A stretch of DNA of 64,000 bases from Corynebacterium lubricantis DSM 45231 (GTDB taxonomy: Bacteria > Actinomycetota > Actinomycetes > Mycobacteriales > Mycobacteriaceae), in the NCBI RefSeq assembly GCF_000379425.1, contig NZ_KB902181.1, positions 186,001 through 250,000 of the forward strand, read 5' to 3'. A model generated the notes under the pieces. That model was not told the DNA's origin, ran no database searches, and saw nothing but the letters and a program-made list of their open reading frames with translations. The position numbers and the translations under genes are program-made. Of this stretch, positions 1-64,000 are shown piece after piece. Within the stretch, counting starts at the first letter, position 1. Each line of letters starts with the position of its first letter.

Positions 1-2283
1 GTGCAGGGCGGTGATTTCCTTCTCCGCAGCCTTGAGCTTCTCGGTGAGCGCTGCGATGCGCTCTGGCAGTTGCTCCGTTGGGGTCTTCAGCTCGGCAGCA
101 AGGCCCGAGGCAAGGGCTGCTTCCTTCGAGTAGTAACGGAAGGAATCCATACCCGAGTAAGCCTCAATCCGGCGCGCGCCGGAGCCCACAGAGGATTCAC
201 CCAGCACTGCAATGGGTCCAATTTGCGACGAGTGCGTGACGTGGGTGCCACCGCAGAGCTCGACCGAGAACGGGCCACCGATCTCCACGACTCGAACATC
301 GTTGCCGTAGTTCTCTCCGAACAATGCCAATGCACCCATCGACTTCGCCTTGTCTAGCGTGGTCTCGATTGTGTTCACGTCGAAGTCAGCATCGACTGCT
401 TGGTTCGCAATCGTAGTGATCTCGTCGAGCTGTGCCTCTGAGAGCTGCTCGGTGTAATTGAAATCGAAGCGCAGGTAACCAGGCTTGTTCAGGGAACCAG
501 CCTGCACAGCTGTAGGGCCCAGCACCTGGCGCAAGGCAGCGTGGATCAAGTGAGTTGCGGTGTGTGCCTGACGTGCACCGTGGCGCCACTTCTCGTCGAC
601 CTCTGCGTGGACGGTGGAGCCCAGATCGAGGCCACCGTTTTGCACGGTTGCCTTGTGCACGTAGAGCTTCTTGCCGATCTTTTGGACGTCATTGACGTTG
701 AGGATCGTATCTCCGATGACCAAGCGGCCTCGGTCACCCAACTGACCGCCGGATTCTGCATACATCGGGGTGGCATCCAAGATGACCTCCACCTCGTCAC
801 CGGCTACCGCTTCGTTGACCTTTTCGCCGTCGCGGACGAGGCCGATCACATTGGAATCAAGCTCGAGCTCGGAGTAACCAACAAAGTCGGTTGGGTTGTT
901 GTCTACCCACTCGCGGTAAACAGATTCATCGGCGGCACCGTGCTTCTTCGCCTTGTTGTCGGCCTTGGCACGGCTGCGCTGCTCGTTCATCTCGCGATCA
1001 AATGCCTCCATGTCCACATCAAGGCCGGATTCGCGAGCCATTTCCAGGGTCAGGTCGATTGGGAAGCCGTACGTGTCGTGCAGCTCGAATGCTTGCTCAC
1101 CCGACAGGACATTCTCGCCTTCGGACTTCACAGCGGCTGCTGCCACGTCGAAGCGCTGAGTACCGGACTCAAGGGTCTTTAAAAATGCGCGCTCTTCGTT
1201 GATAGCCACGCGCAGGATGCGCTCGCGGCTCTCTGCGATCTCAGGGTACGAAGGGGTCATCGTATCCATGATGGTGTTCATGAAGGTTTCCAGGACACCG
1301 CCGGTTGCGCCCAGCAGGCGTGCCGAACGAACAATGCGGCGAAGCAGGCGACGCAGGATGTAGCCGCGGCCTTCGTTGGATGGAGTGACACCATCGAGCA
1401 TGATCATCATGCCGGTACGGGAGTGATCCGCAATCACGCGGAAACGAACGGCATTGTCATGCTCGTCGTCCTTGTAGGTAGTTCCGGTGAGCTTTTCGGC
1501 AGCATCGATCACGGGACGCAGCAGATCGGTCTCATAGACGTTTTCTACGCCCTGGAGGATACAAGCTACGCGCTCGACACCCATGCCGGTATCGATGTTC
1601 TTCTTTGGCAGCTCGCCGACAATCTCGAAGCCACCCTTCTTGTCGCCCTCGCCACGAATGGACTCCATGAAGACAAGGTTCCAAATCTCCATGTAGCGGT
1701 TATCGTCAGCTGCTGGGCCGCCTTCGTTGCCGTATTCTGGGCCACGATCGTAGTAGATCTCGGAACAAGGACCACAGGGTCCTGGGATGCCCATCGACCA
1801 GAAGTTGTCTTCCATACCAAGGCGCTGGATTCGCTCCTTCGGCACTCCGATAGTCTTCTCCCAGATTTCAGCTGCCTCATCGTCGTCGAGGTACACGGTG
1901 ACCCAGAGACGCTCGGGGTCCATGCCAAAACCGCCGTCTTCCAAGGAACCAGTCAGCAGATTCCAGGCGTGCTTAATTGCACCTTCCTTGAAGTACTGGC
2001 CGAAGGAGAAGTTTCCGGCCATTTGGAAGAAGGTGTTGTGACGTGTGGTCACACCGACTTCTTCAATATCGAGAGTTCGCACGCACTTCTGAATCGAGGT
2101 AGCCGTACCATTTTCAAATGGCGGGGTTTGCTGACCTAAGAAATAAGGCTTGAAAGGCACCATGCCCGCGTTGACGAACAAAAGCGTCGGGTCATCGAGG
2201 ATGAGAGACGCACTCGGCACAGCCTCGTGGCCTGCGTCGACGAAGTGTTGAGTAAAGCGGTCCCGAATCTCATGGGTCTGCAC
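1..2283 (-). CDS. alaS: Alanyl-tRNA synthetase (C-terminal end outside window)
   Basis: Charges tRNA-Ala with alanine in the cytoplasm and edits mischarged Ser/Gly. The 761 codons present start at GTG 2283, preceded by GGAGGACACC about 8 nt upstream. The N-terminal class II catalytic core is visible ([39 protein letters not shown]). The editing domain follows, with the zinc/editing ligands HTATH and CGGTH. The reading then runs into the coiled coil that begins the C-Ala domain. AlaRS is usually near 880-890 residues, so roughly 120 residues are missing because the window begins inside the gene. It lies downstream of rarA in the same direction with a 64-nt gap, so it may be cotranscribed or have its own promoter. 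Identity is certain. Confidence 0.97.
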
Positions 2284-2347
2284 GAGCGGTGTCCTCCGAT
2301 TTGTGGTCGAAATAGGGTGAGAAAAATAAAACTACTGCAGATACACT

Positions 2348-3739
2348 CTACCCCCGCGGTTTACCGCGGACGATTCTGCGTAGCTTTCCGACGAAATCAC
2401 GGATCCGGTTTTCGGCACCGTGGTCGGTCGGCTCATAGTACACGGCATTGTCAAGGCCTTCTGGGATGTATCTCTGCGGCACTACGCCCAACGGGGCATC
2501 GTGAGGATAAACGTACCCCACGGCATTTCCCAAGCGAAAGGCGCCTTCATAATGACCGTCACGCAGATGCGCCGGAACGTGTCCAGCTTTTCCATCACGG
2601 ACGTCGGCGATTGCCCGATCAATCCCGAGAATTGTCGCGTTAGACTTTGGTGCAGTGGCAAGGTGAATTGTGGCTTGTGCCAGCGGGATTCTCCCCTCCG
2701 GCATGCCGATGAACGAGACCGCCTCATACGCTGCAACGGCAACCTGCAGCGCCGTGGGATCGGCCATCCCGATATCTTCCGATGCGTGGACGACGAGCCT
2801 GCGTGCAATAAACCGCGGGTCTTCTCCTGCCTCGACCATGCGGGCAAGATAATGCAGCGCCGCATCAACGTCGGAACCACGAATCGATTTAATAAACGCG
2901 CTGACCACATCGTAGTGCTGGTCGCCGTCGCGGTCGTAGCGGACAATCGCTTTGTTGACGTTATTGCGCACCGTTTCAATGGTGAGCACTCCGCCGTCGT
3001 CCACCGCTTCGGCGGCCGCATCTAGATAGGTCAACGCACGCCTGGCGTCGCCACCGGCAAGCAGCACGAGTTGTTCGAGAGCATCGTCATCGATAGAGAT
3101 CCGAGAATCCAACCCGCGTGAATCTGTGATTGCGCGATTGATTACTTCACGGAGATCGTCTTCGTCCAACGGCTCCAGCTGTAACAGCAACGAGCGCGAC
3201 AAGAGTGGCCCCACCACAGAAAAGGAGGGGTTTTCCGTGGTGGCTGCCACCAAGAGCACCGTGCGATTTTCCACAGCGCCAAGCAGCGCATCCTGTTGGG
3301 TCTTGGAAAACCGGTGCACCTCGTCGATAAAAAGAACAGTGCGCTGCCCGTCGATGAGATCACGGCGTGCTTTATCAATCACCGCGCGCAGTTGCTTGAC
3401 ACCCGATGAAAGGGCCGAGAGCCCGACGAAGTTTTGCCCCATCTGTTTCGCGATCAACGAGGCGATGGTGGTCTTTCCGGTTCCAGGTGGACCGTACAAA
3501 ATTACCGATGCGTCCCCCGAACCTTCGATGAGACGACGAAGTGGCTTGCCCTCACCGAGCAGGTGTTTTTGTCCTGCCATTTCGTCGAGCGATCGCGGCC
3601 GCATGCGAGCGGCTAAGGGCGCCCCGGCTCCCGCATCGAAGAAGGAGGTGCCACGTTGTGCGAAGTCCGCTTCGTCCTGCCCGCTGCCATTCGTGCCAGA
3701 AGCAGCGCCCCGCGGTTCTTCGAACAATCCATCTTGCAT
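2348..3739 (-). CDS. rarA: Replication-associated recombination ATPase RarA (MgsA)
   Basis: AAA+ clamp-loader-like ATPase of the RarA/MgsA/WHIP family, acting at stalled replication forks. The 463 residues contain Walker A GPPGTGKT at about 83-90, Walker B FIDEVHR at about 137-143, a sensor [10 protein letters not shown], and the C-terminal MgsA tetramerisation region with [13 protein letters not shown]. The first 45 residues are low-complexity and carry a FFDAG segment of the kind seen in clamp-interacting tails; that reading is inference. The start ATG 3739 has no Shine-Dalgarno, but TAGACT lies exactly 7 nt upstream, which suggests a leaderless transcript. Gene order rarA-alaS is usual in actinobacteria. 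Confidence 0.95.
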
Positions 3740-3746
3740 GCGATCG

Positions 3747-3752
3747 AGTCTA
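3747..3752 (-). promoter_or_regulatory. -10 box for leaderless rarA
   Basis: On the minus strand the hexamer TAGACT ends 7 nt before the rarA ATG, and there is no purine-rich ribosome site between. The spacing puts the transcription start at or next to the start codon. No clear -35 was identified. Confidence 0.55.
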
Positions 3753-3753
3753 C

Positions 3754-5019
3754 CTATTGGCGTTGGGCCCTTCGATCGTCAAGACGCTCTGCAACGCTTT
3801 TTGCGAACTCGGAGACGACTGTGTACCTCGTCGCACGACCGTTGGCCGCGTAGCGTGACAGCGCTTCAAACGTCTCGTACAAGTCACGTCGAATCATCAG
3901 TTCCTCCTCGGAGAAGCCACCCGATTCGGCCGGCCGGAGCAGCTCGCCGGTGTGTTCCATTTGCAACGTCGATTCATGGTTGACACCGAGATAATCAATC
4001 TCAGTCTCGCTCAGATCCAAAGTTTGTTGCGCCCTGTCGCTATAGACCAACGTGCGAGATAGCGAGCCGTAATACATCAGCGTCACGCTTGAAAGGGCCC
4101 AGCCGATTAAGGCCGTGGTGATGGATTCATGCAGGACATCTTCGTTGAGAATGCTTGGCCAGACCCCGGAGATCTCACGAGACCACGCCTCGACGAATGC
4201 CTCTGCTTCATCGTCGGAGATCGGACGGTTGGACAGGTACTGCGGAAATCCGCCGACGACGCAGGCAAGATCGAAGGAGACATCGCGGAAGCCGGCCCAC
4301 TCGTAGTCCAGAAAAATGGTGCGTTCGGCGACAATGATGTTGTCTGGGGACAAGTCAAAGGGAGTAAAGGCGCGGAACTGTCCATGCAGAATCCTGTCTT
4401 GGATCCGCGGGACTTCCTTCGCTACAGCTGCAGGTACTTCGAATCCTGATTTTTCTAATACCTCAAGGCCTGACTCCATGCCGAAGTCCAATAACCGCTC
4501 TCGCAGATCCTGCATTCCCTTCGCGTCGCCCTGATTGCGCAGCATGCGGGAGAGCAAGATGTTAAACGCATCTTCTTTTCCTGCGGTGCCAGAATGCATC
4601 TTGCCCAGAGACGTGCCCAGATTGCGGAGGATCTGAATTCTCTTTTCCGGATCCGATTCCGCAAGGAGATCAGCAAAAGTATCACCGTCTCCGCTATCGG
4701 AGATGACAAGGAGACGCTGATCAAAGTCATGTGCCAAAAGCACTGGTCCCGGGCGCACTTCTTCGGCGAGGGACGTAGTGAACTGATAAGACACTACTTC
4801 TCGCATAAATGCGGCATCTTCGACCTTATCGCCCGTGATGGGTGAATGCTTGAGTACCACCGTGCGATGAGGCAAGAAGGGATTGTTCGCGACGCGTGCG
4901 CGGGACACATTGGCGTTGCCTGATCCGCTCAGCGGAGTTACATCGTGGAGCTTTTGCCCGCCGCCGTAGCGTCGAGTCAAAAGGTCTTCAGCGACATTAA
5001 CTATTTCTTCCTGATCCAA
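3754..5019 (-). CDS. APH/choline-kinase-fold phosphotransferase, substrate unknown
   Basis: A 421-residue protein kinase-like (aminoglycoside phosphotransferase/choline kinase) fold. An ATP-lysine strand is seen as VVLKHSP; the catalytic loop is PFDLSPDNI (D, then four residues, then N) and the metal site is LDYEW. The usual loop histidine (HxDxxxxN) is replaced by phenylalanine, while the catalytic Asp and Asn are kept. I start it at TTG 5019 because AAGGAG lies 6 nt upstream; a GTG/ATG-type extension of 22 residues to 5085 has no ribosome site and runs into the aspS terminator. No partner genes indicate the substrate. Family placement is firm, function is not. Confidence 0.8.
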
Positions 5020-5083
5020 AGCATTTCTCCTTATCTCTCCACCATTGTGCCCTACCCGTAGAAAGTATGTTTGTAGAACACAC

Positions 5084-5127
5084 AAAAACCTCCCAGCCGT
5101 ACTCGAACCTTCAAGTAGCTGGGAGGT
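5084..5127 (-). terminator. Rho-independent terminator of aspS
   Basis: Inverted arms ACCTCCCAGC (5088-5097) and GCTGGGAGGT (5118-5127) form a 10-bp stem. On the minus strand it is followed by TTTTTGTGTG. It lies 30 nt past the aspS stop codon. Confidence 0.9.
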
Positions 5128-5157
5128 CAGCGTGTTGGGGCTGTAGGAAGCGCGTCC

Positions 5158-6960
5158 CTACTTAGCCGCAGCGGCTTCTACTTCTTCCTTGGATGGCTTG
5201 TAATCCACACCCGTCTCCTTGCGCTGCTCTGGCGAGATTGCACCAGGCGCATCCGTCAAAGGATCGACACCGCCACCGGACTTCGGGAACGCGATGACGT
5301 CGCGGATGGAATCAAAACCACCGAGCAGCGAGACAATACGGTCCCAACCGAAAGCAATACCGCCGTGAGGTGGTGCGCCGTAGGCGAAAGCGTCGAGCAG
5401 GAAGCCGAACTTTTCGCGAGCTTCTTCCTCACCGATACCCATGACGTCGAATACGCGCTCCTGCACGTCGCGGTTATGGATACGGATGGAGCCGCCGCCG
5501 ATCTCGTTGCCGTTGCAGACAATGTCGTAGGCGTACGCGAGTGCCTCGCCTGGTTCTTTGTCGAAGGAATCCATGAACTCTGGCTTCGGCGAGGTAAATG
5601 CGTGGTGCACAGCGGTCCACTTCGAGTGGCCCAAGGCCACGTCACCGGAAGCAGTGGCATCTGCTGCTGGCTCGAACATTGGGGCGTCGACGACCCAGGT
5701 AAATGCCCAGTCGCCGTCCTTGATCAGGCCGAGCTTCTCAGCGATAGCGCCACGTGCAGCACCCAGCAACGCGCGGGAGCTCTTGGTCTCGCCAGCTGCG
5801 AAGAAGATGCAGTCGCCTGGGTTTGCGCCAACGTGCTCAGCGATGCCTGCGCGCTCAGCTTCGGTGATGTTCTTCGCCACTGGGCCAGTCAGCTCGCCGT
5901 CTTCGCCCACGAGGATGTAGGCAAGGCCCTTTGCTCCACGCTGCTTTGCCCACTCCTGCCAGGCGTCGAGCTGGCGACGAGGCTGGCTTGCGCCACCTTC
6001 CATGACTACTGCGCCGACGTACTCGTTCTGGAACACGCGGAAAGTGGTGTCCTTGAAGTACTCGGTGCACTCGACCAATTCGATGTCGAAGCGCAGGTCC
6101 GGCTTGTCGGAGCCGTACTTCTCCATTGCTTCTTTGTAGGTAATGCGTGGGATTGGGGTGGAGATTTCGTAACCGATCAGCTTCCACACATCGGTCAAGA
6201 TTTCTTCAGCAACCTGGATCACATCGTCTTGGTCAACGAAGCTCATCTCAACGTCGAGCTGGGTGAACTCTGGTTGTCGGTCGGCGCGGAAGTCCTCGTC
6301 GCGGTAGCAACGAGCGATCTGGTAGTAACGCTCCATGCCTGCCACCATGAGCAGCTGCTTGAACAGCTGTGGCGACTGAGGCAGTGCGTACCAGGAGCCT
6401 GGACGCAGACGAGCTGGGACGAGGAAGTCGCGGGCGCCCTCTGGGGTGGAACGCGTCAGCGTTGGAGTCTCGATCTCGGTGAAATCGTGGCGGTCCAAAA
6501 CGTTGCGTGCTGCGCGGTTTGCTGCGGAACGCAGGCGCAGGGCTTCCGCCTGACGGTCGCGGCGCAGGTCGAGGTAGCGATACTTCAGGCGTGTCTCTTC
6601 GCCGACTTCGTTGTTGGAAGCATCTTCGATCTGGAACGGCAGTGCAGCCGACTTGTTCAGAACGGTCAATTCAGTAACGTTGACTTCGATTTCGCCGGAT
6701 GCCAGGTTGGGGTTCTCGGAACCTTCTGGACGTGGTTCGACAATGCCGGTGACCTGAATGCAGTACTCGCTGCGGAGATCGTGCGCCGCCTCTGCCACTG
6801 CAGATTCACGGAAAACTACCTGCGCGAGACCAGTCCGGTCACGCAAATCGATGAAGATCACACCGCCGTGATCACGGCGACGAGCGACCCAACCAGTCAA
6901 GGTGACAGACTGGCCAGCAATGTCTTTGCGGAGATCTCCCGCGAGGTGAGTGCGCAGCAC
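5158..6960 (-). CDS. aspS: Aspartyl-tRNA synthetase
   Basis: Class II synthetase attaching aspartate to tRNA-Asp. In bacteria lacking AsnRS this enzyme is often non-discriminating and also makes Asp-tRNA-Asn for GatCAB; whether that holds here cannot be seen. About 600 residues: OB-fold anticodon domain ([19 protein letters not shown]), class II core ([34 protein letters not shown]), bacterial GAD insertion and final [10 protein letters not shown] motif. Two GTG starts are possible. I prefer 6960 because it gives the family N-terminus MLRTHLAG; GTG 6972 adds four residues but lies only about 1 nt from the GGAAGGA ribosome site. Divergent from the zinc peptidase gene. Confidence 0.96.
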
Positions 6961-7098
6961 GGTTTCTTGCACGTCCTTCCACGTGTTGGATGTTGAACTT
7001 CGAAAAGTCTACCCCCTTGGGTAAGAAGTTTGCGCTCTCACCCCTATTTTTCAGCTGCATACCGGTATATGACGCAAATTGCATGGCATGATATGCCC

Positions 7099-7995
7099 AT
7101 GACTTTCAAAGGCGATATTCAGAAGTCCGGCAATCGCGCCCGGACGGGTGGCGGCGGACGCACCGGTTCTGTCGTCGCAGGCGGCGGCATCGGCGGCCTG
7201 CTCATCATTGGACTCTTCTTGCTTCTTGGCGGGAATCCCGGCGACATCGGTCAAATCACCGGTGGTGGCCAAGCCCAACAACAACAACCCGCAGATCCCG
7301 CACAAGATCCGGGTCTGGCACACTGTCAAACTGGTGATGACGCGAACCAGTACGCGGACTGCCGCGTCGAATTCACCGCAATATCCCTCGATCAAATGTG
7401 GACAGAGGTTCTCCCCCAGCAGGCAGGCCTTGAGTACCGCGAACCTGGACTTGTCGTCTTCGAAGACGCCACCCAGTCGGGTTGCGGTTATGCATCCGCC
7501 AATACTGGCCCGTTCTACTGCGGTGGCGATCAAAGTGCCTACTTCGACGTCAGCTTCTTCAACCAACTAGAACAGCTCGGTGGCGAGAACGCTCCACTAG
7601 CGCAGATGTATATTGTCGCCCACGAATTTGGCCACCATATCCAATACATCGAAGGCACCCTCGACCTGATCGACTACAACAACCCGGGCGAGGATTCCAC
7701 CGCTGTTCTTCTCGAGCTGCAGGCTGACTGCTACGCAGGTATGTGGGTTAACCGAGCCGACGAGGGCCAGGACGCAATGCTGCAAACCGTCACTCCAGAG
7801 CAGGTTGAATCCGCCATCAACACGGCACGCGCGGTCGGCGACGATAATATCCAGCGTCGCTCCACCGGCGAAGTCCAGCCTGACCTGTGGACGCATGGTT
7901 CCTCCGAGCAGCGTCAAGAGGCATTCCTGCGGGGCTACAACAGTGGCAACATGTCTTCCTGCGACTACCTCAACACCGGTAACTACGCCGCTTAA
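7099..7995 (+). CDS. Membrane-anchored neutral zinc metallopeptidase (YpfJ/KPN_02809 family)
   Basis: About 298 residues. A short cytoplasmic, Gly/Arg-rich N-terminus is followed by one transmembrane segment (GGLLIIGLFLLLGG, near residues 32-47) and an extracytoplasmic domain. The zinc site is AHEFGHHIQ, with a downstream glutamate region ELQADCYAGMW, both typical of the Zn_peptidase family PF04228. Cysteines in the outer domain could form disulfides. ATG 7099 is chosen; ATG 7093 is two codons longer. The physiological substrate of this family is not known. It converges on the SNF2 gene with only 9 nt between stop codons. Confidence 0.85.
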   Translation: MTFKGDIQKSGNRARTGGGGRTGSVVAGGGIGGLLIIGLFLLLGGNPGDIGQITGGGQAQQQQPADPAQDPGLAHCQTGDDANQYADCRVEFTAISLDQMWTEVLPQQAGLEYREPGLVVFEDATQSGCGYASANTGPFYCGGDQSAYFDVSFFNQLEQLGGENAPLAQMYIVAHEFGHHIQYIEGTLDLIDYNNPGEDSTAVLLELQADCYAGMWVNRADEGQDAMLQTVTPEQVESAINTARAVGDDNIQRRSTGEVQPDLWTHGSSEQRQEAFLRGYNSGNMSSCDYLNTGNYAA

Positions 7996-8004
7996 GCTCA
8001 ACTA

Positions 8005-10680
8005 CTAGTCCACAAAACCAAGCCGCTTCCGCTCGATCTTCATGATCTCAGCGGCTAGGTGCGCCTCGGAAATGTCAACGGCATCGTGGGTTGAGGCGCT
8101 TTCCGAAGGCCGGGCGTAGACGTCGAAGATCTCTTGCTTGCCCGCGAGCATTTCGGTGAGTCGCTCGTCGACGGTGTCCTCCCCGATTAGCCGGTGAACA
8201 AGGACTGTGGAGGTTTGGCCCATCCGGTGCACACGGGCAATGGCCTGCGCTTCAATTGACGGCTTCAGCTGCGGTTCCACCAGAATCACCACGGAAGCCG
8301 ACTGGATGTTTAGCCCCGTTCCACCTGCGGTGATCTGTGCGACGAGGACGCTCCCAGGCACAGCATTACCTAATTCGTCGATCATCTCTTGTCGCCGTGG
8401 AACGGGCACGGAGCCGTTTATTTCTCCGACCACGCGGTCGCCAAGTGCCGCGGTAATAGATGCCAGAACTTCGCGGAAGTAGGAAAATATCAGCACGTTC
8501 CGTCCTGCCTCGCCGGCCTCGTCGACAAGTTCTTTAATGCGTTCCATCTTTGCCGGCTCGCTGCTGAGAGTGGTCATGGCAGCGCGGCGCATCCCCATAA
8601 AATTGGAATCTTCCACCGCACGCTCGTAATCCTGACGGTCCGCCGAGGTCAGTTCAATCCAGTCGGTTTGTTCGAGCTTCTCCGGCAATTCATCAAGCAC
8701 ATCCGATTGGTTGCGGCGCAGGTAGGCGGGTGCGACGCGAACACGGAAATTGGCGGCGTTCATCGATTCCATTCCGCGGGTGATCAGCTCGGGGGCGACG
8801 TAACTGATCAGCTGGGCGAATTCTTCGACACGATTTTCCAGCGGCGTACCCGTCATCAGCAGGGCATGCGGTGCTGCGTCGATGATTGCGCGCACGGCCT
8901 GGGTACGCGCCGCGGCGGGATTCTTAATGAAGTGCGCCTCATCGACGACAAGCAAGTCGGGTACCGCAACTTCGGTGATCCCCATGGTGCGCGCCCCGTC
9001 GAAAGTGACCACGCAAATGCCACCTTCGCTCGCCCAGGCGCGTAGTTGGTCCTCTTTGTCGGTACCGTGAGCAGCAAAAACAGGCAGGTCAGTAAAAAGC
9101 TTCGCCTCGCGAACCCAATTCGGTAGCACCGATGCCGGGCTGACCACAAGGGTGCGGCTTTTGCCCTGCGCCGCCAAATGCGCCGCGGCGGCTAAAGCTT
9201 GGACGGTTTTGCCCAACCCCATCTCGTCGCCAAGCACGACCTTTTCTTGCACGAGCGCGAAACGCGCACCGAAGGATTGGTAGCCACGCAGATGCAGATC
9301 GGTTAGGTGCGTATCGTCCAGGCGCAGCGCGCGGATTCGGTCGAGGACATCGCCGGCGAGATCGTCGCCTCCCTCGATCTCGCGGCCCAGCAGCGTGGCC
9401 AGCAGTCCCTGGTAGTGCGCGGGGCGGGTGAGATAGTCCTCCCAGGTGTTGTCGCCGACGGCGACGAAACGCGCGGGCTCGAGCAGCCCCGGTTGTGCCG
9501 CACCCCAGGCGATATCATCGTTGAAATTGCGCCAGGCCAGCGGTTCCTCCGACGTCGTGGCCACGACCCATTCCTCGCCCGCGCTATAAAACGGGATTTG
9601 CTCGGCATAGGAAATCAACCGGCGGCGCCGCTCCACATCATGCGGGCCCAGCTTCTCAATCTGATCAAAGGTGGCCAAAACTCGCACCAGGCGCGTCGCT
9701 GCTGCCGTCGCGGTGTCGCCGATGCGCGTCGAGGAGGGGTCCTCCGCCTCGTTCTTCAGCGTCTGCGCGGCCGCCTTCATCCGGCGGGCGGTCTGCTCGC
9801 CGATGCCGTTGATCCCTGTCAAGTCGCTAATCGACGATTCAAGCACCTGCTTCACCGTGGTAATGCCGGAAGCCTCCAGCCCCTGAAACCGCAGCCGCTC
9901 GTTGGTAACGCTGCGCAAAGCATCGACGGGGAGTTGTGCTAGCAAGATTTCGGCACGGTCACGTGCGAGTTCGGCCAGCGCAGATTCTGCTTGACGACGA
10001 AGGTCTGGTTCCGAGCCCGGCGCGTTGTTGAGTTCCCACGCTTTGGAGAGCACAAAGCGAATTTGAGTCGGGTCGACCTGTTGGAAGTGGAGCTCACCTC
10101 CGGTTCCAATGGTCTTTTGTAAGGCGCGCTTGGCCCCGTGCAGGTACGTCTCGGGCGTGCCGTGGGGACCGGGGAGAAGGTGCACGCCTGTTGATTCCTG
10201 CAAGCGTGTTGCCTGGTCGAGGCGGCCCAAAATTGTGTCCACGTCGCGTGTTAAGGCTTGAAAGCTCCCTTCCGAGAGCCGTCGCGAAAGTGCGCGGGCG
10301 GCCTCTTGTGCTTCCTGGAGCTTGCGTCCGCCGAATAGGCGTCCGAAAAATCCCGGCGCGGCGTCGCGGGCTTGCGTGGCTAGTTGCGGGATTCCGTCCA
10401 AGCGCTGGGGGTAGGCCGCGAGCTTGTCTGCGGCATCTGGCAGCGATTCGAGTTCCGCGAAGGCATAGAGCCCGGGTGGCCAACTCATTTCGCTGGGGAT
10501 AATCAGGTAGGCGGTCTGACCGTCTGCGTCCTCCGTGAGATAGGTCATCTTGGAGTTGGGCACGTCCTGGGCGCCGGAGCGTTCGATGAGGGTGAGCAGG
10601 CTGCGGAGGGCAGAAATCCGGGAGAGGTGTGCGTCGTTAGCGCTGAGTAGCTGGTCTAGTTCTTCCCGGGACACTGGCAT
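8005..10680 (-). CDS. SNF2-family DEAD/DEAH ATPase with N-terminal HhH region
   Basis: An 891-residue DNA-translocase-type ATPase. Residues 1-270 match no domain I recognise. A helix-hairpin-helix DNA-binding stretch (LTGINGIGEQTARR) lies near 287-300. The SNF2 motor follows: Walker A GDEMGLGKT (484-492), DEAH (580-583), motif III MTGTPLEN (609-616) and motif VI AIARVHRMGQ (813-822). The start ATG 10680 begins MPVSREEL and has no ribosome site, but TAGGCT lies 8 nt upstream. Longer upstream reading would overlap the divergent gene. The single-chain layout resembles bacterial SNF2 (RapA/HepA-like) proteins rather than restriction enzymes. Function is unknown; see the divergent HEPN-CBS gene. 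Confidence 0.88.
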   Translation of the reverse strand: MPVSREELDQLLSANDAHLSRISALRSLLTLIERSGAQDVPNSKMTYLTEDADGQTAYLIIPSEMSWPPGLYAFAELESLPDAADKLAAYPQRLDGIPQLATQARDAAPGFFGRLFGGRKLQEAQEAARALSRRLSEGSFQALTRDVDTILGRLDQATRLQESTGVHLLPGPHGTPETYLHGAKRALQKTIGTGGELHFQQVDPTQIRFVLSKAWELNNAPGSEPDLRRQAESALAELARDRAEILLAQLPVDALRSVTNERLRFQGLEASGITTVKQVLESSISDLTGINGIGEQTARRMKAAAQTLKNEAEDPSSTRIGDTATAAATRLVRVLATFDQIEKLGPHDVERRRRLISYAEQIPFYSAGEEWVVATTSEEPLAWRNFNDDIAWGAAQPGLLEPARFVAVGDNTWEDYLTRPAHYQGLLATLLGREIEGGDDLAGDVLDRIRALRLDDTHLTDLHLRGYQSFGARFALVQEKVVLGDEMGLGKTVQALAAAAHLAAQGKSRTLVVSPASVLPNWVREAKLFTDLPVFAAHGTDKEDQLRAWASEGGICVVTFDGARTMGITEVAVPDLLVVDEAHFIKNPAAARTQAVRAIIDAAPHALLMTGTPLENRVEEFAQLISYVAPELITRGMESMNAANFRVRVAPAYLRRNQSDVLDELPEKLEQTDWIELTSADRQDYERAVEDSNFMGMRRAAMTTLSSEPAKMERIKELVDEAGEAGRNVLIFSYFREVLASITAALGDRVVGEINGSVPVPRRQEMIDELGNAVPGSVLVAQITAGGTGLNIQSASVVILVEPQLKPSIEAQAIARVHRMGQTSTVLVHRLIGEDTVDERLTEMLAGKQEIFDVYARPSESASTHDAVDISEAHLAAEIMKIERKRLGFVD

Positions 10681-10688
10681 GGAAAAAC

Positions 10689-10694
10689 AGCCTA
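10689..10694 (-). promoter_or_regulatory. -10 box for the SNF2 gene
   Basis: TAGGCT on the minus strand, 8 nt before the SNF2 ATG at 10680. It overlaps by two bases the plus-strand -10 box TACACT (10693-10698) of the neighbouring gene, so the two promoters face away from each other and share the same DNA. Confidence 0.5.
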
Positions 10695-10698
10695 CACT
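10693..10698 (+). promoter_or_regulatory. -10 box for the HEPN-CBS gene
   Basis: TACACT ends exactly 7 nt before ATG 10706, with no ribosome site between, which fits leaderless transcription. Confidence 0.55.
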
Positions 10699-10705
10699 TG
10701 AGACG

Positions 10706-11434
10706 ATGAACAGTTCAGATAATCGCGCGACAGCCTTTCTTGCCGCATTCAATGACATCGAGGACCATCTCCGGGTACAACTCGGGGCGAAAAAATCTGA
10801 CAGCTTCCGCTGGATGGTGGACCAGGCGAAGCGGCGCCACGTGTTATCAGAAACCCACGCCGAGGACCTCAAGGAATTCGCGGAGCTCCGCAATGCGATC
10901 TCGCATGGTCGCTATACCAAGGACCTGCGCCCGATTGCCGAGCCGCTGCCCGAAGCAGTGGAGCACATCGAGAGAATCCGGGACCTGCTCCAGCATCCTC
11001 CCCTTGCCCTGGAGGTGTTGGGCTCGCACCAGAAGATTTATACGTTTGCCCCAGATGACGATATTCACGACGTGCTCCGCATCATCAAGAACACCGAGAT
11101 TAGTCAGTTCCCTGTGTACAAGGAAGGTCGTGCCGTTGACCTGCTAACCACGAACACCGTCGCCCGCTGGGTAGCCGCCGATTTAGACGACAACGATCAT
11201 TTGGATGCGCGCTCGGTTGCCGAGGTGTTGGACTATGCCGAAAGCAACGACCGTGCAGTATTCCTGCCCAAGGATGCGACGGCACAGGAAGCTTTAGATG
11301 CCATGGTGATTCCGGATGGCAAGCGTGGTCTGCCTCGTGCAGCGGTGATCACCGAGCATGGGTTGGACACGCAGAAGCCTCTTCGCGTTGTAGGCGGATC
11401 GGACGTTGTCGCACTTCGCAACGCCCTTCAGTAG
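10706..11434 (+). CDS. HEPN-like N-terminal domain plus CBS-pair protein
   Basis: A 242-residue soluble protein. Residues 1-95 look all-helical and contain ELRNAISHGRY, in which R62-N63-x3-H67 matches the Rx4-6H signature of HEPN domains (often RNases or nucleotidyl-binding partners). Residues 100-242 look like a pair of CBS domains (SQFPVYKEGRAVDLLT; LPRAAVITEHG), which usually bind adenine nucleotides. HEPN assignment rests on one motif plus helical character and is moderate; the CBS part is firmer. ATG 10706 is chosen because the predicted -10 box is 7 nt upstream; only 25 bp separate it from the divergent SNF2 start, so the two genes are likely co-regulated. Confidence 0.75.
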   Translation: MNSSDNRATAFLAAFNDIEDHLRVQLGAKKSDSFRWMVDQAKRRHVLSETHAEDLKEFAELRNAISHGRYTKDLRPIAEPLPEAVEHIERIRDLLQHPPLALEVLGSHQKIYTFAPDDDIHDVLRIIKNTEISQFPVYKEGRAVDLLTTNTVARWVAADLDDNDHLDARSVAEVLDYAESNDRAVFLPKDATAQEALDAMVIPDGKRGLPRAAVITEHGLDTQKPLRVVGGSDVVALRNALQ

Positions 11435-11483
11435 TCATTCCGGTATCCAGTTCAAAAACCGCGCAACACTCCGGGAATAGATA

Positions 11484-11508
11484 AACTTTAAAGTTGTTGA
11501 CATGTCAA
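11484..11508. promoter_or_regulatory. Twin palindromes in the monooxygenase promoter
   Basis: Two perfect 12-bp palindromes lie end to end: AACTTTAAAGTT (11484-11495) and TTGACATGTCAA (11497-11508). The second overlaps a -35-like TTGACA, 44 nt before the LLM monooxygenase start. Such placement suggests a repressor or activator site, for example of a MarR-type dimer. The regulator is not in the window. Confidence 0.5.
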
Positions 11509-11551
11509 ATAGGCTAGTTACAGAACATCACAACCAGAAGGAATGAGATAA

Positions 11552-12670
11552 ATGCAGTTTGGCATCTTTACCATCGGCGACGTCACCACCGACCCGACAA
11601 CAGGCAAAACTCCGACCGAGCACGAGCGCATCAATGCAATGACTGCTATCGCTCTCAAGGCGGAGGAAGTAGGCCTCGACGTTTTCGCTACAGGTGAGCA
11701 CCACAACCCACCGTTTGTGCCTTCGGCGCCTACCACCCACCTGGCTTATATCGCGGCAAAGACGGAGAAGATTCAGCTCTCTACGTCGACGACGCTGATT
11801 ACTACTACCGACCCCGTGCGTATCGCCGAGGATTACGCCTTCCTGCAGCACCTCTCCGGTGGCCGGATGGATCTCATGATGGGCCGCGGTAACACCGGTC
11901 CTGTCTACCCTTGGTTCGGCAAGGACATCCGCGAGGGCATCCCACTAGCCGTAGAGAACTACCACCTGCTGCGCCGGCTGTGGCGCGAAGAGGTAGTCAA
12001 CTGGGAGGGCAAGTACCGCACTCCGCTGAACGGCTTTACTTCTACCCCAGCTCCACTCGATGGTGTCCCACCGTTCGTATGGCACGGCTCGATTCGCTCC
12101 CCACAGATCGCGGAGCAGGCTGCCTTCTACGGTGACGGCTTCTTCCACAACAACATCTTCTGGAACAAGGAACACACCGCACAGATGGTGAAGATCTACC
12201 GCGAGCGTTACGCGGCTTACGGTCACGGACAGGCAGACCAGGCCATCGTCGGCCTTGGCGGCCAGGTTTACATGGCAGAGACCGAAGAACAGGCCAAGAA
12301 GGAGTTCCGCCCGTACTTCGACAACGCCCCTGTGTATGGCCACGGCCCAAGCATGGAGGAGTTCACCGAATTGACCCCGCTGACTGTGGGTACCGTAGAG
12401 CAGGTGATCGACCGGACCATGCAGTTCGCTGACTGGGTCGGTGACTACCAGCGCCAGCTCTTCCTGATGGATCACGCCGGCCTTCCACTCGAGGTCGTGC
12501 TCAATCAGATCGAGATCCTGGGCACCCAGGTCGTTCCAGAGCTGCGCAAGCGAATGGAAGCACGCCGCCCTGACCACGTGCCTTCCGATCCTCCAACCTT
12601 CGCAACGCTGCGCGAAAACCGCGACGCACCACACTTCAAGGTCAACCCAGGCGAGGCAGGTACCAAGTAA
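11552..12670 (+). CDS. LLM-class FMN-dependent monooxygenase (CE1758-type)
   Basis: A 372-residue luciferase-like (bacterial luciferase/F420 superfamily) flavin enzyme. Visible features are the N-terminal beta strand MQFGIFTIGD, ATGEHHNPPF, LSTSTTLITTTDPVRIAEDY and the flavin-phosphate region GGRMDLMMGRGN. The sequence resembles the putative CE1758 subfamily known from Corynebacterium; the substrate is unknown. Ribosome site AAGGAATGAG lies before ATG 11552. The stop codon overlaps the start of the next gene (TAATG), which encodes the matching FMN reductase, so the two are translationally coupled as a two-component monooxygenase. Confidence 0.9.
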   Translation: MQFGIFTIGDVTTDPTTGKTPTEHERINAMTAIALKAEEVGLDVFATGEHHNPPFVPSAPTTHLAYIAAKTEKIQLSTSTTLITTTDPVRIAEDYAFLQHLSGGRMDLMMGRGNTGPVYPWFGKDIREGIPLAVENYHLLRRLWREEVVNWEGKYRTPLNGFTSTPAPLDGVPPFVWHGSIRSPQIAEQAAFYGDGFFHNNIFWNKEHTAQMVKIYRERYAAYGHGQADQAIVGLGGQVYMAETEEQAKKEFRPYFDNAPVYGHGPSMEEFTELTPLTVGTVEQVIDRTMQFADWVGDYQRQLFLMDHAGLPLEVVLNQIEILGTQVVPELRKRMEARRPDHVPSDPPTFATLRENRDAPHFKVNPGEAGTK

Positions 12671-13344
12671 TGAATACCGTCACCGTCATTTCCGCAGGAC
12701 TGTCCATCCCGTCAACGACGCGCCAGATCGCGGATGCAGTCTCGCAGCGCGTTGAGGCAGCCGTCTCCGCTCGCGGCGAGTCCGTCAAGATCCAAAACAT
12801 CGAGCTGCGCGGCTACGTCAACGACATCGCCCAGGTCTTTACCACGGGCTTTTCATCGGAGCGTCTCGACGAGATCAAAACCCAGGTCAGCGAGTCAGAC
12901 GGGTTGATCGTGGTCACCCCAGTATTTAAGGCAAGCTACTCCGGGCTGTTCAAGATGTTCTTCGACGCCTTAGATACCGAGGCGCTCAACGGGATGCCCA
13001 CTATCATTGCCGCCACTGCAGGCACTGCGCGTCACTCTCTCGTCACCGAGTACGCAATGCGCCCACTATTTACCTACATGAGGGCCGTCGTCGTCCCAAC
13101 CTCCTTGTTCGCAGCCACCGAGGACTTCGGTGGCGAAGAAGGAAAGGCCTTCGAACAGCGCGCCTCGCGTGCCGCGGGAGAACTAGCGGATCTTATTGTC
13201 TCGCAGAATTCCGCAGTGGGCGGACTCGGCGGTGCCACGGCTGAGGGCCAGGGCACCCACCGTCGTCGTAAAGCGGGCGTTGATTTGGAAGAGGACATGG
13301 TGCCTTTCGCCGAACTGCTCAAAGACCACGACGGTAACGGCTAG
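12670..13344 (+). CDS. NAD(P)H-dependent FMN reductase, partner of the LLM monooxygenase (CE1759-type)
   Basis: A 224-residue flavodoxin-fold reductase of the NADPH-dependent FMN reductase family. The N-terminal AGLSIPSTTRQIADAV has the phosphate-binding loop, and VTPVFKASYSGLFKMFFD is the family's flavin-contact segment. It would supply reduced FMN to the preceding monooxygenase. The last 40 residues are charged and look disordered (HRRRKAGVDLEEDM). Its start overlaps the stop of the monooxygenase gene by one base. The cupin gene follows 38 nt later, probably in the same transcript. Confidence 0.88.
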   Translation: MNTVTVISAGLSIPSTTRQIADAVSQRVEAAVSARGESVKIQNIELRGYVNDIAQVFTTGFSSERLDEIKTQVSESDGLIVVTPVFKASYSGLFKMFFDALDTEALNGMPTIIAATAGTARHSLVTEYAMRPLFTYMRAVVVPTSLFAATEDFGGEEGKAFEQRASRAAGELADLIVSQNSAVGGLGGATAEGQGTHRRRKAGVDLEEDMVPFAELLKDHDGNG

Positions 13345-13382
13345 GGTGACGGTAGACCCATCCTCTACTACTAAGGACCCTC

Positions 13383-13679
13383 ATGGCATCCGCGAAACGT
13401 CCCCAGGTCACGCCGCTTCAAGAAGGTGAGCTGGTTGATACCAAACAGATGGTCGCCGGCGAAGGCGTGAATTGGCCGCGCCATAAGGCGTCCACCGAGT
13501 CGGTTCTGATCGTGACGGAGGGCGGGTGCGTCGTTGTATTCGACGATTCCGAGCACCCGCTGGCCACCGGTGAGAGCCTGATTATACCTGCTGACACCTG
13601 GCACGAAATTCAGGCGAACCCCGCATTTACTGCCACTCACATCATGCCCAAGGGCCTGCGCGTGACTTTCTCCGCGTAG
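13383..13679 (+). CDS. Small cupin-domain protein
   Basis: A 98-residue single cupin barrel. The central part reads ESVLIVTEGGCVVVFDD, then LATGESLIIPADTWHEIQANP, the second cupin motif with its proline and histidine. The first motif lacks the usual HxH pair, so metal binding is uncertain. ATG 13383 has only a weak ribosome site (ACTACTAAGGACCCTC upstream contains AAGGA). It sits 38 nt after the FMN reductase and about 90 nt before the RclA-like gene. The role is unknown; it may be an accessory or sensor protein of this redox cluster. Confidence 0.75.
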   Translation: MASAKRPQVTPLQEGELVDTKQMVAGEGVNWPRHKASTESVLIVTEGGCVVVFDDSEHPLATGESLIIPADTWHEIQANPAFTATHIMPKGLRVTFSA

Positions 13680-13728
13680 CTTTTCCTCCTCGCCACGCCG
13701 GGGCCAATCAGGAGTACCGTCGTGCCTA

Positions 13729-13750
13729 GGTCATACCAGGGTCATACCAG
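13729..13750 (+). repeat. 11-bp tandem repeat before the RclA-like gene
   Basis: GGTCATACCAG occurs twice with no gap (13729-13739 and 13740-13750), 19 nt upstream of ATG 13770 and just before the ribosome site GGAGGA. It could be a binding site for two adjacent regulator subunits or a slippage duplication. Confidence 0.6.
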
Positions 13751-13769
13751 GATCTAGAGGAGGAATTTC

Positions 13770-15131
13770 ATGAACACGTTTGACGTCGCTGTGATTGGTT
13801 GGGGCAAGGGCGGAAAAACCCTTGCCGGAACGCTGGCTCGCGCAGGCAAGAAAGTCGCGATGATCGAACAATCATCGGACATGTACGGTGGCGCGTGCAT
13901 TAACGTGGCCTGCATTCCTACCAAGGCGCTGATCCACAATGCTGAGACGCGCACAGACCACGACTACGATCCTTCCTACTTTGCCACTTCCGTGGAGCGC
14001 CGCGATAACCTCACAGCAGCTATGCGGCAGAAGAACTACTCCATGCTCGCTGACCTCGACACGATAGTGGTTTTCGACGGCAAGGCACGCTTTAGCGGCC
14101 CCAAGACCATTACCGTCAGCGCCGGCGATGACGAACTCGACGTCACCGCGGAGACGATCATTATCAATACGGGCTCATCACCCAATATTCCAAGCATTCC
14201 CGGCGCCGAGGTCGGTGGTGTCATTCACACCTCGATCACCCTTCAACACGCACACCTGCCGAAAGAACTAGTCGTCGTCGGCGGCGGTTACATCGGCATC
14301 GAGTTCGCCTCCATGTTCGCCCAGTACGGGTCGGAGGTGACAGTCATCGATCGCAATGCGCGGCCTCTTTCGCGTGACGACGAAGACGTGGCTGCAGAAG
14401 TCGCCAGCGCCGTCCGCGATACCGGCGTGAAATTTATCAATAGCGCACAGGTCGTCCGCATCGACAGCGACGAGGCAAGCGCCACCGTCACCTACACCAT
14501 TGGTGACGAAGAGCACGAGGTGCGCGGCGATGCCGTCCTCTTGGCACTCGGGCGCCACCCCAACACCGCCGAGCTCAACTTGGAGGCCACCGGTGTGAGC
14601 ACTAATGAGAAGGGGGCGATCGAGGTCGACGAGTTCCTGGAAACCTCGGTACCGGGCATTTATGCTCTAGGTGATGTCAACGGTGGCCCGCAGTTCACCT
14701 ATGTCTCCCTTGACGACAATCGCATTGTGCAGGATCAACTCTTGGGCACCGGCAAGCGCTCGACCAAGGATCGGGTTGCCGTGGCCTCCACGGCGTTTAC
14801 TACCCCACCGTTCTCGCGCGTTGGGCTCAGCGAAACGCAGGCCCGCGAGCAAGGCCTTGAGATCAAGGTAGCGAAGAAGAAGATCGCCGATATCGCGGCG
14901 ATGCCTCGTCCCAAGATTGTCGAGGACCCGCGCGGCTTGATCAAGATCATCGTCGATGCACACACTGATGCGATTCTCGGAGCAGCGCTCTTCCACGTTG
15001 ATTCCCAAGAGGTGATCAACCTTGTTTCCCTGGCTATGCGCCAAGGAGTCACGGCGACAGTGCTGCGTGATTCCATTTACACCCACCCCTCTTCCTCCGA
15101 GGCGCTGAACGAGGTTTTGGGCACCATCTAG
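13770..15131 (+). CDS. RclA-like FAD-dependent disulfide oxidoreductase
   Basis: A 453-residue member of the pyridine nucleotide-disulfide oxidoreductase family. The FAD-binding Rossmann motif has the variant GWGKGGK near residues 10-16, and the redox-active pair is C43-x4-C48 (GGACINVACIPTK). The NAD(P) motif VVGGGYIGIEFASMFA lies near residue 170, the second FAD motif is YALGDVNGGPQFTYVSLDD, and the dimer-interface end is THPSSSEALNE. The GxGKxGKTLA start, QFTYVSLDDNRI and LGTGKRSTKDR match E. coli RclA, a copper/NAD(P)H reductase of reactive-chlorine defence, better than lipoamide dehydrogenase or mycothione reductase; this is from memory. A GGAGGA ribosome site precedes ATG 13770. Confidence 0.8.
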   Translation: MNTFDVAVIGWGKGGKTLAGTLARAGKKVAMIEQSSDMYGGACINVACIPTKALIHNAETRTDHDYDPSYFATSVERRDNLTAAMRQKNYSMLADLDTIVVFDGKARFSGPKTITVSAGDDELDVTAETIIINTGSSPNIPSIPGAEVGGVIHTSITLQHAHLPKELVVVGGGYIGIEFASMFAQYGSEVTVIDRNARPLSRDDEDVAAEVASAVRDTGVKFINSAQVVRIDSDEASATVTYTIGDEEHEVRGDAVLLALGRHPNTAELNLEATGVSTNEKGAIEVDEFLETSVPGIYALGDVNGGPQFTYVSLDDNRIVQDQLLGTGKRSTKDRVAVASTAFTTPPFSRVGLSETQAREQGLEIKVAKKKIADIAAMPRPKIVEDPRGLIKIIVDAHTDAILGAALFHVDSQEVINLVSLAMRQGVTATVLRDSIYTHPSSSEALNEVLGTI

Positions 15132-15143
15132 GAATTATTTCGG

Positions 15144-15169
15144 GTACATTCGCGGTAAATAGTATGTAC
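15144..15169. promoter_or_regulatory. Inverted repeat over the likely sdaA promoter
   Basis: GTACAT (15144-15149) and ATGTAC (15164-15169) form an inverted repeat with a 14-bp spacer. The right arm overlaps a -10-like TAGTAT (15160-15165). The placement suits an operator controlling sdaA. The regulator is unknown. Confidence 0.4.
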
Positions 15170-15185
15170 GAGAAAGGGTGCCTCC

Positions 15186-16601
15186 ATGTCTGCCACCAGC
15201 ATCAGTGTTACTGACTTGTTCACCATTGGCATCGGGCCTTCTTCCTCGCACACCGTGGGTCCGATGCGGGCTGCCCAGGCGTTCGTCGATACGCTCTCTG
15301 AAGACCCAGCGCATGTCACGGTGACCTTTCGCGGATCGCTGGCGGCCACGGGTGTGGGACACGGAACGGACCGGGCGGCGCTCTTGGGGCTGGTGGGATA
15401 CACCCCGACGACCGTGAGCCCCGAGGTCGAGCCGGTGTTGGGCACACCGATTCCTGCCAGTGGGACCATCGCGGGCCCGGACAGGACGGTGTCCTATTCG
15501 TTGGTGTTTGACCCGCAGCCAGTATCCGAACACCCGAATTGCCTCTATTTCGACGCCCGAGCTGCGGACGGAACTGTGCTCGCCGAAAGGATGGAATACT
15601 TCTCGCTCGGCGGAGGATTTATCCAAGACCGCGCGGAAATCGATGCACAACACTTGCAGGGCCCGTTGCCCGCAGGCGCAGCGTCAGCCGCGCGCGAGGC
15701 GGACGTGCCCTACCCCTTTGAATGCTCGGACGATCTGCTTGTGCTTTGCGACGAGTCGCGGACCTCCATTGCCGATGTGATGGCCGAAAATGAGAGGTAC
15801 CTGCACAAGTCCGACGGCTGGGACACCGTGGTCCGCCACCTTGACCAGGTATGGGAGACTATGCAGGAATGCGTCGCCGCGGGGATCGAGAAGGACGGCA
15901 CGCTGCCCGGCGGGCTCGATGTGAAGCGCCGCGCACCTCGACTGCATCAACAGCTTTTGGATAAAGATGCCGACGATCGCCCCAGGGGCCTCGACGCAAT
16001 GGAGTGGGTCAACCTTTATGCCTTGGCGGTCAATGAGGAAAACGCCGCTGGCGGACGCGTGGTCACGGCTCCGACCAATGGCGCCGCTGGCATTATCCCC
16101 GCTGTCATGCACTATTGCCGCGACTTCACCGATGGGTTCACCGCCGAACAGGCTCGGGAATTCCTGCTGACCGCAGGTGCGGTAGGCGCGATTATTAAAA
16201 CCAACGCGTCGATCTCTGGAGCCGAGGTGGGCTGCCAGGGCGAGGTCGGATCTGCTTCTGCCATGGCCGCCGCCGGCATGTGTGCCTACCTTGGGGGCAG
16301 CCCCTCCCAGGTGGAGAACGCCGCTGAAATCGCGCTCGAGCACAATCTCGGCCTGACCTGCGACCCAGTGGGAGGCTTGGTGCAGATTCCGTGCATTGAG
16401 CGCAATGCTATCGGTGCCATCAAGTCGATCAACGCGGCTCGGCTGGCAAAACTGGGCGACGGTAACAACCGCGTCAGCCTCGACAACGTCATTGAAACCA
16501 TGGCCGCCACCGGGCGCGACATGCTGACCAAATACAAGGAAACCTCCACCGGCGGCTTGGCCACTCAGCTCGGGTTCCCGGTCAACATCACCGAATGCTA
16601 A
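15186..16601 (+). CDS. sdaA: L-serine ammonia-lyase (single-chain, iron-sulfur type)
   Basis: Converts L-serine to pyruvate and ammonia. The 471 residues carry the N-terminal beta domain ([20 protein letters not shown]) and the C-terminal alpha domain with the conserved cysteines that hold a 4Fe-4S cluster ([35 protein letters not shown]). This is the fused one-chain form found in corynebacteria and E. coli. Ribosome site GAAAGGGTGCC lies before ATG 15186. Its TAA stop (16599-16601) directly abuts the TAA of the convergent GlpD-like gene with no terminator between. Confidence 0.95.
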
Positions 16602-18290
16602 TTAGAGTGCGCTAAAGGCCTGGTCGATCACGTCGTGGCGTGCTGCAGTTTTACCGTTGTAAGCGGCTGCTACACCGCTGGCTTTCTCGGTATCCCAACC
16701 CAGCAGGGGCGCAATGATGTTTGCCACTTTCTCCACGACGTGATCTGGGACGGCGCCGAGGGTGCCCACGGTGAGCCTGCGGTCAATGACATCTTCGAGG
16801 GTCAGTGCGTGCTCGTGGGTCACGGCGTACACGGCTTGAGCGGCGATATCGTTGCTGGTTCCTGGCCAGAGCAGTTCGTCGAGCCCTTCTCCTTCGGCGA
16901 CGGTGCGCAGGACCTCGGTGTGCTCGGTGCCGTAGAGGCGCGCGAGGTGCTCGCGCACCGCAGGGCTGAGCGATAGCTCGCTGCGTTCCTGCACCGCTAC
17001 AGTGAACGCATCCGCGACGGTGTCGTAGTCCCCGAAGGAGCTCGACAGTGGGCGCTTTGTGTCGTCGAAACGCTTTGTCGGCGGAAGCTTCGCTGCCATG
17101 GCCTTCACCACGGTGTCAATGACCTTCTCTCCCATCGCTCGGCCCGTGGTCCACTTGCCGCCGGTGACGGTGAACAGGCCGGCCAAGCCCTGTTCTTGGT
17201 GGTCGCGGACCTCGAAGCGTCGCGACGAGGTGTAGGTATCGTTGCCGTCATCGATCAGCGGACGCACACCCACAATCGTGTCCTCGACCTGATCGCGTGT
17301 AAGCGGGTGCGACGAAACGGAATCGAGCGTCTCGCGCAGCAGGTTGATGTCGGATACGTCAGTCGTTGTCGAATCGGGGTCGCCCGAGGTCGGGGTATCT
17401 GTCGGGCCGACGAGGGTGCGGCCTTCCCACGGATTGACCACAATGTGGCGTCCATTGCGTCCTCGGACATAGACGGCTTCTTTTGTCTGCAAATCCTTGG
17501 TGATCAAATGAACACCCTTCGCTTGCTTAACTCGCACGCCTGCTTGTCCCGAAAGGTTTCCAAGAGCTTCTGCAACCCAAGGGCCCGCCGCATTAATCAC
17601 CGCGGATGCAGCGACCGAGAATGTTTCTCCGCTCAAGTTGTCGCGGATATCAACACCTTGAATCGCGCTTCCTTCTCGGTCAATGTTGACTACCGAAGCA
17701 TGATTGACTGCCGTTCCTCCCAGTGAGGCAAAGTCCTTCACCATCGCCAGCAAGAGACGTTCAGCATGAAGATTGAGGGTATCGTCATGTCGCCAGGCGC
17801 CTTGAAGACCATCGGTCTGGAGCCAAGGTACCTGTTTAAGCAGCGCCTGTTTTCCAATCCACTTGAAGCGTGGTGAGCGAACATCTCGGGGGACCCCAAC
17901 ATTGCGGTTAAGAGCCATGGCTTCATACAGGCCGACTCCGGCGCCAAGGATAGGCGCTGGTGGCTTCGACCAATCGTAAGCTGTTAATAGAAAACTACGG
18001 GGCTGCACGAGGTGAGGGGCTGCAATTGTAAGGAAGCGGCGTTCGCGAACAGACTCTGCCACCACGGCAAAGTCGTATTGCTCTAGATACCTAAGCCCGC
18101 CGTGGATTGCCTTTGTTGTAGCCGCCGAGGTCGCATGTCCGTAATCGTTCTGCTCGACTAACAGTGCTTTGAGCCCGCGGCCAGCGGCATGACGTGCGAC
18201 CTGCACACCAGAGATACCTCCGCCAATGATGACTACGTCGTAGCGCACATCGAGTGGGCCTCCGAACACACGATCAGAAAGCTTACTCAT
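16602..18290 (-). CDS. FAD-dependent glycerol-3-phosphate dehydrogenase family protein (GlpD/EryB-like)
   Basis: A 562-residue flavoprotein with the DAO fold. The FAD motif VVIIGGGISGVQVARHA lies near residue 20; ATSAATTKAIHGGLRYLEQYDF and VTGGKWTTGRAMGE are GlpD-family signatures, and a helical C-terminal GlpD domain follows. Family members oxidise glycerol-3-phosphate or related polyol phosphates such as erythritol-phosphate (EryB) and pass electrons to quinone. Start ATG 18290 overlaps the stop of mtnC (ATGA), so it is translationally coupled to a methionine-salvage-type phosphatase. It may be the cell's ordinary GlpD or a pathway-specific dehydrogenase; the operon favours the second. The 3' half looks more GC-rich than the 5' half. 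Confidence 0.82.
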   Translation of the reverse strand: MSKLSDRVFGGPLDVRYDVVIIGGGISGVQVARHAAGRGLKALLVEQNDYGHATSAATTKAIHGGLRYLEQYDFAVVAESVRERRFLTIAAPHLVQPRSFLLTAYDWSKPPAPILGAGVGLYEAMALNRNVGVPRDVRSPRFKWIGKQALLKQVPWLQTDGLQGAWRHDDTLNLHAERLLLAMVKDFASLGGTAVNHASVVNIDREGSAIQGVDIRDNLSGETFSVAASAVINAAGPWVAEALGNLSGQAGVRVKQAKGVHLITKDLQTKEAVYVRGRNGRHIVVNPWEGRTLVGPTDTPTSGDPDSTTTDVSDINLLRETLDSVSSHPLTRDQVEDTIVGVRPLIDDGNDTYTSSRRFEVRDHQEQGLAGLFTVTGGKWTTGRAMGEKVIDTVVKAMAAKLPPTKRFDDTKRPLSSSFGDYDTVADAFTVAVQERSELSLSPAVREHLARLYGTEHTEVLRTVAEGEGLDELLWPGTSNDIAAQAVYAVTHEHALTLEDVIDRRLTVGTLGAVPDHVVEKVANIIAPLLGWDTEKASGVAAAYNGKTAARHDVIDQAFSAL

Positions 18291-19003
18291 AATTTCCACT
18301 CCACTTGGTCGAAACTGCTAATTTCAGGATGTCCAGCGACACCCCGGTCGTAATATTGATCCCCTTCACGGCGAACTCCGACTGTCTGCCAGCCGTCTTC
18401 ACCGGCGGCATCTAGTTCTTCAACTAGGTCAGAAAAGAAGAGAATCTGCTCTGCTGGAACTCCAATGACTTCACGAATCGTCGAATACGATGAGGCAAGT
18501 TTCTTTGGCCCTGCGTTTTCAGTGTCAAAATGCCCGGTAAACATCTCAAGCAGGGAGCCTTCAGGTGAATTTCCAAACCAGGCGGTCTGAGCATTAACCG
18601 ACCCAGAAGAGAATATTTTCAGATCGATACCTTCAGCAAACCAACTCCGGATCGCCGGAATCGAATCGTCAAAAAAGTGGCTTGTTAGATCACCATTATT
18701 AAATCCGTCCGCCCAAATCAAACCTTGGAGAGTTTTTAAAGGAGTTCGCTTCTGATCGCCATCGAGCCAGCCCTCAAGCGCATTAACTAGATCTTCAACT
18801 GTCGGATTTTCAGTGAGTCCTGCTTCATCGATAATTTGCCCTTTGGCACGCAGTACATCTGGATGGTCTGCTTTGTCAGTCAACCATAGCGAAAATCGCT
18901 CGCGTGAGTAGGGATAAAGTGTCTCATGGACAAACCATGTCGATGAGGTGGTCCCCTCAATGTCGAGGACAATCGTTGTCGGTCTAGGCAAACGGATGTT
19001 CAT
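18287..19003 (-). CDS. mtnC: Enolase-phosphatase E1 (acireductone synthase)
   Basis: A 238-residue HAD-superfamily enzyme. In methionine salvage it enolises and dephosphorylates 2,3-diketo-5-methylthiopentyl-1-phosphate to the acireductone. HAD motif I is VLDIEGTTSS (D14, E16), motif II is SSGSVNAQ and motif III is FFSDLVEELDAAG; the cap region is present and the length is normal. ATG 19003 has GGAG 8 nt upstream. The stop overlaps the GlpD-like start. GC content is clearly lower than the surroundings (24 of 60 bases in each of 18661-18720 and 18781-18840), which suggests acquisition by transfer. MtnB, MtnA and MtnK are not present in the window. Confidence 0.92.
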   Translation of the reverse strand: MNIRLPRPTTIVLDIEGTTSSTWFVHETLYPYSRERFSLWLTDKADHPDVLRAKGQIIDEAGLTENPTVEDLVNALEGWLDGDQKRTPLKTLQGLIWADGFNNGDLTSHFFDDSIPAIRSWFAEGIDLKIFSSGSVNAQTAWFGNSPEGSLLEMFTGHFDTENAGPKKLASSYSTIREVIGVPAEQILFFSDLVEELDAAGEDGWQTVGVRREGDQYYDRGVAGHPEISSFDQVEWKL

Positions 19004-19065
19004 CCACGCGCTCCTTCATTTGGGCTGGCTTCTAACATGCGACGTAACAGAATTGCGAAAACCAA

Positions 19066-19659
19066 TTAACTCATCGATGCAACAAGTGCATCGTGGGTGG
19101 CGAATTTCGTGGAGATTGGCTCGCCTTCGAGCTTTTCTTCAGTAAAGTCACCAACCCAGCCTTCACCATCGTGAAAGAAACGAATTGCGGTAAAATCTGG
19201 GTTCTCCGTCCCCATATCGAACCAGTGAGTAGCACCCTTAGGCACTGAAACTAGGTCTCCGCCTTCGCACACAATCGCGTGCACAGTGTCTTCAAGATGC
19301 AAGTAGAATGTCCCACGACCATCGACGAAAAACCGCACTTCATCGTCAGAGTGGGTGTGTTCGTCGAGGAACTTTTCCCGGGCGCCAGCAGCAGTTTCTG
19401 CAAAATTTGGCTGGCCCGTATTCTTTAATTTGGCTACATCGACAGTGACGAAATTGTGTTCTTTCTTTAGCTCCTCCACTTCGGCTTCGTATGCCGCTAG
19501 AACAGCCTCTTGGTCCGCATCCTCAGGTAGTTCCTTCGTTGCCCATTGATCAAAACTGACACCCAGCTTCGACAACTGCTGTGCAATTGCTTCTTTTTCC
19601 TGGCTGCGGAAAGTTTCGGTTTCGGGTTCGTTGACGTTCCATGTCACAAGCAAAGTCAT
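19066..19659 (-). CDS. mtnD: Acireductone dioxygenase
   Basis: A 197-residue cupin dioxygenase. With Fe it cleaves the acireductone with O2 to formate and the 2-keto acid; with Ni it gives the off-pathway products including CO. The four metal ligands are visible: H101 and H103 and E107 in HTHSDDEVRFF, and H145 in KGATHWFD. Which metal is bound cannot be read from the sequence. ATG 19659 is chosen for its AAGGAA ribosome site 6 nt upstream, in preference to a start five codons earlier. It sits 62 nt upstream of mtnC and 69 nt downstream of the FGGY kinase gene. Confidence 0.93.
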   Translation of the reverse strand: MTLLVTWNVNEPETETFRSQEKEAIAQQLSKLGVSFDQWATKELPEDADQEAVLAAYEAEVEELKKEHNFVTVDVAKLKNTGQPNFAETAAGAREKFLDEHTHSDDEVRFFVDGRGTFYLHLEDTVHAIVCEGGDLVSVPKGATHWFDMGTENPDFTAIRFFHDGEGWVGDFTEEKLEGEPISTKFATHDALVASMS

Positions 19660-19728
19660 AAGAGTTCCTTTCACAGAATGATTTGTCGCCCTAATTCTGA
19701 ATATGGTGGACGACGTGATTTCTAAATT

Positions 19729-21273
19729 CTATCCGAGCTTCCGAAGATTTCGGACCTGCTCGAATACATCCAACATTGGTCCGCGCAAGAGCCCAGTGCG
19801 AATCTCGCCTACTTGTTGGTACAAGGCGTTGTCAGATTGATTGGGCTGGACTATTTCACCGCCAGCAGTCCATTCCATTAGCTGCTTCTCAACCGACTCG
19901 GATAATCCAAGTGCGACATTTGCCAGAGCCGCATTCGCTAACGGTGGGCCGTCGACGCGCGGTGGCTTGCGCCATGGAATGCCGGTCACTGATGCCTTGA
20001 TCGAGTTCCATACATTTGAGTTGCCTCCTCCACCGGTGACCAGCACCTCTTCCAGCTCGGTACCGGTTCGGTGGAAAACATCGAGGTAGCTCGAATACTC
20101 AAAGGCGATGGATTCCAGTGCAGAACGCCACAGCTGGCCAGTATTGGTGCCGGAGTGTAGACCGAGCCATGTGCCCGACGCATTTGGGGAATCAGGGTTA
20201 CCACCTGCCAGATACGGCAGGAACAAGACTCCCCCACTTCCGGCTTCTTCACTTTCTGCCAAACTGTCGAAATCAGAATACGCATGTTCATCATGTGCGA
20301 GATTTGCAACTTGGTCTCGGAACCACCTCAAGGAAAGTCCCCCTGCTCGGATATAGCCCCAGTAGAACGACTGACCTGGCAAGGTTCCGTTGGAATAAAG
20401 CATCCCAGGTACGTTGGTTACTTCAGGAATAATCCCTTCGACACCTACCGTTAGAATTGAAGTGGTTCCAGCAGAATCACAGGCCTGGCCTGCTCTTAAA
20501 AGCCCAGAAGCTAGGTTCGACTGCATCACATCACCTGCCCCAGCAACGATTGGAGTTCCTGCAGGCACTCCCGTCAGGTTCGCAAATTCTGAAGTAAGTT
20601 CCCCAATGATTGAATCCGACGGCACGATCGGGGGAAGAATGTCCTCTGGAATTCCAAAAGCATCAAGTTGGTGTGAAGAAAACCCTCCGGTAGAAGCATC
20701 CCAACCAACCATCCACCCAGATACATGGGTTGGTTCTGTATACATTTCGGATTGACTCAAGCCCGCGAGACGAGCGGAGACGAAAGGTGCGACGGAGACC
20801 GTCCGCTTCACCCTGGCCCAAATTTCGGGTTCATTGTCTCGCACCCAACCCAGCATGAACGGTGCTGCGTAGGCATCCAAAGTTGAGGTACCCGATTCCT
20901 GGAGCCATAGTGGTTCAAGTTCTCGAGCGGCCTTCGCAGCAAGGTCTGCAGACCGCGTATCCAAGCTTGTAATAATTGGATACAACACGCGGGAGTCTTC
21001 ATCGAGCAGGACTTGGCCAACCAAGATTCCGGATAAGGCGATGCCAGCTATGTCAGCAACATTAATTCCTGATTCGGTGGCTTCTCTCACCGCCTGGCTA
21101 ATCGCAGAAACAGTGGCATCAACAAGTTGGTTTGCATCCATCTCTGCCAGACCCGGACCTGGATAGGAGATGGTATGTGGTGCATACGCCTTCCCTACTT
21201 GCAGCCCCGTAGTGGTGTACACAATGGCTTTTGAGCCTTGAGTTCCTACGTCCACGCCAATGGTTACGGTCAT
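19729..21273 (-). CDS. FGGY-family carbohydrate kinase (xylulokinase-like), substrate unknown
   Basis: A 514-residue two-domain sugar kinase. The N-terminal phosphate motif is IGVDVGTQGSKAIVY, the catalytic base is D248 in VAGAGDVMQSN, and the nucleotide site is DSAGTTSIL plus VTGGGGNSNVWN. It resembles xylulokinases most, but FGGY kinases also act on glycerol, erythritol, ribulose, fuculose and rhamnulose, and subgroups differ in phosphorylating C1 or C5. It is the first gene of the operon with mtnD, mtnC and the GlpD-like gene, so its product probably enters the diketo-phosphate route. ATG 21273 has GGGAG 7 nt upstream. Confidence 0.88.
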   Translation of the reverse strand: MTVTIGVDVGTQGSKAIVYTTTGLQVGKAYAPHTISYPGPGLAEMDANQLVDATVSAISQAVREATESGINVADIAGIALSGILVGQVLLDEDSRVLYPIITSLDTRSADLAAKAARELEPLWLQESGTSTLDAYAAPFMLGWVRDNEPEIWARVKRTVSVAPFVSARLAGLSQSEMYTEPTHVSGWMVGWDASTGGFSSHQLDAFGIPEDILPPIVPSDSIIGELTSEFANLTGVPAGTPIVAGAGDVMQSNLASGLLRAGQACDSAGTTSILTVGVEGIIPEVTNVPGMLYSNGTLPGQSFYWGYIRAGGLSLRWFRDQVANLAHDEHAYSDFDSLAESEEAGSGGVLFLPYLAGGNPDSPNASGTWLGLHSGTNTGQLWRSALESIAFEYSSYLDVFHRTGTELEEVLVTGGGGNSNVWNSIKASVTGIPWRKPPRVDGPPLANAALANVALGLSESVEKQLMEWTAGGEIVQPNQSDNALYQQVGEIRTGLLRGPMLDVFEQVRNLRKLG

Positions 21274-21335
21274 CGAGAACTCCCAGATTCTCAGCGGTCG
21301 CCTCGAGAGAATGAGCCCCACGGTTAGACCGAGCT

Positions 21336-21377
21336 GTATAGATCGTTGATTACATCCTAGACAAACCCGTATAGATC
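21336..21377 (-). promoter_or_regulatory. Direct repeats upstream of the FGGY operon
   Basis: GTATAGATC (plus-strand reading) occurs at 21336-21344 and 21369-21377, 33 bp apart, about three helical turns. A -10-like TAGGAT (minus strand) lies between them. Both lie in the 132-bp gap between hisS and the kinase gene. This could be an operator for an operon-specific regulator. Confidence 0.4.
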
Positions 21378-21405
21378 TGGAAGTTTGGGGTACTCAACCA
21401 ATCAG

Positions 21406-22707
21406 TTACTCCGAAAGGGCCGACCTCAGTGCCGTAACTACTTGATCAAGCGCAACCGGCTGCTGCGTCTGATCTGCCATGTTCTTCACCGAGACCTCGC
21501 CGGCCTCCAATTCCTGGTCACCGAGTACCAGCGCAAATGAAGCACCTGCGCGGTCCGCTCCCTTCATGGCACCCTTGAGTCCGCGGTCGCCGTAGACCAT
21601 GTCGGCGGAGATACCGGCGGCGCGGAGCTCGTCGATAAGCAAAGCCATGCGACGCTTTGCCGCGCCGCCGAGCGCGACCCCGTAGACGTCGACGCGACGG
21701 TCGACTCCGTCGAGGACGACGCCTTCCGCCTCGAGGGCGAGCACGGTGCGGTCAACGCCGAGGCCGTAGCCGATGCCGGAGAGGTCTTGGCCACCGATTT
21801 GTGCCATCAGGCCGTCGTAGCGACCGCCGCCACCAATGCCGGACTGGGCACCGAGGCCGTCATGGACAAATTCGAAGGTGGTCTTGGTGTAGTAATCAAG
21901 GCCGCGAACCATGCGCGGATTGATCACGTACGGCACACCCATGTCGTCGAGGGTGCCCGTGACAGTTTCGAAGTGTGCCCGCGTGTGGTCGTCGAGGTGA
22001 TCAAGCATAAGTGGCGCATCGGCGGTCATCTCTTGGACCTCGGGGCGCTTGTCGTCGAGGACGCGCAGCGGGTTGATCTCAGCGCGCTGGCGGGTTTCCT
22101 CGTCGAGAGGCAGCTTGAACAGGAACTCCTGCAGCTTCTCGCGGTAGGCTGGGCGGCAATTGTTATCGCCCAGGCTGGTCAGCTCGAGGCGGAAATCCTT
22201 CAGGCCCACGGCGCGGTAACTGCGGTCGGCCAGTGCGATGACCTCGGCGTCGAGCAGCGGATCGTCGACGCCAATAGCCTCAATACCGACCTGCTGCAGC
22301 TGGCGGTAACGGCCGGCCTGCGGGCGCTCGTAGCGGAAAAACGGACCGTAGTAATTCAGCTTCACCGGCAGGTAACCGCGATCGAGGTTGTGCTGGATCA
22401 CCGCACGCATCACACCCGCGGTGCCCTCCGGGCGCAGGGTGACGGAGCGCTCGCCGCGATCGGCGAAGGTGTACATTTCCTTGCTCACAACGTCGGTGGA
22501 CTCACCCACGCCGCGGGCAAACAAGGTGGTGTCCTCGAAAATCGGAAGCTCAATGTGCTGGTAGCCAGCCAAATGCGCCTGGCGAGCAAACTCGTCGCGG
22601 ACCCGAATAAAGGTCGCGGATTGTGGTGGCACATAATCGGGCACGCCCTTCGGGGCTGCCAGTGCCTTGAACTTCTCCGGGGATTTTCCAGTCTTGTTAG
22701 TACTCAC
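21406..22707 (-). CDS. hisS: Histidyl-tRNA synthetase
   Basis: Class II enzyme charging tRNA-His. The 433 residues show motif 2 [13 protein letters not shown] and [17 protein letters not shown], the histidine-specific loops [12 protein letters not shown] and [12 protein letters not shown], and the C-terminal anticodon-binding domain ([18 protein letters not shown]). Start is GTG 22707. There is no clear ribosome site, but TAAACT lies 8 nt upstream, beginning at the stop codon of the MBL hydrolase gene. Twelve nt separate the two genes. Confidence 0.96.
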
Positions 22708-22715
22708 AGGCAGAA

Positions 22716-22721
22716 AGTTTA
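22716..22721 (-). promoter_or_regulatory. -10 box for hisS, using the MBL gene's stop codon
   Basis: TAAACT ends 8 nt before the hisS GTG. Its first three bases are the TAA stop codon of the upstream hydrolase gene. Confidence 0.4.
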
Positions 22722-23366
22722 GCCGTTCTGCTTTGCTTGAATGAGATATGGGTTGGTAGTGCGCTCCCCGCGCACCGAAGTTGTGGGCCCGTGCCCCGGC
22801 AGAACCGCCAATTTATCGTCCAAGTCCCACACCGGCCCGGCAAGCGATCGCAGCATGGCATCATTGTCCGAATCCGGAAAGTCAGTCCGCCCGATTGTGC
22901 CCCTAAACAACACATCACCGGTGAAAACAACCTCGTCGTGGATCAACAGCACGCTGCCCATCGTGTGGCCGGGAGCGTGGGCAACGCGCAGTGTCACTCC
23001 CGCAATTTCGAGAATTTGTCCGTCTTCGAGGTGGCGAAGATCGCGCACGGGGACCATATTTTTAGCGTCAAAAAGCATCAGAGTTTCTTCGCGCACACCC
23101 TCCGCACCCTTGAGGTAGGCTTCGTCGCCTTCATGAATGTAGACTGGAATGTCGTACTTCGTGGCCAAGGACCCCGCATCGCGGCTGTGATCGATGTGCC
23201 CATGAGTCAGCAGCACCGCCTTGAGCCCCACCCCATTCTCGTCCAGTTCCGCAACAACTTTGTCATGGGCATGCATGCCGGGATCCACCACAATCGCCTC
23301 ATCGCCTTGGGTGATGACATACGTATTCGTTTTGTATGGCCCCGCGGCAAAACCGGAAATATTCAT
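22719..23366 (-). CDS. MBL-fold metallo-hydrolase (glyoxalase II-like)
   Basis: A 215-residue metallo-beta-lactamase fold hydrolase. The binuclear zinc site is seen as [12 protein letters not shown], and further ligands in [12 protein letters not shown] and LPGHGPTT. It belongs to the YcbL-like glyoxalase II group found next to hisS in actinobacteria; thioester hydrolysis is likely but the substrate is not established. ATG 23366 begins [14 protein letters not shown] 23372 adds two residues. There is no ribosome site; TATGCT lies 6 nt before the ATG. Confidence 0.88.
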
Positions 23367-23411
23367 GGGCACAGCATAGTGGATGAGGGCGACAAGCCCG
23401 CTTTACGACGA

Positions 23412-23444
23412 ATGCCCGGCCTACACTTTGTGCGGGCCGGGCAT
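23412..23444 (-). terminator. Hairpin after tpx
   Basis: ATGCCCGGCC (23412-23421) and GGCCGGGCAT (23435-23444) form a 10-bp GC-rich stem just past the tpx stop. The T tract after it is poor (TCGTCG), so termination efficiency is uncertain. Confidence 0.55.
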
Positions 23445-23455
23445 GAGGGAGTGAA

Positions 23456-23956
23456 TTACTTCAGCGCTTCTAGTGCTGCGTCGTAGTTAGGCTCTTCGGA
23501 GATTTCGTCGACGAGCTGGGTGTAGAGGACCTTGTGGTTCTCATCGGTAACAATCACCGAACGAGACAGCAGACCCTGCAAAGGAGAATCCTGCAGAGTC
23601 ACGCCGTAATCCTCGCCGAAAGAGGAACGGAAAGCGGAAGCGTTGACAACGTTCTCAATGCCGTTGGACGAGCAGAAACGATCATGTGCGAAAGGCAGAT
23701 CCTTGGAGATGCACAGCACGGTGGTGTTCTCGTCGAGCTCTGCTGCGCGCGAGTTGAATTCACGCACAGAGGCAGCACAGGTGCCGGTGTCCAAGGAAGG
23801 GAAGATATTCAGGATCAAGCGCTTGCCGCTCAATGCGCTATCGGTCACAGGAGCCAAGTCGGTGCCCACGAGCTCGAAAGCTGGAAGCTGGTCGCCCACT
23901 GCTGGGAGTTCGCCTGCGGTAGTTGCTGGTTCATTCTTAAAAGTTACGTTTGCCAT
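23456..23956 (-). CDS. tpx: Thiol peroxidase (Tpx, atypical 2-Cys peroxiredoxin)
   Basis: A 166-residue peroxiredoxin that reduces hydrogen and organic peroxides with thioredoxin. The peroxidatic cysteine is in [17 protein letters not shown], and the resolving Cys in [21 protein letters not shown] 23956 (MANVTFK) is the family start. There is no ribosome site; the -10-like TACAGT ends 7 nt upstream, so leaderless transcription is likely. Divergent from the cyclophilin gene. Confidence 0.95.
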
Positions 23957-23963
23957 GGGCCCC

Positions 23964-23969
23964 ACTGTA
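23964..23969 (-). promoter_or_regulatory. -10 box for leaderless tpx
   Basis: TACAGT on the minus strand, exactly 7 nt before the tpx ATG. Confidence 0.55.
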
Positions 23970-24072
23970 GTGAGAACGAACGTGACCCGCCACGCTCCCG
24001 GCTCACCGATTCAGTAGAGTGTTAACGTATATCTACCGTACGTCCCACATAAGGCAGCGAGGTTTCAACCCG

Positions 24073-24954
24073 GTGAGTAATAACGAACAGCGTGGCAAAG
24101 ACGCCCTCAAAAAACTTGAGAGCGAGCTCAACTCCCGTGACCGCAAAGAGAAGCGACAGCCGATTACCGTTGCGGCTCTTGCAGCTGTAGTCATTGCGGC
24201 TGTCGGCGGTGGTATTTACTACGCAGTGACGTACAACAGCGACGAGGAAGTCGTGGCTGAAGAAAGCGCCCAGGAGACCACACCTGCAGAGGAGACTGAT
24301 CCTCTCGCCGGCTACGAGCCACTGGCTACCCAGCGAGCCGAGGCTCTACCGGCAACAGTGGAATGTACCTACAACGACGCTGGCGAGGCCGCCCGCGACG
24401 TGGGCATGCCGGGGACCGAGAACATCTCCACCGAGGGCACGGTCACAGTCAATCTGGATACCACGGCTGGACCGATCGGCATGGAACTCGACCGCACCGT
24501 TGCGCCTTGTACCGTGAATGCGATTGAGTATCTCGTCGACCAGGAGTACTTCAACGACACCGTCTGCCATCGCCTCACTACAGGCGAAGGCCTGAAGGTT
24601 TTGCAGTGCGGCGATCCGTCGGGCACTGGTTCCGGCGGACCTGGTTTTGAGTTTGCCAATGAGTACCCCACCGATGAGGCTGAAGACACCAATACCCCCG
24701 TCATCTACGAGCGGGGCACCATCGCCATGGCCAATGCAGGCCCAGACACCAACGGTTCGCAGTTCTTCTTGAACTACGGCGATGGTGGCCTGCCACCACA
24801 GTACACCTACTTCGGCAAGATTGACGACGAAGGCCTCTCCACCCTCGACTCCGTTGCGGAAGCCGGTGTCAATGCCGCTGAATCCCAGATGGGACCACAA
24901 GACGGCCCACCGGCTGAGGAAGTTCGCATTACCTCCGCGACCGTCGCTAGCTAG
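24073..24954 (+). CDS. Membrane-anchored cyclophilin-type peptidyl-prolyl isomerase
   Basis: A 293-residue protein with a charged cytoplasmic start, one transmembrane helix (ITVAALAAVVIAAVGGGIYYAV, given here only as its position near residues 35-56), an acidic linker, and an extracytoplasmic cyclophilin domain. The domain keeps IGMELDRTVAPCTVNAIEYL, CHRLTTGEG, IAMANAGPDTNGSQFFLNYG and QYTYFGKID. It probably folds exported proteins. GTG 24073 is chosen, with GCGAGG upstream; longer readings cross the likely promoter. Confidence 0.9.
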   Translation: MSNNEQRGKDALKKLESELNSRDRKEKRQPITVAALAAVVIAAVGGGIYYAVTYNSDEEVVAEESAQETTPAEETDPLAGYEPLATQRAEALPATVECTYNDAGEAARDVGMPGTENISTEGTVTVNLDTTAGPIGMELDRTVAPCTVNAIEYLVDQEYFNDTVCHRLTTGEGLKVLQCGDPSGTGSGGPGFEFANEYPTDEAEDTNTPVIYERGTIAMANAGPDTNGSQFFLNYGDGGLPPQYTYFGKIDDEGLSTLDSVAEAGVNAAESQMGPQDGPPAEEVRITSATVAS

Positions 24955-25155
24955 TTGCCATTTTTGCGGTGCAGAGTCTGACAGGAAGCTTAAGGGAATA
25001 TGATTCTTGCAGGTAGAGCAAAAAATTAAACCTTTGAACTTTCTGTGCGATTCGTGTTGCAGGCCCTATCGACCCAGGCTATAGTTCCAAAGGGTAATTC
25101 GTAATGCCTCGAATACATCAGTTGTATTCGTGACGCTCCACAGAATGGGATACAC

Positions 25156-25467
25156 ATGAAGCTCCGCAAGGCTCTCGTTGCAGCAGCAACCGCACTCACC
25201 GTCGCCACCGCAGGTACCGTCGTCGCAAACGCAGAAGATAACCCTGCTGCTAGCTCCACGGCAACCAACGTTGTGGACGCACCTGACACTGAAAAGGATC
25301 CCGAGACGGATACCGAGACCACCACCACCGAAGAAGCTTCCTCGGACCTCAGCAGCAACATCAACACCGATGATCCAAACGAACTGAAGTCCTGGATCGG
25401 TGTCTTCACCGCTGTGATCACCGCGCTGGGTGCAGCCTTCGCTTTCATCACCAAGTACTTCGTCTAA
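25156..25467 (+). CDS. Small secreted protein with C-terminal hydrophobic helix
   Basis: A 103-residue protein of no family I recognise. A Sec signal peptide with cleavage likely after VVANA (near residue 26) is followed by an acidic, Thr/Glu/Asp-rich stretch of about 45 residues. The C-terminus is a hydrophobic segment from W80 (SWIGVFTAVITALG) ending KYFV. The mature peptide would be about 77 residues and could sit in the membrane or mycolate layer. No ribosome site is obvious; GGGATACAC lies before ATG 25156. It is monocistronic and followed by a strong terminator, which suggests high expression. Confidence 0.75.
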   Translation: MKLRKALVAAATALTVATAGTVVANAEDNPAASSTATNVVDAPDTEKDPETDTETTTTEEASSDLSSNINTDDPNELKSWIGVFTAVITALGAAFAFITKYFV

Positions 25468-25488
25468 ACCTTTCACGAAGAAACTTCC

Positions 25489-25523
25489 AAATCCGCGCTC
25501 CTCATCAGGAGCGCGGATTTTTG
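25489..25523 (+). terminator. Strong terminator of the small secreted protein gene
   Basis: A 14-bp perfect stem, AAATCCGCGCTCCT (25489-25502) with AGGAGCGCGGATTT (25507-25520), a 4-nt loop and a T tract on the plus strand. Confidence 0.92.
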
Positions 25524-25544
25524 TGCTCACAAACAAGGCACAAA

Positions 25545-25583
25545 GACAGGCGAGGCCCGCGGATTTCGCGGGCCTCGCCTGTC
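25545..25583 (-). terminator. Terminator of the UshA-like gene
   Basis: A 17-bp perfect stem: GACAGGCGAGGCCCGCG (25545-25561) and its complement (25567-25583), followed on the minus strand by TTTGTG. It lies 41 nt past the stop codon of the nucleotidase gene and back to back with the plus-strand terminator. Confidence 0.88.
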
Positions 25584-25623
25584 AAAATTTTCTGAGCCGG
25601 TGTGGCTCAACCTAGTCTTCTCT

Positions 25624-27582
25624 TTAGCGGCTGCTCAAGCTGCTCAAGTTGCTCAGGGAGGAGCTCGACGAACGCGAAGTACCACCGTTGGAGAGCTCTT
25701 CGTCGACATTCACTGGCATGGAGATCTCCGTGCCAGCATCCGTTGTGATGGTCAGTAGCTGCTCTCCCGTGACTTCCGCCGGCAGGTCGATGATTACGGT
25801 CGCACGTCCGAATTCGCCGTAGCCATTGTCCGCATCAGAAGTCGCAGTATCGATGCCAACAGTTTGTTCTACATCTCCGATACGCAGGGTCACGGTCGTT
25901 GCCATTGGCTCGTCTTCGCTGGAGTAATTCAGGGAGCTCACCTCAATAGTGTTGGACGCACCCGAAACAAGGCCGCCTTCTGGAAGTACGACGCCTACCT
26001 CGCCCTGGCCCTGACGCACTGCAGCTGCGCCGGTACGCAGGTAGTCCTGGAATGCCTGGAAGTCGATGTAGCCAACGTTGACCTGGTCGCGCACGTCTGC
26101 TGGATTGATGAATCCATCGCCGCCCTCGAACATGAAGGTCGAGGTTGCTACCTTGTAGTCGCGGTTAGGATCAAGTGCTTCACCGTTGATGGTGACGTGG
26201 GTCATGCGCGATCCCTTTGGTGCAGAAGGATCGTAGACGTAGTTGACGTTGTCAGAAACGCCCATGGACAGACGTGGGCGCTCATTGCCGTCCTGCCACT
26301 GGTTCTCCAACGCATCAAGGATTGCCTGGCCCGACAGGGTCGCGTAGGAAAGCTCATTGCCGAAAGGCTGCATGTTCACAGCATGCTCGACAGTGACCTC
26401 GCCTGCAGGAAGGTCCGCACGCACGCCACCTGCGTTCATCAAGCCAAGATCAATCTGGCCACCGCCAAGGAAAGCATCCATTGCCTGGAGGTTGGATTCT
26501 GCAAGCATGTTGTTCGCCGTGGACTCAACACCACGGTTCGAACCGGGGCCAGCCCCAGGGTTGGATCCACGGTAGAAGGATTCAGTGGTCTCTGCGATAA
26601 CCTCAGCACCCAGTACTTCCGACTGTGCAACAGCATTATCGACGATTGCAGCAACCTCAGCATTTGGAGTCAGACCCAACGTGACGAAATCCGCTGCGTC
26701 GTATTGCTCGGCAGTCAGGTTGACGATCTCGTTGGTGTCCTTGTTGTAGGTGATATCCAGATCGGTCACCATCTTGCCGTATTCCCAGGACTGCGCGTAA
26801 GGAACCGCAGCATCAATATCGAGCTGTCGCAGGTGAGTGTCGCCACCGAAGAGGAAGTCAACGTATGCAGCGTCCATGTTCAGGTTGTCGATCTCAGCTG
26901 GATCGTGCTGTAGAACGACGACGATGTCAGCCTCGCCGGAATCCTTCAGTCGCTTTGCTTCCTTGTTTGCCTCCTCCGACGCGTTGCGGATGTCTAGTCC
27001 CGCGGTCGCGCTTGGGGAAACTTTCTGTGGGGTCAGGTTCGAGGTGGTACCGACGATCCCGACCTTGACACCATCGATTTCCTTCACCATCGATGCCTCG
27101 AGAGCGCGGGTACCATCCTCGAAGTACACATTGGCACCTAAGATTGGCGAATCAAATCCAGGGATCAGACGACCGGTCAGATCGTCAAAGCCCTTGTCGA
27201 ACTCGTGGTTACCTGCAGCATTAACCTCGATGCCCATTGCGTTAAGCGCTTCAATGGTGGGCTCGTCGTTGGCAATCGCGGACACGAAGGCGGAGCCACC
27301 CACATTGTCGCCCGTGGTAGTAGCGATGGAACCATCTGCGCCTGCGTTGACATATTCAATGAGAGAAGCGATATTAGCTGCGCCCATCGACTGACCAGCC
27401 TCTGGAGCTTCGTACTTGATTTCGTCTTCCAGGTAACCGTGGAAGTCGGTGAAATTTGAAATGGAAATGGTGACTTCGTTGCTAGCGTCTTCTTGAGCAT
27501 TAGCAACAACAAATCCCTGCATAACCAGGGCAGTGGTAGTAGTCGCGGCCACCAGGTGGCCGAGGCGACGGAATTTAGACAC
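25624..27582 (-). CDS. Secreted bifunctional UDP-sugar hydrolase / 5'-nucleotidase (UshA-like)
   Basis: A 652-residue exported enzyme releasing phosphate from extracellular nucleotides. A signal peptide ends at about VVANAQE (residue 30). The calcineurin-type metallophosphatase domain shows NFTDFHGYLE, TTTGDNVGGSAF, AAGNHEFDKG and FGGDTHLRQ. The C-terminal substrate domain shows NAGGVRADLPAGEVT and FMFEGGDGF. A Ser/Leu/Asn low-complexity tail ends the protein (SRSSSSSLSNLSSLSS). The start ATG 27582 has GAGGAGACATTTCC upstream. In C. glutamicum the homologue serves phosphate starvation; no PHO box was recognised here. Confidence 0.92.
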   Translation of the reverse strand: MSKFRRLGHLVAATTTTALVMQGFVVANAQEDASNEVTISISNFTDFHGYLEDEIKYEAPEAGQSMGAANIASLIEYVNAGADGSIATTTGDNVGGSAFVSAIANDEPTIEALNAMGIEVNAAGNHEFDKGFDDLTGRLIPGFDSPILGANVYFEDGTRALEASMVKEIDGVKVGIVGTTSNLTPQKVSPSATAGLDIRNASEEANKEAKRLKDSGEADIVVVLQHDPAEIDNLNMDAAYVDFLFGGDTHLRQLDIDAAVPYAQSWEYGKMVTDLDITYNKDTNEIVNLTAEQYDAADFVTLGLTPNAEVAAIVDNAVAQSEVLGAEVIAETTESFYRGSNPGAGPGSNRGVESTANNMLAESNLQAMDAFLGGGQIDLGLMNAGGVRADLPAGEVTVEHAVNMQPFGNELSYATLSGQAILDALENQWQDGNERPRLSMGVSDNVNYVYDPSAPKGSRMTHVTINGEALDPNRDYKVATSTFMFEGGDGFINPADVRDQVNVGYIDFQAFQDYLRTGAAAVRQGQGEVGVVLPEGGLVSGASNTIEVSSLNYSSEDEPMATTVTLRIGDVEQTVGIDTATSDADNGYGEFGRATVIIDLPAEVTGEQLLTITTDAGTEISMPVNVDEELSNGGTSRSSSSSLSNLSSLSSR

Positions 27583-27747
27583 GGAAATGTCTCCTCGTAT
27601 GTTGAAAATGTTTTTTTCAGAACATTGCCAGTCTTAATCAATCTGAGACATTACGCAGAGGAGAGAAGTTTGTTTCCGCAGGTAGTTACCCATTGTGTGC
27701 CAAGAATTCACCTTAGAGTCACCTGTGAGAGACTATAAGGTTTCTTC

Positions 27748-30021
27748 TTAACCTGAGACGCGGTAGATGTCGAAGACACCCTCGATATTGCGCAGCTGGT
27801 TCATCAGCGCACCCAACTGTTTCGTATCGGACACGGATACGGTCAAGCGAATGGTGGCAATGTGGTCGTCGCCAAGCTGCGAACTCAATGCACTGATGGA
27901 CAACTTCTGATCGGTGAGCACACGCGTGAGCTCGGCGAGGAGCCCGTGTCGATCGAGCGCCTCAATCTGCAGGGTCGCCACAAAAGCACCGCTTTGAGAA
28001 CTGGAGCCTGCCCACGACACCTCGATGAGGCGCTCGGGCTCTTCCTGCAATTTCGGCGCGTTTGTGCAATCGCTGCGGTGCACCGAAACTCCCCCGCCAC
28101 GGGTGACGAATCCGATAATGTCATCGCCGGGCACGGGCTGGCAGCACTTCGCCAACTTCGCCATCACATCAGGGCTGCCTTGAACGAGGACTCCGGCTTC
28201 ACCGGAATTCTTCGGTTCTTGGGAGACCAGCTTCGACAGCGGGGTGCGTGCGGTCAGTGCATCGACAGCATCGTCCTCGTCGCCGAAGCGCGCCATCAGC
28301 TGGTGGCTGACGTGTTGCGCCGAGACGGTGCCGGCACCGATGGCGGTATAGAGCGCATCAACGTCCGGGTAGTGCAGCTGCTTGGCTACCGACTTCATCG
28401 ACTCCGCGGTGAACAGGCGGTGCATCGGAAGGCCACCTCGCTGCACCTCGGCTGCGAGGGCATCTCGTCCGGCCTCGAGGTGCTCCTCGCGGCGTTCCTT
28501 CGCAAACCACTGGCGAATCTTTGCCTTCGCGCGAGGAGAGACAACGAAGTCCTGCCAATCTCGCGATGGACCAGCATTTTGGTCCTTCGAGGTAAAGACC
28601 TCGACCCTGTCGCCCGACTGCAAGGTCGACTCGAGGGCAACGAGCTTACCGTTGACCTTCGCGCCAATACAGCGATGCCCGACTTCCGTGTGGACGGCGT
28701 AGGCGAAGTCCACCGGGGTGGAGCCCGCAGGAAGATTCACCACATCGCCCTTCGGCGTGAACACGAAGATCTGCTGAGAGGTCAGATCGTAGCGTAGCGA
28801 GTCCAAGAACTCATTCGGATCGGCGGCTTCCTTCTGCCAGTCCAACAGCTGGCGCATCCACGACATCTGATCGACTTCGGCCTGGTCGCCTTTGTGGGAG
28901 CCCTTAGTCTCCTTGTACCGCCAGTGCGCTGCCACGCCGAACTCGGCGTTGTAATGCATCTCGTGGGTGCGGACCTGGATCTCGAGGGGACGGCCGCTAT
29001 CTGCCATTACCGTGGTGTGCAAGGACTGATACACGCCGAAACGAGGATTCGAAATATAGTCCTTGAAGCGCCCTGGCATCGCCGAATAGATCGAATGCAC
29101 GACGCCGATTGCCGCGTAGCAGTCATTGACCGTATCGACGAGCACACGGATACCGACCAGATCGAAGATCTCATCGAACTCACGACCCCGGACAATCATC
29201 TTCTGATAGATCGACCAGTAGTGCTTCGGGCGTCCCTTGACCTCAGCCTTGATGTTATTGGCGCGCAGCTCAGCGCTAACCTTTTCGGAAATCTCCTTCA
29301 ACGCGCGATCGCGCGAAGGAGCACGGTCAGCAACGAGGCGAACAATCTCCTCATACTTCTTCGGGTACAAAATGGCGAAGGAAAGATCCTCGAGCTCCCA
29401 CTTCACGCTTGCCATGCCGAGGCGGTGCGCCAACGGGGCGATCACTTCCAGAGTCTGGCGGGCCTTCTTCGCCTGCTTCTCTGGCGGCAAAAAGCGCATG
29501 GTGCGCATATTGTGCAGACGGTCTGCCACCTTGATCACCAAGACGCGCGGGTCCTGAGCCATCGCGACGATCATCTTCCTGATCGTCTCAGCCTCGGCAG
29601 CCGCGCCAAGAGCCACCTTGTCTAGTTTGGTCACACCGTCAACGAGGCGCGCAACCTCCGGGCCGAAGTCCGCGGTGAGATCGTCGAGGGAGTAATCCGT
29701 GTCCTCAACAGTGTCGTGGAGAAGTGCTGCCACCAGTGTGGTGGTGTCCATGCCGATCTCGGCACAGATCGTAGCCACTGCGAGCGGGTGGGTAATATAC
29801 GGGTCACCGGATTTGCGAATAACTCCTTCATGGAGCCGTTCCGCGGTGTCATATGCCCGTGAAAGAAGTTCTGCGTCCGCCTTCGGGTGAAACTGCCGAT
29901 GAATCGACAGCAAAGGCTCGAGCACAGGGTTAATTCTGGACCGTCCACCGGTCAAAGAACGCGCCAAACGCGCAGACACGCTTCTCATGCCGGGGAGCCG
30001 TTGTGATCGTTCCTGCGTCAT
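27748..30021 (-). CDS. rel: Bifunctional (p)ppGpp synthetase/hydrolase
   Basis: A 757-residue long Rel that makes and degrades (p)ppGpp in the stringent response. Domains in order: HD hydrolase ([17 protein letters not shown] near residue 105), synthetase ([23 protein letters not shown]), TGS ([21 protein letters not shown]), zinc-finger/helical region ([14 protein letters not shown]) and ACT ([15 protein letters not shown]). Length and order are normal. It is downstream of apt with 46 nt between, and the gene order secD-secF-lipoprotein-apt-rel is conserved in actinobacteria. Confidence 0.97.
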
Positions 30022-30067
30022 CGTCGCCCCCTAAGAATTGGTGAAAATAGCTAGTCTATAAAGACTA

Positions 30068-30628
30068 CTACCCTTCCTTGTTGGGTGTGTCATTCAACAC
30101 AACCAATGGACTCCCGTTCAGGCGCGCACGGCCACCAAGATCCTCAACTTCGAGGACAACTACGTAGCCCGTAACCGTGCCGCCTGCGCGCTCAATGAGC
30201 TTGGTCGCGGCGATCAATGTTCCACCGGTAGCCAGAACATCGTCGACAAGCACGACGTTTTTACCGTGGATATCCGCACCGTCTGCCGGAATCTCTAATG
30301 CTGCCTGGCTGTATTCCGTCTCGTACGACTGCGACAAAACTGGTGGCGGAAGCTTGCCCTTCTTACGGATAGCAAGGATTCCCTTTTCCAGGTTATACGC
30401 CACTGCGGAACCCAGCAGGAACCCACGGGCATCGAGGCCACCAATGACGTCTGCGCCGAACTCCTCGCAGGCAGTTGAGAGTTCATCGACAACGACTTGC
30501 AGCGCATCCGCGTCCGCGAGGACTGGAGTTAGATCCTCGAACAAGACTCCTTCTTCTGGGAAGTCTTGTACGTAGCGCATCTTGTCAGCAAGCGCTTCAC
30601 GGGCGGTTGCATATTTACTCTGGGTCAC
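30068..30628 (-). CDS. apt: Adenine phosphoribosyltransferase
   Basis: Salvages adenine to AMP using PRPP. About 186 residues, with the PRPP motif [17 protein letters not shown] and the flexible-loop region [17 protein letters not shown] 30628 is chosen ([13 protein letters not shown]) with AGGA 8 nt upstream; a start at 30643 adds five residues without improvement. Its start overlaps the end of the preceding lipoprotein gene by 14 bp, so coupled translation is likely. Confidence 0.95.
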
Positions 30629-32240
30629 TTGTCGATTCCTCATCTGTTACTTGCCAGCGATCCATGTTCCACCCAATACCGGTGGGGCCTGTGTACACTG
30701 CCACGTTACTTACGTTTCGGTCTACTACGAATGTACGGGGTTGAGCAGCTAACGGCAGGGTGGGAAGCTCTTTCCAGAAATACGATTCGTGTGCCCGCAA
30801 CGCCCGTACATTAGACAAGTTTACGGCTGCCGAATTGTACTCAGACATTGGGTCAATGGCACCCAAGAAAGCATCGATGGATCCATCGCCTGCTTCCCCG
30901 TCTGACTGGGTGGCGTCGATAGACGCTAGATCGTCGAGCGTTTTACCGGACTCAGTCGCGTCGACAACCGTGATCCCGGCTGGTTCGCAGGAATCTTTGA
31001 TGGCCTCGACCATGGCAGCCTTGCGCTCATTCGGTGTTGCGTAGCCGATTCGAATTTCCGTACCTGTGGCTGCACGTGCCGCTTCAATATCGGTTTCCAA
31101 ATGATCCTTTGAGCGCTCCCCCAACTGGCGAGCAACCGGATCGCCATGCCGAACTACGTGAACATTGACAGGAGGTACTTCTACCCCCGCGATCTCACTT
31201 GATGCTTCCGCAACTGCAGCTTGATCCACGCACTGCGACAGAGCTTGGCGATTCTCCGCGATTGACCACGTACCAGAGTCGGCGAAACGCAAAGATTCCG
31301 TGAGCTCTCCCACCATCGATTCCACCGTGTACGGGTTGCCCTCGGCGTTGAGATCCAGCCACTCCGGAGAATCTGTTTGCACATCCGCTACTCGCAACGC
31401 ACCGGCTTGGACAAGTTCGGCCGAATCCGCGCTCTGCGGCCAGACAACGAGGTTTTCCAATGCCGCACTATCGCCATTGAAATGTTCGTTGCGCGCTAAG
31501 ACTACTTCACCGTCTTCACCAACCGAGTCGATGCGGAACGGTCCGAACGAGACCTGGAGTTCCGGGTCGAAGTTGTCTAGGTTGAACCCCTCGCGCCAGA
31601 TTTCAGCGATCGGTGTCAATTGGTCTGGGTCTTCCGACTCCAGTGCTTCGACGAAGGTGTTTGCATCCATTTCTAGGCGTTGACCAATGACATGGGCCGG
31701 AAGAATTGTGCCCGGGCCGAAGAGCTCGCGCCATCGATCGCCCTGGCCTTCTTTGAACACCACGGTAAATTCCTTTGCCCCAGGCAGGCAATCAAGGTGA
31801 TCAATTTGATCCATCAATGGCATGTGAGCACCGAAGAGATCCGGATGAGTACCGGCTGTATAAGCCAAAAGGAAATCTGAGCAGGTCAGGTGCGCCCCGT
31901 CCGAAAACTTTGCATCAGTCTCAATCGTGTAGATCACTTGACGATTGCGTCCGGGCAGGACCTGCGTTCGCGCGACATCAGTGTTGGGAATCATCTGCCC
32001 GCTGGGACCAGGAACGAACACCGCGGGATAGAGGCGACCCGAAAGCAGGTGAGCATTAGTGGATACACCCACGTTTGAACCCGCATTCGAGGTCTTGAGC
32101 TCCTGCGAGACTTGATAGCCGAACATGTCCCGAGAACTCGGTTCGGTAAATCCACCAGTTCCGTCCGTCAACGAACACCCAGCCAGAATAGAGGCTGCAG
32201 TAACCATTCCGGCAAGGGCCGTTATCGATCGTTTGCGCAT
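30615..32240 (-). CDS. Lipoprotein of the peptide-ABC substrate-binding (SBP family 5) fold
   Basis: A 541-residue exported lipoprotein. The signal peptide [13 protein letters not shown] ends in the lipobox ILAGC. The body has the SBP_5 layout ([26 protein letters not shown]). No ABC permease or ATPase genes are near; it lies between secF and apt, as the homologue Rv2585c does in M. tuberculosis (from memory). It may not be a transporter component at all. ATG 32240 is chosen; GTG 32243 is possible. Confidence 0.85.
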
Positions 32241-32301
32241 CACGTTTCTACTTCCTGGTCTCAAGTTTTGGGTCTACAGTTTCGGGTCTTCCCTTCGAAG
32301 C

Positions 32302-33498
32302 CTAATTCCGGCCTGGCCGCCATGAGGCTTGTTGATTTCCTGTGCCCTCGCCTGGGCCGTAGTCGTTTCCACGAGAACCTGGAGTGTCCACAGTGCGCTT
32401 CGCGGAAGTGGAAGCGGTGGAGTGTTCAGCGGAATCGTCGTCAAGCTCCTTGCCCGATGTACGGTAGGCAGCCACAGCCTTGTTGTGCTCCTTGTACTTC
32501 TTCTGGCTATTCACAATGGAGACCAGAATTGGAGTGGCCAGGAAGAGTGAGGAGAAGATGCCTTCCACTACACCAATGAGCTGAATGATCGCCAAATCTT
32601 GTAGCGTACCCACGCCCAGCAACCACACCGCGACGACGAGAAGAGCAATGATCGGCAGCGCCGAAATCACCGAAGTAGAAATCGAGCGCATGACCGTTTG
32701 GTTGACCGCCAAGTTGGCTTCCTCCGCATAGGTCGAGCGTCTGGAATCTAAGACCCCAGAAGTATTTTCCTTCACCTTGTCGAAGACAATCACGGTGTCA
32801 TAGATCGAGAAGGTCAACACTGTCAGCAAACCAATGATCGTCGCCGGGGACACTTCAAGCCCAAACAGCGAGTAAATGCCCATGATGACGACGCCATCGA
32901 CGACGAGTGCGGCCATCGCTGCGACAGCCATCTCTCGCTCAAGGCGCACTGCAACATATACTGCCGCCGCAATCAGGAACACCACGAGCGCCAAAAGCAT
33001 GCGCTGTGTAATGGTGGAACCCCAAGATTCCGACACAGTCGAATCACCCACAGCATCTGGTGTGGCAACACCTTCTGCGTTTAGTGGCTGATGCTCTTCA
33101 TAAATGGCGAGGCGAGCCGAATCAATTTGATCTTGCGTCAGGTGCTCGGAGTTGATCTCCAGAGTTCGGGAATCTCCTGCACCAACGATTTGGGTGATTT
33201 CGGGAGTCACTCCGGTAGCGTCGACAAACGTCTCCTCGACCTGCTCAGCGACGAGATCGCCGGCCTGCATGGAGAGCTTGGTGCCGCCTTCAAAATCGAT
33301 CGAGAGATCAAATCCGCGAAACAGCATGGAACCAATACTGACGAGCAACAGGACAATCGTGATCCCGTACCACAGCTTGGATCGGCCGATGAAGTCAATC
33401 GATCCTTCACCCGTGTACAACTTGTCAAAGTTGGACATCTTCTTTTTCTGCGTCGAAGGTTTGTCCGCTGGTGTGGGTTGTGAAACTGATGTGGTCAT
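32302..33498 (-). CDS. secF: Protein translocase subunit SecF
   Basis: A 398-residue inner-membrane partner of SecD that uses the proton gradient to aid late steps of Sec export. It shows the first membrane helix (KLWYGITIVLLLVSIGSMLF), FRGFDLSIDFEGGTKL, the large outer loop and the C-terminal membrane block (FSIYDTVIVFDKVKEN). The C-terminal 60 residues are charged and disordered. It starts 2 nt after the secD stop, with GGAGAAG as ribosome site. Confidence 0.96.
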   Translation of the reverse strand: MTTSVSQPTPADKPSTQKKKMSNFDKLYTGEGSIDFIGRSKLWYGITIVLLLVSIGSMLFRGFDLSIDFEGGTKLSMQAGDLVAEQVEETFVDATGVTPEITQIVGAGDSRTLEINSEHLTQDQIDSARLAIYEEHQPLNAEGVATPDAVGDSTVSESWGSTITQRMLLALVVFLIAAAVYVAVRLEREMAVAAMAALVVDGVVIMGIYSLFGLEVSPATIIGLLTVLTFSIYDTVIVFDKVKENTSGVLDSRRSTYAEEANLAVNQTVMRSISTSVISALPIIALLVVAVWLLGVGTLQDLAIIQLIGVVEGIFSSLFLATPILVSIVNSQKKYKEHNKAVAAYRTSGKELDDDSAEHSTASTSAKRTVDTPGSRGNDYGPGEGTGNQQASWRPGRN

Positions 33499-33500
33499 GA

Positions 33501-35366
33501 CTACTTCTCCTCGCTTTCGGCGGAGGTTGTTGTGGCCAAAGAAGCATTCGCTCTGTGCGCCTCGGCCTCAGGATCGCGACCGGCTTCCCGATCGGCTTCA
33601 GCGAGGGCAAACATCTTGCCCATGCCGTTAACTTTCGGATTGGCCCAGAATTGCTTCCGCGAAGCCAAGATCATCAATGGAGCGGTGACTAGGAAGGTCA
33701 CCAGCAAGTCGAACACAGTGGTCAAGCCCATGGTGAAGGCAAAGCCCTTCACTTCGCCAACCGCGAGGAAGTAAATCACCACGGCCCCGATCAGGGTCAC
33801 CATGTTACCGGTGACAATGGTTTGCTTGGCTCGATCCCAACCACGTTGGGTAGCCGAACGGAAGGTCTTGCCCGCTCGAACTTCGTCCTTGATGCGCTCA
33901 TACAACACGACGAAGGAGTCGGCGGTGGTACCGATACCGATGATCAGGCCTGCAACGCCGGAGAGATCCAGAGAGTAACCAATCCAACGGCCTAGCAGAA
34001 CAAGTGAACCGTAGACCAAGAGGCCTGCTCCAAACAGCGTGATGATGGATACGAAGCCAAACATGCGGTAGTACCAGAACACGAAGATTGCGACGAGGAG
34101 CAGACCAACTGCACCTGCGATCAGGCCGGCCTTCAGTGATGCCTCACCCATCGACGCCGGAACGGTCATTGCAGTACCGCCAGGCTCACCGTTTTCACCG
34201 GCAAAGGACAACGGCAGCGCACCGTAGCGCAGGTTATTCGCCAACGCTGTTGCCGACTCCTGGGTGAAGTCACCAGTAATCGAGGTCGCTTGGCCGACTG
34301 GGGTAGCACCCTGGATCTGAGGGGCGGAGATGATCTCGGAATCAAGTGTGATCGCGATTTGCTGGCCCAGGTACTGGCTGGTCAGCTCGGCCCAGGTCTG
34401 GGAACCATTGAATTCGCCGTCCTGCTTAAAGGAGAAGCTAATTTCCATCTGGCCGGTCTGCTGGTTGAATCCACCGGTGATCGGCTGATTGGTATCAATC
34501 TGGTCGCCGGTCAAACGCGGGCCGTTTTCATCGGTGACACCGGACAGCAGTGGTACAGGATCAAGCAGCATTGCTTGACCAGAAGTTGGATCACAAGTCA
34601 CCAGTGGACGTTCCGGCACATCGGTGCCAGCGAGTTCATCGGTGCCGGAAATCTCATCTGCAGTGGAAGGCTCGCACCGCATCAGCTGCAGTGCTGCGAG
34701 TTGCTGAGTCGGATCTTCGGACTGGCGATCGTCGCGAAGCATGTCTGTGACTTCCTGGCGGAACTCGCCCGCGGCAATGGAATTCTCAGGCTCCGGCAAT
34801 GGCTCAGCATCGATTGCGGGCACGTCCAAAGCGTCGGCCTCGCCGAGTGAGGAATTGATCACGCTCATCGCCTCGTCGAGAGATGCTTGAGCGTCTTCCT
34901 TGCTTAATACGCCGTAGCGCACCCAATCGTTGGCTGTCTGGCCAAGCACCTCCGGGTAAGCTGCCGTATCTGGCATCCCGGGCTGCGCTACAGGCCTAAA
35001 CATCAACTGCGAGGTTTGGCCGAGATTGCGAACCTCTGCCGTGTCCTCCCCTGGCACCGTAATCACCAAAGTGTTGCCATCAACGACAACTTCCGCGCCC
35101 GAGACGCCCATGCCGTTTACACGGTTCTCCAGAATGATGCGTGCCTGGTCTAGCTGATCTTGGGTGGGTTCTTCGCCTTGGGGGACCAAGGTCACTCGGG
35201 TACCGCCCTGCAGATCGATACCGAGCTTTGGGGTTGCCGAGCGATCACCGGTGAAAAACACCAATGCATACACAACCGCGACAATCAGCACGAAAAGGGC
35301 GAGAGCCCGTTTGGGCCACGCTCTCTTCGAGCTACTCTCACTGCTGCGCCGGGTAGTTACGGACAC
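33501..35366 (-). CDS. secD: Protein translocase subunit SecD
   Basis: A 621-residue multi-spanning Sec accessory protein. It shows an N-terminal membrane helix, the signature LGIDLQGGTRVTLVP, the P1 head domain and the C-terminal RND-type membrane block (GLIIGIGTTADSFVVLYERIKDEVRAG). An insertion of Asp/Glu/Pro-rich sequence lies in the periplasmic-side domain near residues 165-260, typical of actinobacterial SecD. GTG 35366 has GAGGAG 8 nt upstream. Confidence 0.96.
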   Translation of the reverse strand: MSVTTRRSSESSSKRAWPKRALALFVLIVAVVYALVFFTGDRSATPKLGIDLQGGTRVTLVPQGEEPTQDQLDQARIILENRVNGMGVSGAEVVVDGNTLVITVPGEDTAEVRNLGQTSQLMFRPVAQPGMPDTAAYPEVLGQTANDWVRYGVLSKEDAQASLDEAMSVINSSLGEADALDVPAIDAEPLPEPENSIAAGEFRQEVTDMLRDDRQSEDPTQQLAALQLMRCEPSTADEISGTDELAGTDVPERPLVTCDPTSGQAMLLDPVPLLSGVTDENGPRLTGDQIDTNQPITGGFNQQTGQMEISFSFKQDGEFNGSQTWAELTSQYLGQQIAITLDSEIISAPQIQGATPVGQATSITGDFTQESATALANNLRYGALPLSFAGENGEPGGTAMTVPASMGEASLKAGLIAGAVGLLLVAIFVFWYYRMFGFVSIITLFGAGLLVYGSLVLLGRWIGYSLDLSGVAGLIIGIGTTADSFVVLYERIKDEVRAGKTFRSATQRGWDRAKQTIVTGNMVTLIGAVVIYFLAVGEVKGFAFTMGLTTVFDLLVTFLVTAPLMILASRKQFWANPKVNGMGKMFALAEADREAGRDPEAEAHRANASLATTTSAESEEK

Positions 35367-35578
35367 GGAGGTATCTCCTCAACTATTAATCGTTCACGTG
35401 ATGGCTCTGCTTTCCACGTCCATTTAAAGGATCGGGGAATCAAGCTCTCTGTTGCTGCGTGCGAATTGCGCGCACGGGAAAACACACAAATCCCGATGGT
35501 ACGTCAAATGTAACAAAACAGTTAAGCCCGACCCGCGTTCATGTACAAGGAAGGGCCAGACTTTAAAAACCGTCTGGT

Positions 35579-36043
35579 TTAGCGGTTGTCTCGTGTTTCG
35601 TCTTCTGGGAATCCATCGGTCTGAGAATCGGACCTAGGTTCTGGCGTCACATCTGGGTTGGTCTGCGGATTGTCTGCGGGCAGATTCTCCGGGTGCGTTG
35701 TATACCCAGGCTCTTGTGCCTCAGGTGCCGCGGCTTGGTCCCACACTGCACCTGCAGAACCTGGAACCTCATTATATGGAGTCGGAGTTTCCTCGACCTT
35801 GCGCATGATGCCTTGGCGCTCCATGGTCACGATGGTGCCTGGGGCAAGCTCCAAGTCGACTTCCGTGTCACGCGTGGCGACGACAGTTGCGTGGAAACCT
35901 GCGACGGTAACAATCCGGTCGCCGGCATTGATTGAATATTGCATTTCTGTGACTTGCTGCTGACGCTTCTTCTGCGAGCGCATCATGAAAAAGGAAGGAA
36001 GAAGGAATACCGCAAGGACGAGAAGTAATAATAAGAGATCCAT
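35579..36043 (-). CDS. yajC: Preprotein translocase subunit YajC
   Basis: A 154-residue single-span membrane protein of the SecDF-YajC complex. The N-terminal helix (LLLLLVLAVFLLPSFFMMRSQKKRQQQ) is followed by the conserved INAGDRIVTVAGFHATV segment and a long proline/acidic tail. It is upstream of secD by 212 nt. No strong terminator was seen in that gap, so it may be cotranscribed or secD may have its own promoter. Confidence 0.92.
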   Translation of the reverse strand: MDLLLLLLVLAVFLLPSFFMMRSQKKRQQQVTEMQYSINAGDRIVTVAGFHATVVATRDTEVDLELAPGTIVTMERQGIMRKVEETPTPYNEVPGSAGAVWDQAAAPEAQEPGYTTHPENLPADNPQTNPDVTPEPRSDSQTDGFPEDETRDNR

Positions 36044-36120
36044 AGGCCTTTATTGTGGCATGTGATTCTGTGGTTCGCCTATTCGACCCGCATAAAATTT
36101 CCTACGAATGACCCGTACCA

Positions 36121-37212
36121 CTACATCAGATTAAGCTGCCCAGGTGCTTCAGGAGGAGGAGTCAGTCCAAGGTGGTGCCACGCCGCTGCCGTGGCCACGC
36201 GTCCGCGTCCCGTTCGGGCCATCAACCCCGCGCGCACCAAGTACGGTTCGCACACGGCTTCGACGGTCGCGGGTTCCTCCCCGACTGCGATGGCTAGGGT
36301 ATTGACTCCTACTGGCCCACCGCCATGGCCCTTGATTAGAGAACTTAAGACTGCTCGGTCGAGTCGATCGAGTCCGAGCTCGTCGACATCAAAGACTTCG
36401 AGTGCGGCTTGTGCTGCAGGGACGTCGACGTGACCGTTTCCGTTTACTTCGGCCCAGTCCCTGACGCGACGCAATAGACGGTTCGCGATACGAGGTGTGC
36501 CACGTGAACGAGAACCAATTTCCACCGCGGCATCGTGGTCGATGCTGACCCCGAGGATCTTAGATGCTCGCGTAATGACCTTGGTCAGGTCGTCTACTTC
36601 GTAGAACTCCATCTGTGCAGTAAAACCAAACCGGTCGCGCAACGGCCCCGTCAACATACCCGCACGAGTCGTTGCACCCACCAAGGTAAATGGCGGAATG
36701 TCCAATGGGATGGAAGTAGCCCCAGGACCTTTACCCACAATGACGTCGATCCGAAAATCCTCCATCGCCATATAGAGCATTTCCTCGGCGGGGCGTGCGA
36801 TGCGGTGGATCTCGTCAATAAAGAGGACGTCGCCTTCGACGATGTTCGACAACATAGCCGCCAAGTCACCCGCTCGTTCAAGTGCAGGTCCCGATGTCAT
36901 CCGCAACGAGGTGCCCAATTCTTGGGCAATGATCATCGACAGGGTGGTCTTCCCCAGTCCCGGCGGGCCAGAAAGCAAAATGTGGTCGGGGGTCACCCCG
37001 CGCCTTTTCGCACCGGTCAGAACGAGATCTAGCTGCTCGCGGACTTTGGGCTGGCCAATAAACTCATCCAACCCTTTGGGGCGGAGAGTTTTTTCCACGT
37101 CTCTTTCTTGGACGTGCTCCCGCGGGTCAATCGGGGCATTCTCGTCGCGGGACACTGCCTTTCGCTGCATGTCAGGAGGTAATTGGAACTCCGTCTTTTC
37201 TACATCAGACAC
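36121..37212 (-). CDS. ruvB: Holliday junction branch-migration helicase RuvB
   Basis: A 363-residue AAA+ ring ATPase that drives branch migration with RuvA. Walker A is GPPGLGKTT, Walker B is FIDEIHR, sensor 1 is GATTRAG, and the C-terminal winged helix contains GPVGVNTLA and [17 protein letters not shown]. It starts at GTG 37212, 26 nt after ruvA. Order ruvC-ruvA-ruvB is the standard actinobacterial operon. Confidence 0.97.
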
Positions 37213-37238
37213 AAGCTACGACCTATCTCTTTCCACCA

Positions 37239-37847
37239 CTAATTTCTACCAAGTTGAGCCAGCGCAGTGCGCAGCACCGTCGAGGTATCTGCAGCCTCGT
37301 TCTCCGCCACGACGGACTCCACCACGGGGCGCGCTGACTTCTCGGTAAAGCCAAGCCCGATGAGCGCTTCGACGACCTGCTCGACCATCAGGTCGGAGGA
37401 GCCGAGCTTTAAAGAAACTGGGACACCTGCCTCCTCTTCAACTGCAACCGCCTTGAGCTTATCCTTTAGCTCCAGGGCCATGCGTTCTGCCATTCGCTTA
37501 CCTACGCCAGGGATGGTCTGGAGAGCCTTGACGTCGCCCGAGGAGACAAACCCCGCGACCTCAGAGGCGTTGTACAGCGATAACGTTGCCAGAGCCAGTT
37601 TGGGCCCCAAACCACTCACGCTTTGTAGTGTATGAAATAGCTCTCGGTCATCGCTGTTGATGAAGCCGTACAGCGTCATCGAGTCTTCCTTGACCACCAT
37701 CGCGGTCAGCACTCGGGTGGATTCACCGCGCGTCAGTCGCCCTAATGTCGGCGGAGCTGCGAGAAAACGATAGCCCACTCCCCCACATTCGATGACTGCA
37801 TGGTCGAGGCCGATGGAAAGTACTTCACCATTTAAAGAATCAATCAT
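37239..37847 (-). CDS. ruvA: Holliday junction DNA-binding protein RuvA
   Basis: A 202-residue tetrameric junction-binding protein. The N-terminal OB fold ([13 protein letters not shown]), two helix-hairpin-helix repeats ([33 protein letters not shown]) and the C-terminal RuvB-contact domain are all present. Its ATG overlaps the ruvC stop (ATGA), so translation is coupled. Confidence 0.97.
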
Positions 37848-38383
37848 GAACGTTTCACTCCAGTGGCGTTAAGCGCCTGTTGAGTCCGAGCAAGTAGTGG
37901 AGCCCTCCAGCAATGGCAGACGGCGATGGCTAAAGCGTCAGCGGCATCAGCGGGCTTTGGTGGTTCACTGAGCCCAAGGATGCGAGTAATCATGGTGGTC
38001 ATTTGTTTCTTATCGGCGCGACCATTTCCCGATACCGCCTTCTTCACCTCGGAAGGCGTATACATATGCACCGGAATATCACGTTCCGCAGCGGCCAAGA
38101 CCATCACACCAACGGCATGCGCAGTATGCATCACAGTAGAGACATTGCCACGTTCAAAAATACGCTCCATGGCAACAACGTCCGGCTGATAATCATCCAT
38201 CCATTCGCCGACCGCCCGAGAAATGCGCAATAGTCGCTCGGAGAGCTCCGCATCCGAAGGAGTACGCACCACTCCGACCGCAATAGGAATGACCTGCCTA
38301 CCTCCGCCAGTTTGCACAACGGAAAGGCCGCACCGAGTCAGACCCGGGTCGATGCCCATCACACGCAGACCTTCGGTACTCAC
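37844..38383 (-). CDS. ruvC: Holliday junction endonuclease RuvC
   Basis: A 179-residue resolvase with an RNase H fold. Acidic residues of the active site are visible in [26 protein letters not shown] and [18 protein letters not shown] 38383 is chosen because GAGG lies about 5 nt upstream; GTG 38389 is two codons earlier. It is the first gene of ruvCAB, 118 nt after yebC. Confidence 0.95.
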
Positions 38384-38442
38384 ACACACCTCACAAAATT
38401 AATCACACATTTGTTCTACCATAATCGAGCGACAAACAGTGA

Positions 38443-38485
38443 CGCCCCGCAGCGGTATGGACAAGAATATACAGCGTGCGGGGCG
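38443..38485. other. Stem-loop between yebC and ruvC
   Basis: CGCCCCGCA (38443-38451) and TGCGGGGCG (38477-38485) can pair with a 25-nt loop. No T tract follows on the minus strand, so this is a weak terminator candidate for yebC or an attenuating structure before ruvC. Confidence 0.4.
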
Positions 38486-38501
38486 AAAAAGAGATAACGA
38501 A

Positions 38502-39254
38502 CTAAGCGTCGAGCGCTTCAATGACCTCATCTGACAGGTTCATGTTCGTGTATACGTTCTGCACATCGTCAGAGTCTTCCAAAGCATCGATCAGCTTCAG
38601 CACCTTCTGCGCGTCCTCGACACCTAGGTCTGCTTCTACGGATGCACGGAATTCCTGATCCGCCTGCTCCACCTCAATACCTTCGCCTTCAAGGGCAGCC
38701 TTGACCGCCTGGATATCCGTTGGAGCACAGACAATCTCGAACTCTTCGCCGAGGTCAACTACTTCTTCAGCGCCGGCTTCGAGAACCGCCATCAGTACGT
38801 CATCTTCGCTGAGCTCACCCTTCTTAATCTGGACTACGCCAGTGCGGGTAAACATGTACGCAACGGAACCGGATTCGCCCAGGTTACCGCCGTTTTTGGT
38901 CATCGCGGTGCGCACCTCAGTAGCGGCACGGTTGCGGTTGTCAGTGAGACATTCGATCAGAATCGCTACACCGGCTGGGCCGTAGCCCTCGTAAGTGATG
39001 TTCTCGTAGTTAGCGCCACCAGCTTCTTCGCCGGAGCCCCGCTTACGAGCGCGCTCAATGTTGTCTCCTGGAACAGAGGCCTTCTTGGCCTTCTTGATCA
39101 TGTCGTCCAGGGTTGGGTTAGCTGCTGGATCGCCACCGCCGGTACGGGCCGCAACCTCGATGTCCTTGATCAACTTTGCCCACAGCTTTGAACGCTTCGC
39201 GTCGTTCGCGGCCTTCTTGTGCTTTGTTGTTGCCCATTTTGAGTGGCCTGCCAT
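38502..39254 (-). CDS. YebC/PmpR-family protein (TACO1-like)
   Basis: A 250-residue member of the YebC family, described as transcription regulators and more recently as helpers of ribosomes on proline-rich stretches. The N-terminus [14 protein letters not shown] and [14 protein letters not shown] are hallmarks; the C-terminal acidic domain is complete. ATG 39254 has AAGGGAACGGTT upstream; the 12-codon longer reading is not supported. A -10-like TATAGT lies near 39348-39353. Confidence 0.93.
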
Positions 39255-39347
39255 AACCGTTCCCTTTCTATCGGTGGTTGCGCGGGGCACATCCGCGCAC
39301 TACGCGTCAATCACGTGTGCTGCGGGCCTACCGCGTGTCGGCTATCA

Positions 39348-39353
39348 ACTATA
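39348..39353 (-). promoter_or_regulatory. Possible -10 box for yebC
   Basis: TATAGT on the minus strand, about 94 nt before the yebC ATG, in the gap after tesB. No convincing -35 box was identified. Confidence 0.35.
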
Positions 39354-39427
39354 CGCGCATAGCGCTTGACGACGAGAACCTGGCTGGTGTGTCCACCTAT
39401 CAGGTTATAGATTTAGGGGAAATTACC

Positions 39428-40291
39428 CTACTTGAGTGTTCGCAGCGGGAAAGGCTTCCTGCCTTCACGCAGGGTGCGCGTCAAACCTTCCTGCGTCACC
39501 ATCGCCACGAGATTTCCCGCGCTATCGAAGATGCGTCCGTGAGTCAGCGCACGTCCCGCATGTGCCGAAGGCGAGACCTGGTCGTAAAGCAGCCATTCGT
39601 CAGCCCGAAATGGTCGCAGGAACCACATGGCGTGGTCCAGCGATGCCATCTGGACTTTGTGTCCGGGGTGAGGAACCATCGACGACTGCAATAGCGTCAT
39701 GTCGGACATGTAGGCCAAGGTGCAGACGTGGAAGGTGTCGTCGTCAGGCAATTGCTGCTTCGAGCGGAACCACACCACCTGCTGGCTCGGTGTGTATTTA
39801 TTGTGCTCGTAGCGGTCTGGGGGAACCATGCGAAAATCCCAGTCCGACCATTCTTCAAGGAGTGCTCGGGAGCTTGGGGGCAGGGTACTGCGGGCATCGT
39901 CGAGATCCTCGGGGCGTGGTACCTCGCGCATGTGATCCGAGTGTTCAATGCCCTCGTCTCCGCTGCGATGGAAACTCGCCTGCATGGAGAAAATAGTCTC
40001 GCCGTTCTGAATCGCCTCGACGTGGCGGGTTGCAAAGGAGTTTCCGTCACGCATGCGATTAACCAGAAATACCGTCTCTTCGTTCGATTTCCCTGGGCGG
40101 ATAAAGTACCCGTGCAGCGAATGGACAAACTTGTCAGTTTCGATTGTGCGGGTAGCGGCTACGAGAGCTTGGGCAGCCACTTGGCCTCCGAAAGTGCGCT
40201 CCAATTCAGATTCGATCACCGGAGACCGATAGATATCGGAATCAATCCGCTCGAGGTCGAGAATGTCACTAATCGAGTGCTTCGCAGTCAT
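39428..40291 (-). CDS. tesB: Acyl-CoA thioesterase II
   Basis: A 287-residue double hot-dog thioesterase that hydrolyses acyl-CoAs. The N-terminal half contains ELERTFGGQVAAQALVAA. The catalytic residues of the C-terminal half appear in MASLDHAMWFLRPFRADEW (Asp) and MVTQEGLTR (Gln). ATG 40291 has no ribosome site; TACCGT lies 8 nt upstream. Divergent from the DUF3817 gene with 51 bp between starts. Confidence 0.94.
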   Translation of the reverse strand: MTAKHSISDILDLERIDSDIYRSPVIESELERTFGGQVAAQALVAATRTIETDKFVHSLHGYFIRPGKSNEETVFLVNRMRDGNSFATRHVEAIQNGETIFSMQASFHRSGDEGIEHSDHMREVPRPEDLDDARSTLPPSSRALLEEWSDWDFRMVPPDRYEHNKYTPSQQVVWFRSKQQLPDDDTFHVCTLAYMSDMTLLQSSMVPHPGHKVQMASLDHAMWFLRPFRADEWLLYDQVSPSAHAGRALTHGRIFDSAGNLVAMVTQEGLTRTLREGRKPFPLRTLK

Positions 40292-40299
40292 AATCGAAA

Positions 40300-40305
40300 A
40301 CGGTA
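40300..40305 (-). promoter_or_regulatory. -10 box for leaderless tesB
   Basis: TACCGT on the minus strand, 8 nt before the tesB ATG. Confidence 0.45.
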
Positions 40306-40328
40306 CACGGTTTTGCGCGGAAGACAGG

Positions 40329-40334
40329 TAGCGT
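40329..40334 (+). promoter_or_regulatory. -10 box for the DUF3817 gene
   Basis: TAGCGT, 8 nt before ATG 40343, with no ribosome site between. Confidence 0.4.
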
Positions 40335-40342
40335 GGTGGTAC

Positions 40343-40828
40343 ATGAGCTCACTCACCCCCAAAAAGCTGCATCTTTCCGTGGCAATTCTTGAATTTTTCA
40401 CCTGGACCTTCCTCATCGTCGGAATGGTCCTAAAGTACTCGGGAGTAACAGATGCTGTTACACCTATCGCAGGCGGTATCCACGGCTTTGGCTTTTTGTG
40501 CTTCGTGGTCTTGACCATCTTGGTGTGGGTGAACAACAGCTGGACCGCAGGTGTTGGCATCGTCGGGCTGGCCGTATCACTCATCCCATGGGCTGCCCTG
40601 CCGTTTTCGATCTGGGCCGAGCGTAGTGGCCGACTCGAGGGAGGATGGCGCTTTTCCGATCCGTCCGAACAACCCCAGTCGCTTCCAGAGAAAGCTCTCG
40701 CACAAGTTGTGCGTCACCCCGTACGCAGCCTGATTATCATTGTCGTGCTCGTTGCTATTGTGTTCGCAATTCTACTTGCCATCGGGCAGCCATATGACCC
40801 CGACGCAATTGCTGATCAGATCCAGTAG
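40343..40828 (+). CDS. DUF3817 membrane protein
   Basis: A 161-residue protein with four hydrophobic helices (for example FFTWTFLIVGMVLKYSG and SLIIIVVLVAIVFAILLAIG). The topology and the HGFGFLCFVV segment fit the DUF3817 family, also seen in YdzA-like proteins. Function is unknown. ATG 40343 (MSSLTPKKLHLS) is the first sensible start. It converges with the next gene; both stop codons lie inside one perfect hairpin. Confidence 0.82.
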   Translation: MSSLTPKKLHLSVAILEFFTWTFLIVGMVLKYSGVTDAVTPIAGGIHGFGFLCFVVLTILVWVNNSWTAGVGIVGLAVSLIPWAALPFSIWAERSGRLEGGWRFSDPSEQPQSLPEKALAQVVRHPVRSLIIIVVLVAIVFAILLAIGQPYDPDAIADQIQ

Positions 40829-40849
40829 ACGATTGGGTCTACTGGATCT
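40818..40849. terminator. Shared hairpin spanning two convergent stop codons
   Basis: AGATCCAGTAGAC (40818-40830) and GTCTACTGGATCT (40837-40849) are a perfect 13-bp inverted repeat with a 6-nt loop. Each arm contains the stop codon of one of the convergent genes, which both end in Ile-Gln. It lacks a T tract. Confidence 0.65.
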
Positions 40850-41297
40850 CGCCAAACTCAAAAAATTCCGGCAGCGGGGCTGTGCCACCTAGGCGCAGGA
40901 TGCGCACGATGGGCCGGAGCCGAATTGCTCTCGTATCGGCCACTGCATCGTTGTAAAAGCGCACCGCCAACATAACGCGGGCATTCGCGTCCGCTAGTTC
41001 GCTGCTGTCGATGTTGCCGACAGCGGCGATTTTCTTATTGAGACTACGTTCACGTTGAATCCGGGAATCAAAGGCACCAGGAACGAGGCCGGCCTCTTCT
41101 GCGCTGCGTGCATCCGGCGCGACCTCGGGCACCAAAACTGCAATCACAGCCGCGCGGCGGTTGAGGGCGGCTTCGAGAGCGGCACGGCTTCGATCGGTGC
41201 GCACGTGCAATTTATCCAGGCGCTGCGCGGTGGAATACGCCCAGGCTAAGGCCAGGGTAATCAGAACGGCCAGGACGACCCATAGTGTTGTTGTCAT
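40839..41297 (-). CDS. Conserved membrane protein of the PIM cluster
   Basis: A 152-residue protein with one N-terminal membrane helix (LWVVLAVLITLALAWAY) and a cytoplasmic alpha-helical domain rich in Arg/Ala that looks LemA-like (RLDKLHVRTDRSRAALEAALNRR). It is the last gene of the PIM operon, overlapping the pimA stop by one base. From memory the mycobacterial neighbour Rv2609c carries a similar region fused to a NUDIX domain; no NUDIX box is present here. Function unknown. Confidence 0.78.
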   Translation of the reverse strand: MTTTLWVVLAVLITLALAWAYSTAQRLDKLHVRTDRSRAALEAALNRRAAVIAVLVPEVAPDARSAEEAGLVPGAFDSRIQRERSLNKKIAAVGNIDSSELADANARVMLAVRFYNDAVADTRAIRLRPIVRILRLGGTAPLPEFFEFGEIQ

Positions 41298-42397
41298 TAG
41301 CCGACCTTGACAATCTGGTGGCCAGCACCGTCGGTTACGGTTTCGTAGACTTGCATCACCTTGGCCGCAACAGTTGACCAGTCGTATTGTTGCGCGCGAG
41401 CTACTCCCGCTTCGACCAGCGATTCGCGGGCGTCGGTGTCGTCGATAAGCGAGCGCAACGCGTTGGCCAATGCCCGGTCGTTGCCGACAGGAAAAAGTAC
41501 GCCCGCTGGAGTCTCGGACTGGACGTCGCAGACCGCGGCGAACGCCTCAAGATCACTTGCGACGACTGCGCAGCCGGCGGCCATCGCCTCGACGAGCACG
41601 ATGCCAAAGGATTCTCCACCGGTGTTCGGGGCGACATAAATATCTGCGCGGCCGAGAATCTCTTCCTTCTCGGCATCGCTGACGCGCCCGACGAAATCGA
41701 CGCCGGGGACATTGCGCGGGCGGCCTCCGCCCATCACCGTGACTCGCACGTCGCGATCTAATTGAGTCAGGGCGCGCAGGAGAATATCCAATCCTTTACG
41801 AGATTCATCAAGCCTGCCGAGAAATACTATTTCGGTGGGCGCGCCCTCAACGTGGGGTTTGCGGGCAGCGGAGAAGCTACTGGTATCCACGCCGTTGGGG
41901 ATCAGGACGGGGTCACCGCCAAGTTGTTCGACCTGCCACCTGCGAGCCATCTCGGACACGGCGATGCCGCCATCAATCTTTTCCAAGGCGGGCTGCAAGA
42001 TCGGGCGAGCAATATTGAGCAAGCGTGACGACGCTGCAGAGGCATGGTAGGTAGCCACGATCGGGCCTTCAGCAAGCCGCAGCGCCACCATGGAATAGCT
42101 CGGCGAATTGGGCTCGTGGATATGAAGCACGTCGAAGGCTCCGTCGCGGATAAATTCCTTCGTTATCCTGCGCACGTGTGGGCCAACGGACAAGCGCGCA
42201 ACCGAACCGTTGTAATGAATCGGAATCGATCCGCCCCCGCGGGTGACGTACTCAGGGAGTTCAGTCTCGTCGTTGGCTGGCCCAAGCACGCCGACATAGT
42301 GTCCTTGAGCAATCAGAACATCCGCAAGATCAAGGATATGGGCTTGAACTCCGCCGGGTTCGTCAAAGGAATAAGGGCACACAATTCCAATTCGCAC
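41297..42397 (-). CDS. pimA: Phosphatidylinositol alpha-mannosyltransferase PimA
   Basis: A 366-residue GT4 enzyme that transfers the first mannose from GDP-Man to phosphatidyl-myo-inositol at the inner face of the membrane. The N-terminal glycine-rich loop is CPYSFDEPGGVQAH and the nucleotide-sugar site is GGESFGIVLVEAMAAGCAVV. Position in the HIT-pgsA-patA-pimA cluster supports the assignment. ATG/GTG start at 42397; 13 nt follow the patA stop. Confidence 0.95.
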   Translation of the reverse strand: MRIGIVCPYSFDEPGGVQAHILDLADVLIAQGHYVGVLGPANDETELPEYVTRGGGSIPIHYNGSVARLSVGPHVRRITKEFIRDGAFDVLHIHEPNSPSYSMVALRLAEGPIVATYHASAASSRLLNIARPILQPALEKIDGGIAVSEMARRWQVEQLGGDPVLIPNGVDTSSFSAARKPHVEGAPTEIVFLGRLDESRKGLDILLRALTQLDRDVRVTVMGGGRPRNVPGVDFVGRVSDAEKEEILGRADIYVAPNTGGESFGIVLVEAMAAGCAVVASDLEAFAAVCDVQSETPAGVLFPVGNDRALANALRSLIDDTDARESLVEAGVARAQQYDWSTVAAKVMQVYETVTDGAGHQIVKVG

Positions 42398-42410
42398 GTT
42401 AGGACGCTCC

Positions 42411-43343
42411 CTATTTCTTCCGCTTCTTGCGTTTGTCTACGGGCCACTGGGGTTGCAGCATATGCCAATCCTCAGGGTGAGCCGCAATATTGGCTGCGAA
42501 TAGGTCGGCGATGCGTTGGACGGTATCTTCCAATGTGGTCACTTCCACGGGTGCTGAAACAGAGATCCCCCACCCCGGATCTTTGTCGCTGCCGGTAAAC
42601 CAGCAATGCACCGCGTGGAGGGGCGCTCCCGTTTCGATTGCCAGCTGGGCGGGGCCCGCGGGCATGGTTGTTTCCTCTCCGAAGAAATTCGCGGCTACGC
42701 CACGTTCGGAGAGATCACGCTCGCCCAAGAGGCAGACGATGCCACCACGCTCCAACACCTGCTTGAGCTGCTGGAAAGGCGGGACCTTCTCCCCTGTCAG
42801 TGCAATGACCTCGAAGCCCAGGGACTCGCGGAATTCCACGAAAGCCTCAAACAGGACCTCGGGTTTCACCCGCTCGGCCACCGTTGTGAACTGGCCGTAT
42901 TCGGTGTTCAGCCACATTCCAGCCATGTCCCAGTTTCCGCTGTGCGGCAGAGTGAGAATCACACCCTTGCCCTGATTAATCGATCGATCAAGCAGGTCAC
43001 GGCCAACAAATGCGTCCGAAATCGAGTCGATGAGCCCTGGGTCCCCAGCGAGTTGGGGCAAGCGGAATGCTTCGCGCCAATACCGTGCGTAGGACCGCAC
43101 CGATGTTTTAACCAGGTCCGATGTGACGTTTTCAGCGCCGACAACGCGCGTGAGGTTACGGCGCAGCATCTCCATGCCGTGACCATTATCGGAAGCTTTA
43201 TCTGCGCCCCAGTTGAACAGGCGGGTAACTAATTGGTTGGGCAGCTTGCCAATGACCTTCCATCCCGCCAGATAGCCCAGGGCGGAGAGGTTCTCTTTCG
43301 ACAACTTTTCAGACAACTTTTCAGGCGATGAGGGGCGTGCCAC
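42411..43343 (-). CDS. patA: Phosphatidylinositol mannoside acyltransferase (PatA-like)
   Basis: A 310-residue lysophospholipid/lipid A acyltransferase-family protein that acylates the mannose of PIM. It shows TLPHSGNWDMAG (the HxxxxD/E-like catalytic motif) and GGIVCLLGERDLSERG. A basic tail ends the protein (VDKRKKRKK). The start is probably ATG 43343, 3 nt after the pgsA stop, so it is coupled. Confidence 0.92.
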   Translation of the reverse strand: MARPSSPEKLSEKLSKENLSALGYLAGWKVIGKLPNQLVTRLFNWGADKASDNGHGMEMLRRNLTRVVGAENVTSDLVKTSVRSYARYWREAFRLPQLAGDPGLIDSISDAFVGRDLLDRSINQGKGVILTLPHSGNWDMAGMWLNTEYGQFTTVAERVKPEVLFEAFVEFRESLGFEVIALTGEKVPPFQQLKQVLERGGIVCLLGERDLSERGVAANFFGEETTMPAGPAQLAIETGAPLHAVHCWFTGSDKDPGWGISVSAPVEVTTLEDTVQRIADLFAANIAAHPEDWHMLQPQWPVDKRKKRKK

Positions 43344-43346
43344 GCG

Positions 43347-44048
43347 TTAATCCTTCTCTGCTTCCCGGTGTAGTTCCTGATTGGCAGCTTGTTCTGCCTC
43401 TTGTTCAGCTTCCTTGGAACCCGCCGGAGCAGATACGGGTACCTGCGCTTGGGGGTCGCGTGAAGCAATCACCAAGCGCTGGATCACGGTGAACACGGAA
43501 CCAACTGCCAAAAGCCACAGCGCGACCTCGATCGCGTAGGGAACTCCGAAACCTTCCAGCGCGAGGCCACCAAGGCCAAGGATCAGGCGTTCTGGGCGTT
43601 CGATCAACCCGCCGACCATTTTCAGGCCGCCTGCTTCGCCTCGGGCCTTGACATAAGAAATGATCTGGGAGGTAACAATGACCACGAGCGACACCGCGAC
43701 GGTAAGCGGGTGGGCCTCGTCGATATAGACCAGCCAGAACGTGATGGCTGCAAACAGCGCGCCGTCAGTTATCCTGTCGCAGGTGGCATCGAGTGTGGCA
43801 CCAAATGCGGTTCCCCCGCCGCGCATCCGCGCCATCGTTCCGTCGACCATATCTAAGGCCGCGAAGATCGCGGTGAGTGCTGCTGCCCACACCAGGTAAT
43901 CCATGGGGATGAGTACAACGGCGATGACCACGGTGAGTGCGGCGCCGATGACGGTGACAACATTGGGCGTGATGCCTGTTTTCAGCAGCGCCTTCGCCAC
44001 CGGCTCGACCACTACGGCTGCCGGTTTTCTGCCATGGACACTAAGCAC
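43347..44048 (-). CDS. pgsA: Phosphatidylinositol phosphate synthase
   Basis: A 233-residue CDP-alcohol phosphatidyltransferase making phosphatidylinositol-phosphate from CDP-DAG and inositol-1-phosphate. The family motif DGTMARxxxxxxxxGxxxDxxxD is visible in DMVDGTMARMRGG and TAFGATLDATCDR. Several membrane helices are present and a Gln/Glu-rich tail ends the protein. GTG 44048 is chosen with GGAGGAG about 7 nt upstream; the first eight bases overlap the HIT gene. Confidence 0.93.
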   Translation of the reverse strand: MLSVHGRKPAAVVVEPVAKALLKTGITPNVVTVIGAALTVVIAVVLIPMDYLVWAAALTAIFAALDMVDGTMARMRGGGTAFGATLDATCDRITDGALFAAITFWLVYIDEAHPLTVAVSLVVIVTSQIISYVKARGEAGGLKMVGGLIERPERLILGLGGLALEGFGVPYAIEVALWLLAVGSVFTVIQRLVIASRDPQAQVPVSAPAGSKEAEQEAEQAANQELHREAEKD

Positions 44049-44637
44049 TTCTGTTCTCCTCCGCAATAACGGTGCTCCACCCCTGCGCCATCAGCGCGCG
44101 GGTGTCACGTAATAACTGGGGAAGCACCTTGGTTCCGTCGAGCACCGTCATAAAATTGGCATCTCCCGACCACCGCGGCACCACATGCATGTGCAAGTGG
44201 TCACCTACGGAGCCACCGGAGGCGCGTCCCAGGTTCAGCCCTACATTAATTGATTCTGGCGCGGAAACTCTTTTCAGCACGCGGATTGCGCGTTTGAGAA
44301 ACACCATCAGTTCCGCGGTTTCCGCTTCGTTGAGATTTTCCAGCTCCGCTACCTTGCGATAAGGCACCACCATCATGTGGCCAGAGTTGTAGGGATACAG
44401 ATTAAGTATGAGATAGACGTGCTCGCCACGCGCCACAATCAGTGCGTCTTCGTCGGATTTCGTCGGCGCGATAGTGAAAGGATCATCAGAGCTTTCGCTT
44501 GACGACGAGGCGCTGTCCCCCGGCACCTGCGCAATATAGTGCGCCCGGTAGGGAGCCCACAGACGCTGGAGGGCATCAGGCTCGCCCACTCCAGTGTCTG
44601 TAAAAGCTCCGTTGCCTTTAGCCTCGCCGTGCGGCAA
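44041..44637 (-). CDS. HIT-family hydrolase/phosphorylase (Rv2613c-like)
   Basis: A histidine-triad protein of about 198 residues; the mycobacterial homologue is an Ap4A phosphorylase. The signature [10 protein letters not shown] is present, along with [17 protein letters not shown]. The start is uncertain: TTG 44637 has GAGGAA about 5 nt upstream; GTG 44673 gives 12 more residues; GTG 44589 would begin at the conserved [14 protein letters not shown]. It overlaps the thrS end by about 20 nt, indicating coupled translation. Confidence 0.9.
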
Positions 44638-46684
44638 AGGTTTCCTCGCTCGGCTGGTCGTTGATACGTTCACGCACCCAAGAATCGATCAGATCGACTG
44701 CTTCTGCAACTGGAACGCCGTTGACCTGAGTGCCATCGAGGAAGCGGAAGCTCACTGCGTCAGCTTCAACGTCGCGTGCGCCTGCGAGCAGCATGAATGG
44801 AACTTTTCCGGTGGTGTGCGTGCGAATCTTCTTCTGCATGCGATCATCGGAGGTATCCACGTCGGCGCGGACGCCGCGCTTGCGCAGTTCCGCAGCGATC
44901 GTCTCCAGGTGAGGCGAGAAATCATCGGCGACGGGAATGCCCATGACCTGGTGTGGTGCCAGCCATGCCGGGAAAGCACCTGCGTAGTGCTCAAGCAACA
45001 CGCCGAAGAAGCGCTCGATCGAGCCAAACAGCGCACGGTGAATCATGATCGGCTGCTTCTTGGTGCCGTCCGAGGCGGTGTATTCAAGGTCGAAGCGATC
45101 TGGCATGTTGAAGTCCAGCTGAACCGTGGACATCTGCCAAGTACGGCCGATCGCGTCGCGAGCCTGCACCGAAATCTTCGGACCGTAGAAGGCGGCACCT
45201 TCTGGGTCAGGAACGAGTTCGAGCCCGGAGTTGGTAGCCACACGGTTCAGGATTTCAGTGGAACGCTCCCAGATCTCATCGGAGCCCACAGACTTCTTTG
45301 GGTCGCGGGTGGACAGCTCGAGGTAGAAATCATCCAGGCCGTAGTCGCGCAGGAGCGACAGGATGAAGTCCAACACAGTGGTCAGCTCTTCTTCAAGCTG
45401 GTCCTCAGTGCAGTAAATATGCGCATCATCTTGGGTAAAGCCACGCGCACGAGTCAGGCCGTGGATTACGCCCGACTTCTCGTAGCGATAGACCGTGCCG
45501 AACTCGAACAGGCGCAACGGCAGCTCACGGTAGGAGCGACCACGAGAGTCGAAGATCAGATTGTGCATGGGGCAGTTCATCGGCTTGAGGTAATACTCTT
45601 GGCCCGGCTTGGTTTCGTGGCCGTCCTCGTCGTATTCCGCATCAACGTTCATTGGCGGGAACATGCCTTCTTTGTAGAAGCCCAGGTGGCCGGAGCGTTC
45701 GTACAGGTCGCCCTTGGTGATGTGCGGGGTGTTCACGAAGGAGTAGCCCGCCTCGATGTGGCGGCGACGGGAGTGGTCTTCCATCTCATTGCGCACGATG
45801 CCACCGTTGGGGTGGAAAACTGGCAGGCCCGATCCCAGATCATCCGGGAAAGAGAACAGGTCCAGCTCAGTGCCTAGACGACGGTGGTCGCGCTTCTCAG
45901 CCTCTGCCATCATCGTCTGGTACTCGTCGAGCTTTTCCTTCGACTCCCACGCAGTACCGTAGACGCGCTGCAAGTCAGCGTTGGCTTGGTCGCCGCGCCA
46001 GTAGGCTGCAGACGAGCGGGTAATGGCGAATGCAGGGATGTACTTGGTCGTTGGCACGTGAGGGCCACGGCAAAGATCGTGCCACTCGACTTCGTCGGTA
46101 CGAGGGTTAACATTGGCGTAGTAAGTCAGCTCACCGGCACCAACTTCGGTTGCTTCATCAGAATTCGGGTCAACATTGCCTTTGTCTTGAACAAGCTCCA
46201 GCTTAAACGGCTCGTCCTTGAGGTCTGCAGCGGCTTCCTCAGAAGAGGCGTACACACCGCGCACGAACTTCTGCCCCGATTTGATGATCTTCTTCATCCG
46301 CTTTTCCACGGTTTTCAGATCCTCTGGGGTAAACGGTTCTGCAACATCAAAGTCGTAGTAGAAACCGTTCTCAATCGCTGGGCCGATGCCCAGCTTTGTT
46401 CCAGGAAACTCAGCCTGTACTGCCTGCGCCAGCACGTGCGCACAGGAGTGACGAATCACGCCACGGCCGTCCTCACTGGAGGCGGGAACCGGGGTGAATT
46501 CTGCGTCTTGTTCTGGAACGTGGGAAAGATCTTTGAGGTTGCCCTCAGAGTCTTTGACACACACGATTGCGTTCTCGCCTTTATTCGGGAGATCGCGCTC
46601 GCGCATGATTGCGCCGACGGCAGTGCCCGCGGGAACCGTGAAAGATGAAAGATTGACGGGCGACGAAGCCAGATCGTTAGCCAT
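44618..46684 (-). CDS. thrS: Threonyl-tRNA synthetase
   Basis: A 688-residue class II enzyme. The N-terminal TGS domain, the editing domain ([16 protein letters not shown]), the catalytic core ([38 protein letters not shown]) and anticodon domain are all present. ATG 46684 ([12 protein letters not shown]) is chosen with AAGGAG about 11 nt upstream; a reading 22 residues longer crosses the leader hairpin. It is the first gene of the PIM-lipid operon. Confidence 0.96.
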
Positions 46685-46710
46685 AGATTGTGCGCTCCTT
46701 TTGCGCTCAC

Positions 46711-46739
46711 GCGTTCGCGGCATACCTGGCCGCGAACGC
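46711..46739 (-). promoter_or_regulatory. Leader stem-loop before thrS
   Basis: GCGTTCGCGG (46711-46720) and CCGCGAACGC (46730-46739) form a perfect 10-bp stem with a 9-nt loop, about 26 nt before the thrS ATG and just upstream of the ribosome site. No T-box sequence was recognised. It may stabilise the mRNA or control thrS translation. Confidence 0.55.
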
Positions 46740-46799
46740 TCAACTAGCAAATAGACCCCTATTGGGTACTCGCACAGTCTACTCGTAGGCCCCGAAACT

Positions 46800-48083
46800 T
46801 TAGGACTCAGCGTCGGGTTTGGCTTCGTCGATAAGCAATGACTCTGCCCAGAACTTGTCGCGCTCGCCGTCGACCGAGACCCCTGGTGGTACCCAGTACA
46901 CGGCAGACCCGATATGCGAGATCCAGGTGTTCAGGCGATCTGATTCATCCAATCGCTGCTGCACGGGAACGTACTGCACGTCAGGATCCTTTTGGAAAGC
47001 GATGAACACGAGTCCTGCGTTAGACAATTGCCCAAGCGCTGGGTCGGGTTGAATGTCGTAATTGTAGGGTCGGCGCTTGAATTTTTGCTCCGGGTGATCG
47101 TATGGAGCCTTTGCCCGCGCCATGTGACTGTTCTTATCAATCACCGGTAGACCGTATTTGTCAATGGCGTCGTAATCTGGGTCGTCGAACTCATCAGTGC
47201 CGGTGAGTGGAGCACCATTGGTCAGGTTGCGTCCCATCGAGTTTTCGCGTGAGACCCGATCCAACATCTCCCACGTATCCAGGTTCATGTTGATCCGGCG
47301 CACGATCATCGATGTGCCGCCTCGGGTGAAGTCGGCACCCTCATCGATCCACACCTGCTCGGAGTATTCTTCGTCGATACGCGGATTAACCGTGCCATCG
47401 ACTTGGCCGAACAAGTTGCGTGGCGTGGAGTCTTTGGGCAGGGCGCCGTCGGCAGACAGGAAGCCTTGCTGCAGCCACCCCGTGTCCACATAGTCCGTGC
47501 CGGAGCGCACCATGTGACGCATAGCAAAAGAGGCGGTAGTGGGATCATCGGAACAGATCTGGAGGACCAGATCCGACTGTCCCCACTTGTCCTCCAACTG
47601 GTCCAAGGAAAACTCCGGCAGCGGCTTCAGCCAACCGGGCTTTTGATCGCTTACATCCGCGGCATCGAAAGCACCCGGGCCGAAACCCACCGTGATGGTG
47701 AGGTTCGCAGGGGTCTGCGCCATCTCAGGCTCAAGAGAGCCCAGCGGAGGATCACCAGCGCACAACGCGCGCGCATCTTCCGTCCACAGCCGCATGAGGC
47801 GCCGCAGACCTGCACGGTCCACATCGTCCTTGAGGTTGAACGCCACAAGGTTGAGGTGGGCCGGTTGTGCAGTGGCGATTCCTGCCTGGTGCTCGCCGTC
47901 AAATTCAACGGTTGCCTGACCCAGACGCTTACTATCCGCCTCGTTGGTTGATTCTGGCTCGTCCGCCGGCATGGATGCGCTGGCGTGCGCCTTATTCACG
48001 CCGGAATTCAATCCGGAGGCCAACGCGACCGAGGAAGCTGCAACAGTCACACCGGATATGAATCCGCGACGTGACACAGACAT
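46800..48083 (-). CDS. Tat-exported DyP-type heme peroxidase (EfeB-like)
   Basis: A 427-residue peroxidase. The twin-arginine signal is [14 protein letters not shown], followed by a cleavage site near HASAS. The DyP signature [11 protein letters not shown] supplies the catalytic Asp, and a heme-ligand His region follows. DyP enzymes of this type use peroxide on dyes, heme or metal-linked substrates; homologues next to CopC/PCuAC-type copper proteins are known in Streptomyces. ATG 48083 has AGGAGTAAAC 5 nt upstream. It is the last gene of the copper-related operon. Confidence 0.9.
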
Positions 48084-48129
48084 GTTTACTCCTACCTTCA
48101 ATTTCCCTTAGTAACTCAGTTGGTGAAAA

Positions 48130-48741
48130 TTAGTGCTGCATCTCCATATCACCCATGTCAGAGTCACCCATCTCTGCGTCTGGATTGTGTCCTTCGAGAC
48201 CTCCGTCTTCGCCGTAGTTCTCGTCGCCAGGAAGAAGGGTGCGCACTGGGACGTCGGCGACGTCGTAGGTGTTGCCCTCGGAATCTTCGATGGTCACGTC
48301 GATCACGTCACCCGCTTCGATGGCTTCTTCGTAGTCCATGATCATCATGTGATCGGCGCCGGGGGCTAGCTCATAGGTGCCGTTGGCAGGTACGACGAAA
48401 CCGCCGTCCTTTTCTTGCATAACACCGTCAACTACCTCGTGGAGCTCATTGACTGGCTCACCGAGGCTGGTGCTGAAATCGACGATGTTGATGTCTTGAT
48501 CGGTGGAATTGACCAGGGTGCCGAACACGCCGGTCATTCCCTTACCCGCTTCCATGGCGCGGACTACTGGCTCCTCCAAAACGATTGCTTCCGCATTGGC
48601 AGCAACGGTCTCTTCGGAGGCAGTAGTTTCAGCTGCGGTGTTTGTAGCCGAATCTGAAGTGGCATTGGTGGAATCTCCACAAGCTACCAGTGTGACGGCA
48701 GCAGCGAGTACAGCAATACCAGTGGTCAGACGACGGGACAT
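48130..48741 (-). CDS. PCu(A)C-family copper-chaperone lipoprotein
   Basis: A 203-residue lipoprotein: lipobox TLVAC, a Thr/Ser/Ala-rich linker, then the DUF461/PCu(A)C domain. Candidate copper ligands are in LHEVVDGVMQEKDG and GADHMMIMDYEE. A His/Met-rich end (MGDMEMQH) could also bind Cu(I). It lies between CopC and the DyP peroxidase, suggesting delivery of copper outside the membrane. ATG 48741 has GGAG upstream. Confidence 0.88.
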   Translation of the reverse strand: MSRRLTTGIAVLAAAVTLVACGDSTNATSDSATNTAAETTASEETVAANAEAIVLEEPVVRAMEAGKGMTGVFGTLVNSTDQDINIVDFSTSLGEPVNELHEVVDGVMQEKDGGFVVPANGTYELAPGADHMMIMDYEEAIEAGDVIDVTIEDSEGNTYDVADVPVRTLLPGDENYGEDGGLEGHNPDAEMGDSDMGDMEMQH

Positions 48742-48765
48742 GTTTTTCTCCTTGTTGGAATGAAG

Positions 48766-49335
48766 TTACTTGCGGTTCTTGGAAGCGGCCATGATGCCGC
48801 CTACCGCGATAACCACAAGCACGATGCCACCAACCGCCCACACCCAGGGCGAAATTCCAGATTGCTCAGCTTGTTCAGTCTCGGAGGCTGCCTCTGCAGT
48901 CTCCTCTGAGGCCGACTCCCCTTCGGTTGCGTTCGCAGCAGGAGCCTCTGTGGCGCCTTCGACGCTAAAGTTGGTCATTCCGCGAGTCGCGTGACCGTCG
49001 GAGGACGTAATCTGGAACCCAATTCGGTAGTTGCCCGGACCCGGATCAATGCCTTCTGGCACCTCCAGGGTGACCCAACGCTCGTTGACCACTGGCTCGC
49101 CAGAGAACAACACTTCGTCGGTGTCCGCATCCGAGATAGCGAAGGTGTTGAAGCCTTCGTTCACGTATCCGGAAAATTCCAGTGCGATTTCCTCGGGAAA
49201 TTCAGCTACCTGTTCACCGTCTGCCGGGACCCCACCCACCACTGTGTCGTGGGCAAGAACCTGTGGCGCGGAAAACACTGCAAGCAGCGCGACTGCCGAG
49301 CCAACAGCAAAACGGCGAAGACGTGGGTAACGCAC
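48766..49335 (-). CDS. CopC-domain protein with C-terminal membrane anchor
   Basis: A 189-residue exported protein. After signal cleavage (QVLA|HDTVVGG) the mature N-terminus would be His, as in CopC Cu(II) sites; a second His lies in SSDGHATRGM. A Glu/Ala-rich linker and one membrane helix (WVWAVGGIVLVVIAVGG) end the protein. GTG 49335 is chosen with AAGGAG 9 nt upstream. It is the first gene of the CopC-PCuAC-DyP operon. Confidence 0.88.
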   Translation of the reverse strand: MRYPRLRRFAVGSAVALLAVFSAPQVLAHDTVVGGVPADGEQVAEFPEEIALEFSGYVNEGFNTFAISDADTDEVLFSGEPVVNERWVTLEVPEGIDPGPGNYRIGFQITSSDGHATRGMTNFSVEGATEAPAANATEGESASEETAEAASETEQAEQSGISPWVWAVGGIVLVVIAVGGIMAASKNRK

Positions 49336-49375
49336 TGATTGAATCTCCTTTGAAACTACCGAGCAACCTAGCAAT

Positions 49376-49393
49376 CCGATCCGAATCGATCGG
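49376..49393. promoter_or_regulatory. Inverted repeat upstream of the copC-like gene
   Basis: CCGATC (49376-49381) and GATCGG (49388-49393) form an inverted repeat with a 6-bp spacer, 41 nt before the GTG start. It could be an operator, for example of a copper-responsive regulator. Confidence 0.35.
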
Positions 49394-49448
49394 CACATGG
49401 TGTGGACGAACTATCAGTAAACATCGTAGTTCTTTTGGACGATAAACC

Positions 49449-49754
49449 CTAAGCAGGATCCATCACACCACTAGTCGAAAGTTGTAGTTCAAAAGTTCCC
49501 CGTTTTTGAAAATAATTATCTTTAGCACGGGTTATGCCGGTGGTATTACTTTTTTCCAGAGCGTTTAGAGGAGGACTGGCCAAAAAAACCAATGCCAAAA
49601 CTAGAAATGGAATCGCCACCGGCCACTGGCCCAAAACAAGAAAGACAATGCCAATGGGAAGAAACGCAGCGCCAAGGGCAAGGTTATTATCTCCGGAGTT
49701 CTTGCCGTTCCGGCCTTCACCGTTAGGGTCATTGCTCGCGCTATTGTTAGCCAT
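49449..49754 (-). CDS. Small predicted membrane protein, unknown
   Basis: A 101-residue protein: a polar Asn/Gly-rich start, two closely spaced hydrophobic stretches (LALGAAFLPIGIVFLVLG; VAIPFLVLALVFLASPP), and a polar tail. I do not recognise a family. ATG 49754 has no ribosome site, but TACCAT lies exactly 7 nt upstream. It follows the tRNA-Val terminator on the same strand. Confidence 0.7.
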   Translation of the reverse strand: MANNSASNDPNGEGRNGKNSGDNNLALGAAFLPIGIVFLVLGQWPVAIPFLVLALVFLASPPLNALEKSNTTGITRAKDNYFQKRGTFELQLSTSGVMDPA

Positions 49755-49761
49755 ATCACAA

Positions 49762-49767
49762 ATGGTA
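49762..49767 (-). promoter_or_regulatory. -10 box for the 101-residue membrane protein
   Basis: TACCAT on the minus strand, exactly 7 nt before the ATG. Confidence 0.5.
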
Positions 49768-49794
49768 CCGGTTGGACCCCGGGCTTGGAATAAG

Positions 49795-49823
49795 AAAAAC
49801 CCCGCAAGTGCTGGCTTGCGAGG
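49795..49823 (-). terminator. Terminator of tRNA-Val(CAC)
   Basis: CCCCGCAAG (49800-49808) pairs with CTTGCGAGG (49815-49823) with one G-U pair; on the minus strand TTTTTC follows. Confidence 0.88.
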
Positions 49824-49840
49824 CAACTTCACATCATTTG

Positions 49841-49912
49841 TGGTCCTAGCTGGGATCGAACCAGCGACCTTTCCGGTGTGAACGGAACGCTCTTCCACTG
49901 AGCCATAGGACC
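49841..49912 (-). tRNA. tRNA-Val(CAC)
   Basis: A complete 72-nt cloverleaf: acceptor GGTCCTA/TAGGACC, D arm GCTC/GAGC, anticodon loop TTCACAC (anticodon CAC, reads GTG), and T arm GCTGG TTCGATC CCAGC. Discriminator is A. Confidence 0.95.
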
Positions 49913-50094
49913 TAACTAACAGATAAAAACCATACTCTGCACCCCACTAGACCACCTAATCGGCAGGTCAGGGCCCAAAACAGCCAAATCAGCCTCGATT
50001 GGACTACATTCATGTAATTCACAACTTCCCTTACACGGCAGAACCACCCCCTGACCTGACGATTTGTATTCTGGAACATAGCCAGGCTAAAGTT

Positions 50095-50123
50095 TTGACT
50101 CGCACCAAGCTACGCAGTAATGC
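50095..50123 (+). promoter_or_regulatory. Promoter of the plus-strand tRNA array
   Basis: TTGACT (50095-50100), a 17-nt spacer, and TAATGC (50118-50123). The first tRNA-Gly starts 15 nt further on. The whole Gly-Val-Gly-Cys-Val-Gly array is probably one transcript. Confidence 0.65.
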
Positions 50124-50137
50124 ACAGCGAAGTGCAT

Positions 50138-50210
50138 GCGGATGTAGCGCAGTTGGTAGCGCATCACCTTGCCAAGGTGAGGGTCGCGAGTTCGAGTCTC
50201 GTCATCCGCT
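50138..50210 (+). tRNA. tRNA-Gly(GCC), copy 1
   Basis: 73-nt cloverleaf; acceptor GCGGATG/CATCCGC, anticodon loop TTGCCAA (GCC). No CCA is encoded after the discriminator T, unlike the two other copies. Confidence 0.96.
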
Positions 50211-50241
50211 CTCATTTCACCGGGCCTGGTTGAAATGTTTC

Positions 50242-50316
50242 GCGCGATTAGCTCAGCGGTAGAGCACTACCTCGACACGGTAGGGGTCACTGGTTCGATC
50301 CCAGTATCGCGCACCA
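50242..50316 (+). tRNA. tRNA-Val(GAC), copy 1
   Basis: Acceptor GCGCGAT/ATCGCGC, anticodon loop TCGACAC (GAC), T arm ACTGG TTCGATC CCAGT fully paired, CCA encoded. Confidence 0.96.
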
Positions 50317-50335
50317 AGGGTAAAACCTTGAAAAT

Positions 50336-50411
50336 GCGGATGTAGCGCAGTTGGTAGCGCATCACCTTGCCAAGGTGAGGGTCGCGAGTTCGAGTCTCGT
50401 CATCCGCTCCA
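50336..50411 (+). tRNA. tRNA-Gly(GCC), copy 2
   Basis: Same body as copy 1, with CCA encoded at 50409-50411. A hairpin (CCAAGTAC ... GTACTTTGG) follows before tRNA-Cys. Confidence 0.96.
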
Positions 50412-50444
50412 AGTACATATAGCGTACTTTGGAGGTAACTCCAC

Positions 50445-50518
50445 GGTGGATTGGTCGAGTGGTTAGGCAACGGTCTGCAAAACCGTGTACACGGGTTCGA
50501 TTCCCGTATCCACCTCCA
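50445..50518 (+). tRNA. tRNA-Cys(GCA)
   Basis: Acceptor GGTGGAT/ATCCACC, anticodon loop CTGCAAA (GCA), discriminator U as expected for Cys, CCA encoded. Confidence 0.96.
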
Positions 50519-50529
50519 GCTTTAATTTT

Positions 50530-50604
50530 GCGCGATTAGCTCAGCGGTAGAGCACTACCTCGACACGGTAGTGGTCACTGGTTCGATCCAAGTATCGCGC
50601 ACCA
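50530..50604 (+). tRNA. tRNA-Val(GAC), copy 2 with T-stem mismatch
   Basis: Same as copy 1 except for one variable-loop base and the 3' side of the T stem, CAAGT instead of CCAGT, which gives a G-A mismatch in ACTGG/CAAGT. CCA is encoded. It may still function, or be decaying. Confidence 0.9.
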
Positions 50605-50625
50605 AGTACTCGCAAGAGTTCTGAT

Positions 50626-50701
50626 GCGGATGTAGCGCAGTTGGTAGCGCATCACCTTGCCAAGGTGAGGGTCGCGAGTTCGAGTCTCGTCATCCGCTCC
50701 A
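50626..50701 (+). tRNA. tRNA-Gly(GCC), copy 3
   Basis: Third copy with the same body, CCA encoded. It is the last gene of the array and is followed by a terminator. Confidence 0.96.
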
Positions 50702-50704
50702 TCA

Positions 50705-50733
50705 AAGGCCACCCTTCACGGGGTGGCCTTTAC
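50705..50733 (+). terminator. Terminator of the tRNA array
   Basis: AAGGCCACCC (50705-50714) and GGGTGGCCTT (50721-50730) form a perfect 10-bp stem followed by TACT. Confidence 0.75.
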
Positions 50734-50745
50734 TAATGTGTGGGT

Positions 50746-51426
50746 ATGGAAACTCGCACGTATATCTCTCCCACCGAGCTCATCGGGGACTCCCCTGACA
50801 GCGAGGTCCGCGCCGTGGCCATTGCCACGCTGGCCGGCGCCATTTCCACCGACGGGACCAGCCAAGCCCTCGGCAATCAAACAGACACCGATCTTCTCCT
50901 CGGTCTGCGCACGTGGGCCGATTGCATCCTGGTCGGTGCGAACACGGTGCGCGCAGAGGGCTACGGCCCGTCCGATACACCTTTCGCGATACCGTCCAAG
51001 TCACTCGGCTTCGACACCAACTCCCCGTTTTTCACCGAGGCGCGCCACTCGCCGTTGATACTTACACCCCGAGCATCGCTTGACGACGAGGCGCTGGCCC
51101 CTCGTCGCGAAGCACTCCGCAAAGCGGGCGCCACACTCATCGATGCGGGCACGGGCAGCGCCGAAGAGTGGATGCAGATCATACGCGCGAGGGGCTATGG
51201 CCGCATCACGTGCGAGGGCGGCCCTGGAATCTTCTCCATGCTCTTCGACGCCGACCTAATCGACGTTTTCCACTACACACTGGAACCCCTGATACATAGC
51301 GATTCCGCATCCCGACTCCTGGCCCCGCGCCCCAACGGGAACGCATATGCACGCAGAATGCGCCTAGAAGATGCCCGCGCTACCGACGATTCGTTGCTGT
51401 TCCTGCGGTACCGCCGGGTACGGTAG
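50746..51426 (+). CDS. RibD C-terminal-type (dihydrofolate reductase-fold) reductase
   Basis: A 226-residue protein of the RibD_C/DHFR-like fold, homologous to mycobacterial Rv2671. Visible are ATLAGAISTDG, DCILVGANTVRAEGYGP (nucleotide site) and ITCEGGPGIFSMLFDADLID. It lacks the RibD deaminase domain. Homologues can have dihydrofolate reductase activity, but the in vivo substrate is unclear. ATG 50746 is chosen; GTG 50740 is two codons earlier. There is no ribosome site; TAATGT lies 6 nt upstream. It probably shares a transcript with aftC. Confidence 0.85.
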   Translation: METRTYISPTELIGDSPDSEVRAVAIATLAGAISTDGTSQALGNQTDTDLLLGLRTWADCILVGANTVRAEGYGPSDTPFAIPSKSLGFDTNSPFFTEARHSPLILTPRASLDDEALAPRREALRKAGATLIDAGTGSAEEWMQIIRARGYGRITCEGGPGIFSMLFDADLIDVFHYTLEPLIHSDSASRLLAPRPNGNAYARRMRLEDARATDDSLLFLRYRRVR

Positions 51427-51430
51427 GCAC

Positions 51431-52693
51431 GTGACATTGCAACGACTAGATTCAGCGTGGAGCGCACCCACTCCGCTCAACGGACCCGCGAGCGTCCCCT
51501 GGCACCGAGTAGGCAACGCCATCGGGTGGCCGGTGGCTATCTTTTTGGTGACCCACCGCCTCGTCGTGCTGGCCTGGACTGGCTCTGCCACCGACGACTT
51601 CACCACGGTGCAAACGGCTGCACGGCGCTTCGTCGAGCGGGTGCCGGTCTACGACGAGATCTACCACCACGTCAACCCGCACTACCTCTATAACCCGGGC
51701 GCCACCCTATTGCTCTCGCCGCTCGGGCTCGTCGCGGACTCGGATGTGATCAGGCCGTGGTTCATCTTGTTGAACGCGGTAGCCATCATCGCGGCCTTGG
51801 CAATTCTCACGCGCATGGTGGGCCACCGCTTGAGTTCACCGCTGTTTCCCATCTCGATCGCGCTTGCCTTCCTCACCGAGTCGGTGACGAATACACTGGT
51901 GTTCTCCAATATCAACGGCATTTTGTTGCTCGCCCTGGTCGGGTTCTTGTGGTTGTTGCTGCACCGTCGGTCCTGGGCAGCGGGCATTGTGTTGGGGCTG
52001 GCGATCGTCGTCAAGCCGATGTTCTTACCTTTGCTGTTCCTGCCACTAGTGAAACTGGATTGGAAGGCCCTGCTGGGCGGGATCGCGGTGCCGGTTCTGC
52101 TTAATCTCGTCGCATGGCCGCTGACGCCGGGTGCAGGCGAATATACGACGAAGCTTGTGCCCTACCTCGGCGAGACCCGTGACTACGCCAACTCCTCGCT
52201 GGCCGGCTTCGCGGAATACTTCGGCATGCCGGCGTGGTTCGAATGGGCTCTCTGGATCTTCCTGGCAGCCTGCGTTGCCGTCGCTGTGCTGGGGCTCGCG
52301 CGCTTCCGGCACACCGACGAGCTGCTGTGGGCCACCACCACAGCTGCGCTGTTGCTCACTGGTGTGTTTCTGCTGAGCTCACTGGGGCAGGCCTACTACT
52401 CCATGATGCTGTTCCCGGCGATGTTTACCGTGGTGCAGCGCGTGAGCTTGTTCCATAACCCCATGGCCTGGGTCGCAGCAGTGCTGTGTCTGGCGCCTGC
52501 GACGTGGTACTCGCCCAACTTCCCCATGGTGGGTACGTGGCTGACCACGTTTTTGCCTATGGTCGGCTGGGCGGCCCTTCTCATCGTGGGGGCAACGTGG
52601 GTAGTATTGGTATCACGTCAACAAAAAGCGCAAGGAGTTAATCATGGTCAATTATCAAGACTGGACCGAGGAACAATGGCGCGAGAAGCTTAA
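51431..52693 (+). CDS. aftC: Arabinofuranan alpha-(1->3)-arabinosyltransferase AftC (GT87)
   Basis: A 420-residue polytopic glycosyltransferase that adds branching arabinose from decaprenyl-phosphoryl-arabinose to cell-wall arabinan. It has about ten membrane helices; the GT87/GT-C outer loop VYDEIYHHVNPHYLYNPGAT has the acidic metal/donor residues. Naming rests on the neighbours (ribD-like, msrB, hemQ), which match the Rv2673 locus; PimE-like mannosyltransferases are close relatives. GTG 51431 lies 4 nt after the previous stop. The 3' end overlaps msrB by 50 nt. Confidence 0.82.
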   Translation: MTLQRLDSAWSAPTPLNGPASVPWHRVGNAIGWPVAIFLVTHRLVVLAWTGSATDDFTTVQTAARRFVERVPVYDEIYHHVNPHYLYNPGATLLLSPLGLVADSDVIRPWFILLNAVAIIAALAILTRMVGHRLSSPLFPISIALAFLTESVTNTLVFSNINGILLLALVGFLWLLLHRRSWAAGIVLGLAIVVKPMFLPLLFLPLVKLDWKALLGGIAVPVLLNLVAWPLTPGAGEYTTKLVPYLGETRDYANSSLAGFAEYFGMPAWFEWALWIFLAACVAVAVLGLARFRHTDELLWATTTAALLLTGVFLLSSLGQAYYSMMLFPAMFTVVQRVSLFHNPMAWVAAVLCLAPATWYSPNFPMVGTWLTTFLPMVGWAALLIVGATWVVLVSRQQKAQGVNHGQLSRLDRGTMAREA

Positions 52694-53045
52694 CGACAAA
52701 GAGTTTTACGTTCTCCGCCAAGCAGGCACCGAGCCTCCAGGAGTCGGCGAATACACCGATAACGTAGCCGAGGGTGTGTACAGCTGTCGCGCATGCGGGG
52801 CCGAGCTATTCCGCTCGACCGAGAAGTTTGAGTCGCACTGTGGCTGGCCATCTTTCTTTTCCCCGCTGGCGGGAGACAAGATCATCGAGCGCGTGGACAA
52901 CACGCTAGGTATGCGGCGCACCGAGGTGCTGTGCGCAAACTGCAATTCTCACCTCGGACACGTCTTCGCAGGCGAAGGGTACGATACCCCGACTGACCTG
53001 CGTTATTGCATCAACTCGATCTCGATGCAGTTCGACGCTAAATAG
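52644..53045 (+). CDS. msrB: Peptide-methionine (R)-S-oxide reductase
   Basis: A 133-residue enzyme repairing methionine-R-sulfoxide. Zinc cysteines are in SCRACGAELF and LCANCNSHLGH, and the catalytic Cys is in RYCINSISMQF. ATG 52644 has AAGGAGTTAATC upstream. It begins inside the aftC gene and ends before a strong bidirectional terminator. Confidence 0.97.
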   Translation: MVNYQDWTEEQWREKLNDKEFYVLRQAGTEPPGVGEYTDNVAEGVYSCRACGAELFRSTEKFESHCGWPSFFSPLAGDKIIERVDNTLGMRRTEVLCANCNSHLGHVFAGEGYDTPTDLRYCINSISMQFDAK

Positions 53046-53059
53046 CCTCGAAAAAGATA

Positions 53060-53114
53060 TCGACCGATCGTGTCTCAGGGGCCTCCATTGGCCCAAATAG
53101 ACACGATCGGTCGA
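53060..53114. terminator. Bidirectional terminator between msrB and hemQ
   Basis: TCGACCGATCGTGTCT (53060-53075) and AGACACGATCGGTCGA (53099-53114) form a perfect 16-bp stem with a 23-nt loop. T-rich sequence follows on both strands (TTTCTTTCTG; ATATCTTTTTCG). Confidence 0.92.
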
Positions 53115-53130
53115 TTTCTTTCTGTAAAAA

Positions 53131-53832
53131 TTAAGGCAGCGCCTTCACGATCTCGCCGATCTCGGCCACGCGGCGGCCGGAGAAGAATGGCACCTCTTCG
53201 CGCACGTACATGCGGGCCTCTGTGTAGCGCATCTTGTACATCAGGTCGACGATGCGGTCCAAGGACGGAGCCTCGAAGGCTAGCATCCACTCATAGTCGC
53301 CCAGTGCGAAGGCTGGGACGGTGTTCGCGCGTACATCTGGGTAGTCGCGCGCAGCCTGGCCGTGCTCAGACAAGATCTTGCGACGCTTCTGCTCGTCCAT
53401 GATGTACCAGTCGTAGGAGCGCACGAATGGGTACAGGGTGATCCACTCGCCTGGCTCCTCATCCATGATGAAGCTCGGCAGGTGGGACTTATTGAACTCT
53501 GCTGGGCGGTGCAGTGCGTTGCCAATCCAGTGGAGTTCCAACGACTGGCCGAGCACGGTATCGCGGCGGAAACGAGAGAGCGCATCCTGCAGGGTGGAAA
53601 ACTCTTCGGCGTGCCACCAAATCATCAGATCCGCATCGGAACGGATGCCCGAAATATCGTAGATGCCGCGGATAATGAGGTCGCCCTCGTTCTCCAGCTC
53701 GTCGAGAAGCTTGGTTGCCTCGGCGATGATGTCCTCGCGGTCCTGCGGGAGCGCGCCTGGGATGGCGCGGAAGATCGCCCACTGGGTGTAGCGCTGCATG
53801 CTGTTGAGCTTTTCAAAATCGAGTTTTGCCAC
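53131..53832 (-). CDS. hemQ: Coproheme decarboxylase
   Basis: A 233-residue chlorite-dismutase-fold enzyme that makes heme b from coproheme in the actinobacterial/firmicute route. The radical tyrosine region RSYDWYIMDEQKRR and the heme face (FALGDYEWMLAFE; MRYTEARMYV) are present. GTG 53832 has AAAGGAATACTAGGAC upstream. The neighbouring hemY/hemE genes of mycobacteria are not present here. Confidence 0.96.
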   Translation of the reverse strand: MAKLDFEKLNSMQRYTQWAIFRAIPGALPQDREDIIAEATKLLDELENEGDLIIRGIYDISGIRSDADLMIWWHAEEFSTLQDALSRFRRDTVLGQSLELHWIGNALHRPAEFNKSHLPSFIMDEEPGEWITLYPFVRSYDWYIMDEQKRRKILSEHGQAARDYPDVRANTVPAFALGDYEWMLAFEAPSLDRIVDLMYKMRYTEARMYVREEVPFFSGRRVAEIGEIVKALP

Positions 53833-54026
53833 GTCCTAGTATTCCTTTCAAAAATACGTCTCTTCGTTTCGCACCGGATCTGGTATCAAACGAAAGTACG
53901 ATCTATCTTAGCCCCTGCCGCTACCCAAAAGTCACGACTCCCCTGAAATTTTCTCAGCGTGAACCTGCCTTCCCAAGCGTGGTATTACCCTCGGCGCGCC
54001 TCCCCGTAAATAAGTGGCGCGCTCGA

Positions 54027-54032
54027 TAGTTT
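54027..54032 (+). promoter_or_regulatory. -10 box for the DUF3000 gene
   Basis: TAGTTT, exactly 7 nt before GTG 54040. GGAGGGC lies between but too close to act as a normal ribosome site. Confidence 0.45.
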
Positions 54033-54039
54033 GGAGGGC

Positions 54040-54678
54040 GTGACGAATACCGACTCCAACTCCCAGTCCCCTGCAACTAAGTCGCATGCTGAAGGCGACT
54101 CGAATGCGTTGCCAGAGGAGTTTAGTGCTGCGGTGGAATCCATGCATGCGGCGACGCTGCGGAAAGAAATCACCCTAGGCACGATTCGCCCACCTCAACG
54201 CCCTGCGCCATATAGCCACGCGATTGGGCTCGAGGTCTCCCACGGTGACGTCGATCTAGAGAATTCGGTGCCTCAAGACTCGTCCGGCGATGCTTTTGGT
54301 CGCCTTATCCTGTTGCACTCCCCCGATGCGGAAGAGGCATGGGAGGGCACCATGCGCCTCGTTGCCTATATCCAGGCCGACATGGATGATGCGGTGGCTT
54401 CCGATCCATTGCTCCCCGACGTTGCCTGGCAGTGGCTCAACGAGTCGCTGGCTGAGACAGGCGCGGGATTTACAAACCTTGGCGGCACCGTAACGTCCAC
54501 CGCGTCGGTCCGTTTCGGCGAGATCGGCGGACCTCCTCGTGCGCACCAATTAGAGATGCGCGCGTCGTGGACTGCCGACGGGATCGACCTGTCCACCCAC
54601 GTGGAGGCCTTCTCGAAGGTCCTGGCTTTGGTGGCTGGTCTGCCTCCAGAGGGTGTCACTCGCCTGGGCAACAGTTAG
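54040..54678 (+). CDS. DUF3000 family protein
   Basis: A 212-residue soluble protein of an actinobacterial family of unknown function (Rv2680-like). The TIRPPQRPAPYSHAIGLEV stretch and RLILLHSPDAEEAWEGTMR are characteristic. There are no membrane segments. GTG 54040 (MTNTDSNSQSP) is chosen. It is followed closely by RNase D; the stop TAG is also the first half of that gene's predicted -10 box. Confidence 0.82.
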   Translation: MTNTDSNSQSPATKSHAEGDSNALPEEFSAAVESMHAATLRKEITLGTIRPPQRPAPYSHAIGLEVSHGDVDLENSVPQDSSGDAFGRLILLHSPDAEEAWEGTMRLVAYIQADMDDAVASDPLLPDVAWQWLNESLAETGAGFTNLGGTVTSTASVRFGEIGGPPRAHQLEMRASWTADGIDLSTHVEAFSKVLALVAGLPPEGVTRLGNS

Positions 54679-54681
54679 CAT
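54676..54681 (+). promoter_or_regulatory. -10 box for the RNase D gene, overlapping the upstream stop
   Basis: TAGCAT, exactly 7 nt before GTG 54689. Its first three bases are the TAG stop of the DUF3000 gene. Confidence 0.5.
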
Positions 54682-54688
54682 AGAGGGC

Positions 54689-55873
54689 GTGAAATACGCC
54701 GACCATGTAGATTATGAACTCGTTGATTCGCTCGAGGGGTTTAAACGTGCCGCTTCCGCGCTGTCTCGCGGGAGCGGTCGTTTTGCTTTGGACACCGAGC
54801 GCGCCTCATCCTTTCGCTATGATGATCGCGCCTTTCTCGTCCAAGTCACCCGCCCCGGGGCACCAACTTTCTTGATCGCTCCCGAAGGTTTGCGCGAGGA
54901 GTTCGCCGATGTTTTTGCACCAGTGCTTAACGACGAAGCGTGGATCCTTCACGCCGCGGGCGAAGACATCCCCAGCCTGTCGTGGTTGGGACTCAAGCCT
55001 GGGGAGCTTTTCGATACGGAACTCGCAGGGCGCCTCGGTGGGTTTCGGCGGCCCAACCTCGCTGCCATGGTCGAAGAATTCGTGGGTGTGCATCTGGAAA
55101 AGGGCCACGGGCGCGAGGACTGGTCCCAATCGCCTCTGCCACAAGAATGGGCGGAATATGCGGCTCTCGATGTCGCTTATCTCGAAGAGCTCGCCACAGC
55201 GGAGGCCGAGTTCCTGGCCAACCAAAACAAGTTGAGTATCGCCGAGCAGGAATTTGCGTATCTTGTCTCAACCGGCAGCGCCCAGAGTGAGCAGCGGCAG
55301 CGCACCTGGCGTGACCTGAAGGGGATCAAGAGTATTCGCTCGCGGGCCTCGCTGAATGTGGCCAAGCATCTGTGGGAGGACCGCGAGTACATTGCTCGCG
55401 TCACTGACACGTCCCCTGGCGCATTATTGTCGAACCGGGCATTGATTGAGATTGCGAAGGAGATGCCCTCGTCGAAACGCTCGGTGCACAGGATTCGTGG
55501 GGTGTCCCGGAAGTTTGACCCGTGGGACTCGCTCGTGCAAGCGCGCGAGGATTCGCCTGCGGTGTATCCGCTGATTGAGCGGGAACACTCCTACCCACCC
55601 GGGAAATCTTATTGGGAGCGTGAACATCCGGATTCGTGGCAGGTGCTGCAGCAGATTCGTGCGGACGTCCTCGACTTGTCGGAGGACATTGAGATTCCTG
55701 TGGAGAATATTCTTGCACCGAAACTGCTCAGTGAAACGGTGTGGGAAACAACGAATGGTTCGTCTCAGAGCGCGTCGTGGACAACGCACCGCATGGCCAG
55801 CTTGCTCGGCGAAAAAGGGGCCCGTGAGTGGCAGATTCAACTCACGGCACCCATCATTGTCGGCCAGCTTTAG
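54689..55873 (+). CDS. Ribonuclease D-like 3'-5' exonuclease with HRDC
   Basis: A 394-residue DEDD exonuclease for tRNA/small RNA 3' ends. Exo I is FALDTERAS (Asp, Glu), Exo II is around LFDTELAGRLG and Exo III is YAALDVAYLEEL (YxxxD). The C-terminal half has HRDC-type helices (RVTDTSPGALLSNRALIEIAK). GTG 54689 is chosen. It converges with dxs; stops are 3 nt apart. Confidence 0.92.
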   Translation: MKYADHVDYELVDSLEGFKRAASALSRGSGRFALDTERASSFRYDDRAFLVQVTRPGAPTFLIAPEGLREEFADVFAPVLNDEAWILHAAGEDIPSLSWLGLKPGELFDTELAGRLGGFRRPNLAAMVEEFVGVHLEKGHGREDWSQSPLPQEWAEYAALDVAYLEELATAEAEFLANQNKLSIAEQEFAYLVSTGSAQSEQRQRTWRDLKGIKSIRSRASLNVAKHLWEDREYIARVTDTSPGALLSNRALIEIAKEMPSSKRSVHRIRGVSRKFDPWDSLVQAREDSPAVYPLIEREHSYPPGKSYWEREHPDSWQVLQQIRADVLDLSEDIEIPVENILAPKLLSETVWETTNGSSQSASWTTHRMASLLGEKGAREWQIQLTAPIIVGQL

Positions 55874-55876
55874 GGT

Positions 55877-57799
55877 TTAGCGCGCCAAAAAGTTGGCCCA
55901 CTCGCGGACCTGCTGCGTCACCGACGCTTGGTCAAGACCGACTTCTTCAAGCACTTGCGGGCGCGTTGCCGGGCGCGGGTAAATACTCGGGAAACCGAGC
56001 TGGCGCAGTGGCGTGTCTACCTGAGCAGAAGAAAGCGCCTCGGCGAGCGCGGAACCAACACCGCCGCGGATGAGTCCGTCTTCCATGGTGACCACCAGAT
56101 CGACGCCTGCGGCAAGCTCCACGAGCTCAGGGGTGATGGGATACACCCAGCGAGGATCAACCACGGTGACCAAGATTCCTTCGTCGCGAAGCGACGCCGC
56201 CGTCTCGATGGCAGTTTCAGCGAACGTCCCCACCGCTACGAACAAGACCTCGAGGGTCTCCTCATCGGAATCATCCGCGGCCTCTGGGCGGAACAGCACA
56301 TCGATGCCCGATTCAAGTCGCTCGACTGCCTCGAGATCGGCGCCGACATCACCCTTGGGGAAGCGCACCACGGTAGGGCCCGTGGTCACCTCGATGGCCT
56401 CGTTGAATTCCTCGGCGAGACGTGTGGCATCGCGTGGAGCCGCGATACGGATACCAGGAACGATAGAGACCAGCGACAGGTCCCACACACCGTTGTGGCT
56501 GGCGCCATCTGGGCCGGTCACACCGGCACGGTCGAGGACAAAGGTCACTGGAAGCTTGAGCAGGCCAACGTCCATGAGTAGCTGGTCAAATGCGCGGTTC
56601 AGGAAGGTCGAGTACAAGGCAACCACGGGGTGAATACCCGCGAGCGCGAGACCCGCCGCCGAGGTCACTGCATGTTGCTCGGCAATGCCCACGTCGTAAA
56701 AACGAGACGGGAATTTTTCAGCAAAAGGCTGCAACCCCACCGGTCCCGACATCGCGGCGGTGATAGCCACAACATCGTCGCGCTTCTCGCCGGCCGCCAC
56801 GATCTCCTTGGAAAACACCGAAGTCCAGTCCGGTTTGGTTGACTTCTTCTGCACACCGGTTTCGGGATCCATCACACCGATGGTGTGCATCTGATCCTTC
56901 TCGTCGTTGAAGGCCGGCGCGTAGCCATGGCCCTTCTCGGTGACCACGTGCACGATGAGCGGGCCGTCGTATTTCTTCGCGTACTCAAAGGCCTGATTCA
57001 GCGCATTCAAGTCATGGCCCTCGATCGGGCCGATGTACTTCATGCCCAGCTCAGGGAACATCGAAGTTGGCAGAACCTGGTACTTCACACCTTCCTTCAG
57101 CGCGTGCAACGCATCAAAGGTGCGCTCGCCGACCCAACCCATGGATTTCAGCGTCTTCTTGCCATGCTCCATGACCTCGTCGTAGGCCGGCTGGATGCGA
57201 AGATTCGCCAGCTGCGCGCGCAGGCCTTCGAGGTTATTGGAGAAACCTCCGATAGTCGGCGAATAAGAGCGCCCGTTGTCGTTAACCACGATGACAACGT
57301 TGCGCTCACCAGTAGCAATGTTGTTGAGGGCTTCCCAACACATGCCGCCGGTCAGTGCACCGTCACCCACAACGGCGACAACATTCTGGTCGCCCTTGCC
57401 CTGCAGCTCGAAGGCTTTCGCCATGCCGTCGGCGTAGGACAATGCAGCCGAAGCATGCGAGGATTCCGTCCAGTCATGCTCGGACTCAGCTCGGTCCGTG
57501 TAGCCGGACAGGCCGTCCTTTTGGCGCAGGACATCGAATTGATCGGCCCGACCGGTCAGAATCTTGTGCACATACGCTTGGTGCGAGGTATCCCAAATAA
57601 TGGGTTCATCAGGCGAATCGAACTGCCGATGCAGCGCGATTGTCATTTCGACGACACCTAAATTAGGCCCCAGGTGGCCACCCGTGGCAGACACCTTTTC
57701 CACGAGAAATTGGCGAATCTCATCAGCCAATAGTTCTACGTCTGCTTGAGGTAGCGCCTTAAGGTCCGCAGGAGTTTTGATTTTACTCAGGACACTCAT
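55877..57799 (-). CDS. dxs: 1-Deoxy-D-xylulose-5-phosphate synthase
   Basis: A 640-residue TPP enzyme starting the MEP isoprenoid route from pyruvate and glyceraldehyde-3-phosphate. It shows the TPP motif [10 protein letters not shown] near residue 150, the catalytic histidine region [10 protein letters not shown] and the transketolase pyrimidine domain ([17 protein letters not shown]). ATG 57799 has GGAGG 5-6 nt upstream; an extension of eight residues is not needed. Confidence 0.97.
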
Positions 57800-57866
57800 T
57801 GGACCTCCATTGCTCTGCTTCACCAGTGCATAGCCTCCCTTTGTGTTAATCGAACATCTTACACTG

Positions 57867-59099
57867 CTAACGGGTCAGTTCAGCCATCACCTCGAAGTGG
57901 TGAGTGTTCGGAAAAGCATCAATCAAGGCCATCCGATTCACGCGATATCCCGCCTCGCCCCAATCAGCAAGGTCGCGAGCAAAAGTCGAAGGATCACATC
58001 CCACATGGATGACTTGTTCGGGCGCCTGCGCAGCAATCGTCTCGATGACCTCTTTGCCGGCACCCGCGCGCGGTGGATCCAGTACGACGAGTCCAGGTTT
58101 TTCAAGCTTAGCGACGACAGCCTCAACCCGACCATTGACCAGTTCAAGGTTGTATCCGTCCAGCTCGGCCTGGCTTTTATCAACGGAAGCGGAGTAGTCA
58201 ACAGAAATGATCTTGCCTTCCTTGCCCTCTTTCGCCAGTGCATCAGCGATTGCAGGGACGAAGACGCCAACGCCGCCGTAGAGGTCCCAGCCCACGGTGG
58301 ACTCGAAGGATTCCTTTGCCCATGAGCGAATCAATTGGGTGTAGGTATCCGGCGCATTGGTGTGCGCTTGCCAGAACGCGGTGGCAGGAAATGTGAACTG
58401 GTGTCCGTCGGCACGCTCGATGACCTCGCCGGAGCCTTCGATGACACGGGTGATCTTTTCTACACGACGACCGCGGGGAACCCTGCTCGACTCAACGATG
58501 TGTCGGTTCCCATTGGAGTCCATGACGGCCACGACTTCCGCACCGGGTGTGAAATCGAACTGTGAGAGATCGTGGATCAGACCTGGGAAGACTTGGCTGC
58601 ATGGTTCAGTGACTACTTCGGTGGACTTGCGCTTCCGTAGACCAGCACGGCCTTGTTCATCGACGCCGAGTCGAACTCGGGTGCGCCACCCCAGGGTGGG
58701 AGTGAGCTGGACGGGTTCGATTTTTTCGAGGTCGAAGCGTTCCAAGACTCCGGAGCGCTGCGCGAGGGCTCCGAGTTGGCCCGTGAGGACGTCGACTTTG
58801 TAGCCGAGCTGCACCTCTGGGGCGATGACCGCGTAATCGCAGCACCCAGCGCCGTGGGCGGCAGCCTCACAGGTGGACGCGATGCGATTTTCCGATGGAG
58901 TCAACACTTCGAGGACTTCCGCGCGGGCCCAGCGTTTCTTCGTCTTGGTCACGGAAACTCGCACGGAGTCTCCGGGGACGGCACCCAAGACAAACACAAC
59001 TCGACCGTCGTCAGCGTGGGCGATTGCCTCGCCACCGTGCGCCATCGAGGTTGCCGTGAGTTCAATAATGTCGCCAGTTTTCATTTCAGCCTCGGTCAC
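57867..59099 (-). CDS. TrmA/RlmD-type class I SAM-dependent RNA methyltransferase
   Basis: A 410-residue RNA uracil-5-methyltransferase-like enzyme. It has an N-terminal TRAM domain ([18 protein letters not shown]), a Cys cluster like the 4Fe-4S site of RlmD ([15 protein letters not shown]), the SAM-fold region [10 protein letters not shown], the motif [11 protein letters not shown], and the nucleophile Cys in [11 protein letters not shown]. Which tRNA or rRNA position is modified cannot be read. GTG 59099 overlaps the DUF3710 stop (GTGA). Confidence 0.9.
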
Positions 59100-59962
59100 G
59101 GGCGCTTATTCTCCTCGTCGCCATCCATCAAACGACGCATCGCGTCGGGCATTTGCTGCTGGGCAGGCTGCCCCTGAGCTGGCTGCTGTGCACGTTGCTG
59201 CACTGCCTGTTGTACCTGCTGGGCCAATTGCTGAGGCAAGATTACCGGGAGGGAGTTACCTGCAAGAATTGGGTCATTGCCGCGGTAGACAAAAACGCGT
59301 GCTGTAAGTTCGCGGCCCAAGGTAGCAAGCTCTACTTCTTTGCCTTCTGGTGAGGCCAGCGTCATACGCAGCATCCAGCGCGGACCGTCAACACCGATAA
59401 TTCGGATCGAACCGTTGACCCCGGTGCCCACGACTTCCCTGCCCCATGGGCCGAGTTCCATCTTGGTGGGCATGCCCTGTTGCCGCATCCCGTCCGAAAT
59501 TTCTTCGACGGAGCGCTCCCACTGTCCACCCGAGCTTGGTGCTGCGAAAGCTACCGGTGTGATCCGCCCGTGGCGAGTGACGATGTGCAGCATCTTCGGC
59601 CCCTGGTCGCCCATCTCTACCTGGACCTGAGTGTCCTTCGGCAACGGGATCCGCAGGGAACCGAGGTTGAGCACGGATACGCCAAAGTCGGAAAAATCAA
59701 AGTCGTTGAACTCAACGGAATCACCATCAAATGGGCCGACGTTGCCGTTGACCGGGTCATGTTCAAAACCCTCGGAGACCCCGGATGCCAAGGGTGCTTC
59801 CGTTTCGTTCGCTCCTTTTTCCGCAGGATCGGGTTGAGCCACAGGGGCTTCGTTGTTAAGCGAAGCCTCCGTGCTCTCTGCCGACGCTACCTCGGGCTCG
59901 CTCGCGGGCGTGTCCTCGGAGCTCTTCTCCGAGCTCTTCTTGCCAAATGGCCACAAAGCCAT
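59096..59962 (-). CDS. DUF3710 family protein
   Basis: A 288-residue actinobacterial protein of unknown function. The first 95 residues are acidic/Ala-rich and disordered, the middle 130 form the DUF3710 domain (SLRIPLPKDTQVQVEMGDQGP; TRHGRITPVAFAAP), and the end is a Gln/Pro-rich tail. ATG 59962 has AAAGGTAGCAATT upstream. It is the second gene of the dut-DUF3710-trmA-like operon. Confidence 0.85.
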   Translation of the reverse strand: MALWPFGKKSSEKSSEDTPASEPEVASAESTEASLNNEAPVAQPDPAEKGANETEAPLASGVSEGFEHDPVNGNVGPFDGDSVEFNDFDFSDFGVSVLNLGSLRIPLPKDTQVQVEMGDQGPKMLHIVTRHGRITPVAFAAPSSGGQWERSVEEISDGMRQQGMPTKMELGPWGREVVGTGVNGSIRIIGVDGPRWMLRMTLASPEGKEVELATLGRELTARVFVYRGNDPILAGNSLPVILPQQLAQQVQQAVQQRAQQPAQGQPAQQQMPDAMRRLMDGDEENKRP

Positions 59963-59993
59963 AATTGCTACCTTTCTACTTCTCTGGTTTGGG

Positions 59994-60461
59994 TTAGTTC
60001 ACGCCTGTAGAACCATGGCCGCCAGCGCCGCGCTCGGTCTCATCGAGCTCATCGACCTCGACGAAATCGCACAATTCAACCCGCTGGATAACCAATTGGG
60101 CGATCCGCATTCCACGGGTAATTTCGATCGGTTCCCTGGGATCTAGGTTAATCAGACTGACCTTGATCTCGCCGCGATAACCCGCGTCGACGGTGCCCGG
60201 ACTGTTCACAATGGACAATCCCTGCTTCGCAGCGAGTCCCGAACGAGGATGCACCAAGCCTACTGTCCCCACTGGGAGTGCTAATGCAACCCCGGTTCCC
60301 ACCAGCGCGCGCTCGAAGGGAGCCAAAGTGACGTCCTCGGCTGCGTAAAGGTCCACCCCGGCATCACCTTCGTGTGCCCGTTTCGGCAGCGGAAGCTCTG
60401 TGTCAAGCCGCTTCAGGGGAATCGGCGAAAGTCCGTCTAGATCGTGTTGATTTTCAGTCAC
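59994..60461 (-). CDS. dut: dUTP diphosphatase
   Basis: A 155-residue trimeric dUTPase producing dUMP and keeping uracil out of DNA. All five motifs are present, including [54 protein letters not shown] and the C-terminal [13 protein letters not shown] 60461 lies exactly 7 nt after TAGGGT with no ribosome site; the three-codon longer ATG 60470 reading overlaps this box. Confidence 0.95.
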
Positions 60462-60468
60462 GATTTCC

Positions 60469-60474
60469 ACCCTA
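60469..60474 (-). promoter_or_regulatory. -10 box for leaderless dut
   Basis: TAGGGT on the minus strand, exactly 7 nt before GTG 60461. Confidence 0.5.
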
Positions 60475-60509
60475 CGGCAGCGGAATAGAACTTTCGCTTC
60501 CGACTAGCC

Positions 60510-60515
60510 TAAAGT
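60510..60515 (+). promoter_or_regulatory. -10 box for the DUF3093 gene
   Basis: TAAAGT, exactly 7 nt before GTG 60523, no ribosome site between. Divergent from the dut box 36 bp away. Confidence 0.55.
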
Positions 60516-60522
60516 TGTAGAC

Positions 60523-61074
60523 GTGACTGACTCGAATGCCCACGAAGTATCTGTGTCCCCTGCCTCAGCCTCCCCCCAAGCTGCCAAGCCCAAGGTTTTG
60601 TACCGCGAGCGCCAGTGGGTGCCATGGTATTGGTGGGCCCTGCTCATCGCGTTCGCCTTGCTCGTCGGTTTCCAATTCAGCCTCAACCGCGACTTTTGGT
60701 GGTTTTTGATCTGGCTCGTTGGCACACTGGTTATCGGTGCATGGGTCTTGGTCTGGTTGTCCAAGACGACGCTGACGGTCGAACAAGACGCCGACGGTAC
60801 ACGGTGGCTACTCGCCGATAAAGCGAACTTGCCGGATTCCGTCGTTTCCCGCTCGATGGTCGTGCCCGAGTCGGCAAAGCGCAATGCGCTGGGCCGGCAG
60901 CTCGACCCGGCGGCCTTCGTGATTTCCCACGGTTGGGTCAAGCAATTAGCCCTGATCGTTCTCGATGATCCGGAAGATCCGACACCATATTGGCTGTTGT
61001 CCAGCAAGAATCCTCAGAAATTGCTTGAGGCCTTCGTGCCCGACAAGATCAGTACCCCGGAGAGCACTTCCTAG
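60523..61074 (+). CDS. DUF3093 membrane protein
   Basis: A 183-residue actinobacterial protein of unknown function, with two membrane helices near residues 32-48 and 58-76 (WALLIAFALLVGFQ; WFLIWLVGTLVIGAWVLVW) and a soluble C-terminal domain. The RNALGRQLDPAAFVISHGW segment is typical. Start GTG 60523. It is followed by a strong terminator. Confidence 0.85.
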   Translation: MTDSNAHEVSVSPASASPQAAKPKVLYRERQWVPWYWWALLIAFALLVGFQFSLNRDFWWFLIWLVGTLVIGAWVLVWLSKTTLTVEQDADGTRWLLADKANLPDSVVSRSMVVPESAKRNALGRQLDPAAFVISHGWVKQLALIVLDDPEDPTPYWLLSSKNPQKLLEAFVPDKISTPESTS

Positions 61075-61091
61075 TCGCATTCCAGTCAACG

Positions 61092-61139
61092 AAAAGCAGC
61101 CACCTCCCTTTCATTCGCCTTTGGGAGGTGGCTGCTTTT
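61092..61139. terminator. Bidirectional terminator between DUF3093 and DUF4193 genes
   Basis: AAAAGCAGCCACCTCCC (61092-61108) and its perfect complement (61123-61139) form a 17-bp stem with A tract on the left and T tract on the right, serving both convergent genes. Confidence 0.95.
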
Positions 61140-61157
61140 ATGTATTTGCGCGCAGTC

Positions 61158-61448
61158 CTACTCGCAGTCGAGACAGACGGGAGCACCGTCCTCGATATAT
61201 GCCAGCCGGTTCTTCTTCTGCACGAGGAAACATACCGAACAGGTAAATTCGTCGTCGCGTCGAGGAATTACGGTGACGTTGAGTTCTTCGCCCGACAAGT
61301 CGGCCTGTGGGATCTCAAAGGAATCGACGATTTCACCCTCGTCGTCCATCGAACTACCTGCAACCTCAGTGGTTTTTAAGCCTTCAAGCTCTTCGGTTTC
61401 AAGTTCGTCGTCAAGGCGGCGGCGCGGTGCGTCGTAATCCGTAGCCAT
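61158..61448 (-). CDS. DUF4193 zinc-ribbon-like protein
   Basis: A 96-residue actinobacterial protein (Rv2699c-like) with an acidic N-terminal half and a C-terminal Cys motif (FTCSVCFLVQ and VCLDCE) that could bind zinc. Function unknown. ATG 61448 has AGGAAGG about 7 nt upstream. Confidence 0.87.
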   Translation of the reverse strand: MATDYDAPRRRLDDELETEELEGLKTTEVAGSSMDDEGEIVDSFEIPQADLSGEELNVTVIPRRDDEFTCSVCFLVQKKNRLAYIEDGAPVCLDCE

Positions 61449-61594
61449 GGTGTAGCCTTCCTGAATTTTCTAGCGGGTCAACTTTGATTCATAAGAAGTT
61501 GTCTCAGAGCTGCCCATTCAAGTTACGGGCATTCCTAATTGATAACTTTCGACGCGATACTAAAGCATAGGAAGGCGTATGTCATCTCCGCAGG

Positions 61595-62476
61595 TCATTG
61601 GGGTAGTTGCTGATCTCCCCCACTCGCGGCGAAGAGATCCCGAAACGATCCAGAAATCCCCGGGGCCGTAGCCACCACAGGGAAACCTTTTGTTCCCGAA
61701 ACTTGCAGGCCAGGGTGACTGAACACTACCCCCGATTCGGTAGCAATCACAGCTCCCGCGGCGTAATCCCAGGGATGGATGCCGTGTTCGTAGTACGCAT
61801 CGACTACCCCCTCCGCCACGCGACAGATTTCAAGAGCGGCAGCACCCATCCGACGGATGTCGCGGACACGCGGGAGGAGGTGGGTGAGCACGCCTGCTTG
61901 AGCTTCGCGACGATTCGCTGTGTATCCGAACCCTGTAGACACTAGGGCGCGAGCGGGGTCTTCCACCTGTGCGGCTTGCAGCACCGATGTCTTGCCGTCA
62001 CGCGTCACCGTGGCTCCAGCTCCATGGGCAGCCTGGAAAATGTCCCCCGTAGCGACGTTCACTACTGCTCCAGCGACGGGCTCGCTGCCCAGCGCTATCC
62101 CAACAGAGACCGCGTATTCCGGGATGTTGTAAAGAAAGTTCACCGTGCCATCGATTGGGTCCACGATCCATTGGTATCCGGTTGCCGATGGCTTGTTGGC
62201 ACCTTCCTCTCCCAAAATCCCATCATCGGGACGTGCCGCACCGATCCGCTCCACGATGTACTTTTCGCTAGCTTTATCAACAATCGTGACTGGGTCCACG
62301 TCAGAAGACTTCGAGTGCGTCTCGGCGCGCAGGCTTCCATCTGCGCTGAAACGCGCACGCTGTGTGCGCACGAGGTCAGCCGCACCGGTGGCAATATCGA
62401 CCGCTAGATCACGCAGTCGAGCGAATTCGGCGATGTCTTCAGGAGTGAAGTGTGACGAAGTGTGGGAGTCAGACAT
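61595..62476 (-). CDS. suhB: Inositol monophosphatase family phosphatase
   Basis: A 293-residue Mg-dependent phosphatase likely releasing inositol from inositol-1-phosphate, feeding PI and mycothiol synthesis. Metal ligands are visible in GEEGAN, WIVDPIDGTVNF and HPWDYAAGAVI. Other members act on histidinol-phosphate or fructose-bisphosphate, so the substrate is by neighbour and family likeness only. ATG 62476 has no good ribosome site. Divergent from ppgK. Confidence 0.88.
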   Translation of the reverse strand: MSDSHTSSHFTPEDIAEFARLRDLAVDIATGAADLVRTQRARFSADGSLRAETHSKSSDVDPVTIVDKASEKYIVERIGAARPDDGILGEEGANKPSATGYQWIVDPIDGTVNFLYNIPEYAVSVGIALGSEPVAGAVVNVATGDIFQAAHGAGATVTRDGKTSVLQAAQVEDPARALVSTGFGYTANRREAQAGVLTHLLPRVRDIRRMGAAALEICRVAEGVVDAYYEHGIHPWDYAAGAVIATESGVVFSHPGLQVSGTKGFPVVATAPGISGSFRDLFAASGGDQQLPQ

Positions 62477-62528
62477 GTAGTTGATTGTGCCCTTTTTATC
62501 CCAGACTGGCAGCGCTCCTAAGTTTTTG

Positions 62529-62534
62529 TAGGAT
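62529..62534 (+). promoter_or_regulatory. -10 box for leaderless ppgK
   Basis: TAGGAT, exactly 7 nt before ATG 62542. Confidence 0.55.
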
Positions 62535-62541
62535 TGTGCCC

Positions 62542-63300
62542 ATGAGCAACGAGCACATCGGGTTTGGCGTAGATATTGGCGGTTCTGGCATCAAGGGTGC
62601 ACTAGTCAACCTTGACTCCGGTGATTTTGTCGGAGAACGCGTCAAAATTAAGACTCCATTTCCATCCACCCCGGAGGCGGTTGCGGCCGTGGTCGCCGAG
62701 ATTGTTTCCCAAAAAGAGTGGGATGGTCCGGTGGGTATCTGTATGCCCTCGGTGATTAAAGACCAGATCGCACTAAGTGCCGCGAATATTGATAAATCGT
62801 GGATCGGGACCAATGCTCGCGACGTGTTCGCTAAGGCTTTGGGTGACCGCGAAATCTCTGTACTCAACGATGCCGACGCTGCAGGTATCGCCGAAGTAGA
62901 ACATGGAATCGCTGAGGCCAGCGAGGGGCCCGTGATCTTCCTGACCATCGGTACTGGGATCGGATCTGCCTTTTTCATTGATGGCAAGCTTTTTCCCAAT
63001 ACGGAACTCGGACACATGCTCGTCGGGAAAAAGGAAGCAGAACATCAGGCCTCTTCCGCGGTGAAGGACCGTGAGGAGCTCAGCTTTAAGAAGTGGTCGA
63101 AGCGGATCGATAAAGTGCTTCTGGAGTATGAAAAGTTGTTCAACCCCAAGTTGTTCATTGTTGGCGGTGGAATCTCACGCAGCCACGAGAAGTGGGTCCC
63201 ACGCCTGACTCTAGAAACTCCGGTGAAATCCGCCAAACTTCGCAATACTGCAGGTATTGTGGGCGCAGCGATGGCTGTAGCGGGGCATGTCACTCCCTAG
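62542..63300 (+). CDS. ppgK: Polyphosphate glucokinase
   Basis: A 252-residue ROK-family kinase phosphorylating glucose with polyphosphate or ATP. The phosphate loop is VDIGGSGIKGALV, the catalytic and adenosine motifs are LNDADAAGIAE and LTIGTGIGSAFF, and KLFPNTELGHM follows. ATG 62542 (MSNEHIGFG) is chosen over longer readings because of the -10 box 7 nt upstream. It lies next to sigA as in other corynebacteria and mycobacteria. Confidence 0.95.
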   Translation: MSNEHIGFGVDIGGSGIKGALVNLDSGDFVGERVKIKTPFPSTPEAVAAVVAEIVSQKEWDGPVGICMPSVIKDQIALSAANIDKSWIGTNARDVFAKALGDREISVLNDADAAGIAEVEHGIAEASEGPVIFLTIGTGIGSAFFIDGKLFPNTELGHMLVGKKEAEHQASSAVKDREELSFKKWSKRIDKVLLEYEKLFNPKLFIVGGGISRSHEKWVPRLTLETPVKSAKLRNTAGIVGAAMAVAGHVTP

Positions 63301-63497
63301 TCGATTTCGGCTATATTGGAGGACAAAATCTTTAGCCCCAATGCGAGGTAAAGCTGGCAAATACTGTACAGTTGAGCAAGTTCCTCGCGCAAGAGGTAGG
63401 GAATAATTTCATTCCCGATTTGGTTCCTACTTACAAACAGGTGCCTACCCAACGCAGTGAGTTGGATCAGCACGATAATTAAGGCGAAAGGGCGTAC

Positions 63498-64000
63498 GTG
63501 GCAGCCAGCGATTCTTCAGGCAAGGCAACCGCAGCGGACGTAGAGACGTCCGCCGACGGTCTGGTTAACAACGTCGATAACCAGCAAGCAGCGTCTAGCA
63601 CGGCAAAGAAAACGACCAAGAAGGTCGCTAAAAAGTCTGCTAAGAAAGCCACCAAAAAGGCAGTAAAAAAGACCGCTAAGAAGTCTGCGAAAAAGACGAC
63701 GCGCAAGACAGCGGTTAAGAAAGCTTCGACACTTCCCCCCGAAGACAACGTCGCTCCGGAAGGCGTGGAGTCTGAAGATCCAATAGATCTAGACACAGAA
63801 GATGCAGTCGAGGAGCAAGACTTCGACCCGAATCTTGTCAAAGAAGACGATTTCGACGATGAGATCGACGGTGAGGACGAACTCGCCACCACCGAACTCG
63901 GCGAAGAAGACGATGACGAAGAGGAGGAAGGCTCCTCCGTTTGGGACGTCGAGGAATCCGCAGCGCTACGCCAGGCCCGCAAGGATGCCCAGCTCACCGC
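63498..64000 (+). CDS. sigA: Primary sigma factor SigA, N-terminal part
   Basis: 167 codons of the principal sigma-70 factor, running off the window edge. Only the N-terminal extension and the beginning of region 1.2 are seen. Residues 38-75 are a Lys/Ala/Thr-rich, histone-H1-like stretch of KK-containing repeats; residues 80-150 are very acidic; and SVWDVEESAALRQARKDAQLT begins the conserved core. GTG 63498 has AAAGGGCGTAC upstream. The 197-nt gap before it contains a GGGAAT/ATTCCC hairpin and -10-like TACTGT/TACAGT boxes but no recognisable gene. Confidence 0.9.
   Translation, partial: MAASDSSGKATAADVETSADGLVNNVDNQQAASSTAKKTTKKVAKKSAKKATKKAVKKTAKKSAKKTTRKTAVKKASTLPPEDNVAPEGVESEDPIDLDTEDAVEEQDFDPNLVKEDDFDDEIDGEDELATTELGEEDDDEEEEGSSVWDVEESAALRQARKDAQLT

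Follow-up and report, generated by a model that had tools for sequence, protein, structure and literature searches.

A slot-resident HEPN-CBS gene of Corynebacterium as a candidate nucleotide-controlled ribonuclease

The locus

The window, i.e. the whole stretch of 64,000 nucleotides analysed here, comes from Corynebacterium lubricantis DSM 45231 (contig NZ_KB902181.1, positions 186,001 to 250,000). On its plus strand, at 10706-11434, lies an ATG-initiated gene for a protein of 242 amino acids, termed HEPN-CBS in this work, in which a helical bundle is followed by a CBS pair (about residues 98-242). Only 25 bp separate it from a divergent gene on the minus strand (8005-10680) that encodes an SNF2-family ATPase of 891 amino acids. 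This is the arrangement described in the original prediction: an SNF2 motor with an unrecognised N-terminus and a helix-hairpin-helix, next to a divergent gene in which an R-N-x3-H HEPN signature is fused to CBS domains.

Pfam places HHH_5 at residues 268-306 of the SNF2 protein (28.0 bits, cut-off 27), SNF2-rel_dom at 467-701 (110.7 bits, cut-off 24.9) and Helicase_C at 711-821 (45.4 bits, cut-off 23.5), and the last two domains assign it to the SNF2 ATPase class. Ahead of residue 267 no Pfam family was matched at E<=1, and a comparison of residues 1-270 with PDB sequences gave nothing solid (best E 0.44).

Ten neighbours of HEPN-CBS in the window were put through Pfam, and the gene at 3754-5085 had no match. 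To the left are aspS (5158-6972, minus strand; tRNA-synt_2, GAD) and a neutral zinc metallopeptidase gene (7030-7995, plus strand; PF04228), to the right is hisS (21406-22707, minus strand; PF13393); all three serve as slot markers by synteny. The genes for a luciferase-like monooxygenase and an NADPH-dependent FMN reductase (11552-13344, plus strand; PF00296, PF03358) are frequent right-hand neighbours of HEPN-CBS.

Domains and predicted fold

The CBS match of Pfam covers residues 110-156, i.e. the first repeat, with 34.4 bits against a cut-off of 24. For the HEPN part, Pfam is only suggestive when the window protein is taken alone, with HepT-like scores of 20.8 bits (whole) and 23.0 bits (fragment) at a cut-off of 23.5. 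Among 49 relatives, 30 match HepT-like and 24 match RiboL-PSP-HEPN at E<=0.1. DUF4145 (PF13643), for which the original prediction had proposed an HMM search, was matched by a single one of the 49 members (E 0.075), not the window protein, and this assignment was dropped.

The full-length model has a pLDDT of 93.8, and its CBS pair finds fold matches at Z 12-13, among them AcuB with AMP, ADP/ATP or Ap4A bound; the alignment with 2rc3 gives Z 13.3 (rmsd 2.8, 124 residues). A BFVD fold search with HEPN-CBS returned nothing under E 0.001. Since the matches listed in the full-length PDB fold searches were CBS-containing chains, the HEPN part was also predicted and searched alone. This model (pLDDT 89.3) contains the anticipated four-helix bundle, with helices at 7-26, 34-43, 49-67 and 82-96. 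The best HEPN match of the Foldseek search with this part was not significant (E 0.22). Structural re-alignment puts 17 entries at the top, with Z from 9.9 down to 6.7, namely HepT/HEPN toxins, HI0074, AF_0298, YutE, MtlR, HepS and 1wwp, after which Z falls below 6; YutE, MtlR and 1wwp are proteins that we take to be HEPN-like. The top alignment, with 1wwp, has Z 9.9 (rmsd 3.3, 91 residues), on a scale where helical bundles reach middling values by chance; that with 7bxo has Z 8.4 (rmsd 3.0, 88 residues). The predicted four-helix bundle together with an R-x4-6-H motif closing helix 49-67 places the protein in the HEPN superfamily, and the Pfam match together with the predicted paired fold identifies a CBS (Bateman) pair.

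Conserved residues

The predicted HEPN catalytic motif is R62-N63-A64-I65-S66-H67 (10889-10906, plus strand). Its R, N and H do not vary among the 87 proteins from the Corynebacterium loci that were fetched, even at 28% identity, nor in 73/73 sequences of a chosen cross-phylum set and 49/49 of another set of relatives. A lack of conservation of R62 and H67, which the original prediction had named as speaking against it, was thus not seen. (The 87 proteins are 86 of the 113 Corynebacterium matches, fetched or the window's own, plus the second copy of genome G136.) It is the invariance in the sets of 87 and 73 that argues against a chance motif. The HepT-type motif, H-x-Y, is absent from the window protein, which has H67-x-x-Y70 with a tyrosine that Bacilli do not conserve.

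In the first CBS repeat, the segment P136-V137-Y138 (11111-11119, plus strand) has its proline in 73/73 sequences and Y or F at position 138 in 71/73. In the second, D233 (11402-11404, plus strand) is the Asp of a T/G-x-x-D motif, with D in 68/73 and 40/49 sequences; presumably this residue binds ribose. The T-x-x-D Asp of the first repeat is mostly missing (D in 6/49, the window protein not among them). The aromatic residue at 138 and D233 would mark a probable adenine-nucleotide site.

Distribution and genomic context

HEPN-CBS is present in 112 of 201 Corynebacterium genomes (113 matches) and in 43 of 250 Bacilli. Across the phylum it was found in 6/396 genomes at E<=1e-8, the window's own counted, and three of these matches cover the CBS part only. 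The aspS-hisS slot houses the gene in 84 of the 87 Corynebacterium loci read. In Bacilli, two shared contexts take in at least 15 of the 40 fetched loci, and others look housekeeping by eye. None of the 113 Corynebacterium matches has an internal stop, and eight Bacilli matches flagged with stops proved to be full-length open frames of 226-245 amino acids, so that the resident gene is evidently kept intact. In Corynebacterium, HEPN-CBS resides on the chromosome and has a predicted leaderless promoter of its own (see below), while anti-phage defence islands are the location of some relatives elsewhere.

Seven copies outside the resident slots lie near defence genes, a minimum without a matched control, since the scans took selected, promising-looking neighbours of seven loci. 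The neighbours are BREX PglZ-BrxL (L232), BREX PglW-PglZ-BrxD-BrxHI (L116), GmrSD (L227 and L221), SIR2-HerA (L246), DrmA with pAgo, i.e. DISARM/pAgo (L297), and type III restriction (L306). On plasmid pGA2 (L238) a shortened copy has an annotated methyltransferase and a restriction endonuclease about 3 kb off. One copy is near defence genes in three of the four two-copy genomes (G136, G1016 and G1123; not seen for G971); for G1016 the context read is that of one copy, the second being on contig C13. In the tree of the 73 chosen cross-phylum sequences, the copies linked to defence genes occur at scattered positions.

The majority of the HEPN-CBS copies that were read lie outside defence islands, which counts against an anti-phage reading. 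Two scans of viral_contigs confirmed no relative, the protein had no match in PHROGs, and a tblastn search of plasmids with four members of the family yielded no match from enterobacteria. Matches to Enterococcus and Listeria 'phage' records are poor evidence for phage carriage, since the Enterococcus record looks, from its neighbours by eye, like a bacterial chromosome.

Promoters

A -10 element, TACACT (10693-10698, plus strand), ends 7 nt before the ATG of the HEPN-CBS gene. By script, TANNNT was found 5-8 nt ahead of the start in 64/87 loci vs 2.4-2.6 in shuffles, and an mRNA without a leader is therefore predicted. Genes of the same slot score alike (hisS 52/69, the metallo-hydrolase gene 53/69; sdaA has 26/53). 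About 33% of the mRNAs of C. glutamicum are described as leaderless (PMC3890552). Given this proportion and the similar scores of hisS and the metallo-hydrolase gene, a leaderless start is ordinary for the genus. A sigma-70 scan of 10500-11600 gave no promoter. The SNF2 gene has a -10-like element as well, TAGGCT (10689-10694, minus strand), 8 nt before its ATG and overlapping that of HEPN-CBS by 2 bp; such an element precedes 7 of 18 SNF2 starts in general.

The SNF2 neighbour

The original prediction was of an energy- or nucleotide-gated nuclease or regulator working with a DNA translocase. The nuclease half is supported as an HEPN-type RNase domain controlled by a nucleotide-sensing CBS pair, given the predicted fold, the invariant RNxxxH, the conserved CBS residues and the precedent of DS-11, a one-gene CBS+HEPN system tested by experiment in E. 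coli (PMC13092281); the partnership is not supported. That the two genes form one divergent two-gene system is, in our estimate, very improbable. They are direct neighbours in 14 of the 112 HEPN-CBS genomes and within 6 kb of each other in 37, and overlapping -10 elements of both genes are seen in 4 of the 14 adjacent loci. Co-occurrence is mild, with an odds ratio of 2.07 (Fisher p 0.03, a value that ignores descent), and the distances of the two genes correlate at 0.81 in raw form (33 loci) and at 0.55 with the hisS distance removed (26 loci), above eight other neighbours (-0.02 to 0.37, 16 to 68 loci). Against this, the FMN reductase gene correlates more strongly than SNF2 (0.74, hisS distance removed). 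Moreover, at an SNF2 threshold of E<=1e-60, 42 genomes have both genes, 70 of the 112 HEPN-CBS genomes have no SNF2 match and HEPN-CBS is missing from 20 of the 62 genomes with SNF2. The absence of SNF2 is not a matter of contig ends, since aspS or the zinc peptidase is still visible in 50 of the 52 fetched loci without it. Among 64 fetched loci with HEPN-CBS outside the Corynebacterium slot there is one weak SNF2 match (helicase part, 28% identity, L288). Rare adjacency, which the original prediction had itself named as speaking against the pair, and separate presence and absence thus leave a functional pairing unsupported. The SNF2 motor is probably a separate tenant of one conserved chromosomal interval, not a part of the HEPN-CBS system, and drops out of the hypothesis.

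SNF2 motors are also found in DISARM (DrmD), Dpd (DpdE) and Zorya (ZorD). The PADLOC scores of the SNF2 protein are high, 484 bits for one DpdE model and 457 bits for one DrmD model. Despite this, NCBIfam does not assign it to DpdE (73.3 of 500 bits) or DrmD (59.6 of 610 and 63.1 of 950 bits), nor to ZorD (92.2 of 1500 bits), and no DISARM, Dpd or Zorya system was found among the ten scanned neighbours. Three MZB proteins are encoded on other contigs of the genome.

Comparison with known systems

The pairing of the two domains is already known, and the Corynebacterium protein is a further member. DS-11, reported from DefensePredictor (Science 2026), is a one-gene CBS+HEPN system that blocks phage in E. 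coli and needs both domains; the adenine-contact mutant Y157A in CBS and HEPN catalytic mutants give no protection, the predicted form of the protein is a dimer that binds two ATP, and its authors state that the adenine ligand is still to be discovered (PMC13092281). Judged by this published description, DS-11 resembles HEPN-CBS in joining both domains in one protein, and its Y157, at the predicted adenine site, has a possible counterpart in the conserved Y138, a likeness by description and not by alignment. We propose by this analogy that Y138 may stack on adenine as Y157 does. Unlike DS-11 as described, the Corynebacterium copies are slot residents.

Earlier, Anantharaman et al. (2013) presented fusions with the same domain pair, HEPN-CBS and HEPN-CBS-HD, in which nucleotide sensing was proposed to control RNA stability; alr3009 and a Pelobacter protein are named, and Corynebacterium is absent from the main text (PMC3710099). 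Among the matches listed in a literature search on HEPN-CBS fusions, defence and Corynebacterium phage, the Corynebacterium gene is not treated.

The HepT toxins of HEPN-MNT (type VII) pairs share the RNx3H motif and supply some of the nearest experimental structures (5yep, Z 8.3; 6m6w, 8.2; 7bxo, 8.4; 7ae2, 7.8). Nevertheless, the HEPN-CBS bundle is shorter, its alignment starting near HepT residue 35, and carries a fused CBS pair where HepT has an antitoxin. Membership among HepT toxins was rejected (NCBIfam 21.1 of 60 bits, Pfam HepT-like 20.8 of 23.5), as was a HEPN-MNT toxin-antitoxin pair, the ten neighbours put through Pfam showing no nucleotidyltransferase.

Proposed function

We favour, with a probability of roughly 0.6, the reading that HEPN-CBS is a single-gene RNase effector under adenine-nucleotide control that responds to infection by phage or to a metabolic shock. 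In HEPN proteins the active site arises where two subunits meet, and CBS pairs dimerise too, so that a homodimer would be the most likely form. For Corynebacterium we infer the ribonuclease activity, the ligand, the direction of the switch and the anti-phage role as follows. The activity of the HEPN domain would be set by the adenine nucleotide in the fused CBS pair. In the resting cell the bound nucleotide, or else its absence, would keep the two R-N-x3-H motifs occluded or away from each other; a shift in adenine nucleotides upon phage infection or a comparable metabolic shock would let the motifs meet, and the joined motifs would cut cellular or phage RNA, by which growth would stop.

The strongest competitor, in our view unlikely, keeps the same CBS-gated HEPN RNase and makes it a housekeeping regulator tuned to the cell's energy or nucleotide stress, e.g. 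for turning over mRNA or tRNA during starvation; only some island-borne relatives would then act against phage. The fixed place of the gene on the chromosome in Corynebacterium and in several lineages of Bacilli, the intact resident gene and its own conserved promoter all suit such a regulator, whereas the patchy presence, both in the genus and across the phylum, and the repeated occurrence of non-resident copies near defence systems do not. Some HEPN-fold proteins are non-enzymatic, and the bundle might accordingly bind RNA or another protein, with the CBS pair switching it in response to a ligand; MtlR and HI0074 among the structural neighbours and the missing H-x-Y would fit. We consider this improbable, since a pure scaffold would not need the catalytic motif, of which 73/73 sequences keep R, N and H.

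A wider and rather doubtful possibility is an AMPK-like sensor that cuts RNA, i.e. a permanent adenine-nucleotide-gated RNase whose module was repeatedly recruited into defence islands. If so, energy state would be linked to RNA decay in the normal life of Corynebacterium and several Bacilli lineages, and one protein family would provide both an alarm against phage and a housekeeping checkpoint of energy.

By the distribution reported above, a type of anti-phage protein that has only just been validated (CBS+HEPN) occurs in over half of the sampled Corynebacterium genomes and in a part of the Bacilli. In most cases it resides in the chromosome away from defence islands, the usual places to look for such genes. 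The conserved residues R62, N63, H67, Y138 and D233 provide a list for finding the adenine ligand.

The gene pair

The coordinates, lengths, motif and residue numbering of the original prediction proved correct. In the 2.94-Mb genome of C. lubricantis the 891-aa SNF2 ATPase (8005-10680, minus strand) and the 242-aa HEPN-CBS protein (10706-11434, plus strand) are encoded divergently, with an intergenic gap of 25 bp. The former matches HHH_5, SNF2-rel_dom and Helicase_C in Pfam; the latter matches CBS and, below threshold, HepT-like. PADLOC gave the SNF2 protein 484 bits with one DpdE model and 457 bits with one DrmD model; its NCBIfam scores are far under the cut-offs for both proteins, and both assignments were rejected. 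Dpd or DISARM may be over-called here by PADLOC-like annotation. On contigs C8 and C20 of the same genome, MZB-domain proteins occur close to further SNF2-type matches (loci L003, L004, L006 and L248 of G000); these are possible defence loci.

HEPN and CBS domains

The HEPN call on the divergent gene is well supported by the predicted bundle, by structural re-alignment and by the invariant R/N/H residues. The full-length model, built from 37 relatives (pLDDT 93.8), has helices at residues 7-26, 34-43, 49-67 and 82-96, followed by the CBS pair; the first 96 residues alone, with 49 relatives, were predicted at pLDDT 89.3. Foldseek scores for this part were each weak (best E 0.22), and the top 26 rows were HEPN or HepT chains and 1wwp. 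The top 17 chains on structural re-alignment, with Z from 9.9 down to 6.7, belong to HEPN or resemble it, and the next fell below 6; MtlR, YutE and 1wwp are counted here as HEPN-like. R62, N63 and H67 are invariant in all 87 proteins of the fetched Corynebacterium loci, in 49/49 relatives, and in 73/73 relatives of a cross-phylum set whose most distant named pair (L116 and the window protein) is 25.5% identical. At E<=0.1 the 49 HEPN fragments matched HepT-like (30), RiboL-PSP-HEPN (24) and MAE_28990 (9) in Pfam; DUF4145, suggested earlier as a family to search for, was matched by one fragment only.

Aligned by structure, the C-terminal part matches CBS pairs with Z of 12-13; these include AcuB in complexes with AMP, ADP, ADP + ATP, or Ap4A. 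P136 is invariant in the 73 relatives, 71 of which have Y or F at position 138 and 68 of which have D at position 233. The first CBS repeat has T148, with an Asp three residues later in only 6/49. By the usual rules for CBS sites, the sequence would fit one nucleotide per protomer.

Distribution and chromosomal slot

HEPN-CBS was found in 112 of 201 Corynebacterium genomes (113 matches, none with an internal stop). In the order, 17/298 genomes match at E<=0.001, and eight of these span the HEPN part; in the phylum, 6/396 match at E<=1e-8, three of them in the CBS part only (both searches count the window's own genome). In Bacilli, 43/250 genomes gave 46 matches at E<=1e-15, and eight matches flagged for stops have full-length open frames of 226-245 aa. 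In the phylum of Flavisolibacter the query genome was the only one of 198 to match. Plasmid-borne copies occur in Rhodococcus, in Candidatus Chlorohelix and on C. glutamicum pBL90.

The Corynebacterium copies occupy a conserved slot, whose gene order was taken from 101 loci and whose gene identities from the window neighbours (Pfam). On one side lie aspS and a neutral zinc peptidase, on the other, variably, a luciferase-like monooxygenase, an FMN reductase and a serine dehydratase, then hisS. Of the 87 HEPN-CBS loci, 84 carry one or more of aspS, the zinc peptidase and hisS as markers; the three that do not are L047, on a contig of only 3.3 kb, L089, where the locus is rearranged, and L116, which holds the second copy in genome G136. 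The interval may also house SNF2 and an ABC/TetR cluster, neither of which is always present. SNF2 is absent from the fetched stretch at 52/87 loci; aspS or the zinc peptidase can still be seen at 50 of these. Conversely, SNF2 sits in the slot at seven fetched loci that lack HEPN-CBS. Rearranged slots place SNF2 on the far side of HEPN-CBS (G048, L089) or beyond aspS (G180, L113). A 443-aa gene without a Pfam match at E<=1e-5, located in the window at 3754-5085 between aspS and a RarA/MgsA-like gene, is often present in this interval.

Association with SNF2

The original prediction had HEPN-CBS working with the SNF2 translocase, a proposal that the distribution does not favour. With SNF2 counted at E<=1e-60, 42 of the 201 genomes have both genes, 70 HEPN-CBS only, 20 SNF2 only and 69 neither (odds ratio 2.07, p 0.03, shared descent ignored). 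Among the 112 HEPN-CBS genomes the two genes are direct neighbours (<=350 bp) in 14, lie 350 bp-6 kb apart in 23, and are farther apart or on different contigs in five. Pairwise identities of the two proteins correlate at 0.81 (33 loci), and at 0.55 (26 loci) once hisS distance is removed. On locus sets that differ from gene to gene, the same corrected correlation with HEPN-CBS reaches 0.74 for the FMN reductase, and the values of eight further neighbours range from -0.02 to 0.37; we read the SNF2 value as linked inheritance. In G154 (L051) the in-slot SNF2 was matched as two pieces with a stop inside, and HEPN-CBS is intact, another sign that the pair is not maintained together. A search of 64 HEPN-CBS loci outside the Corynebacterium slot for SNF2 gave one weak match (L288, 28% identity, helicase part). 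We conclude that the adjacency reflects slot sharing, with a small residual chance of interaction.

Defence context

Several copies outside the resident slots have known defence genes nearby. In Flavisolibacter (L232) PglZ and BrxL lie upstream of HEPN-CBS, separated from it by one gene, and L116 is divergent from PglW, PglZ, BrxD and BrxHI. GmrSD enzymes are near the copies of Planococcus (L227) and of Marmoricola (L221), the latter also near an integrase. The pBL90 copy (L246) adjoins SIR2 and HerA; it is broken into two short frames (6040-6651) and is probably decayed. L116, 72% identical to it, has a full-length frame. In Bacilli, L297 (G1123) is near DrmA and pAgo, and L306 (G1016) adjoins a type III restriction enzyme. 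These two copies come from separate genomes but are 86% identical; their large neighbours differ, with one 300-aa neighbour family in common. Identity between L297 and the copy in the slot of the same genome is no more than 38%. An island-borne form seems to have been transferred recently. Two copies were found in each of four genomes (G136, G971, G1016 and G1123); one copy is defence-linked in three of them, and the partner occupies the resident slot in G136 and G1123. In the tree the defence-linked copies are scattered.

Against a defence link, 15 or more of the 40 fetched Bacilli loci share one of two lineage contexts (eight loci in one, seven in the other), and further Bacilli loci resemble housekeeping surroundings by eye; the defence scan covered the neighbours of seven loci, picked as promising-looking and without a matched control. 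The surroundings of HEPN-CBS in an unverified wastewater clone recorded as 'Enterococcus phage' (L236, OR846607.1) resemble an ordinary bacterial chromosome, also by eye.

Possible functions

The HEPN-CBS fusion was already noted in 2013 (PMC3710099), and the CBS+HEPN kind was experimentally validated in 2026 (PMC13092281). Judging from these reports the type is already known, and what is new here is a widespread member. Defence by DS-11, the one-gene E. coli system, is reported to require both the HEPN catalytic residues and a CBS tyrosine predicted to contact adenine; its ligand, according to its authors, is still to be discovered (PMC13092281). This tyrosine may be the counterpart of Y138. 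We favour, at a probability of roughly 0.6, the reading that HEPN-CBS is a one-gene system like DS-11: a HEPN RNase gated by adenine nucleotides, which resides in Corynebacterium and would act against phage or metabolic shock.

The main competitor is a pure stress regulator, about half as credible; the fixed chromosomal slots speak for it, the defence neighbours of the non-resident copies against it. An inactive HEPN domain is improbable beside the R/N/H residues kept across phyla. Least credible of all is a paired system with SNF2: the 25-bp gap and the co-occurrence speak for it, the 70 and 20 genomes with one gene alone against it.

Promoters

A TANNNT box 5-8 nt upstream of the HEPN-CBS start codon is found at 64/87 loci, as compared to 2.4-2.6 in shuffles. 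The same test gave 1/61 for aspS, 2/56 for the monooxygenase, 5/64 for the FMN reductase, 26/53 for sdaA and 52/69 for hisS. As the C. glutamicum -10 element TAnnnT is reported to sit 3-11 nt before the transcription start (PMC3890552), this spacing predicts a leaderless HEPN-CBS mRNA. In the window, where both genes are predicted to be leaderless, the -10 box of HEPN-CBS (TACACT, 10693-10698, plus strand) and that of SNF2 (TAGGCT, 10689-10694, minus strand) overlap by 2 bp, face to face; together they span 10689-10698 of the 25-bp gap. Such an overlap could make the two promoters mutually exclusive. Both boxes are found at 4 of the 14 directly adjacent loci.
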